A stretch of DNA of 37,906 nt from Holophagaceae bacterium (lineage in GTDB: Bacteria; Acidobacteriota; Holophagae; Holophagales; Holophagaceae), in assembly GCA_003165415.1 (NCBI GenBank), contig PLUC01000051.1:1-37906 (forward strand). The letters run 5' to 3'. The first letter of the stretch is position 1. Each line of letters opens with the position of its first letter. The position numbers and the translations under genes are program-made. Below the pieces are notes generated by a model. That model worked only from the letters and a program-made list of their open reading frames with translations, was not told where the DNA came from and searched no databases. Of this stretch, positions 1-37,906 are shown piece by piece.

Positions 1-466
1 GGATCCGGCACAGGCTCACCAGGGTGCCCTGGTTGCGCAGGATGGACTCGGTGATCTGGCTCACCACCGGCGACAGGCGCTCCACCTGGATCTGCTTGCC
101 CAGGCGCACGTCGCCCAGGACCGAGTGGATCACCTTGTTGGCTTCCTTCTGGATCTGTTTGGCGAAGCCCAGTTCTTCCGCGTGGGAGGTCTTCTCGCCG
201 GCCTGGAGCTTGGGGTCGGGCGTCTCCAGGATCCTGGTCGTGAGGTCCGCCTGCACCTCCGCCTGGGTCGGGGCCTGGCCGGAATCGATGCCCTTGATGG
301 TGTCGATGTAGACCTCGGAGATGCCGCTCTCGATGATCTTCTGCAGGTCGCTTTCCTTGCGCAGCATGAAACTGTTGCGGAGAAAGGAATGGTCCATCCA
401 GCCACAGTTGAGGTCGTGGATGAACATGCCCAGTTTCAAGTCGGCCTTGCAGACTTTTTTGATCAT
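1..466 (-). CDS. HD-GYP phosphodiesterase, N-terminal part (DUF3391), cut by window edge
   Basis: This reading frame is missing from the ORF track because it runs off the left edge. It starts at the ATG at 466 with MIKKVCKADLKLGMFIHDL and stays open for 155 codons. The opening (K..DLK.GMFIHDL....W..H.F) matches the DUF3391 module found at the N-terminus of many HD-GYP cyclic-di-GMP phosphodiesterases. The last visible residues (ITESILRNQGTLVSLCRI) are the usual lead-in to the HD-GYP domain. The catalytic HD and GYP motifs would lie outside the window, so activity cannot be judged. No strong ribosome-binding site is visible (GGACCT just upstream). The gene is divergent from the comEA-like gene. 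The family call is fairly secure, the enzyme function is inferred. Confidence 0.8.
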   Translation of the reverse strand, partial: MIKKVCKADLKLGMFIHDLNCGWMDHSFLRNSFMLRKESDLQKIIESGISEVYIDTIKGIDSGQAPTQAEVQADLTTRILETPDPKLQAGEKTSHAEELGFAKQIQKEANKVIHSVLGDVRLGKQIQVERLSPVVSQITESILRNQGTLVSLCRI

Positions 467-674
467 AGGTCCATCGCCACCCCAGGCTCTCATACGATAT
501 CGTCGAGCCCGGCAGGTGTCATGAAAATACTCCGTGCATGACCGGGGAATGTCTCCGATAACCATGGGGAAAAGGCGATTTGCATAAAAAAGGACAAGCC
601 CGCGTCACCGGCCGATGACGGTTCCAGGCCTGGCCGATTAGCAACCGCTGGGCCCAGACTTCCTTCATTCCGGC

Positions 675-1013
675 ATGGGGCTTGATCCCTCCCTGTCCAT
701 GCGCGACATGCTCATGCCCCTGCTCAGAACCTGGCTCCTCGCACTGGCCCTCCTGCTGGCCTCATCCGGGGCGCTGCTCCAGGCCGGCTCCCGCCCGCCG
801 CCCGAGCACCCCATCAACCTGAACACCGCCACCGTGACCGAGCTCATGCAACTGCCCCGGGTGGGCCCCAAGACCGCCCAGCGGATCGTCGCCTTCCGCG
901 AGGAGCACGGCTCCTTCCAGCGCCCGGAGGACCTCATGAACGTCAAGGGCATTGGCGAAAAGACCTTTCTCCGGCTGCGGCCCTACATCACCGTGGACGA
1001 CACCGGAGCATGA
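675..1013 (+). CDS. ComEA-like helix-hairpin-helix DNA-binding protein
   Basis: A 112-residue protein with a hydrophobic N-terminal segment (LLRTWLLALALLLASSGALL) that acts as a signal peptide or membrane anchor. It is followed by a tandem helix-hairpin-helix domain: INLNTATVTELMQLPRVGPKTAQRI, then LMNVKGIGEKTFLRLRPYI. This is the ComEA architecture. ComEA proteins bind incoming double-stranded DNA in the periplasm during natural transformation. The TGA stop overlaps the ATG of the next gene (ATGA), so the two are translationally coupled. The neighbouring pseudopilin fits a type IV pilus or competence role. The start is uncertain: in-frame ATGs at 699 and 714 also keep the signal segment, and none has a clear Shine-Dalgarno sequence. 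Confidence 0.85.
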   Translation: MGLDPSLSMRDMLMPLLRTWLLALALLLASSGALLQAGSRPPPEHPINLNTATVTELMQLPRVGPKTAQRIVAFREEHGSFQRPEDLMNVKGIGEKTFLRLRPYITVDDTGA

Positions 1014-1534
1014 GCGCCGGCGCCGTTCGGATCCCGGCCGGCTTCAGCCTGCTGGAGGCGACCCTGGTGCTGGGGCTCATCGGCATTCTGGGCGGTCTGG
1101 CCGCGTTCGCGCTGACCGCGGGCAGCCCGGCCCTGAACGCGGTGCAGGGCGAGCTGCGGGCCAGCGTGGAGCAGGCCTTCCTGCTGGCCCGGGCCAGGGG
1201 CTGCCCCGTGCGGGTGGCCCTGGGGGGCCACGTTCCGGACTGTCGGGGCCGGCGGGATTGCGCCCAGGTCCTGCCGCTGGCCCTGCCCCGGGGCGTGCGC
1301 TGGGGCATCCCCCATCCCGCCTTCCCCCTGCCCCCGGGCATGGAGGACACCCGCCGGGCCCACCTCACCGGCCAGGCCCATCCCTGCATCACCGTGAGCC
1401 CCGGGCGCACCGCCGAGGCCAGCACCTGGTTCCTCACCGACGGGCGGGACGCCGTGTGCCTGCGCCTGTCGGACAACGGCCGGCTCACGCTCCTGCGCTG
1501 GCGCCACCGGCAGCGTCGATGGGTGAGGGAGTAG
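1010..1534 (+). CDS. GspH/FimT-type pseudopilin
   Basis: A 174-residue protein with a type III (class) prepilin leader: a short basic N-terminus, then G-FSLLEATLVLGLIGILGGLAAFAL. The cleavage glycine comes directly before Phe, and Glu sits at position +5 of the mature helix, as in prepilins. The C-terminal part is a globular domain with four cysteines. Length and layout fit GspH/FimT minor pseudopilins, which help start assembly of type IV pili or type II secretion pseudopili in the inner membrane. It overlaps the comEA-like gene by 4 bp and is followed 2 bp later by radC, so the three genes are probably one transcript. Assignment to pilus or secretion machinery cannot be made from the sequence. 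Confidence 0.82.
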   Translation: MSAGAVRIPAGFSLLEATLVLGLIGILGGLAAFALTAGSPALNAVQGELRASVEQAFLLARARGCPVRVALGGHVPDCRGRRDCAQVLPLALPRGVRWGIPHPAFPLPPGMEDTRRAHLTGQAHPCITVSPGRTAEASTWFLTDGRDAVCLRLSDNGRLTLLRWRHRQRRWVRE

Positions 1535-1536
1535 CC

Positions 1537-2250
1537 ATGAAAATGTCCGATCTTTCCCCCGACCAGCGTCCCCGGGAGCGCCTCCTGGCGGGCCGGGGCG
1601 AGGAACTGAGCGACGCCGACCTGCTCGCCCTGCTCTGGGGCACCGGGCGGCGCGGCCTCAGCGCCGTGGAGGCGGCCCAGGAGCTGCTCACCCGCTGCGG
1701 CGGCCTGGCTGGGATCCTGGTCCAGGGGCTGGGGGACTGGACCGCGCTGCCCGGCATCGGCCCGGCCCGGGCCTGCCAGTTGTGGGCCGCCCAGGAGCTC
1801 TGCCGCCGGAGCCGGCGCGGCGGCCAGACCCCTCCGCGCATCAACTCCCCTCGCGCCTGCGGCGCCTACCTTCTGTCCCGCTGCCACGGCTGGACCGAGG
1901 AGCGCTTCGGCCTGCTCGCCCTGAACAGCAAAGGCGACCTCCTGGCCGACCGGATCCTCAGCCAAGGCACCAGCAACGCCACCCTCATCAGCCCCCGGGA
2001 GTTCTACCGCGAGGCCCTGCGCTACGGCGCCAGCACCGCCGTGGCCTTCCACAACCACCCCTCCGGCGACCCCACTCCCAGCCGGGAGGACATCCTGCTC
2101 ACCCGGCGCCTGCGCTCCGCCGGGGAAGCTTTGGGGGTACCCCTGGGCGACCACCTCATCGTCGGCCGGGACCGGTTCCACAGTTTCCGGGCGGCGGAAG
2201 GGTGGGATGGGGTAGGCGTTGTCAGCCGAACATGTTCTTCACCACCATGA
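1537..2250 (+). CDS. radC: RadC family (UPF0758, JAB/MPN-like) protein
   Basis: The ORF track starts this frame at 952, but the real start is the ATG at 1537 (MKMSDLSPDQRPRERLLAGR), just after GGGAGTAGCC, giving 237 residues. The N-terminal helical region contains an HhH-like segment (WTALPGIGPARACQL). The C-terminal JAB domain has the metalloprotease-like motif FHNHPSGDPTPSREDI. RadC proteins are widespread and often lie near competence genes. Their biochemical role is not settled despite the historical DNA-repair name. The last ~20 residues after HSFRAAEGW look like read-through beyond the usual RadC end. The 3' end overlaps the convergent proline dehydrogenase gene by 29 bp. Confidence 0.92.
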   Translation: MKMSDLSPDQRPRERLLAGRGEELSDADLLALLWGTGRRGLSAVEAAQELLTRCGGLAGILVQGLGDWTALPGIGPARACQLWAAQELCRRSRRGGQTPPRINSPRACGAYLLSRCHGWTEERFGLLALNSKGDLLADRILSQGTSNATLISPREFYREALRYGASTAVAFHNHPSGDPTPSREDILLTRRLRSAGEALGVPLGDHLIVGRDRFHSFRAAEGWDGVGVVSRTCSSPP

Positions 2251-3115
2251 TGGCCATGGCGGGATTGGCGGCGAGGCGGCGCTTGAGGTAGTGCACGGCA
2301 TACTTCCATTCTTCCGCGAAGGGGACGTAGAGCCGCACGATCTGGCCCCGGGCGATGATGTCCTTCTGGATCTGGGTGCGGGGCACGCCCAAAAGCATCT
2401 GGAACTCGTAGGCATCCTTCGCCACCCCCCGCTTGTCCAGGAACTCGATGCAACGGTGGATCAGGGGCTCGTCGTGGGTGGCGATCTCGGGGTAGTGGCC
2501 GTGGTCGAGCAGGGTCTGGACGTAATCGAACAGCTTCTGCTTCATGGCCGGCTTGTCCTGGAGGGCGGCTTCGGCCGGCTCCTTGTAGATGCCGATGCAG
2601 ATGCGCACCCTGCAGGGCTTCGTGTGCAAGGCCTTGATGTCATCGCCGGTGCGGAACAGGCGGCTCTGCAGCACGGTGCCGAAATTGTCGAACTCGTCCC
2701 GGACGGCCTTGAACATCTGCAGGGTCCGGTCGGTGAAGTTCCGGTCTTCCATGTCCAGGGTGATGCGCAGCCCCTGGGCGTCGGCCGCCGCGGCGATGCG
2801 GCGGAGGTTGTCCTGGCAGTAGGCGACGCTCTCGTTGATGCCCAGCTGGGTGGGCTTGAGGCTGATGCTGGCGAAGGAGCGGCCCTTCAGGGCCTCGATC
2901 ATGCGGAAATAGACCTGGACGGTGGCTTCCACGTCCTCCCGGCGGAACACTTCCTCGCCCAGCAGGTCGATGGTGGAAGACAGGCCCAGCTTGCTGTGCA
3001 GCTCGTCAGCCTTGGACACGCCGGCGGAGACACCCTTCCCGGCGATGTAGGGGGAAGCGAAGATCCGCACCAGAGGTGCTGGCATCAGGTCCACGATCGT
3101 GCGTTTGAGGTCCAT
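2222..3115 (-). CDS. Proline dehydrogenase (FAD-dependent, monofunctional)
   Basis: A 297-residue protein of the size of stand-alone PRODH enzymes. These oxidise L-proline to pyrroline-5-carboxylate and pass electrons to the quinone pool via FAD. Visible family motifs are RITLDMED, the barrel strand VRICIGIYKEP (usually VRLVKGAYKEP), YEFQMLLGV and the C-terminal substrate-binding region RLYVPFAEEWKYAVHYLKRRL. No P5C dehydrogenase domain is fused. The ATG at 3115 is preceded by GGGAGAAG at good spacing. The gene is divergent from a LysR regulator over a 133-bp AT-rich gap with palindromes, which suggests regulation by that neighbour. The KGAY to IGIY substitution is a modest departure from the usual motif. 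Confidence 0.92.
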   Translation of the reverse strand: MDLKRTIVDLMPAPLVRIFASPYIAGKGVSAGVSKADELHSKLGLSSTIDLLGEEVFRREDVEATVQVYFRMIEALKGRSFASISLKPTQLGINESVAYCQDNLRRIAAAADAQGLRITLDMEDRNFTDRTLQMFKAVRDEFDNFGTVLQSRLFRTGDDIKALHTKPCRVRICIGIYKEPAEAALQDKPAMKQKLFDYVQTLLDHGHYPEIATHDEPLIHRCIEFLDKRGVAKDAYEFQMLLGVPRTQIQKDIIARGQIVRLYVPFAEEWKYAVHYLKRRLAANPAMAIMVVKNMFG

Positions 3116-3160
3116 GATTCTTCTCCCTATGACTCGTTGTGACCCAAGGTTTACTTACGC

Positions 3161-3180
3161 TTCCATCAAGTTGAATGGAA
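3161..3180. promoter_or_regulatory. Dyad symmetry in proline dehydrogenase/lysR divergent region
   Basis: TTCCAT-N8-ATGGAA is a perfect 6-bp inverted repeat with an inner TCAA-G-TTGA dyad. It lies 46 bp upstream of the proline dehydrogenase ATG. It is a candidate binding site for the divergent LysR protein, but the assignment is by position only. Confidence 0.4.
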
Positions 3181-3212
3181 AGTCATAGGTTGCTCAATTG
3201 ATATTTTTCTTT

Positions 3213-3231
3213 GTCAAGTTAGTTTGACTAA
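3213..3231. promoter_or_regulatory. Overlapping palindromes, candidate LysR operator
   Basis: Two interlocked inverted repeats sit 18-36 bp before the LysR start: GTCAA-N6-TTGAC (3213-3228) and TTAGT-TTG-ACTAA (3219-3231). LysR-type regulators typically bind partly palindromic T-N11-A sites that overlap their own promoter in divergent regions, and this site fits that pattern. The regulator-site pairing is inferred from location. Confidence 0.5.
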
Positions 3232-3248
3232 AGCGTAATCTCTTCTCC

Positions 3249-4145
3249 ATGGACCTGACCACCTCCTCGATCACCCAGCTGCGGGCCTTTGAAGCGGTTG
3301 GCCGCCATGGCAGCTTCAAGCGGGCGGCTGAGGAACTGTTCGTGACCCAGGCGGCGCTCAGCCACCATGTGCGCCACCTGGAGCAGGACCTCGGGGTGCA
3401 GTTGATCCGCCGTCTGCATCGGCGGATCGAGCTGACGGCCGAAGGCTCCCAGCTGCTGGCGGGTTGCTCCGCGCCGCTGGAGGCCTTGGCCGCGGCCCTG
3501 CGCAACATCCGGCGCGCGGTGAAGGAGGATTCGCTCACGGTGAGCGTGCCTCCCTATTTTTCGCTGCGCTGGCTGACGCCGAGGCTGGGCAGCCTGTGGC
3601 TGCGCCATCCGGGCATCAACCTGGTCCTGCACCACACCTATCAGACCGTGGATTTCTTGCACGACCGGATCGATGCCGGCATCACCTGGGGTCACGGCAA
3701 GTGGCCGGAGGTGGAATCGACCCTGCTGATGACCAGCCGGCTCACCCCTATCTGCACCCCCGGGTACTTGGAGAGGCTGGGGCGCAAGCTGGTGCCCAGG
3801 GATCTGCTCGGCCACACGCTGTTCTACGAGTTCGACCGGGCGCACTGGCAACAATGGTTCGCGGCCGCCGGGGTTCCAGACCCGGGCCCCTTCGCCTCGG
3901 TCCGCATCGACGACACCCATGCGCTCAGAAGGGTCGTGCTGGATGGGCACGGCTTCGGCCTGTTCTTTGTGGAGCTGATCCAGGAGGATGTCCGCTCGGG
4001 GCGACTGGTGCAGCCCTTCGACCTCTGGATTGATCTCGGCTGTGCCTACTACCTCAATCGTCCCAGGGCCACCCCCATGAGTGCGAAGCTGCAGACCTTC
4101 AGCACATGGATCATGGAGGAGGTGGCCAGGAACCCCTACGTCTAA
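3249..4145 (+). CDS. LysR-family transcriptional regulator (GcvA-like)
   Basis: A 298-residue protein with an N-terminal winged helix-turn-helix (LRAFEAVGRHGSFKRAAEEL, then TQAALSHHVRHLEQDLGVQL) and a C-terminal periplasmic-binding-fold effector domain. The arrangement SITQLRAFEAVGRHGSFKRAAEELFVT and LTVSVPPYFSLRWLTPRL resemble the GcvA branch of LysR proteins. It is transcribed away from proline dehydrogenase, with palindromes in the shared gap. The likely role is therefore control of proline (or related amino acid) catabolism, and possibly of itself. The inducer cannot be told from sequence. No strong Shine-Dalgarno precedes the chosen ATG, but the protein start aligns with the family. Confidence 0.92.
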   Translation: MDLTTSSITQLRAFEAVGRHGSFKRAAEELFVTQAALSHHVRHLEQDLGVQLIRRLHRRIELTAEGSQLLAGCSAPLEALAAALRNIRRAVKEDSLTVSVPPYFSLRWLTPRLGSLWLRHPGINLVLHHTYQTVDFLHDRIDAGITWGHGKWPEVESTLLMTSRLTPICTPGYLERLGRKLVPRDLLGHTLFYEFDRAHWQQWFAAAGVPDPGPFASVRIDDTHALRRVVLDGHGFGLFFVELIQEDVRSGRLVQPFDLWIDLGCAYYLNRPRATPMSAKLQTFSTWIMEEVARNPYV

Positions 4146-4149
4146 GGGG

Positions 4150-4177
4150 TTGCCAACAACCACTGAAAGACTAGAAT
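4150..4177 (+). promoter_or_regulatory. Sigma-70-like promoter of toxin-antitoxin operon
   Basis: TTGCCA (4150-4155) and TAGAAT (4172-4177) are separated by 16 bp, and lie 40 bp upstream of the antitoxin ATG. Both hexamers match sigma-70 consensus at 4 or more positions. Confidence 0.5.
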
Positions 4178-4186
4178 TGTATCACT

Positions 4187-4200
4187 GGTGCCCTTGCACC
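4187..4200. promoter_or_regulatory. Palindrome, candidate antitoxin operator
   Basis: GGTGC-CCTT-GCACC is a perfect inverted repeat between the predicted promoter and the antitoxin start. Phd/YefM antitoxins commonly repress their own operon by binding such palindromes, so this is a plausible autoregulatory site. The link is inferred. Confidence 0.45.
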
Positions 4201-4216
4201 TCCTTCAAGGCTACTC

Positions 4217-4477
4217 ATGCTGCCAAGACTTGTTCCCGTCACCGACATCAAGCGCAAGGCCACCGAGATCATCGAGGCCCTTCAGCGGGAGCAGGAGCCA
4301 CTGCTCATCACCGAGCATGGCCGTGAGGCAGCCATTCTAATGGATGTGAGCAGTTACCGTATGCAGGAACGAAAGATCGAACTTCTGGAGGGGATCATCC
4401 GTGGCCAAAAAGCCATGGCTGAGGGGCGAACCCAAACACATGAAGACGTCATGGCCCGGACGGCCAAATGGAGCTGA
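4217..4477 (+). CDS. Type II antitoxin, Phd/YefM family
   Basis: An 86-residue protein. The N-terminal region (VTDIKRKATEIIEALQREQEPLLITEHGREAAILMDVSSYRM) has the typical Phd/YefM fold pattern: a short strand, a helix, then the I-T-.-G-...A-.L beta hairpin followed by a Y. The C-terminal helix would wrap the toxin. Phd/YefM antitoxins neutralise a partner toxin and repress their own promoter. The stop overlaps the toxin start by 10 bp, the usual antitoxin-first, coupled arrangement. A promoter-like element and a palindrome lie directly upstream. Confidence 0.9.
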   Translation: MLPRLVPVTDIKRKATEIIEALQREQEPLLITEHGREAAILMDVSSYRMQERKIELLEGIIRGQKAMAEGRTQTHEDVMARTAKWS

Positions 4478-4782
4478 CCATCCTGTGGACTGAGCCTGCC
4501 GCGGAACAGTTCAGCGAACGGCTCGCCACTATTGGCAATTTCAGTCCTGACGTCGCTCGCCGTCTGCGCCAGCGAGTGGATCTGAGCCTTCGCCATATCG
4601 CCAGATTCCCGGACCTGGGGCGGTGGGTGCCTGAATTCGGCACCGGTTTCTATCGCGAGATCCTGGTGAAACCTCTTCGGCTTCTGTATGAGTTCCAGGG
4701 CGACAGGCTAGTGGTGACCTATGTCCACCGCCAGGAGGAAGCCATCGGCCCGGACAGTTACAACCTGGAAACCGAGAGCTGA
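4468..4782 (+). CDS. Type II toxin, RelE/ParE family
   Basis: A 104-residue basic protein with the RelE/ParE fold signature: an N-terminal strand (ELTILWTEPAAEQFSERL), a long helix pair with R-rich faces, F-P-.-L-G-R-W-V-P-E, and C-terminal strands REILVKPLRLLYEFQGDRLVVTYVHRQEE. The PDLGRWVPEF and YREILVKPLRLLY segments are closer to the ParE side, whose members poison DNA gyrase. RelE members cleave ribosome-bound mRNA. The sequence alone does not settle which. It is coupled to the upstream antitoxin. It ends 15 bp before the convergent aminotransferase stop. Confidence 0.9.
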   Translation: MELTILWTEPAAEQFSERLATIGNFSPDVARRLRQRVDLSLRHIARFPDLGRWVPEFGTGFYREILVKPLRLLYEFQGDRLVVTYVHRQEEAIGPDSYNLETES

Positions 4783-4797
4783 TTGTCGCGAGGTTCC

Positions 4798-5658
4798 CTA
4801 TTCCAGGTGGTCCTGCTTGAAATCCCAGTAGAGGGTCTGCAGCCGGTCCGTGAGCCTGCCTTTGGCGCCGCCGGCTATGGTCTGGTCGTCCACCCGGATC
4901 ACCGGCATGACTTCCGAAACCGTGCTTGAGATGAACGCCTCGTCCGCGCCCAGGAAATCCTCCAGGCGCAACCGCACCTCCCGCACCTCAATGCCGTCCC
5001 GCCCGGCCAGTTCCATGACCACTTTCCGGGTGGTGCCCGGCAGGATGTTGTCCAGTTCGGGCGTGAACAGGACCCTGTTCTTGATGGCGAAGAGGGTCGA
5101 ACTGGGGCCTTCGGTGAGGTACTTGCCCTGGGTGTCCTCCCGGAAGAACAGGGCCTCGAAGGCGCCGTGCTCCTTGGCGTACTGCTTGCCGAGGACGTTG
5201 GGCAGCAGGTTGATGGATTTGAGATGGCAACAGCCCCAGCGGATGTCCCGGAAGGTGACGGTGGCCACCCCCCGGGTCCAGCAGCCCTCGGGCATCCGGC
5301 GCAGGGGATTGAGCACCATGAAGAAATTCGGCCTGACCCCTTCGGGGAAGGTGTGGTAGCGGGGCGCTTCGCCGCGGGTGAGCTCCAGGTAGAGCTCCCC
5401 TTCAATGATGCCGTTGCGCCTGGACAGTTCGGCGCAGGCCCGCAGCAGTTCTTCCCCGGCGTAGGGGAGCTCCATGCGCAGGGAGGCGGCGCTCTCCCGC
5501 ATCCGCGCCACGTGCTTGCTGAAAAGAAGGAACTTGCCGCCGACGCAGCGGATGACTTCAAAGAGACCGTCGGCGAAACACAGCCCCCGGTCCTGGACGC
5601 TGAGCAGCTTCTCGGTTTCATCGAAGAAGCCGCCGTTGAAGAATATCTGGCTGGTCAT
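4798..5658 (-). CDS. Class IV PLP aminotransferase, probably D-amino-acid aminotransferase
   Basis: The ORF track opens at 5694, but the ATG at 5658 (MTSQIFFNGGFFDE) has a strong Shine-Dalgarno (GGAGGAAGG) and aligns with the family start, giving 286 residues. The fold-type IV features are DRGLCFADGLFEVIR, the PLP-lysine in HLKSINLLPNVLGKQ and the phosphate-binding TEGPSSTLFAI. The DIRWGCCHLKS segment resembles D-alanine aminotransferases (DIRW.RCDIKS), and the length (~285) fits them. Branched-chain aminotransferase or aminodeoxychorismate lyase are alternatives. Such enzymes interconvert D-amino acids and 2-oxo acids, supplying D-Glu/D-Ala for cell wall. The gene stands alone and is convergent with the toxin gene. 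Confidence 0.85.
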   Translation of the reverse strand: MTSQIFFNGGFFDETEKLLSVQDRGLCFADGLFEVIRCVGGKFLLFSKHVARMRESAASLRMELPYAGEELLRACAELSRRNGIIEGELYLELTRGEAPRYHTFPEGVRPNFFMVLNPLRRMPEGCWTRGVATVTFRDIRWGCCHLKSINLLPNVLGKQYAKEHGAFEALFFREDTQGKYLTEGPSSTLFAIKNRVLFTPELDNILPGTTRKVVMELAGRDGIEVREVRLRLEDFLGADEAFISSTVSEVMPVIRVDDQTIAGGAKGRLTDRLQTLYWDFKQDHLE

Positions 5659-5893
5659 GGGCCTTCCTCCGCGCTCGCACCCGCGACGGGCCAAGACTCA
5701 CCCGACCAAGTGGACGTTTCCATGATCCTGCAAGGAGATGGACGGGTCCGGACAAAAGTGTAGCAGCCGTTACGGAGCCTGCTCTGTTACGGCTGCTGTG
5801 CCCAGCTCGGGAGTTTAATCAAAACGTGATCTAAAGGTGCTAACATCAGCGCGGCCATGGGCACGTATGCTGGAAGCACTTCAGGAGGCGCGC

Positions 5894-8588
<2,695 letters not shown>

Positions 8589-8605
8589 TGCTTCAAGGAG
8601 GGCTT

Positions 8606-8923
8606 ATGCACTACCTGCTGTCCTATGTCACCGCCCCGGACTATCTCCAGCGGCGGGGAGATTTTCGCGACGCGCACCTGGACCTGGCCTGGCAGGCCAG
8701 TGACCGGGGCGAACTGGTGCTGGGGGGAGCGGTGGGCGATCCGGTGGACGGCGCCCTGCTGCTGTTCCAGGGCGACAGCCCGGCCGTGGCCGAGCGTTTC
8801 GCCGCCGCCGATCCCTATGTGCTGAACGGCATCGTCACCAGCTGGAGCGTGCGCCCCTGGACCACGGTGGTGGGCGAGGCCTCGGCCAACCCGGTGCGGC
8901 CGGGGGTCAATCCACGGCGATGA
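8606..8923 (+). CDS. YciI-like (YCII-related) small protein
   Basis: A 105-residue protein starting at the ATG at 8606 with an excellent Shine-Dalgarno (AAGGAGGGCTT). The track merged it into a longer shadow frame. MHYLLSYVTAPDYLQRRGDFRDAHLDLAWQASDRGELVLGGAV has the YciI pattern: a ferredoxin-like strand, R..HL helix, then GEL..GGA. The second half (GALLLFQG..AVAERFAAADPYVLNGIVTSWSVRPW) matches the family's second repeat. YciI-like proteins have a conserved His/Asp pair, but their substrate is generally unknown. It lies 17 bp after the broken kinase and may have been its co-transcribed neighbour. The 3' end overlaps the convergent molbindin gene by 17 bp. Confidence 0.8.
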   Translation: MHYLLSYVTAPDYLQRRGDFRDAHLDLAWQASDRGELVLGGAVGDPVDGALLLFQGDSPAVAERFAAADPYVLNGIVTSWSVRPWTTVVGEASANPVRPGVNPRR

Positions 8924-9116
8924 TGACGTTGGACGCCTTGATGATGGCCTGAGCGGCATCGCCGGGCTTGAGCTTCATCCTTTCGGCGGATGACTTGGTG
9001 ATGGTCGAGACGATCTCCACCCCCGGCGAAAGCTGGATGGTGATCTCCGACTCCACCACTCCGTGGGTCACCTGGGTGACGCGGCCTTTGAGGACGTTCC
9101 GGGCGCTGAGTTGCAT
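8907..9116 (-). CDS. Molbindin-like TOBE-domain protein (Mop family)
   Basis: A 69-residue protein made of a single TOBE/Mop domain: MQLSARNVLKGRVTQVTHGVVESEITIQL, then EIVSTITKSSAERMKLKPGDAAQAIIKASNVIIAVD. These are the SARN...G.V..I..G.V..EV and S...L.L..G..V.A.IKAS.V..A signatures of molbindins. They assemble into small oligomers that bind molybdate or tungstate in the cytoplasm. The ATG at 9116 is preceded by GGAG at 6-bp spacing. No molybdate transporter or cofactor genes are in this window, so it stands alone. Confidence 0.9.
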   Translation of the reverse strand: MQLSARNVLKGRVTQVTHGVVESEITIQLSPGVEIVSTITKSSAERMKLKPGDAAQAIIKASNVIIAVD

Positions 9117-9345
9117 GGGCTGCTCCGTGGAAGGTGGGACGATTCTACTCGCCCGCTTGGTTTAGCGTTGGATAAAACATGGAATCCAATTGAAACTTGG
9201 CCTCCACTTCCAATCTGTGGCCAGGCCATTAAAGGTTCACTCCAACGGAAGGCGACCCTTTCCCTGGCTTATGCCATCCTGGTGGCACCACCATCCCCAT
9301 CTCTGCCTGCCCGCCTTGGAAGGACTGGGTTTCCCGGAGTTCCCG

Positions 9346-10032
9346 ATGCACAAGCCGATCGCCCTGCTGGGTGAGCACAACCCGTCCTTTCCGCCGCACG
9401 CGGCCACAGACGCCGCCGTCGGCCATTCCCGTCGCCTGCTGGAGGCGGACATTGATGCCGTCTGGGTATCCACCGAGGACATCACCCCGGACCTGTTCCA
9501 GCGCTTCGGCGCCATCTGGGTGGCGCCGGGCAGCCCGTATAAGAACCTGGAGCAGACCCTCTGGGCCATCCGCCAGGCCCGGAAGGACGGCATCCCCTGC
9601 CTGGGCACCTGCGGCGGGTTCCAGCACATGGTGCTGGAGTACGCCCGCAACGCCCTGGGCTTCCGGGAGGCCCACCACGAGGAATACGATCCCTACGCGT
9701 CCACCCTCTTCATCTCGGAACTCACCTGCTCCCTGGCCGGGCGGACCATGGAGCTGAGCTTCACGCCCGGTTCCCGGGTGGCCGGGATCTACGCTGCGCT
9801 CACCGCCAAGGAGCGCTACTACTGCAACTTCGGCATCAACCCCGACTGCGTCGACGTGCTGAAGGAGGGGCCCCTGCAGTTCACCGGGGCCGATGCCGAG
9901 GGGGAGCTGCGGGTGCTGGAACTGCCCGGCCATCCCTTCTTCCTGGGCACCCTGTACGTGCCCCAGGCCCGCTCCACCGCGGCCCGCCCGCACCCGCTGG
10001 TCACCGAGTTCCTGAGGGCGGCGCTGACCTAA
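9346..10032 (+). CDS. Class I glutamine amidotransferase-like protein (CTP-synthase C-terminal-like) with altered triad
   Basis: The ATG at 9346 (MHKPIALLGEHNPSFPPH) is preceded by GGAG and matches the expected domain start, giving 228 residues. The body follows the class I amidotransferase layout seen at the C-terminus of CTP synthase: FGAIWVAPGSPYKNLE, then the nucleophile elbow CLGTCGGFQHMVLEYARN with the catalytic cysteine. The second catalytic element, usually HPFF.ATQFHPE, reads GHPFFLGTLYVPQARS here, so both the His and the Glu of the triad are replaced. Normal glutaminase activity is therefore doubtful. I recall a family of CTP-synthase C-terminal-related proteins with this kind of change, function unknown. 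The gene ends at the edge of the structured repeat element. Confidence 0.82.
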   Translation: MHKPIALLGEHNPSFPPHAATDAAVGHSRRLLEADIDAVWVSTEDITPDLFQRFGAIWVAPGSPYKNLEQTLWAIRQARKDGIPCLGTCGGFQHMVLEYARNALGFREAHHEEYDPYASTLFISELTCSLAGRTMELSFTPGSRVAGIYAALTAKERYYCNFGINPDCVDVLKEGPLQFTGADAEGELRVLELPGHPFFLGTLYVPQARSTAARPHPLVTEFLRAALT

Positions 10033-10040
10033 CCTGAGGT

Positions 10041-10197
10041 GTCCGCTGTCCCGCCCCGTCGCGCCTTCCTGTTTCGTTCGGGTCCCGGTGCAATGTACCG
10101 ACCCACCGGTGCGTCAGATCCTTGGAACGTGCTCGGCGGCTTCGCCGCCTGCGCGCGATCCAAGGTCTGACGCAGGCCTTCCCCGCCTGGATTCAAG
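10041..10197 (+). repeat. Structured intergenic repeat element, copy A
   Basis: Copy A consists of a 73-bp outer segment (10041-10113), a hairpin (10111-10173) and a ~24-bp tail. The outer segment is nearly identical (~88%) to the reverse complement of 10372-10444. The hairpin has the stem GCGTCAGA/TCTGACGC continuing into CCTTGG/CCAAGG, and is capped by GGCGGC-TTC-GCCGCC. The tail (AGGCCTTCCCCGCCTGG) recurs inverted in copy B. It lies between two convergent genes. It could be a REP/BIME-like mobile palindromic element or a structured RNA. Confidence 0.75.
10111..10173 (+). repeat. Long hairpin inside repeat copy A
   Basis: GCGTCAGATCCTTGG (10111-10125) pairs with CCAAGGTCTGACGC (10160-10173) with one bulged base. 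An inner 6-bp GC stem, GGCGGC/GCCGCC, with a 3-nt loop lies at 10135-10149. The paired outer bases differ from those of copy B by compensatory changes. Confidence 0.75.
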
Positions 10198-10295
10198 GTT
10201 GCGGTTCAATGGCAAAGGTGGCGATGGTCTGATCCTATAGGCCCCAAGTCCCGGAATGGTTGCCGCGAAACGTTTTCCAATGACTGGTGACGTAT

Positions 10296-10444
10296 CCAAA
10301 AAACCAGGCGGGAAAGGCCAGCGTGAACTTTTGCAGCGCCCGCAGCGCAGCGAGGACGCTTCAAGAGATTCACGCACCGGTGGGTCGGCGCATCGCCGAG
10401 GGACCCGGACGAAACAGGAAGGCGCGACGGGCGGGACAACGGAC
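10296..10444 (-). repeat. Structured intergenic repeat element, copy B (inverted)
   Basis: Copy B is the inverted partner of copy A. Read on the minus strand, the 73-bp outer segment is 10444-10372, the hairpin 10375-10321 (stem GCGTGAA/TTCACGC), and the tail TGGCCTTTCCCGCCTGG runs to about 10300. The two copies are ~100 bp apart. The hairpin interior differs strongly from copy A while the stem is kept through paired substitutions. No protein-coding gene can be supported in the whole 10033-10456 gap. Confidence 0.72.
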
Positions 10445-10456
10445 GCTCCAGTGGTA

Positions 10457-12004
10457 CTAACCCTGCGGCTTCATGCAGCGGGCGGAAGGGGCGAGGGCCA
10501 GGCCGCCCTTGGCGGTGCAGCGCAGCTCGGACGGGAGCATCCGGCCCACGGCGTAGACCGCGTCCAGGGTCTCGTCCAGGGGCACCGGGTTCCGGTACCC
10601 GCCCAGCACCAGGTCCGCGCACAGGAAGGCGTTGGCGGCGGCGACGGCGTTGCGGGTGTGGCAGGGAATCTCCACCACCCCCTGCACCGGGTCGCAGACC
10701 AGGCCCATGGTGTTCTGGAAGGCCACGGCCGCGGCCTGGCAGGCCTGCGCCGCGGAGCCGCCCATGGCGTCCACCACCGCCGCCGCGGCCATGGCGCCGG
10801 CGGCGCCGATCTCCACCTGGCACCCGGCCACTTCCGCGGCGAAGGTGGCGCGGGTGGCCACGATGACGCCCACCGCGCCCGCGGCCAGCAGGGCCCGGGC
10901 GATGGTCGCCGGGTCCAGGCCGCGTTCCTCGGCCAGGGTCACCAGCGTTCCCGGCAGGGTGCCGGCGGCCCCGCCGGTGGGGGCGGCGCAGACCACGCCC
11001 ATGGCGCCGTTCACGTGCATCACCGCCATGGCCCGGGCCGCGGCCCGCAGGTGCGGCCCGCCCAGGGACAGGCGGCCCTGGGCCTCCGCCTGGAACACCG
11101 CGCCGGCGCTGGGCGCCAGCAACTGCATGCCCCGGAACTCCGGATCCAGGCCGTGGCGCACCGACTGGGCCATGACCTCGAAGCGGCGCAGCATCTCCGC
11201 CTCCACCTGCCGGGGCTCCAGGCCCAGCAGCCCCGCCTCGGACAGCAGCGCGAGCCCGCCCATGGAGACGCCCCGGGCTTCGGCCTGGGCCACCAGCTCG
11301 GCGCCGCTGTGGAACAGCATCGCGCCGGTCTGGACGAAATAGACCGGATCGGCCTGGAGCGCCCGCGCCACCCCGGGCAGGCCGCGCAGCCGCGCCAGCA
11401 GCTCCCCCGCGGGATCCGCCCGCCGCGCCAGCACCATGGCCTCGGAGCCCCGCCGCTGGACCGCCGGCGGGGAGAGCAGGGCCCCGTGCTTCTGGATCCC
11501 GGCCAGCACGGCGGGCAGGCCCTCCTCCGTCACCGTCACCGCTAGGTCGTAGCCGCAGCCGCTGAACAGCACGGGCCAGCCGTCCAGGCTGGTGACCTCG
11601 AAATCCCCTCCGCCGATGGAGCGGGCCAGCAGGTCCAGGCCGCGGCCATCCGCCGCCTGGGCCCGGATTTGCGCCAGGTTGGGGTGGTCGGCGCCGGGGA
11701 TGGGGCGCACTTCGAAGCGGAGCTCCAGGCCCGCGCCGGGAGCCCGCTCCAGGGCGCGGAAGAAGTCCTCCCCGGTCAGCGGGCGGCCCATGAGCCCTTG
11801 GGCGAATGCGCGGTCCGCGCCCTGCTGGGCGTAGGTGTGGGCGTAGGACCCGCCCGGATCGAAGGCGCACACCACCCGCGCCGGGGTGCCCCCCATCAGG
11901 GAGCGGACCACCGAGGCGATGTGGTAGGCGCCGGCGGTGTGGGAGCTGGAAGGCCCGCGCATGACCGGTCCCAGGACGTGGTTGAAGATGCTGATCTGTT
12001 TCAT
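10457..12004 (-). CDS. sdaA: L-serine ammonia-lyase (L-serine dehydratase), single-chain Fe-S type
   Basis: A 515-residue single-chain enzyme. The N-terminal beta domain begins ISIFNHVLGPVMRGPSSSHTAGA, the SDH-beta signature GPSSSHT. The C-terminal alpha domain carries GAVGVIVATRATFAAEVAGCQVEIGAAGAMAAAA and NTMGLVCDPVQGVVEIPCHTRNA, with the cysteines that hold the catalytic [4Fe-4S] cluster. It converts L-serine to pyruvate and ammonia in the cytoplasm. Domain order and length fit the fused class. The ATG at 12004 has only a weak Shine-Dalgarno. Directly upstream on the same strand is a sigma-54 activator that may control it, though I saw no convincing -24/-12 promoter in the 118-bp gap. Confidence 0.95.
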   Translation of the reverse strand: MKQISIFNHVLGPVMRGPSSSHTAGAYHIASVVRSLMGGTPARVVCAFDPGGSYAHTYAQQGADRAFAQGLMGRPLTGEDFFRALERAPGAGLELRFEVRPIPGADHPNLAQIRAQAADGRGLDLLARSIGGGDFEVTSLDGWPVLFSGCGYDLAVTVTEEGLPAVLAGIQKHGALLSPPAVQRRGSEAMVLARRADPAGELLARLRGLPGVARALQADPVYFVQTGAMLFHSGAELVAQAEARGVSMGGLALLSEAGLLGLEPRQVEAEMLRRFEVMAQSVRHGLDPEFRGMQLLAPSAGAVFQAEAQGRLSLGGPHLRAAARAMAVMHVNGAMGVVCAAPTGGAAGTLPGTLVTLAEERGLDPATIARALLAAGAVGVIVATRATFAAEVAGCQVEIGAAGAMAAAAVVDAMGGSAAQACQAAAVAFQNTMGLVCDPVQGVVEIPCHTRNAVAAANAFLCADLVLGGYRNPVPLDETLDAVYAVGRMLPSELRCTAKGGLALAPSARCMKPQG

Positions 12005-12122
12005 CGCGGCCGCCAGGGAGATGGGTTTCTGAATGATTGAATCATGCCAGCGCGATCCGGGACTTCGGCGGTCTTTTCCGCCGCCGCCCGGGAATTCGCC
12101 AGGCGTGCAGGATAGGTAGCGT

Positions 12123-13139
<1,017 letters not shown>

Positions 13140-13523
13140 TCCGGCTCCATGGATCCTGGCTGGATGGGCGGAGGGGGCGAGCCAACCAGCCAAAAATGAA
13201 TATTATTAAAAAAATAACTTAAAAAATTTGACGCAGGCCAAGTGATGACCATGCTAGCACGGATGGAGACAGCGTTGACAAGAAGATGAAGCAACAGATA
13301 TTGCCGTGGCCATGGAGATCGAGGTCTGGCGGGTCATTGGGGGGATCAGAATGATGGAACAAAATCCGTTATGAATGAGCGACAAAATACATATTATATA
13401 TTTTGACGGTGACACCCAAGCCGATCAGGGGTTATTTCCCGTGAGGTGAATGGCATATCGTTTGCCTTTAACTTCTGGGTTCCCCCATGCAGGCATACAG
13501 CCGCACGGCATCCAGGAGGTCTT
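13140..13523. other. 384-bp AT-rich intergenic region with candidate promoters
   Basis: The gap between the sigma-54 activator and the GT/GH130 remnant is unusually AT-rich for this window (tracts at ~13195-13228 and ~13381-13405). On the plus strand I see TTGACA (13275-13280)-N18-TATTGC and TTATGA (13369-13374)-N17-TATTAT (13392-13397), both plausible sigma-70 promoters. No coding region is supported. Confidence 0.45.
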
Positions 13524-14021
13524 ATGAGTCTATCTGGCGCCACCGGCGCGCTCCGCAGGATGGCCATCCTGGGCAACCACACCCCGCGCCATTGCGGCAC
13601 CGCCACCTTCACCGCGAATCTCCGGGCGGCCCTGACCGCCCGGTTCCCACGCTTGGAACGTTTCGTCCTGGCCATGAATGAATCGATGAAAAACCACGCC
13701 TATCCCGAATGCGTGCGGGTGCAGATCGCCCAGGAGGATCCCGTCTCCTACTGGAAAGCGGCCCAGACCCTGAACGCGCACGGCGCCGGGCTGCTGCGCG
13801 AGGTCCATGGCGTGCCCACGCGCAAGAGTTCCGGGCGCCGGGGCGGATGGTGGGATGCCGGCAAAACCGGCCTGGCCGCCCCGCCCTTGGAGACCCCCCG
13901 GGGCTGGCTGATGCTCTACCACGGCGTGCGCCGTACCGTGTCCGGCTGCATCTACCGCGTCGGCATCCGCAGGCTGCTGGAGTGGCTGGACGAGCATGGG
14001 GAGGAGCCGGATCACGAGTGA
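13524..14021 (+). pseudogene. Remnant: glycosyltransferase N-terminus joined to GH130-like glycosidase C-terminus
   Basis: ATG 13524 has a perfect AGGAGG upstream, so this is a genuine gene start. Residues ~12-95 (RMAILGNHTPRHCGTATFTANLRAAL, FVLAMNES, HAYPECVRVQIAQEDPVSYW) look like the beginning of a GT4-type glycosyltransferase. At about residue 95 (NAHGAGLL) the expected continuation is missing. The rest (WWDAGKTGLAAPPLETPRGW, LMLYHGVRRTVSGCIYRVG) resembles the C-terminal part of GH130 mannoside-phosphorylase-like proteins, followed by a short tail. Only 165 residues remain of two genes that should total about 700 or more. The simplest reading is a deletion that fused two adjacent genes. 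No active site of either is complete. Family calls are from memory of motifs. Confidence 0.65.
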
Positions 14022-14044
14022 CCCGGCCCCGTCCGTTTATGGCT

Positions 14045-14800
14045 CTACTGGAGGAGGGTGAGGATGCCCTGGGCGGCGGTGTTCGCCTTGGACAAGGCGC
14101 TGATGCCGGACTGCTGCAGGATCTGGTATTTGGTGAGGTTCACCACCTCGTCGGCGATGTTGGCGTCCTGGATCTGGCTCAACTGGGCGGTCTGGTTCTG
14201 CATCTGGATGCCCAGCACGTTGGAGTAGGCCTGGAGCGACTCTTCGCCGGCGCCGATGGCGCCCCGGGCCGCGCCCAGGGAGGCGAGGGAAGCGCTGATG
14301 TTGAGCGCGGCCTGGGTCGCGCTGGTGATCAGGTTGCCGGCGAGGGCGGTGACGGCGTCCACGGACACGGTGAAGTTGCCGTAGGTGATGCCGATGCCCG
14401 TGGTGAAGCTGACCGTGGTGGTGCTGGTGAGGGCGTTGAAGGTGGTCAGGATGCTCTGGAACTCGGCGTCCAGCGCGGAGGTGTCGGCGCCCTGCCCCTG
14501 GGCTTCCTGGGCCAGTTCCGCCGCGCGGGTGAGCAGGTTGGTGGCCTCGTTGAGGGTGCCGTCCTGGGTCTGCAGGGTGGAGAGCATGTTGTTGGCGTTG
14601 GCCTGGCCCTGGACGTCGATCTGGGTGTCGGCGGTGAGGCCGTTGGCGATCACCAGGCCGGAGGCGTCGTCCGATGCCTGGTTGATGCGCTTGCCGGTGG
14701 TGAGGGCGGTGATGGTGTCCTTCAGTCCGGTGCCGGTGATGCCCAGCTGGTAGCTGGCACCCAGGGCTGCGACGTTGTTGAGAATGGAAGTAACAGCCAT
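14045..14800 (-). CDS. Flagellin
   Basis: A 251-residue flagellin. The N-terminal D0/D1 region includes SILNNVAALGASYQL, then LTTGKRINQASDDASGLVIANGL, the hallmark flagellin motif. The C-terminal region ends SQIQDANIADEVVNLTKYQILQQSG..ALSKANTAAQGILTLL, also canonical. The central D2/D3 region is very short, so the filament surface would be small. The protein is exported by the flagellar type III system and polymerises as the filament. The ATG at 14800 follows AGGAGAACGCC. It is followed on the same strand direction by fliS and a methyltransferase transcribed toward it, a typical filament gene cluster. Confidence 0.96.
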   Translation of the reverse strand: MAVTSILNNVAALGASYQLGITGTGLKDTITALTTGKRINQASDDASGLVIANGLTADTQIDVQGQANANNMLSTLQTQDGTLNEATNLLTRAAELAQEAQGQGADTSALDAEFQSILTTFNALTSTTTVSFTTGIGITYGNFTVSVDAVTALAGNLITSATQAALNISASLASLGAARGAIGAGEESLQAYSNVLGIQMQNQTAQLSQIQDANIADEVVNLTKYQILQQSGISALSKANTAAQGILTLLQ

Positions 14801-14899
14801 GGCGTTCTCCTGATGCGGCGGACCGTTTCAGCGGTGGCGGATGAGGGGTGGGGGATCCTTGCGTTTCCCGGGATAGGCGATCTGGGCAACAAAACCTTG

Positions 14900-14913
14900 A
14901 AGCACGTGTGCTT
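14900..14913. promoter_or_regulatory. Palindrome upstream of flagellin
   Basis: AAGCAC-GT-GTGCTT is a 6-bp inverted repeat located 100 bp upstream of the flagellin start. It may be an operator or an mRNA/DNA hairpin, and I cannot assign a regulator. No clean sigma-28 promoter was found for flagellin. Confidence 0.3.
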
Positions 14914-15083
14914 GGATTGGAAAAGCAACCATGGTGCCAAGATTTCGCACGGGTCGGCCAAAGGTCCCCGCGCCGCGGCGGGCAGCGCCAGAACCCCTCA
15001 AACCGTCAGGCGGCGCCTGCCTTTCCCGGAAACACGCACAGGCCCGGGCATGGGCCGAAATTGCCTATCCCAGCCAAGGCCGG

Positions 15084-15764
15084 TCACCCCAAGGGCGCGG
15101 CGGTCACGAGGTACAGCGGCCGGGTGCTGCTGGACAGGTGGCTCTGGCTATGGGCCAGGGTCCTGACCTGGAGGTTGCCGCTCGAGAGGATCGCCAGCGG
15201 ATCCTCGGGCAGGGCATCCTTCCAGGCGAACGCCACATCCTCATCCCGGTGGGCCAGTTCCAGGATCAGGGTGGGGACCCGGGCCAGCAGCTCGGCCAGC
15301 AGGCGTCGAACATGATCAATGCCGTTGCGCAGGTTGATGTGATGCAGCACGCTCAGAATCAGCGCGACATCATAGGTTCCCGGCAGGATGGCGCATACCG
15401 TGTCGAGATCCAGGGGTGCGGTCCTGAACACGGCGGGAAGGCCGTTGAGCCGTTGGCAGGCCAGGGCCATGGCGGTGTTTTCCGGATTGATGTCGAACCC
15501 GGTGACGCTGGCGCCGCGATCCGCGAAGAAGAACGGGAAATAGCCCAGGGAGGAACCGAAGTCGATGAGCCGGAAGCCCCTTCCCAGGGGCGCCAGCGCG
15601 GCCTCGATGGCCAGGGCGCGATCCCGGCAGGGGCGCAGCGGCTCATCCAGGCCGATGATGCCGTACAGCGGCTGGTAGTGCTCGACCCGGGAATAGCACT
15701 GGTGGATGAGTTCCGGGGTGGCCGCGACGGGCGCGTCCTCCACCCGGCCCACCGGGAGGGTCAT
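15084..15764 (-). CDS. Class I SAM-dependent methyltransferase
   Basis: A 226-residue protein, taken from ATG 15764, which overlaps the fliS stop as ATGA. The ORF track fused it to a longer frame. It has a Rossmann methyltransferase core: motif I LIDFGSSLGYFPFFFADRGASVTGFDINPEN, motif II region FRTAPLDLDTVCAILPGTYDVALILSVLHHI. The final strands are near YLVTAAPLG. The substrate is not evident. Tight coupling with fliS and nearness to flagellin make flagellin or flagellar glycan modification an attractive guess, but this is context only. Confidence 0.85.
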   Translation of the reverse strand: MTLPVGRVEDAPVAATPELIHQCYSRVEHYQPLYGIIGLDEPLRPCRDRALAIEAALAPLGRGFRLIDFGSSLGYFPFFFADRGASVTGFDINPENTAMALACQRLNGLPAVFRTAPLDLDTVCAILPGTYDVALILSVLHHINLRNGIDHVRRLLAELLARVPTLILELAHRDEDVAFAWKDALPEDPLAILSSGNLQVRTLAHSQSHLSSSTRPLYLVTAAPLG

Positions 15765-16189
15765 CCGACCATCTCTTCCGTGGACAGCCGGGCGTCGGCC
15801 CGGGTCTGCAGGTTGCGGATGCACAGGCAGAACTGCCGGCGCAGGTCGTCCATCTGGCGGATGACCGTCTCGATCTGTTCGGGCCGGTTCTTCCGGCTGC
15901 CCTCGAACATCTCCTTGATCCACCAGATGTAGATCCCGTGCAGCCGGTCCACCACGTTCCGGTCCGCTTCCGGGTTGAGCATGCCCAGGAGGTGATTCAT
16001 GATCTTGGCGGCCCGGTTCAGCAGGCGGGCCTTTTCCATATTGTCTTTGCGCCGGATCGCGGTCGCGGCCTGCCCCAGGAACCTTTCGGCCCCTTCCAGC
16101 AGCATGGCTGCCAGTTCCTCGGCACTGGCGGCATCGATGCGCTGTGCGAGGTAGGCACCCGTCTGTTTTGCGGCATAGGGGTTTTGCAT
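15761..16189 (-). CDS. fliS: Flagellar secretion chaperone FliS
   Basis: I choose the ATG at 16189 (MQNPYAAKQTGAYLAQRI), which has GGAG six bases upstream. The track's GTG at 16204 would sit at the predicted transcription start. The 142-residue product has the FliS layout: NPYAAKQT at the N-terminus, AAMLLEGAERFLGQAATAI, and the four-helix bundle with LLGMLNPEADRNVVDRLHGIYIWWIKEMFEGSRK. FliS binds the C-terminus of flagellin in the cytoplasm and keeps it unpolymerised until export. A sigma-28-like -10 element lies just upstream, and a methyltransferase is coupled downstream. Confidence 0.93.
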   Translation of the reverse strand: MQNPYAAKQTGAYLAQRIDAASAEELAAMLLEGAERFLGQAATAIRRKDNMEKARLLNRAAKIMNHLLGMLNPEADRNVVDRLHGIYIWWIKEMFEGSRKNRPEQIETVIRQMDDLRRQFCLCIRNLQTRADARLSTEEMVG

Positions 16190-16210
16190 GGGCTTCTCCG
16201 TCACTAGGTC

Positions 16211-16218
16211 TTATCGGC
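16211..16218 (-). promoter_or_regulatory. Sigma-28 (FliA)-like -10 element for fliS
   Basis: On the minus strand the sequence is an exact GCCGATAA, the sigma-28 -10 consensus, 22-29 bp upstream of the fliS ATG. The expected -35 position (TTATCCTG) is a poor match to TAAAGTTT, so this is a candidate. It implies a leader of only ~15 nt, just long enough for the GGAG site. Confidence 0.5.
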
Positions 16219-16537
16219 CCGATCCGGTTCAGGATAAGCCCCGAAAATTTTTCTAGGGGGGCAAAGGTCACTTAGACCTTTTTTCAATAAGATTTTCATT
16301 TAAACGATTCGTTCCCCCAACCAGGGTGAAACCGCCCGCCAGGGCAGTGATTGGAGGGTGGTGAATGCCTGGGGCGCAGACCGGCGCCCACCATGGCCTT
16401 CGCGGAGGCTCCCAATGGACGCGGTCAGGGGATTACAAGATCGGGGCAGGGGGTGGGCCCGGGATGGTGCGGGTCAAGGCCCGGTGGAGGTGCCGGGCCC
16501 GTTGGTGTTGCTCCAGACCTCCGCGCTGGCCAGGTCA
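16219..16537. other. Intergenic region upstream of fliS, no gene supported
   Basis: This is the rest of a 348-bp gap. It holds a perfect inverted repeat AAAGGTC-ACTTA-GACCTTT (16263-16281) that runs into a T6 tract on the plus strand, resembling a weak intrinsic terminator or an operator. The remainder (~16330-16537) is GC-rich with overlapping short ORFs (16351-16584) that lack recognisable motifs or consistent ribosome-binding sites, so I do not call them. Confidence 0.4.
16263..16281. promoter_or_regulatory. Perfect inverted repeat AAAGGTC-N5-GACCTTT
   Basis: The arms are 7 bp with a 5-bp spacer, about 74 bp upstream of fliS. On the plus strand it is followed by T's, so it could stop transcription entering from the left. 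On the minus strand it could be an operator for the flagellar genes. Confidence 0.35.
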
Positions 16538-16858
16538 TCAAGCATCAGGACCTTTGCCTAAATGATGAGAACGTTTCTCGCTAGGCATCGGTCTGCCCGG
16601 GGCGATCTTCTTCCCACCAACCTCCCCCTGGTCACCCAGTTCCTCGTGCTTGGGTTCGTCCCCTGATGCGCACACCGAGCTAAGGGCTATTCCCACTTCC
16701 TTGGCCTTGCGCTTGAGCTTGTCGGTCAGATCCTCGAGTTCCGCCCGGAGATCCGGACCGCTCTTGGGCGTGACCAGGGCCACCACCACCGCCCCCACGG
16801 CCGCACCTAGCAGGAAGAGAAGAAGGTTCTTCCCCAATGCTCCGTTCTCTTCACTCAT
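16538..16858 (-). CDS. YtxH-domain small membrane protein
   Basis: A 106-residue protein with one N-terminal membrane segment (LLLFLLGAAVGAVVVALVTPKSGPDLRAEL), then a charged helix (EDLTDKLKRKAKEVG). The glycine-rich membrane helix followed by TPKSG..LR..L is the YtxH signature. These are small general-stress-type proteins of unknown function. The tail after residue 60 is low-complexity and not family-conserved. The start has a very strong Shine-Dalgarno (GAAGGAGG) 7 bases from ATG 16858. Confidence 0.78.
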   Translation of the reverse strand: MSEENGALGKNLLLFLLGAAVGAVVVALVTPKSGPDLRAELEDLTDKLKRKAKEVGIALSSVCASGDEPKHEELGDQGEVGGKKIAPGRPMPSEKRSHHLGKGPDA

Positions 16859-16951
16859 CGGAAACCTCCTTCGGCGCGGTAATATTTAGGATCCGCAGGT
16901 CAATTACCGGGCAATTTTTGCGGCTGTCAATAGTTAAGATCCGGACAAGCC

Positions 16952-17197
16952 ATGATCAAGCACTTGGAGGATGTCCTCCGGCACCTGGCCTCCGGGAACC
17001 AGGTCCCACCCGGCTCATGCTGCGCCTGCCTGCAGTACGTGGACACTCGGAGGCACCTCCCCAACTGCATCATCCACCTGGCCTTGATCGAGATTGAGGA
17101 GTGGAGGGAATTAGGTGGGAAAACCCTGGGAATAAATGGTAACAGTTTCAATCTGTTGGGAGCCATGCTCAGCGCCGCCTTGGGGGCCAGCTACTGA
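16952..17197 (+). CDS. Hypothetical small protein
   Basis: An 81-residue open frame, MIKHLEDVLRHLASGNQVPPG, with a short cysteine cluster (CCACLQ and a later C) and a predicted amphipathic C-terminus. No family is recognised. It has no strong Shine-Dalgarno and ends 7 bp before the 3' end of the tRNA-Ser on the opposite strand. Genes at tRNA 3' ends are sometimes remnants of integrated elements, but nothing else here supports integration. It may be real or spurious. Confidence 0.35.
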   Translation: MIKHLEDVLRHLASGNQVPPGSCCACLQYVDTRRHLPNCIIHLALIEIEEWRELGGKTLGINGNSFNLLGAMLSAALGASY

Positions 17198-17204
17198 TCA
17201 GGAT

Positions 17205-17292
17205 TGGCGGAAGGTAAGGGATTCGAACCCTTGGAGGGTTTCCCCTCGACAGTTTTCAAGACTGTTCGCATAAACCACTCGCGCAACCTTCC
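17205..17292 (-). tRNA. tRNA-Ser (anticodon UGA)
   Basis: On the minus strand the 7-bp acceptor stem GGAAGGT/ACCTTCC, discriminator G and encoded CCA are visible. The anticodon arm reads ACAGT-CTTGAAA-ACTGT with anticodon TGA, reading UCA-type codons. A long variable arm (GAGGGGAAACCCTC) marks it as class II serine tRNA, and the T arm is GGG-TTCGAAT-CCC. The track ORF at 17204-17395 is only an antisense shadow. Confidence 0.95.
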
Positions 17293-17416
17293 AGGCCAAA
17301 ATGATGCCACGCCCTGCCCGGATCGTCCATTTGGGCCTCGGGTTGCAAGTCGGTTACAAAAGTCCAGTTCCTCGCCTTTGATATGGCCTTATTGAAAGCA
17401 GCCCAAGCTGTTGGTT

Positions 17417-19819
17417 TCACAATCCCAGACTGTTCCCCACCAACTCCAGGTGCCGCTGCAGTTCCGCCATGCTGAAGGGCTTGGACAGCAGGGACACCCG
17501 CGAATGCCCCTCGATCAGCGCCAGCACGGCCTGATCGGCCCGGCCGGTGGCCAGGATGACCGGCATCTCCGGGCGCAGGCTCCGCAGGCGCGGCAGGGTG
17601 CCGGCACCGCCCAGGCCCGGCATGTTCACGTCCATGATGACCACGTCCGGGTGGCAGGCCTCCAGCCGCTCCAGGGCCTCCTCGCCGCTGAGCGCCGAGA
17701 TGACCTGGTGGCCCAGGCAGCCCAGGACCTCCTCCATGGAACTCCGGATCAGCTCGTCGTCGTCCACCAGGAGCACGGTCAAGGCCCTGGGCGGCGCCGC
17801 CGGGGCGGCCGCCGGCGCTTCGGACGCCTGGGCCGAGGGGACGCATACCGGGAAGCGCAGCTTCACCCGGGTGCCCCGTCCGGGTTCGCTCTCGATCTCC
17901 ATCTCCCCCTGGTGGGCCTTCACGGCGCTGTAGACCAGGGACAGGCCGAGCCCGGTGCCCTTGCCCTGGGTCTTGGTGGTGAAGAAAGGGTCCAGGGCCC
18001 GGGAGCGCACTTCCTCGGTCATGCCGCAGCCGGTGTCCTCCACCTGGACCTCGATCCGGTCCAGGTCCAGGTTCAGGGTCCGGAGGATGAGGGTGCCGTT
18101 GTCGGGCATGGCGTCCACGGCGTTGACGCAGAGGTTCATGAGGCAGTGGGAGAGGGCGTTGGCGTCTCCGCGGATGGGCCGCAGCCCGGGTTCCAGGTCC
18201 AGCACCAGCCTGACCCTGGACAGGGTGGTGTGCTCCAGGAGGCCGACCTCGTCCCGGAGCAGGGCGTTGAAGTCCAGCTGGCTCGTCTCGGCGGGGCTCT
18301 GGCGGGCGAAGCTGAGCAGGCTCCGGACCATCTTGCCGCCCCGGACGGCGGCCTGGGCGATGGTGGCGAAGGCGCTGCGGGCGGGGCTGTCCGCCGGCTG
18401 GGACTCCAGGTTGGCCGAAGCCAGGGCCAGGATGGCCCCCAGCACATTGTTCATGTCGTGGGCGACCCCGCCCGCCAGGGTGCCCAGGCTTTCCATCTTC
18501 TGGGCCTGCATGAGCTGGGCCTGGAGCTGGACCTGCTCGCTTTCGGCCTGCTTGCGCTCGGTGATGATGAACTCGATCCCGTCCCAGCAGATGCTGCCGT
18601 CCTCCAGGCGCTTGGGGGTGGAGACGAAGGACGACCAGCGGATCTGGCCGGAGGGCCCCTTGATCCGGGTCTCGGCCTTGAAGGTGGACAAGGTGCGGAT
18701 CGCTTCGGATTCCTTTTCCAGCAAGGCGTCGATGTCATCTTCATGGATCCGGTCATAGATCAGACGGGCGTCGGCCATGGCGGCCGCGGCCGGCACCCCG
18801 TACAACTCTTCCACCGAATCGCTCAGGAAGGTGAATTTCCGGTTGCCCGCCCGGTCGACGATGATCTGGTAGAACATCCCGTTGACGAAATTGTGGCTGA
18901 TGGACTGGATGCGCACCTGGGAGGCGCTCAGCTCCCGGGTGCGCTGGCGCACGTTGCGCCGGAGCGTCCAGACCCAGAGCAGGAGCAGGCAGAGCACCCC
19001 GGCGGAACCCGCCGCGACCTTGGCCGCGATGGTGAGTTCCTTCCGGGTGATGAGGGGCGCGCCGTACCAGCGCCGCTCGATGTCCCGGTAGTCGCGCTGG
19101 GAGATGGCGTCGAAGCCGCCCTGGACCGCAGCCAGCAGGGCGGTGTCGCCCTTGCGCACCGCCCGGTGCAGTTCGCCGCTGTACAGCGGCTCGGTGGCCC
19201 GGAACTGGTCCTGGATGCCCATCTTGATCAGGTAATACAGCGCCGGGGGCCGGTCGATGGTGAAGACCTTGAGCCGGCCGTCCCGGGCGGCCGCCACGAT
19301 GTCCTGGTAATTATTGAAAAATTTGAAGTTCGTTACCCCGTTGGCCTCCAGGATGGGGATCGAGTTGTCCCCCCGCTTGGCGCCGACGATGAAGCCGGCC
19401 AGATCCCCGGGGCCCCGGATGCCCGCCAGTTCCGTGCTGAAGAAGATGGGGACGTCGATGCGGGCGTAGGGCGGGCCGAAATCATAGAGGGCCCGGCGCT
19501 GTTCGCTGGCGAAGATGGTGTCGATGACGTCATACTCGCCCGCAGCCATGCGCTGCTGGGCCTGGTCCCAGTCCATGCCGTCGAGCCGGACTTTGATGCC
19601 GGTCTTCTTCTCCCAGAGCGCCCACTGGTCCACCAGGATGCCCTGGAGCCTCCCATCGGGCGCCCGGAAGGTGTAGGGCGGGTAGACATCGTCCAGCACC
19701 ACCCGGATGGACGCCCTCGGGACCTGCGCCTGCGGGGCGCTTCCGAAGGCGCCGAGGGTGCACAAGACAAGAACAAAGGCCAGCACGAGGCTGGCGGAGG
19801 GAAGGCGGGTTGGTGACAC
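17417..19819 (-). CDS. Hybrid sensor histidine kinase with periplasmic SBP_bac_3 sensor domain
   Basis: An 800-residue protein with a GTG start at 19819. A signal peptide (LVLAFVLVLCTLGAFGSAPQAQ) leads into a periplasmic solute-binding-type domain at ~37-262 (IRVVLDDVYPPYTFRAPDGRLQGILVDQW, EYDVIDTIFASEQR). One membrane helix (~272-292) follows, then a PAS region (~310-425), HisKA with H454 (GGVAHDMNNVLGAI), HATPase boxes (NAVDAMPDNG, DTGCGM, GTGLGLSLVYSAV) and a C-terminal receiver with D730 (DVVIMDVNMPG). It is like BvgS/EvgS-type or amino-acid-sensing hybrid kinases. It probably senses a small ligand such as an amino acid or dicarboxylate. It lies just downstream of a decayed anion transporter gene. 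No cognate DNA-binding regulator is adjacent. Confidence 0.93.
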   Translation of the reverse strand: MSPTRLPSASLVLAFVLVLCTLGAFGSAPQAQVPRASIRVVLDDVYPPYTFRAPDGRLQGILVDQWALWEKKTGIKVRLDGMDWDQAQQRMAAGEYDVIDTIFASEQRRALYDFGPPYARIDVPIFFSTELAGIRGPGDLAGFIVGAKRGDNSIPILEANGVTNFKFFNNYQDIVAAARDGRLKVFTIDRPPALYYLIKMGIQDQFRATEPLYSGELHRAVRKGDTALLAAVQGGFDAISQRDYRDIERRWYGAPLITRKELTIAAKVAAGSAGVLCLLLLWVWTLRRNVRQRTRELSASQVRIQSISHNFVNGMFYQIIVDRAGNRKFTFLSDSVEELYGVPAAAAMADARLIYDRIHEDDIDALLEKESEAIRTLSTFKAETRIKGPSGQIRWSSFVSTPKRLEDGSICWDGIEFIITERKQAESEQVQLQAQLMQAQKMESLGTLAGGVAHDMNNVLGAILALASANLESQPADSPARSAFATIAQAAVRGGKMVRSLLSFARQSPAETSQLDFNALLRDEVGLLEHTTLSRVRLVLDLEPGLRPIRGDANALSHCLMNLCVNAVDAMPDNGTLILRTLNLDLDRIEVQVEDTGCGMTEEVRSRALDPFFTTKTQGKGTGLGLSLVYSAVKAHQGEMEIESEPGRGTRVKLRFPVCVPSAQASEAPAAAPAAPPRALTVLLVDDDELIRSSMEEVLGCLGHQVISALSGEEALERLEACHPDVVIMDVNMPGLGGAGTLPRLRSLRPEMPVILATGRADQAVLALIEGHSRVSLLSKPFSMAELQRHLELVGNSLGL

Positions 19820-19852
19820 CTTGAGAAGTGTACTTGATTTTGGGACCAGGAA

Positions 19853-20983
19853 TCAGACCAGCCCAATGAACCGCCACCATGTGAGCGCGGTCACGGCCCA
19901 CAGGATCCAGGAGGCGAGCCCCAGCAGCACCGAGGACTTGATCTGGTTCTCCACCGTATACTAGCCGCCGCCGTAGATGATGATGTTGCCCATGGTGTTG
20001 AACGGGAAAAAGAGGGCGTAGGCCATCAGGATGGCCATGGGCAGGCAGAAGCCGGTGAGGTCGAAATGGAGCGCCTGGGCGATGCCGATGTAGATGGGGA
20101 TCATCACCCCGGCCATGGCGGTGGTGGTGGACCAGATGGCGTGGGAGAAGATGGTGAAGCCCATGAGCAGGATCAGCAGCGGGAGCATCGGCAGGGTCTG
20201 CACCCCCAGGCCGTTGAGGGCGGCCCGGATGATCCACTCGAACGCCCTGGTCTTGGTCAGCACGTCCGAGAGGGTGATCACGCCGCCGAAATAGATGAAC
20301 AGCTCCCAGGGGATCAGCTTCTCGGTCTGCTTCCATTCCAGCACGCCGATCTTCGGGGCGAAGATCATCATCGACGCCCCGAACGCCACCATGGTGGAGT
20401 TGAAGCCGTGGTAGAAGTCGGTGGACCAGAGGGTCAGGGCCACCAGAAACCAGAAGATCGCCTTCTTCTCCTGCCCGGTCATGGGGCCCATGGCCGCCAG
20501 TTCTCCGTTGATGTAGCCCATGCCGCCGGGGATCTCCTTCATCTCGGGGGGGAACATCCTCAGGCACAGCCACCCGGTGAACAGCAGGATGAGCAGGTTG
20601 GTGGGCAGGGCCGCCAGCGCCCAGAAGCCCCAGGTGAGCTTGCTTGAAACGCCCACGGCGGTGAGGATCATGCCGATGGCGATGGGGTTGGGGATGGTGC
20701 CGGTGAGGAAGGCCGAGCCGGTGATGTTGCCGGCGAAGGTCTCGGACAGGCCCAGGGCGCGGCCGAAGTTGCTCTTGCCCGGCTCGATCTTGTAGGCCTG
20801 GCCGATGCCCTGGATGATGGGCAGCATCGCGGCCATGCGCGCGGTGTTGGAAGGGGTCAGGGGGGCCAGCACCAGGTTGGCGACCATGGAGGCACCCACC
20901 GCGAAGCTGGCGTCGCGCACCAGCCAGCCGCCCTTCACCGTCCCCGCCGCGTTGCCGACCCAGAAATAGAGCACCGTGACCAC
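19853..20983 (-). pseudogene. DASS/CitT-type anion:sodium symporter, truncated and interrupted by amber codon
   Basis: The visible protein contains many membrane helices and the DASS landmark APLTPSNTAR, plus TGTIPNPIAIGM and FSHAIWSTTTAMAGVMIP. The reading frame ends at TAG (19961-19963) after NIIIYGGG. The same frame then continues YTVENQIKSSVLLGLASWILWAVTALTWWRFIGLV to a TGA at 19853, exactly the C-terminal helix expected for the family. This shows the TAG replaces a sense codon, probably Tyr. At the 5' end, about 100-150 residues of the usual N-terminus are absent. The frame opens from a GTG with no Shine-Dalgarno, and upstream DNA does not encode the missing part. The transporter is therefore probably non-functional. 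Confidence 0.8.
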
Positions 20984-21186
20984 GAAGAAGCCGGGAATGG
21001 TATGACTGGGTTTGGATTCCGTACCTTACCAACAGGCCAAAGCGGCTGTCCAGGGGTATGCTGCTGCATTCCAGCGTTGCAACACCTTGGGCAGGAGAGC
21101 GGCTGACCCAGCAGAAAAAAGGGGAGGGAGATGAAACCTCCATTGAGATCCGGGCATTCCTCATGAACTGAAAAGGTGGGGATGTC

Positions 21187-22701
21187 TTGAAAAGAGCAAG
21201 CAGAGGTCTGGCCTTCGTTCTCCTGGTTTCCGCCGGGCTCGCGGCCGGTGAGTTCAGTCTCAGTGAAGCCATCCAGACCGCCCTCCAGAACAACCTCCAG
21301 GTGACCATCGCCCGGCAGGACCGGGAGGAGGTCCGGGCCGAGGCTCGAAGCCAGGAGGGCGCCTTCGACTGGACCCTGGGCGCCGACGCCCAGGCCGGCC
21401 GGCTGCAGTCCTTCGCCCCCCAGGCCCAGACCCTGGGGCCCGAACTGCCGCAGACCACGGTCACCAGCATCCGCACCTTCACCGGCAGCCTGAACCGGCT
21501 GTTCCCCTGGGGCGGCACCTTCGCCTTCAAGTACGCCCCCGGCTACAACCATGCCCGCACCACCTCGCCCGGCGGCCCAGACTACAACGGCAACCCGGTG
21601 CCGCCCTACGCCTTCGCCACCCCGAACCCGTACGGCGGCACCCTGAGCGCCACCTATACCCAGAGCCTGCTGCGGGGCTTCGGCAAGGTCCCCACCACCG
21701 CCAACCTGGTGGTGGCGCGCATGCAGGCGGAAGCGGCCGACCACACGTTCCGCCTCGCCATCATCAGACTGGTGGCGGACACCGAGACCCAGTACTGGGA
21801 CCTGGTCTGCGCCAACCGGAACCTGGCCAACAAGCGCCTGGCCCTGGAACTGGCCCAGAAGCACCTCCAGGAGAACACCCTCCGGGTGCGCCTGGGCGCC
21901 ATGGCCGCCATCGAGGTCATCTCGGCGGAATCCCAGGTGGCCAGGGCCGAGCAGGACATCATCGCCGCCGAGGCCCAGGCGCAGAACGCCAGGGACATCC
22001 TGCTGCGGGCCCTCTACCCCGAAGCCGGACACCCGGCGGCGCTGGAGCCCACCGACGATCCCGTCCTGGGCCGCCAGCGCCCGGACGAGGCCGCCGCTGT
22101 CCAGCGGGCCCTGCGCTGCCGGCTGGAACTGCAGTCCGCCAGGATCGGCCGGGAGACGGCCCAGGTGCGGGAGCGGGCGGCGGCCGACCGGGTCCGGCCC
22201 AAGCTGGACGCCTTCGTGCAGTACGACGGCGCCAGCAACAACTACGGCAGCCCGGGACCAGTGAACGGCGACCTGGCCGGCTTCCGGAACCCCGGCTACA
22301 CCTTGGGCCTGTCCTTCGCTCTGCCCCTCCAGAACCGCGAGGCCAGGGGCCGGCACGCCGCCGCCCGGGCCCATCTCAGCGCCCAGGAGCTGCGGCTGCG
22401 GGACCAGGAACTGAGCGTCGCCCTGGAGGTGCGCAAGGCGCTGCGGGATGTGGAAGCCGCCGAGAAGGGGGTGCAGGCCTCCGCCAAGACCCGCCATTTC
22501 CAGGAAAAGAGCCTGGAGGGGGAGCGGACGAAACTCGAGCACGGCCTGTCCACCAGCTTCACCGTGCTGCAGGTCATGACCAGCCTGGAGGAGGCCCGCA
22601 GCGCCGAGCTCAAGGCCCAGATCCACTACGCCAAGGCGGTCACGACCATGGAGGTGGCCCAGGGGATCCTGCTGGAGGCCCGGAACCTTACAGTGAAATA
22701 G
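21187..22701 (+). CDS. TolC-family outer membrane efflux protein
   Basis: A 504-residue protein starting with TTG at 21187. The resulting signal peptide is (M)KRASRGLAFVLLVSAGLAAGEFSL, and no ATG gives a signal sequence. The mature part begins SEAIQTALQNNLQVTIARQDREEV, the typical OEP opening. It contains the duplicated helical hairpins of the family (ALELAQKHLQENTLRVRLGAMAAIEVISAESQVARAEQDI, and LEVRKALRDVEAAEKGVQ). It would trimerise to form the outer-membrane channel and periplasmic tunnel of an export system. The inner-membrane partner is not adjacent, although an ABC exporter with its own NodT channel lies 4 kb downstream. Its 3' end overlaps oxyR by 14 bp (convergent). Confidence 0.9.
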   Translation: MKRASRGLAFVLLVSAGLAAGEFSLSEAIQTALQNNLQVTIARQDREEVRAEARSQEGAFDWTLGADAQAGRLQSFAPQAQTLGPELPQTTVTSIRTFTGSLNRLFPWGGTFAFKYAPGYNHARTTSPGGPDYNGNPVPPYAFATPNPYGGTLSATYTQSLLRGFGKVPTTANLVVARMQAEAADHTFRLAIIRLVADTETQYWDLVCANRNLANKRLALELAQKHLQENTLRVRLGAMAAIEVISAESQVARAEQDIIAAEAQAQNARDILLRALYPEAGHPAALEPTDDPVLGRQRPDEAAAVQRALRCRLELQSARIGRETAQVRERAAADRVRPKLDAFVQYDGASNNYGSPGPVNGDLAGFRNPGYTLGLSFALPLQNREARGRHAAARAHLSAQELRLRDQELSVALEVRKALRDVEAAEKGVQASAKTRHFQEKSLEGERTKLEHGLSTSFTVLQVMTSLEEARSAELKAQIHYAKAVTTMEVAQGILLEARNLTVK

Positions 22702-23602
22702 CCCCGGGCCAGGCGGCCCGCAGCTCCCCGGCGAAGGTCGCCAGCGCCCCGGCCAGGGGCGAGCCGCCGCGCCAGGCCAGGACCAGCTGCCGTCCGGGCA
22801 CGGGCGGGGCGAAGGGACGCAGCACCAGGCTGGCCCGGGTCCGCTCCATGGGCGCGCACAGGGCGGGCAGCAGGGTCAGGCCCATGCCCGCGGCCACCAT
22901 CTGCATCAGCGTGGGCAGGCTGGATGCCCGGAAATCCGCCTCCCGCGCGCCGGCCTTGGCGCAGATTGCCAGGGCCTGGCCGCGCAGGCAGTGGCCGTCC
23001 TCCAGCAGCAGCAGCGGGGCCTGCTCCAGGTCCCGCAGGGCGATCCTGCGCTTGCGCGCCAGCGGGTGGCCCAGGGGCGCCGCCAGCAGGAAGGGGTCCT
23101 CGGCCAGGGGCGCCCGCGACAGCGTGCCCAGGTCGGGCACCTCGGCCAGGATCGCCGCCTCCAGCCCCCCGGCCAGCAGTTCCCGCACCAGCACCGGGGT
23201 GCGCTCTTCCCGCAGCAGCAGCCGCAGGTCGGGGTGGGCCCGGTGGACCCCGGGCAGGATCTCCGGCAGCAGGTACGGGGCCACGGTGGGGATGAGGCCC
23301 AGGCGCCAGTTGCCGCGGAACGGGTCGGAAAGCAGCCGGGCGGCGGCCAGCAGGTCCTCCGCCTCCCGCAGCACCCGTCGGGCCCGGGCCACCACGAGCT
23401 CGCCGGCGGGGGTCAGCAGCACCCGGCGCTGGTTGCGCTCGAACAGCCGGACTCCCAGCACCGCCTCCGCCTGCTGGATCTGGGCGCTCAGCGCGGGCTG
23501 GGACACATGGGCCCGCTCCGCCGCCCGGTGGAAGCCCAGGGTGTCGGCCAGGGCGACCAGGTACTCCAGTTGGCGGAAGGTGAGGTCCGAAGGGCGGGGC
23601 AT
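22688..23602 (-). CDS. oxyR: Peroxide-responsive LysR-type regulator OxyR
   Basis: A 304-residue LysR protein. The helix-turn-helix lies in FRQLEYLVALADTLGFHRAAERAHVSQPALSAQIQQAEAVLG. The effector domain contains LLLEDGHCLRGQALAIC, with C205 and C214 nine residues apart, as the redox cysteines of Escherichia coli OxyR (199/208). This makes the peroxide-sensor assignment strong: H2O2 forms a disulphide that switches DNA binding. It is divergent from rubrerythrin, and the shared 145-bp gap contains a near-perfect OxyR site. That suggests control of the operon and of itself. Confidence 0.95.
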   Translation of the reverse strand: MPRPSDLTFRQLEYLVALADTLGFHRAAERAHVSQPALSAQIQQAEAVLGVRLFERNQRRVLLTPAGELVVARARRVLREAEDLLAAARLLSDPFRGNWRLGLIPTVAPYLLPEILPGVHRAHPDLRLLLREERTPVLVRELLAGGLEAAILAEVPDLGTLSRAPLAEDPFLLAAPLGHPLARKRRIALRDLEQAPLLLLEDGHCLRGQALAICAKAGAREADFRASSLPTLMQMVAAGMGLTLLPALCAPMERTRASLVLRPFAPPVPGRQLVLAWRGGSPLAGALATFAGELRAAWPGAISL

Positions 23603-23657
23603 GGCCCATGATGATGGCAGCTGTCATAGGGAAATCAAGGGATAGAGCACCACTTCG

Positions 23658-23694
23658 ATAGGGTTATCCTATCAACCTGATCAAGAAGAAGTAT
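23658..23694. promoter_or_regulatory. OxyR-type binding site (ATAG-N7-CTAT tetrad)
   Basis: The 37-bp stretch reads ATAG-N7-CTAT-N7-ATCA-N7-GTAT. The first pair is a perfect match to the OxyR consensus and the third and fourth tetrads match at 2/4 and 3/4, all with exact N7 spacing. The left half is also a GATAGG-N5-CCTATC palindrome. A TATTAT -10 element (23715-23720) puts the site next to the -35 position of the rubrerythrin promoter, as expected for activation. It lies 56 bp upstream of oxyR. Confidence 0.8.
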
Positions 23695-23747
23695 CAACGG
23701 CTTGTCATTAGGAATATTATGATGTCCTTGCTTCTGAGGAGCGCCTT

Positions 23748-24167
23748 ATGCCAAACCTTAAAGGAACCAAGACCCACCAGAACCTGAAGGACGCCTTCGC
23801 CGGCGAATCCCAGGCCAACCGCCGCTACCTGTACTTCGCCAAGGTGGCCGACATCGAGGGCTACCCCGAAGTGGCTGGCAACTTCAAGGAGACCGCGGAC
23901 GGCGAGACCGGCCACGCCCACGGCCACCTGGACTACCTGAAGGGCGTCGGTGATCCCGCCACCGGCCTGCCCATCGGCGACACCGCCCTCAACCTCAAGG
24001 CCGCCATCGCCGGCGAGACCCACGAGTACACCGACATGTACCCCGGCATGGCCAAGAACGCCCGGGAGGAGGGCTTCGGCGAAATCGCCGACTGGTTCGA
24101 GACCCTGGCCAAGGCCGAGAAGAGCCACGCCGGCCGCTTCCAGAAGATGCTGGACAGCATCGGCTGA
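23748..24167 (+). CDS. Rubrerythrin-type diiron protein lacking the rubredoxin domain
   Basis: A 139-residue ferritin-like four-helix protein with the paired Glu/His ligand motifs of rubrerythrins: [40 protein letters not shown] and [11 protein letters not shown]. The C-terminal rubredoxin (CxxC...CxxC) module of classical rubrerythrin is missing; the protein ends shortly after the last helix. Rubrerythrins reduce hydrogen peroxide at the diiron site. Without the rubredoxin domain, electrons must come from another protein, and the Fe-S protein encoded next is the natural candidate. Shine-Dalgarno GAGGAG precedes ATG 23748. The promoter carries the OxyR-type site. Confidence 0.94.
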
Positions 24168-24182
24168 GTGGAGAGGGCAGCC

Positions 24183-25589
24183 ATGGCCGAGCACGACGTT
24201 CCCCCCGGCGATCCCGGGCGCGCGCCCACCACTCCGGGCCACCGGATCAGCTACCTCGCGGGGCCGGCCACCGTCTACGACCCCGCCGATCCCCGCTACT
24301 GGGACGAGGCGCTGCTCCAGGACGAGGTGGAACGGGTCTTCGAGATCTGCCATGGCTGCCGCATGTGCTTCAAGTACTGCGACGCGTTTCCCGGCCTGTT
24401 CGCGCTGCTGGACGACCAGCACCACGGCGATGTGCGCGCCCTGTCCCGGGAGGAGCGCGACGGGGTGCTGGACGCCTGTTTCCAGTGCAAGCTGTGCGAA
24501 GTGCAGTGCCCCTACACCCCCCGGGAGGGCCATGCCTTCGCCCTGGATTTCCCCAAGCTGGTGCACCGCCACCAGGCGGTGCGCCGCAAGCGCGAGGGCG
24601 GCAGCCTGCGCGACAGGGTCCTGGGCGACCCGGACCTGGCCGGGCGCATGGCCCGGGCCAGCTTCGGCTTGGCCAACACCCTGAACCGGGTAACGTTGCA
24701 TCGCTGGTTCATGGACAAGCTGCTGGGGGTGCACCCCCAGGCGCACCTGCCGGCGTTCGCCAGCACCACCTTCGAGACCTGGGCTGACAAGAGCGGCTAC
24801 ATGGCCGATCAGCCGGGTATGGAGGCGGTGCTGTTCCAGACCTGCTTCGTGCAGAACAACGACCCCCAGATCGGCAAGGACACCCTTGAGGTGCTCTGGA
24901 AGAACGGCTGCCGAGCCGGCTGCGTGCGCGGGCTGCAGTGCTGCGGCATGCCGGCCTGGGAGCACGGCGATCTGGACAGCCTGCGCAAGCAGGCCAAGGC
25001 CAACCTGGACGCGCTCATGCCGCACGTGGAGTCCGGGTCCAAGGTCCTGGTGATCAACCCCACCTGCTCCATGATGCTGCGGCGGGAGTATCCCGAGCTG
25101 CTGGACGGCGCCGACCGGGAGCGGGCCAGGCGCCTGGCGGCGGCGGTGCGGGACCCGGGCGAGTTCCTCTGGTCCATCCGCAACGAGGCCCGGGCCAACT
25201 GGAACTTCCTGTCCAGCCCCGGCCCGGTGGCGTACCACGCCCCCTGCCACCTGCGCACCCAGTCGGTGGGCTTCAAGGGCCGCGATCTGCTGCGCAAGAT
25301 CCCCGGGGTCACCATCCAGTCGGTGCTGGAATGCTGCGGCCACGACGGCACCTACGCCCTGAAATCGGAAAGCTACGAGGACGCCAGGCGCATCGGCGCC
25401 AAGGCCTTCCAGGGCATGGCGGCGGTGGAGGACGCCCAGGTGTGGGCCACCGAATGCCCGCTGGCGGCCCTGCAGTTTGAGCAGCACGCCGGCCACAAGG
25501 CCCTGCACCCCATGACCATCCTGGCCCGGGCCTACCGCTCGGACGGATTTCCCACTCCAATCCCTCACGAGGGCCCCCACGAAGGCTGA
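24183..25589 (+). CDS. (Fe-S)-binding oxidoreductase, heterodisulfide-reductase/GlpC-like
   Basis: The ATG at 24183 ([14 protein letters not shown]) is preferred over the track start at 24168, giving 468 residues. Two ferredoxin-type motifs lie near residues 57-110: [11 protein letters not shown] and [13 protein letters not shown], with the dispersed fourth cysteines needed for two [4Fe-4S] clusters. The rest has two CCG-type domains ([13 protein letters not shown] and [15 protein letters not shown]) plus HAPCHLR, as in GlpC and HdrB/D proteins. It probably delivers electrons to the preceding rubrerythrin. The gene starts 15 bp after rubrerythrin. From memory, rubrerythrin, this protein and DUF3501 form a recurrent gene trio in aerobic bacteria. 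Confidence 0.9.
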
Positions 25590-25591
25590 AC

Positions 25592-26161
25592 ATGGAACCC
25601 CTGGAACGCAAAGACATCCTGGACTTCATGACCTACTACGAGCAGCGCGAGGGTATCCGCGCCTCGGCCATGGCCGCCAAGGCCCTGCGCCGGGTGCACC
25701 TGGGCGAGCACCTCACCTTCCTGTTCGAGAACCGGGAGACCATCCGCTACCAGGTGCTGGAGATGGTGCGGGTGGAGCAGATGGTGCGGGAAGCGGACAT
25801 CCGGCACGAGCTGGACACATACAACGAAGTGCTCGGGGGCGAGGGGGAGCTGGGCTGCACCCTGCTCATCGAGATTCCCGACGAGCAGGAGCGGGCGGAG
25901 CTGCTGCGCCGCTGGCGCGATCTGCCGGACCACATCTACCTGGTTTGCACCGACGGCACGCGGATCAAGGCCGGCTTCGATCCGGGGCAGATGAGCGAGG
26001 ACAAGCTCTCCTCGGTGCAGTTCCTCAAGTTCCGGGTGGGCAGCCGCGTCCCGTGCGCGCTCTGCTCGGACCTGCCGGACCTGTGCGCTGAAGCGGTCCT
26101 GGACGACGCCACCCGGCAGGCGCTCCTGGCCGATCTCGGGGGCTGCTGGGTTCCATCGTAA
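25592..26161 (+). CDS. DUF3501 family protein
   Basis: A 189-residue protein starting 2 bp after the Fe-S gene: [24 protein letters not shown], then [45 protein letters not shown]. These are recognisable DUF3501 features. A C-terminal pair of cysteines ([11 protein letters not shown]) could bind metal. The biochemical function is unknown. Its constant association with rubrerythrin and the Fe-S protein points to peroxide or oxygen defence. All three genes are tightly packed, so one OxyR-regulated operon is likely. Confidence 0.88.
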
Positions 26162-26217
26162 TGAAGGAGATTCCGCAGCAATTTGATTGAGCCCGGCGCC
26201 CATCGGGCGGGGCGGGG

Positions 26218-26256
26218 CGCTGGCTGGAGCCAGCGGCGCCGGTCCGGTCCGGCGCC
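26218..26256 (+). terminator. Tandem GC hairpins between DUF3501 and exporter operon
   Basis: Two perfect stem-loops abut: CGCTGGC-TGGA-GCCAGCG (26218-26235) and GGCGCCGG-TCCGGT-CCGGCGCC (26235-26256). There is no U-tract, so this could be a factor-dependent terminator, an attenuator or an mRNA-stabilising structure separating the oxyR-linked operon from the exporter operon. Confidence 0.5.
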
Positions 26257-26292
26257 GGGCGGGAGTGGCATGGATCATGCGAAGGGTCGGCC

Positions 26293-27294
26293 ATGAAGAA
26301 GCCGGTCCTCCTCGCACTGGTCCTGTTGCTCGTCCTGGCCTTCGCGGCGGCCGCCTGGGTCGCCCTGCGCCCACCGGCCGGGAAGCAGGCCCTGGTGTTC
26401 TACGGCAACGTCGATGTGCGTCAGATTTCCCTCGCCTTCAACGGCACCGGGCGGATCGCCACCCTGAGCGCCCAGGAGGGAGACCAGGTCCAGGAAGGAC
26501 AGGTGCTGGGCACGCTGGATGTGCGCACCGTCGCGCTGGAGCTGGCCCAGGCCGAGGCCCAGTGGCGGGCCAGCCAGATGGTCCTGCTGCGGCTCACCAA
26601 CGGCACCCGGCCGGAGGAGATCGCCCAGGACCGGGCCAATGTCGCCTCGGCCAAGGCCGATGCCGACAACGCCCTCCAGCGGCTGGCGCGGGTGGAGTCG
26701 GCCAACGGCGGCACCGGAGGCCAGGCCGTGAGCCAGCAGGATGTGGACAGCGCCCGGGCGCTGGCGCAGGTGACCCGGGCCAAGCTCGACAATGTCGGCA
26801 AGGCCCTCGACCTGGCCTTGGCCGGGCCGCGCATGGAAGAGATCGGCGAGTCCCGGGCCCAGGCCGAGGCGGCCCGCGCGCAGGTGGACCTGCTCGGCCA
26901 CTACCTGGAAGATTGCCGGCTCCTGGCGCCGGTCACGGCCGTGGTGCGCAGCCGGCTGCTGGAGCCGGGCGACATGGCCGACCCCATGCATCCGGCCCTG
27001 GCGCTGGCAGTGCTCAGCCCGAAGTGGGTGCGCGCCTACGTCAGCGAACCGGACCTGGGGCAGATCAAACTGGGCGCCGCGGCCCGGGTGACCACCGACA
27101 GCCAACCCAACCAGGCCATCGCCGGCCGGGTGGGCTACATCTCCTCGGTGGCGGAATTCACGCCCAAGACCGTCCAGACCCAGGAACTGCGCACCAGCCT
27201 CGTCTACGAGATCCGGGTGCTGGTGGACGACCCCGAGGACCGGCTGCGCCTGGGCATGCCCGCCACCGTGCGCCTGGCGGACGGCGCGCCATGA
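26293..27294 (+). CDS. HlyD-type periplasmic adaptor of ABC exporter (YbhG-like)
   Basis: A 333-residue membrane-fusion protein. An N-terminal anchor (VLLALVLLLVLAFAAAAWVAL) is followed by a biotinyl-lipoyl-like segment (GNVDVRQISLAFNGTGRIATLSAQEGDQVQEGQVLGTLD). A coiled-coil hairpin rich in Ala/Gln/Arg follows (ELAQAEAQW..., ESRAQAEAARAQVDLL), then the second lipoyl half (LLAPVTAVVRSRLLEPGDMADP) and a beta barrel. It would link the inner-membrane ABC transporter to the NodT channel. The layout matches YbhG, the adaptor of the Escherichia coli YbhGFSR exporter. The stop overlaps the next start as ATGA. Confidence 0.92.
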   Translation: MKKPVLLALVLLLVLAFAAAAWVALRPPAGKQALVFYGNVDVRQISLAFNGTGRIATLSAQEGDQVQEGQVLGTLDVRTVALELAQAEAQWRASQMVLLRLTNGTRPEEIAQDRANVASAKADADNALQRLARVESANGGTGGQAVSQQDVDSARALAQVTRAKLDNVGKALDLALAGPRMEEIGESRAQAEAARAQVDLLGHYLEDCRLLAPVTAVVRSRLLEPGDMADPMHPALALAVLSPKWVRAYVSEPDLGQIKLGAAARVTTDSQPNQAIAGRVGYISSVAEFTPKTVQTQELRTSLVYEIRVLVDDPEDRLRLGMPATVRLADGAP

Positions 27295-29048
27295 CCCAGG
27301 AACCGGCGCTGTGGGCCAAGGGCATCCACAAACGTTTCGTGGTGAAGAAGACCGGCAAGACCGTGAACGCGCTGACGGATGTGTCCCTGGCCATCCGCCC
27401 GGGCGAGCTGAGCGCGCTGGTGGGGCCGGACGGCGCGGGCAAGACCACCCTGCTGCGCCTGGCCGCGGGCCTGCTGGACGCGGATGCGGGGGAACTCACG
27501 GTGCTGGGCCTCTCCGCCCCCCGGCAGGCCCAGGCGATCCAGAACCGCATCAGCTACATGCCCCAGCGGTTCGGTCTGTACGAGGACCTGTCGGTGCAGG
27601 AGAACCTGGACCTGTACGCGGACATGCACGGGGTTGCCCGGGCCGACCGGCGCGAGCGCTATGCCCGCCTCCTGGCCATGACCGACCTCGGGCCGTTCAC
27701 CTCCCGCCTGGTGGGCCAGCTCTCGGGCGGCATGAAGCAGAAGCTGGGGCTGGCCTGCACCCTGGTGGGTTCCCCGGAGCTGCTCCTGCTGGACGAGCCC
27801 ACGGTCGGCGTCGATCCGGTGTCGCGGCAGGAATTGTGGGTGATCCTGGACCAGCTCATCGCGGACGAGCACCTCACGGTGCTGGTGAGCACGTCCTATC
27901 TGGACGAGGCCGAGCGCTGCGCCCGGGTGTTCATCCTGCACCAGGGCAAGGTGCTGGCCGAGGGAACCCCCGGGGAGATCCGCGAGCACGCCAAGGGCCT
28001 GGTCTTCATCGCCACGCCCCCCCAAGGGGAAATCGCCCGGGTGCTGCAGGCGCGGCTGCACGACGATCCGGACACGGTGGATGCGGTGCCCCAGGGCGGG
28101 GAAGTGCGTTTCATCCGCAGCCGGCCGGCCCCGGCCGCCCTGCTCGCCGGCGCCAGCGCCAGGCCCGCCGAGGCGCGGCTGGAAGACGGCTTCATGGTCC
28201 TGCTGCGGGCCATCCAGCCGGCCCCCAAACCGGTCTCCGGAGCCGGCAAGGCCGCCCTCCTGGTGGCCCCGAAGGCCACGGCCCCCCCCGGGACGGTCAT
28301 CGAGGTGAAGAACCTCGTGCGCAAGTTCGGCGACTTCACGGCGGTGAACAGCACCTCCTTCTCGGTGCAGCGGGGCGAGGTGTTCGGCCTGCTGGGGCCC
28401 AACGGCGCGGGCAAGACCACCACCTTCCGCATCCTGTGCGGGCTCCTCCCGGCCACCAGCGGCTTCCTGCGGGTGGCGGGCGTGGACCTGCGCATCGCCA
28501 AGGCCGAGGCGCGCCGCAAGGTGGGCTACGTGTCCCAGAAATTCGCGCTCTACGGCAACATCTCCGTGGCCGACAACCTGGCTTTCTTCGGCGGCGCCTA
28601 CGGCCTGCACGGCCCGGAACTGGCCCAGCGCATCACCGCCGTCACCGGCGAGTTCGACCTGGGCGCCCACGCCGGCCTGCCCAGCGGAGAGCTGCCGGGC
28701 GGTTTCAAGCAGCGGCTGGCCATGGCGGCGGCCATGCTGCACGAGCCGGAGATCCTGTTCCTGGACGAGCCCACCAGCGGGGCCGACCCCATGGCGCGGC
28801 GTCAGTTCTGGCGCCGGATCACCGCCCTGGCGGCGGCGGGCACCACCGTGATCGTCACCACCCACTTCATGGAAGAGGCCGAATACTGCGACCGGATCCT
28901 GATCCAGGACGCCGGCAGTCTGCTGGCCCTGGGCACGCCCCAGGAAGTGCGCGTGCGCGCGGGCGCCAGCCCGGAGCACCCCATGAACATGGACGCCGCG
29001 TTCATCGCCATCGTGGAGCAGGGCCGCCGGGGCCAGGTGCCCGCATGA
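27291..29048 (+). CDS. ABC transporter ATP-binding protein with two fused ATPase domains (YbhF-like)
   Basis: The true start is ATG 27291 (MTQEPALWAKGIHKRF), giving 585 residues. Domain 1 (~1-300) has Walker A GPDGAGKTTLLRL at ~45, signature LSGGMKQKLGLA and Walker B LLLLDEPTVGVD. Domain 2 (~335-580) has Walker A GPNGAGKTTTFRI at ~369, Walker B ILFLDEPTSGAD, and a slightly degenerate signature LPGGFKQRLAMA. This is the YbhF arrangement, in which one protein replaces a dimer. It powers the ABC-2 permeases encoded next. Domain 1's ALVGPDGAGK and QRFGLYEDLSVQENL are typical. Four-bp overlaps on both sides indicate a tight operon. Confidence 0.94.
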   Translation: MTQEPALWAKGIHKRFVVKKTGKTVNALTDVSLAIRPGELSALVGPDGAGKTTLLRLAAGLLDADAGELTVLGLSAPRQAQAIQNRISYMPQRFGLYEDLSVQENLDLYADMHGVARADRRERYARLLAMTDLGPFTSRLVGQLSGGMKQKLGLACTLVGSPELLLLDEPTVGVDPVSRQELWVILDQLIADEHLTVLVSTSYLDEAERCARVFILHQGKVLAEGTPGEIREHAKGLVFIATPPQGEIARVLQARLHDDPDTVDAVPQGGEVRFIRSRPAPAALLAGASARPAEARLEDGFMVLLRAIQPAPKPVSGAGKAALLVAPKATAPPGTVIEVKNLVRKFGDFTAVNSTSFSVQRGEVFGLLGPNGAGKTTTFRILCGLLPATSGFLRVAGVDLRIAKAEARRKVGYVSQKFALYGNISVADNLAFFGGAYGLHGPELAQRITAVTGEFDLGAHAGLPSGELPGGFKQRLAMAAAMLHEPEILFLDEPTSGADPMARRQFWRRITALAAAGTTVIVTTHFMEEAEYCDRILIQDAGSLLALGTPQEVRVRAGASPEHPMNMDAAFIAIVEQGRRGQVPA

Positions 29049-30181
29049 GCCCGGCCGCCACCGGCTTCTGGCTCCGCCTGCTGGCGCTCACCCGCAAGGA
29101 GTTCCGGCAGATGGTGCGCGACCGCAGCAACCTCGCCATCGGCATCGGCCTGCCCATCGTCCTCATCCTGCTGTTCGGCTACGGCCTGTCCCTGGACGTC
29201 AAGAACACCCCGGTGGCCGTGGTCCTGGAGGACAGCTCCCCCCAGGCCATGGAGGCCATCTCCGGGCTGCAGGCATCCACCTACATCGCCCCGGTGCTGC
29301 TCTCCTCCATGCACGAGGCCGAGGCCCTCATGCGGGCCCACAAGGTGGACGGCATCCTGCGCCTGCGCAGTGACTTCTCCAGCCAGCTGGCGGCGGGCGA
29401 CGCCCACGTGCAGCTCCTGGTGCACGGCGGGGACGCCAACCGGGCCCGCATCGTCCTGGCCTACGTGCAGGGCGCCCTGGCGCAGTCCGGCATGCGCCAG
29501 GCCGATCGCGCCGTTCGGGGCGGCGGCGGCGCCGGCCAGGTGACCGTGGAGCCCCAGATGTGGTTCAACGCCGCCGGCGACAGCACCTATTTTCTGGTGC
29601 CCGGCCTCATCGTGCTGATCATGACCCTGGTGGGCGCCTTCCTCACCGCCATGGTGGTGGCCCGGGAGTGGGAGCGCGGCACCCTGGAAGCCCTGTTCGT
29701 CACCCCGGTGCGTCCGAACGAGATCCTGCTGGGCAAGCTCATCCCCTATTTCTGCGTGGGCCTGACCGGGCTGACCATGTGCCTCCTGGCGGCCCGCTTC
29801 CTGTTCCATGTGCCCATGCGCGGCTCGCTGGTCCTCATCATCGCCGCCTCGATGCTCTACCTGCTGGTCTCCCTCGGGCTGGGCCTGCTGATCTCGTCCC
29901 TCACCAAGAACCAGTTCCTGGCCAGCCAGCTGGCCCTGGTGACCAGCTTCATGCCGGCCATGATGCTCTCGGGGTTCATGTTCGACCTGCGCAGCGTGCC
30001 CGCGGTGATCCGCTACGTGGGAAACCTCCTGCCGGCCACCTACTACATCGAGCTGCTCAAGACCCTCTTCCTGGCCGGGGACGTGTGGCCGCTGGTGCTC
30101 AAGGACGCCGGCGTGCTGGCCATCTATGCGGCCTGCCTGCTGGTGGCGGCGCGGCTGGCGACCCAGAAGAAGCTGGGTTGA
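29045..30181 (+). CDS. ABC-2 type permease (YbhS-like)
   Basis: A 378-residue inner-membrane protein. A cytoplasmic N-terminus with RKEFRQMVRDRSNLAIGIGLPIVLILLFGYGLSLDVKN leads to helix 1. A large periplasmic domain (~45-180) follows, then five helices including VPGLIVLIMTLVGAFLTAMVVAREWERGTLEALFVTPV and SGFMFDLRSVP. AREWERGTLE.L..TP is the ABC-2 family hallmark. It overlaps the ATPase gene by 4 bp and forms a heterodimeric channel with the next permease. The substrate is not evident; relatives export cationic drugs or lipid-like compounds. Confidence 0.93.
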   Translation: MSPAATGFWLRLLALTRKEFRQMVRDRSNLAIGIGLPIVLILLFGYGLSLDVKNTPVAVVLEDSSPQAMEAISGLQASTYIAPVLLSSMHEAEALMRAHKVDGILRLRSDFSSQLAAGDAHVQLLVHGGDANRARIVLAYVQGALAQSGMRQADRAVRGGGGAGQVTVEPQMWFNAAGDSTYFLVPGLIVLIMTLVGAFLTAMVVAREWERGTLEALFVTPVRPNEILLGKLIPYFCVGLTGLTMCLLAARFLFHVPMRGSLVLIIAASMLYLLVSLGLGLLISSLTKNQFLASQLALVTSFMPAMMLSGFMFDLRSVPAVIRYVGNLLPATYYIELLKTLFLAGDVWPLVLKDAGVLAIYAACLLVAARLATQKKLG

Positions 30182-30190
30182 GGAGCGGCC

Positions 30191-31309
30191 ATGGCTGAAT
30201 ACCTGCGAGGGATCTTCTGTCTGGTGCGCAAGGAGCTGCTGGCGATCCTCAAGGACCCTGCCAGCCGCAACGTCCTGCTGCTGCCGGCGCTGTTGCAGTC
30301 GCTGATGTTCGGCTACGCCGCCACCTTCGACCTGAAGCAGGCTTCCTATGCGCTGCTGGACCAGAGCCACAGCGCGGCCTCCACCGAGCTGGTGGCGCGG
30401 CTGGAGGGGGCGGGCACCTTCAAGCGGGTGGCGACCCTGCAGCGGCCGGCGGACATCGACCGGGTCATCGACGAACAGGAAGCCCTGCTGGTGGTGCAGA
30501 TCAATCCCAGGTTCGCCGAACAGCTCCAGGCCGGAGAGACCGCGCCCGTCCAGCTGATCCTGGACGCCCGCAACTCCAACACCGCCGCCATGGCCGCGGG
30601 CTACGCGGGGGCCGTGGTGGAAGGGTTCAACGAGGACTGGGCCCGGGACCACGGCGGCGGCCACCCGGCGCTCAGCATCGACTCCCGCGCCTGGTACAAC
30701 CCCAACCTGGAAACCCGCTGGAACCTGCTCCCGGGCATGATCGCCAGCCTCAGCGTGCTGCAGACCCTGATGCTGGCCGCCCTGTCGGTGGCGCGGGAGC
30801 GGGAGCAGGGCACCTTCGACCAGCTCCTGGTCACGCCGCTGACCCCCACCCAGATCATGTTCGGCAAGGCGGTGCCGCCGGTGCTCATCGGCCTGCTGCA
30901 GGCGAGCATCGTGCTGTTGGTGACCCGGGCCTGGTTCCAGGTGCCCTTCGCCGGCTCCTACCTCACCCTGTACCTGGGCCTGCTCATGTTCACCATCGCC
31001 AGCGTGGGCATCGGCCTGTCCATTTCGGCCTTTTCGGCCAACATGCAGCAGGCCATGCTCTATTCCTTCATGCTGATCATGCCCCTCTCCCTGCTTTCGG
31101 GGCTGTACACGCCCCTGCGCAACATGCCGGTGATCATGCAGGCGCTCACCCTGGTGAACCCCCTGCGCTACGCCGTGGACCTGGTGCAGCGGGTATACCT
31201 GGAAGGGGTGGGCTTCGGCGCGGTGGTGAGCGACATCTGGCCGATGCTGCTCATGGCCCTGGTGACGCTGCCCACCGCCGCCTGGCTGTTCCGCCACCGT
31301 CTGGTCTGA
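30191..31309 (+). CDS. ABC-2 type permease (YbhR-like)
   Basis: A 372-residue paralogue of the previous permease with the same topology. It has an N-terminal RKELLAILKDPASRNVLLLPALLQSLMFGYAATFDLKQ, a periplasmic domain, then LPGMIASLSVLQTLMLAALSVAREREQGTFDQLLVTPL and SGLYTPLRNMPVIMQALTLVNPLRYAVDLVQRVYLEG. The start has Shine-Dalgarno AGGAG six bases upstream. It lies 9 bp downstream of the first permease. Together the two permeases and the double ATPase make a complete ABC-2 exporter core. Confidence 0.93.
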   Translation: MAEYLRGIFCLVRKELLAILKDPASRNVLLLPALLQSLMFGYAATFDLKQASYALLDQSHSAASTELVARLEGAGTFKRVATLQRPADIDRVIDEQEALLVVQINPRFAEQLQAGETAPVQLILDARNSNTAAMAAGYAGAVVEGFNEDWARDHGGGHPALSIDSRAWYNPNLETRWNLLPGMIASLSVLQTLMLAALSVAREREQGTFDQLLVTPLTPTQIMFGKAVPPVLIGLLQASIVLLVTRAWFQVPFAGSYLTLYLGLLMFTIASVGIGLSISAFSANMQQAMLYSFMLIMPLSLLSGLYTPLRNMPVIMQALTLVNPLRYAVDLVQRVYLEGVGFGAVVSDIWPMLLMALVTLPTAAWLFRHRLV

Positions 31310-31318
31310 GGATTCCCC

Positions 31319-32818
31319 ATGTCGATGCCCAACCTCCGTCCCCCTGAATTTCTGATCCCGCTGCTGGCGGCGGTCCTCACCGGCTGCACGGTCGGCCCGG
31401 CCTTCAAGGCCCCGGAGCTCATCGCGCCGGCCGACTGGAACAGCTGGCACGGGGGCGCCGCGCAGCTGGCCGCGGGTCCCCAGGATCCGGCCGTGCCGGC
31501 GGAATCCTGGTGGCAGTCCTTCAACGACCCCACCCTCACCCGGCTGGTGGACCAGGCGGCGCGCGCCAATCAGGATCTGCGGTCGGCGGCCCTGCGCTTC
31601 GACCAGAGCCGGGTCCAGCGGCTGACCGTCACCGCCCAGAGGGGTCCCCAGGTGAACGCCAGCGCGTCGGCCACCCGGGACAAGGACAGCGAGAACGGTG
31701 CGGAGACCCGGCTGTTCAGCGCCCTGGCGCCACCCGGCGAGGAGGGCCCCCTGCTGAAGACCGTGGGCAGCCCCTACTCCCTCTACCAGGCCGGCTTCGA
31801 CGCCTCGTGGGAGCTGGACCTGTGGGGCCGGGTCCGGCGCTCGGTGGAGGCGGCGGACGCGGACGTGGACGCCGCGGCGGCCACCCTGGCCGAGGTCAGG
31901 CTGACCATGGAGGCCGAGGTTGCCCGCAACTACTTCGAACTGCGCGGCGCCCAGCAGCAGCTGCGGCTCACCCGCACCCAGATCGCCACCGGCGGGCAGG
32001 CGCTGGGTCTGGCCCAGGCCCAGGCGCACTGGGGTCTGGTGAACGAACTCGCGGTCACCCAGCAGGAGGCCCTCCTGGCCGTCCAGCGCGCCCGCCTGCC
32101 GCAGCTCCAGGCCCAGGAAGCCCAGGCGTGCAACCAGATCACCCTGCTGCTGGACCGGCATCCGGGGGACCTGAACCAGGAGCTGGCGGACAACGGCCTG
32201 GTCCTGGGCCTGGAGACCGTGCCCGACCTGAAGCTGGGGCTGCCGGGGGACCTGGCGCGGCGGCGCCCGGACATCCGCCGGGCCGAAGCCGTGCTGCGCA
32301 ATGCCGTGGCCGGCATCGGGATCGCCCAGGCCGATCTCTATCCCAAAATCACCCTTGGCGCCACCTTCGGCCTGCAGTCCACCGACACCGGCCAGTTCGC
32401 CGAATGGAGCAGCACCCAGTGGACGGTCGGCCCCAGCCTTTCCATCCCGGTCTTCGACCAGGGACGCCGCCGGGCCATCGTCAAGCTGCGCGGACTGCAG
32501 CAGCAGGAGGCCGCGGTGGACTACCAGCAGACCGTGCTCAAGGCCTGGCACGAGATCGACGATGACCTGAGCGCGTACCAGGCCGAGCGGCAGCGCGGCG
32601 CCCTCCTGGCCGTGCAGACCCGCAGCGCCGCCCTGGCCTTCAAGCTGGCCCAGGCCCGCTACGGCAGCGGTCTGACCGACTACCTCACGGAGCTTGATGC
32701 CCGCCGCGTCCTCCTGCAGGCGGAGCAGGACCAGGCTGACAGCGGTGCCCAGCTGTTCATCCACCTGGTGGCGATCCACAAGGCCCTGGGCGGTTCGTCT
32801 CAGCCGCCGGGGCGGTAG
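31319..32818 (+). CDS. NodT-type outer membrane efflux lipoprotein
   Basis: A 499-residue protein with a lipoprotein signal peptide: FLIPLLAAVLTGC, lipobox LTGC, followed by TVGPAFKAPE, the typical start of NodT/OprM channels. Later motifs are WWQSFNDPTLTRLVDQA, YQAGFDASWELDLWGRVRRSVEAADAD and RPDIRRAEAVLRNAVAGIGIAQADLYPKI, all characteristic. It would form the outer-membrane exit duct for the exporter, completing a tripartite machine encoded in one operon. It starts 9 bp after the permease stop. The 3' end overlaps the convergent acyl-CoA synthetase by 19 bp. Confidence 0.94.
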   Translation: MSMPNLRPPEFLIPLLAAVLTGCTVGPAFKAPELIAPADWNSWHGGAAQLAAGPQDPAVPAESWWQSFNDPTLTRLVDQAARANQDLRSAALRFDQSRVQRLTVTAQRGPQVNASASATRDKDSENGAETRLFSALAPPGEEGPLLKTVGSPYSLYQAGFDASWELDLWGRVRRSVEAADADVDAAAATLAEVRLTMEAEVARNYFELRGAQQQLRLTRTQIATGGQALGLAQAQAHWGLVNELAVTQQEALLAVQRARLPQLQAQEAQACNQITLLLDRHPGDLNQELADNGLVLGLETVPDLKLGLPGDLARRRPDIRRAEAVLRNAVAGIGIAQADLYPKITLGATFGLQSTDTGQFAEWSSTQWTVGPSLSIPVFDQGRRRAIVKLRGLQQQEAAVDYQQTVLKAWHEIDDDLSAYQAERQRGALLAVQTRSAALAFKLAQARYGSGLTDYLTELDARRVLLQAEQDQADSGAQLFIHLVAIHKALGGSSQPPGR

Positions 32819-34632
32819 AGGCCTTCGATGGTGTCCTTGAACGCCTCGTTCACCTCGCGGCGCTTGAGCTTGAGCGAAGGGGTCAGCAGGCCGCTGGCCG
32901 GGGTCAGCTCCTGGGGCAGCAGGGCGATCCGGCGGATGCGCTCGTAGGCGGGCAGCTTGGCGTTCACGTGGTTCACCCGGGTCATGAGCTTGGCCACCAC
33001 CCTGGGGTGCGCCACCATCTCCGCGTCGTCGGCGAAGGCCAGGTCCTTGCGCTCGCACCAGGCGCGCAGGGCGGAGTAGTGCGGCACGATCAGCGCCGCC
33101 AGGTGGTTCCGGCGGTCGCCCACCACGATCGCCTGCTCGATGTAGAAGTCCTCCCGCAGCTCGTTCTCCAGGGGCTGGGGGGCCACGTTCTTGCCGCCGT
33201 TGGTGACGATGATCTCCTTCTTGCGGTCGGTGATCTTCACCCGGCCCTGGGGATCCATCTCGCCCACGTCTCCGGTGTGGAAATAGCCCTCCTCGTCGAA
33301 CACCTCCCGGGTGGCCGCTTCCTGCTTCCAATAGCCCTGCATGATGTTGGGGCCCTGGCAGAGGATCTCGCCGTCCTCGGCCAGCTTGAGGAAGGGCCGG
33401 CCGTTCCAGGTCTTGAGCACGGGCGTGCCCACGTAGCCCGGGCGCACCCGGCCCAGGCGGTTGAGGGTGAGGATCGGGCTGGTCTCGGTGAGGCCGTAGC
33501 CTTCAAAGATGGGCACGCCCATGGCCCAGAAGAAGTCCATGATCTGGGGATTCAGGGCCGCCCCGCCGGTGACGCAGAAGCGCAGCCGTCCGCCGGTCTT
33601 TTCCCGCACCTTGGACAGCAGGATCCGGTCCGCCAGCTGCCAGGACAGGTTGAGGAAGGCCCGGGGCCGGCGGTCCAGGTAGAGGTGGCGCACCACCCGG
33701 TGGCAGGTGGCGGTGGCCCAGCGGAACACCATCCGGCGGGTCCATCCCCCCGAGCTGACCGCGTCGCGCACCTTGGCGTAGATCTTCTCGAAGATCCGGG
33801 GCACCGCCATGAGCACGGCGGGGCGGACCTCCAGGATGTTCTGGGGCATGGAGATCAGGCTTTCGGCATAGTAGATGGCGATGCCCAGCTGGAACATCGC
33901 GTAGTGGCCGCCGGTGCGCTCGAAAATGTGGGAAAGGGGCAGCACGCTCAGGCAGCGGTCGCCCCGCACGGGCCGCAGGGCCAGGATGGCGATCTCGATG
34001 GTCGCGGTGAGGTTGCTGGCGATGTTGCCGTGGCTGAGCATGGCGCCCTTGGGTTCGCCGGTGGTGCCCGAGGTGTAGATGAGCGTGAGCAGGTCCTCCG
34101 GCCGGCGCTCCCCGGCCCAGGCCCGCACCTCGCCCCGCCGCCCGTCCTGGGCTTCGCCCTCCTCCTGCAGGCGCGACCAGGTCACCCGGGTCTTGCCGGC
34201 GCACTCGGTGGGCTCCTCCCCGTTGCCGTCCAGGATGAGCAGGGTCTCCAGGTCCGGCAGCCGGTCCAGGGCCGGCCGCACCTTGGCCAGCTGGGCGGGA
34301 TTGGAGACCAGCAGCCAGCGGGCGCCGGCGTCCTGGAGGATGTAGGCGGTCTGGTCGGCGGTGAGGGTGTGGTAGATGGGGACGCTCACCACCCCCAGCA
34401 GCGCGCAGGCGAAATCCGCCATGGCCCACTCCGGGCGGTTTTCCGAAAGGATGGCCAGCCGGTCCCCGCTGCGCAGCCCCCGGGCGTGCAGGGCCAGGGC
34501 CAGACGCTCCACCCGCACCTGCAGCTCCCGGTGGGAGATGGGCCGGTACGCCCCCCCCGCCTTGGCCGCGAAGGCGTCCGGCAGGTCGAACTTCAGGGTG
34601 TCGTAGAAAAGGTCAGCGATGGTCTGGGCCAA
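32800..34632 (-). CDS. Long-chain fatty acid-CoA ligase (AMP-forming)
   Basis: A 610-residue ANL-superfamily enzyme starting with TTG 34632, with GGAG eight bases upstream and no suitable ATG before the conserved region. Visible motifs are the P-loop LIYTSGTTGEPKGAMLSHGN, the A5-type GYGLTETSPI, and the hinge/D-G motif YFHTGDVGEMDPQGRVKITDRKKEIIVTNGGKNVAPQPLE. The SGTTG.PKG.MLSH..I and NGGKNV.P.PLE pattern is that of FadD15-like/long-chain acyl-CoA synthetases. It activates free fatty acids to acyl-CoA at the membrane for beta-oxidation or lipid recycling. No beta-oxidation genes adjoin it. Confidence 0.94.
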   Translation of the reverse strand: MAQTIADLFYDTLKFDLPDAFAAKAGGAYRPISHRELQVRVERLALALHARGLRSGDRLAILSENRPEWAMADFACALLGVVSVPIYHTLTADQTAYILQDAGARWLLVSNPAQLAKVRPALDRLPDLETLLILDGNGEEPTECAGKTRVTWSRLQEEGEAQDGRRGEVRAWAGERRPEDLLTLIYTSGTTGEPKGAMLSHGNIASNLTATIEIAILALRPVRGDRCLSVLPLSHIFERTGGHYAMFQLGIAIYYAESLISMPQNILEVRPAVLMAVPRIFEKIYAKVRDAVSSGGWTRRMVFRWATATCHRVVRHLYLDRRPRAFLNLSWQLADRILLSKVREKTGGRLRFCVTGGAALNPQIMDFFWAMGVPIFEGYGLTETSPILTLNRLGRVRPGYVGTPVLKTWNGRPFLKLAEDGEILCQGPNIMQGYWKQEAATREVFDEEGYFHTGDVGEMDPQGRVKITDRKKEIIVTNGGKNVAPQPLENELREDFYIEQAIVVGDRRNHLAALIVPHYSALRAWCERKDLAFADDAEMVAHPRVVAKLMTRVNHVNAKLPAYERIRRIALLPQELTPASGLLTPSLKLKRREVNEAFKDTIEGLYRPGG

Positions 34633-34685
34633 ACGGGCGGCTCCGAATGAGGGGGGAAGCCGAATATTAGCAGGTAATTCGGCCT

Positions 34686-35840
34686 TTAATAAAGGAACAT
34701 CGGTTTGCCTTCCACATGACGGATCTTGGGCCGGTAGTTCTCCTTGTCGTAGAGCTCCTCCACGTCCACCCGCTTGAGCCCCTGGGTGATGAGCGTGATG
34801 GGGACGCTGGCGTAGGTGCCGTTGCGCAGGGCCACCAGGCGGTTGCGTTCGCCGCCCTTGATGATGTTGATGGCCACGTTGGCGAAGTTCACGGCCACCA
34901 TCAGGTCCAGGCTGTCCGGGGCCCCGGAGCGCATGAGGTAGGACACCTGCTGGTTCAGCACGTCCTCGGCGGTGAGCTGCTTGAGGGCCTCGCCAAGGAT
35001 GTGGCCGATGCCGCCCAGCTTCTTGTGGCCGTAGGCGTCCGCTTCGCCGAATTCCACCGGGGTCCCCCCCGTCATGTGCGCGCCCTCGCTTACCGTGATC
35101 ATGGCGTAATTGCTTGGATTACTACGCTTGTCGCTCATGATCTTCTCGGCGACGCGGAGCGGGTCGAACGGCACCTCGCTGATGAGCGCCCGGTCCACCC
35201 CGGCCAGGTACGAGGCCAGCAGGGAAGTCTCCCCCGAGTTGCGCCCGAACAGTTCCACGATGGCGATGCGCTCGTGGGATCCGGCGGAGGTGCGGAGCTG
35301 GTGGATGAACTCCACGCTGCGGGTGACCGCCGTGGAGAAGCCGATGCAGTAGTCCGTGCCGAAGATGTCGTTGTCCATGGTCTTGGGGATGGCCACGATG
35401 GGGACCCCTTCCCGGGCCAGGCGCTCGCCGTAGGAGAGGGTGTCGTCGCCGCCGATGGGGATCAGGATGTCGATGCCCAGGCGGTTGATGACATCCAGCA
35501 CATGGGGGGTGAAGTCGAACGGTCCCTCCACGCCTTCCTGCACCAGGTGCTTCAGGAAAGCCGGGACCTTGGCGGACCGTACCTTGCCGGGGTGGGTGCG
35601 GCTGGTGTGGAGGAAGGTGCCCCCCGAGCGGTCCACCGTGCGGGTGTTCAGCTTGTCCAGGGGGGTGATGCACTTGGCATGGGTTTCCGGGTCGTCCAGG
35701 TCGTACTCCAGCAGTCCCGCCCAGCCCCGGCGGATGCCCAGCACCTCGAACCCCTCCTCGATGGCCCTGTGCACCAGCATTTTGATGCACGGGTTCAGTC
35801 CCGGCACGTCGCCCCCGCCCGTCAAGACACCGATCCGCAT
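34686..35840 (-). CDS. 6-phosphofructokinase, pyrophosphate-type active site
   Basis: The ATG at 35840 ([20 protein letters not shown]) has a perfect AGGAGG at 7-bp spacing and is preferred to the track's GTG at 35846, giving 384 residues. PFK motifs are [38 protein letters not shown], and the substrate region [19 protein letters not shown]. The position that is Gly in ATP enzymes (GGDG) is Asp here (GGDD), and PGTIDND is replaced by PKTMDND. Both changes are associated with PPi use. It probably interconverts fructose-6-phosphate and fructose-1,6-bisphosphate with pyrophosphate, reversibly. Phosphoryl-donor choice is inferred from these residues. Confidence 0.9.
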
Positions 35841-35972
35841 GGCCACGCCTCCTGGAAAGTCCGTGAAGGATCATCCTACGCGAAGAAAGGGGACGGCGGG
35901 TGACGAACCAGCCGGGTCCGGGCAAGAAGGCTTGCCTTGGGTCCCGGCAGGGGATACGATGAAAAGCCTCCT

Positions 35973-36065
<93 letters not shown>

Positions 36066-36071
36066 AAAATC

Positions 36072-36095
36072 GCGCCCCTTCGGGGCGCTTTTTTT
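36072..36095 (+). terminator. Intrinsic terminator after tRNA-Ser
   Basis: A perfect 7-bp GC stem GCGCCCC-TTC-GGGGCGC is followed immediately by T7. It lies 6 bp after the tRNA CCA end. Confidence 0.92.
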
Positions 36096-36147
36096 GGGGC
36101 ACGCCGGTTCTGGGAAGGGCGGTGTCCCGGGCGGACGGCTTCCATCA

Positions 36148-37119
36148 TCAAGCCCGCTGGTGCGGCTTCGGCCAGGGAGTCTCTGGTACGGGCGTGATTG
36201 GACCCTTTCCCTGGAACCAGGAGACCAGGTTGTCGACCACGAGCTGGCCCATGATCCCGCGCGTGTGATGGGTGGCCGAGCCCACGTGCGGGACCAGCAC
36301 CACGTTGTCCAGCTCGACCAGCGCCTGCGGGACGCGGGGTTCGTCCGCGAACACGTCCAGGCCAGCTCCCAGGATGGTGCCGCTCTGGAGGGCGCTGATG
36401 AGGGCCGGCTCGTCGACCACCGAGCCGCGCGCGACGTTGATGAGGATGCCCTCCGGACCCAGTGCGCGAAGGACTTCGGCGTTCACCATGTGCCGCGTCC
36501 CGGCGCCGCCCGGGACGATCGCGATGAGCGTGTCCACGTCGCGCGCCATGGTGAGCAGGTCCCCGTAGTGGCGCCAGGGTAGCTCGGGTTTGGCGCCGCG
36601 CGCATGGTAGACCACCGGGACGTCGAAGGCGCTGATCCGCCGGGCGATCTTGCGTCCGATGCGCCCCATGCCGATCATCCCGACCGTGCGAGTCCGCAGC
36701 GTGGGGCTGAGCGGGAACGGCCCCCGCAGCCAGTGCCCTTCCCGCAGGTAACGGTCGGCCTGCGGCAGCCGCCGGACCGTCGCCAGCAGCAGCCCGACGG
36801 TGAGGTCGGCCACCTCGTCATCCAGGACCTGCGGGGTGTTCGTGACGATGATGCCCCGCTCCGACACCGCAGAGAGGTCGATCGAGTCGTACCCCACCCC
36901 AAAATTGGCTATGATCTCCAGTCGAGGAAGCCTCGAGAAGAGCGCCTCACCGATCGCATCATGGCCGTGAGTCGCGATGGCGCGGATCTCCGGGCCGAGC
37001 GGGGTGATGATGCCGGCGCAGGACTGCGGATCCAAGTGATGGACCTCGAATCGTTCCTCGAGGGCCTGCACAACCTGAGGCATCAAACCGCCAAGGCTCA
37101 AGAGATGGACACGTTCCAT
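36148..37119 (-). CDS. D-isomer-specific 2-hydroxyacid dehydrogenase (glyoxylate/hydroxypyruvate reductase-like)
   Basis: A 323-residue NAD(P)-dependent enzyme. The N-terminal substrate lobe leads to IANFGVGYDSIDL, then the nucleotide-binding motif VGMIGMGRIGRKIARRI. Catalytic Arg is in NVARGSVVDEPAL, Glu in DVFADEPRVP and His in VLVPHVGSAT. The dinucleotide motif GxGxxG is intact. RTVGMIGMGRIG followed by YHARGAKP suggests a glyoxylate/hydroxypyruvate reductase with possible NADPH preference (no Asp at the end of strand 2). It is divergent from an IlvD/Edd-type dehydratase across a region with a long palindrome, so the two may form a sugar-acid catabolic unit. Confidence 0.92.
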   Translation of the reverse strand: MERVHLLSLGGLMPQVVQALEERFEVHHLDPQSCAGIITPLGPEIRAIATHGHDAIGEALFSRLPRLEIIANFGVGYDSIDLSAVSERGIIVTNTPQVLDDEVADLTVGLLLATVRRLPQADRYLREGHWLRGPFPLSPTLRTRTVGMIGMGRIGRKIARRISAFDVPVVYHARGAKPELPWRHYGDLLTMARDVDTLIAIVPGGAGTRHMVNAEVLRALGPEGILINVARGSVVDEPALISALQSGTILGAGLDVFADEPRVPQALVELDNVVLVPHVGSATHHTRGIMGQLVVDNLVSWFQGKGPITPVPETPWPKPHQRA

Positions 37120-37168
37120 GAATACCCCCGCATGGGCCTCTGACCGGAAAGGGGAAGGGCCAACCCAA

Positions 37169-37196
37169 GATAATGAGGCCTCAAACGCCCATTATC
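37169..37196. promoter_or_regulatory. Palindrome in dehydrogenase/dehydratase divergent region
   Basis: GATAATG-N14-CATTATC, with an inner GAGGCCTC, is a perfect 7-bp inverted repeat located 50 bp upstream of the dehydrogenase ATG. The size and position suit a dimeric repressor site controlling both divergent genes. The regulator is not in the window. Confidence 0.5.
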
Positions 37197-37317
37197 CAAA
37201 AATACTGGGGCTGAGCTGGGTTTCTGGACACCCTGGAACGTCAGGAACGCCCCGGGTGTTCTCGACGGGTGGTAAGGTAACCCAACCTCAGGCATCCCAT
37301 TCAATGGAGGCCGCCCC

Positions 37318-37906
37318 ATGACCAGCATCCCCGGCGAACCGAAGCCCGCAGGCTTGCACAAGGGCCTGAGCAGCTATGGCGATGAAGGGTTTTCCCAGTT
37401 CCTGCGCAGGGCGTTCATCAAGGGGGCGGGCTACACGGACCCGGCCTTGGATCGGGTGGTGATCGGCATCGCCGACACGGGCAGCGCCTACAATCCTTGC
37501 CACGGCAACATGCCCATGCTCGTCGAAGCGGTCAAGCGCGGCGTCCTGCTCGCAGGCGGGCTGCCCATGACCTTTCCCACCATCTCCCTCCACGAAAGTT
37601 TCGCCGCGCCCACCAGCATGTACCTGCGCAACCTCATGGCCATGGATACCGAAGAGATGATCCGCGCCCAGCCCATGGATGCGGTGGTGCTCATCGGCGG
37701 CTGCGACAAGACCGTGCCGGCGCAGTTGATGGGCGCGGCTTCTGCCGGCATTCCGGCCATCCAGCTCATCACCGGATCCATGTTGACCGGCTCCCACCGC
37801 GGCGTGCGGGTGGGCGCCTGCACCGACTGCCGCCGCTACTGGAGCAAGTTCCGCGCCAGCGAAATCGACGCCCAGGAGACAGAAGCGGTGAACGACCAGC
37901 TGGTGG
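37318..37906 (+). CDS. IlvD/Edd-family dehydratase, N-terminal part, cut by window edge
   Basis: This frame is absent from the ORF track because it runs off the right edge; 196 codons are visible from ATG 37318 (GGAGG eight bases upstream). GLSSYGDEGFSQFLRRAFIKGAGY opens the protein. Cluster cysteines appear in DTGSAYNPCHGNMP, VLIGGCDKTVPAQLMGA and GACTDCRRYW, the IlvD/Edd pattern for an Fe-S dehydratase. The N-terminal GYTDPALDRVVIGIADTGSAYNPCH and MYLRNLMAMDTEEMIRAQPMDAVVL are closer to sugar-acid dehydratases (arabonate/xylonate type) than to the valine-pathway enzyme. It would dehydrate an aldonic acid to a 2-keto-3-deoxy acid. The C-terminal half is outside the window. Confidence 0.88.
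   Translation, partial: MTSIPGEPKPAGLHKGLSSYGDEGFSQFLRRAFIKGAGYTDPALDRVVIGIADTGSAYNPCHGNMPMLVEAVKRGVLLAGGLPMTFPTISLHESFAAPTSMYLRNLMAMDTEEMIRAQPMDAVVLIGGCDKTVPAQLMGAASAGIPAIQLITGSMLTGSHRGVRVGACTDCRRYWSKFRASEIDAQETEAVNDQLV

Follow-up and report, generated by a model that had tools for sequence, protein, structure and literature searches.

The window analyzed here, the whole 37,906-nucleotide contig of a Holophagaceae bacterium, raises the question of what switches on an operon for a rubrerythrin (Rbr), an Fe-S protein (RFO), and a DUF3501 protein, and of how that rubrerythrin might obtain its electrons. The features on which the argument turns are as follows.

22688 to 23602, minus strand: oxyR, an OxyR-type LysR regulator of 304 residues with redox Cys205/Cys214 (PF00126 and PF03466; NF008361; PDB matches; GHC-x8-C)
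23658 to 23694, plus strand: predicted OxyR operator made up of four tetrads at 7-nt spacing (13/16 match; kept in five relatives with varying spacers)
23692 to 23720, plus strand: putative rbr promoter, read from the letters
23736 to 23741, plus strand: predicted rbr ribosome-binding site GAGGAG (GAGGAG kept in relatives)
23748 to 24167, plus strand: rbr, an aerobic-type rubrerythrin with a ferritin-like domain only (PF02915; full-length matches to 4di0 and sulerythrin 1j30)
24168 to 25589, plus strand: RFO, an Fe-S protein with CCG domains (two invariant CxxCxxCxxxC sets; two CCG domains; fold matches)
25592 to 26161, plus strand: DUF3501 protein (PF12007, 166.9 bits against a cut-off of 25)

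We consider it likely, with a probability of about 0.8, that OxyR controls these three genes, which would place an aerobic-type rubrerythrin system under direct peroxide control. The operon itself is already known and not new. The aerobic-type rubrerythrin lineage, consisting of Rbr, RFO, and DUF3501, was defined in 2016 by Cardenas, Quatrini and Holmes, who named RFO and proposed that it compensates for the missing rubredoxin domain and supplies electrons (PMC5114695). The trio in the window resembles that system in its gene set, its domains, its rubredoxin-less Rbr, its GlpC-related RFO, and its DUF3501 protein, and the order rbr-RFO-DUF3501 is conserved. Unlike the published description, which leaves OxyR unmentioned, the locus in the window contains a divergent OxyR and an operator. 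The new part is this wiring, in which a dedicated OxyR clade is linked to the trio: a known system with a real and conserved variation in its regulation. In the open-licence literature, we found no account of the cassette being under OxyR control. The trio has also been reported from the mitochondria of some protists.

The rubrerythrin consists of 139 residues, none of them cysteine, and PF02915 spans the entire protein, in agreement with the initial annotation of a rubrerythrin that lacks its rubredoxin domain. Its match to the classical rubrerythrin model NF045767 (141 bits, below the cut-off of 200) stops at profile position 145 of 194, and the C-terminal rubredoxin domain is absent. The best structural matches, both over the full length, are Rbr from Burkholderia pseudomallei and sulerythrin. 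The di-iron ligands E20, E53, H56, E90, E93, E124, and H127 are conserved at 0.99-1.00 across 132 sequences, and the di-iron protein would reduce H2O2 to water and perhaps act on organic peroxides as well. A second rbr gene of the genome (G000:C158:27173-27632; L103 5123-5587, minus strand) encodes a stand-alone aerobic-type protein that is 86% identical; it has a similar 46-bp leader, with no OxyR site and no adjoining RFO or DUF3501 gene.

The description of the second gene product as a two-cluster Fe-S protein was correct in one respect, as two CxxCxxCxxxC sets are present, but RFO is more than a two-cluster ferredoxin in that CCG/HdrB-like domains, matched by PF02754 in two stretches, lie beside the clusters. 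All eight ferredoxin-type cysteines and the CCG cysteines C226, C258, C259, C300, C360, C389, and C430 are kept in essentially all of the 125 sequences compared. The best NCBIfam model is GlpC, with a score below its cut-off, and a profile search matches HdrB and an EtfD-like reductase. A single-sequence search of the PDB returned no match, whereas the fold of the predicted structure (pLDDT 92.7) matches those of LutA, EtfD, and HdrB. These three relatives serve in electron transfer among flavin enzymes, quinones, or disulfides, which makes RFO a plausible carrier and implies that its electron source must be sought outside the operon. RFO would most likely hand on electrons from quinone, electron-transferring flavoprotein (ETF), or another flavin-linked pool. 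The locus had been characterized in the initial annotation as a self-contained peroxide reductase system; this is not supported, for the operon encodes neither a flavin reductase nor an NAD(P)H reductase, and the only donor we found tested for this lineage is NADPH with ferredoxin-NADP reductase (FNR).

That donor bears on a competing account of electron supply, in which ferredoxin/FNR or a separate rubredoxin reduces Rbr and both RFO and DUF3501 are otherwise used, for example in metal-site repair or loading. Ferriperoxin (Fpx) of Hydrogenobacter thermophilus, which belongs to the same rubredoxin-less Rbr lineage, is a peroxidase that acts on both H2O2 and organic peroxides and is needed for aerobic growth; in vitro, NADPH and FNR alone suffice for its activity (PMC3317640). 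Fpx differs from the present system in being NADPH/FNR-reduced, in having its RFO gene elsewhere (PMC5114695), and in that OxyR is unmentioned for it (PMC3317640). In further agreement with such an account, the genome encodes one rubredoxin (contig C122), and Thermoproteales possess Rbr and DUF3501 but lack RFO (PMC5114695). Against it stand the near-perfect co-location of RFO with aerobic-type Rbr across several phyla and the cofactor set of RFO, which is that of an electron carrier, with the eight ferredoxin-type and main CCG cysteines invariant. We regard reduction without RFO as possible but doubtful, and somewhat favor an electron path to Rbr through RFO, as its sequence and modeled fold suggest.

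The third gene encodes a DUF3501 protein, as had been proposed. Its model (pLDDT 95.4) has only one convincing fold match, 3fjv from B. pseudomallei, and since this structure belongs to the DUF3501 family itself, the fold gives no indication of function. The invariant positions of the protein include several charged residues (R19, R33, E46, E57, E62, and E73), and no cysteine is conserved across the compared sequences. DUF3501 is therefore unlikely to carry electrons via Fe-S ligands of its own, and our guess is that it would act as an assembly or docking factor rather than as an electron carrier. Our literature search found no established physiological electron donor for aerobic-type Rbr and no established role for DUF3501.

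The divergent gene encodes a regulator with both LysR domains, the DNA-binding PF00126 and the effector PF03466, and its best PDB matches are OxyR structures. The best NCBIfam model is OxyR (NF008361), at 270.6 bits, and the next distinct regulator family, CynR, follows at 151.9 bits. Because the OxyR score lies under the curated cut-off of 329, we class the protein as OxyR-type only and not as an NF008361 equivalog; two orthologs from another genus also score below the cut-off (260-264 bits). Both redox cysteines noted in the initial annotation are indeed present: C205 and C214, which correspond to the Escherichia coli C199/C208 pair, form a GHC-x8-C motif that is invariant in the 24 OxyRs compared. 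This regulator is the only OxyR-like protein of the genome, and the next LysR protein is 32% identical.

Between the two genes, ATAG-N7-CTAT-N7-ATCA-N7-GTAT occupies exactly positions 23658-23694, and the exact tetrad spacing first read there stands. Scored against ATAG/CTAT/ATAG/CTAT with N7 spacers, the site matches 13 of the 16 specified letters. The third tetrad, ATCA, is degenerate (ATC-like versus ATAG) and accounts for two of the three mismatches. A scan of the window found one match to the OxyR pattern, and 100 shuffles gave none. When the 145-bp intergenic region (45% GC) was shuffled with dinucleotides preserved, at least 13/16 was reached in 26 of 20,000 shuffles; a 13/16 match is by itself good but not overwhelming. 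Across the 4.84-Mb genome, the pattern occurs with at most three mismatches at only two places, each of which appears on both strands, and one of these is the site described here. A reversed control pattern had no place with at most three mismatches in the whole genome. The other genomic match, on contig C79, was dismissed because it runs across the 3′ end of an ABC gene.

The putative rbr promoter has a very poor −35 element (TATCAA, 23692-23697), which the last tetrad partly covers, and a −10 element of TATTAT (23715-23720). A predicted −35 was originally placed next to the operator, but a scan for consensus sigma-70 promoters finds none and so does not support that element as such. In the mechanism we propose, H2O2 would drive formation of the Cys205-Cys214 disulfide, upon which OxyR would grip all four tetrads, recruit RNA polymerase to the otherwise weak rbr promoter, and repress its own divergent gene.

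Among an initial sample of 56 related loci, the trio was present in nearly every locus and an adjacent OxyR in none; the other OxyRs of the family mostly adjoin ahpC. The one-off linkage that these loci suggested was rejected when a wider draw of the phylum yielded five genomes, from a different genus within the family, whose divergent OxyR is 75-77% identical. In these five, a 13/16 site lies at −89 from rbr, and that of the window lies at −90. An alignment of the six genomes, which span two genera, shows ATAG, CTAT, and GTAT to be invariant and the first N7 spacer to be without any conserved column. Invariant columns make up 14/16 of the tetrad positions versus 8/21 of the spacer positions (Fisher p 0.003, the five relatives being one clade). 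Conservation in relatives, the point on which the initial annotation had staked its reading, is what we observe, in that the tetrads are kept across genera while the spacers vary, and a chance match is rejected on account of this conserved footprint; the operator appears to be functional.

The trio-linked OxyRs form one clade (100/99), sister to OxyRs that are mostly divergent to ahpC. The same motif occurs, at 12-14/16, in several promoters beside the other OxyRs of the family, where it serves as a positive control. The divergent OxyR-ahpC pairs of the family (L093-L098) share with the locus in the window the OxyR cysteines, a tetrad operator in several cases, and a divergently encoded peroxide-reducing enzyme. 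They differ in that their target is a peroxiredoxin and their OxyRs are 47-54% identical and fall in the sister clade. A tree built from the concatenated trio does not firmly place the window's trio as sister to the five OxyR-linked trios; that the trio behind a given regulator arose once is supported there for a NorR-like group only (95/95), and for OxyR itself the support comes from its own clade.

Could the operator instead serve mainly for autoregulation of oxyR, with the trio a mere neighbor that is constitutive or under another signal? With 55 bp between it and the oxyR start and 53 bp between it and the rbr start, the site could serve either gene, and same-genus relatives carry the trio without an adjoining OxyR. 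The distance from site to rbr is nevertheless held within one base, and the rbr-side edge of the operator is conserved in relatives (AAGAAGTATC), with the half of the intergenic region nearer to oxyR less so. Gammaproteobacteria, moreover, have sites before rbr where oxyR is not divergent. In view of these observations, a site that serves mainly for autoregulation seems quite improbable.

The gammaproteobacterial sites extend the case for OxyR control of the trio. Of 41 trio promoters from this group, nine reach at least 12/16, with values of up to 15/16, and three of these have a neighboring oxyR; none of 78 trio promoters outside the window's group and the Gammaproteobacteria reaches 12/16. 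Because gammaproteobacterial trio promoters also carry sites, OxyR control of the cassette probably arose more than once, the gammaproteobacterial case apparently being a separate recruitment of OxyR. Sites of 13-15/16 are found at L218, L227, L237, L232, L075, and L076, three of which have a same-strand oxyR just upstream.

Three orthologous genes of B. pseudomallei, bpss1837-1839, are all upregulated by about 3.3 log2 units after 10 min of H2O2, an induction reported to be sigma-E dependent (PMC4175613). They resemble the trio in the window in being strongly H2O2-induced, and their products are represented by the structures 4di0 (Rbr) and 3fjv (DUF3501), but an OxyR link has not been reported for them.

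A divergent NorR-like sigma-54 activator (379 bits to the NorR model, below its cut-off of 476) takes the place of OxyR in same-genus genomes and in two from the OxyR-linked genus. As same-genus genomes pair the trio with another regulator, the operon can do without OxyR control. A −24/−12-like promoter precedes rbr in all five NorR-like-linked loci of the family and is absent from OxyR-linked loci, and TTTCGGTG repeats occur in four of the five. These features suggest that NorR-like-linked trios respond to another signal, possibly nitric oxide. NorR-like-linked trio loci are L026-L028, L150, and L152, together with L052 from another phylum. Many Acidobacteriota and Myxococcota carry, immediately upstream of rbr and in the same orientation, a gene of the Fur/PerR type, which looks like another way of placing the trio under peroxide or iron control; such loci include L044, L061, L065, L154, L156-L158, L160, L161, and others. 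The genome studied here encodes two Fur-family proteins. In three genomes, dnaE is divergent to the trio, with no recognized regulator.

This diversity enters a broader reading, in which the trio would be a respiratory peroxide reductase: RFO would take quinone or ETF electrons to Rbr, DUF3501 would dock the partners, and OxyR would switch the system on, the sensor of one cassette having been swapped among OxyR, NorR-like, and Fur/PerR-type regulators within family and phylum. As a whole we hold that reading to be unlikely. That the contig is a contaminant of the metagenome-assembled genome, or its linkage an assembly artifact, is largely refuted and extremely improbable: the genome bin is 7.4% contaminated and a different regulator accompanies the trio in same-genus genomes, but other genes of the contig best match same-genus genomes (acyl-CoA synthetase and PFK, 79-86% nucleotide identity), and the OxyR-trio arrangement recurs in five independent assemblies.

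With OxyR as the likely regulator of the trio, the conserved operator would link the cassette specifically to H2O2. Judged by the DUF3501 marker, which was detected in 118 of 274 genomes sampled from one gammaproteobacterial class and in 52 of 396 from the window's phylum, aerobic-type rubrerythrins are widespread, and the occurrence of the same cassette under unrelated sensors offers natural comparisons for testing the roles of RFO and DUF3501. As for other peroxide defenses, a search with PF00199 found no catalase of that family in the draft genome, a provisional absence at 94% completeness, and the AhpC homolog of the genome shares just 47% identity with the AhpC that is OxyR-linked in relatives. 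Elsewhere in the window, a transporter gene on the minus strand (19961-21100) opens only at an internal GTG (20983); further upstream, a different frame holds what could plausibly be its N-terminus, possibly reflecting a frameshift or an assembly error.
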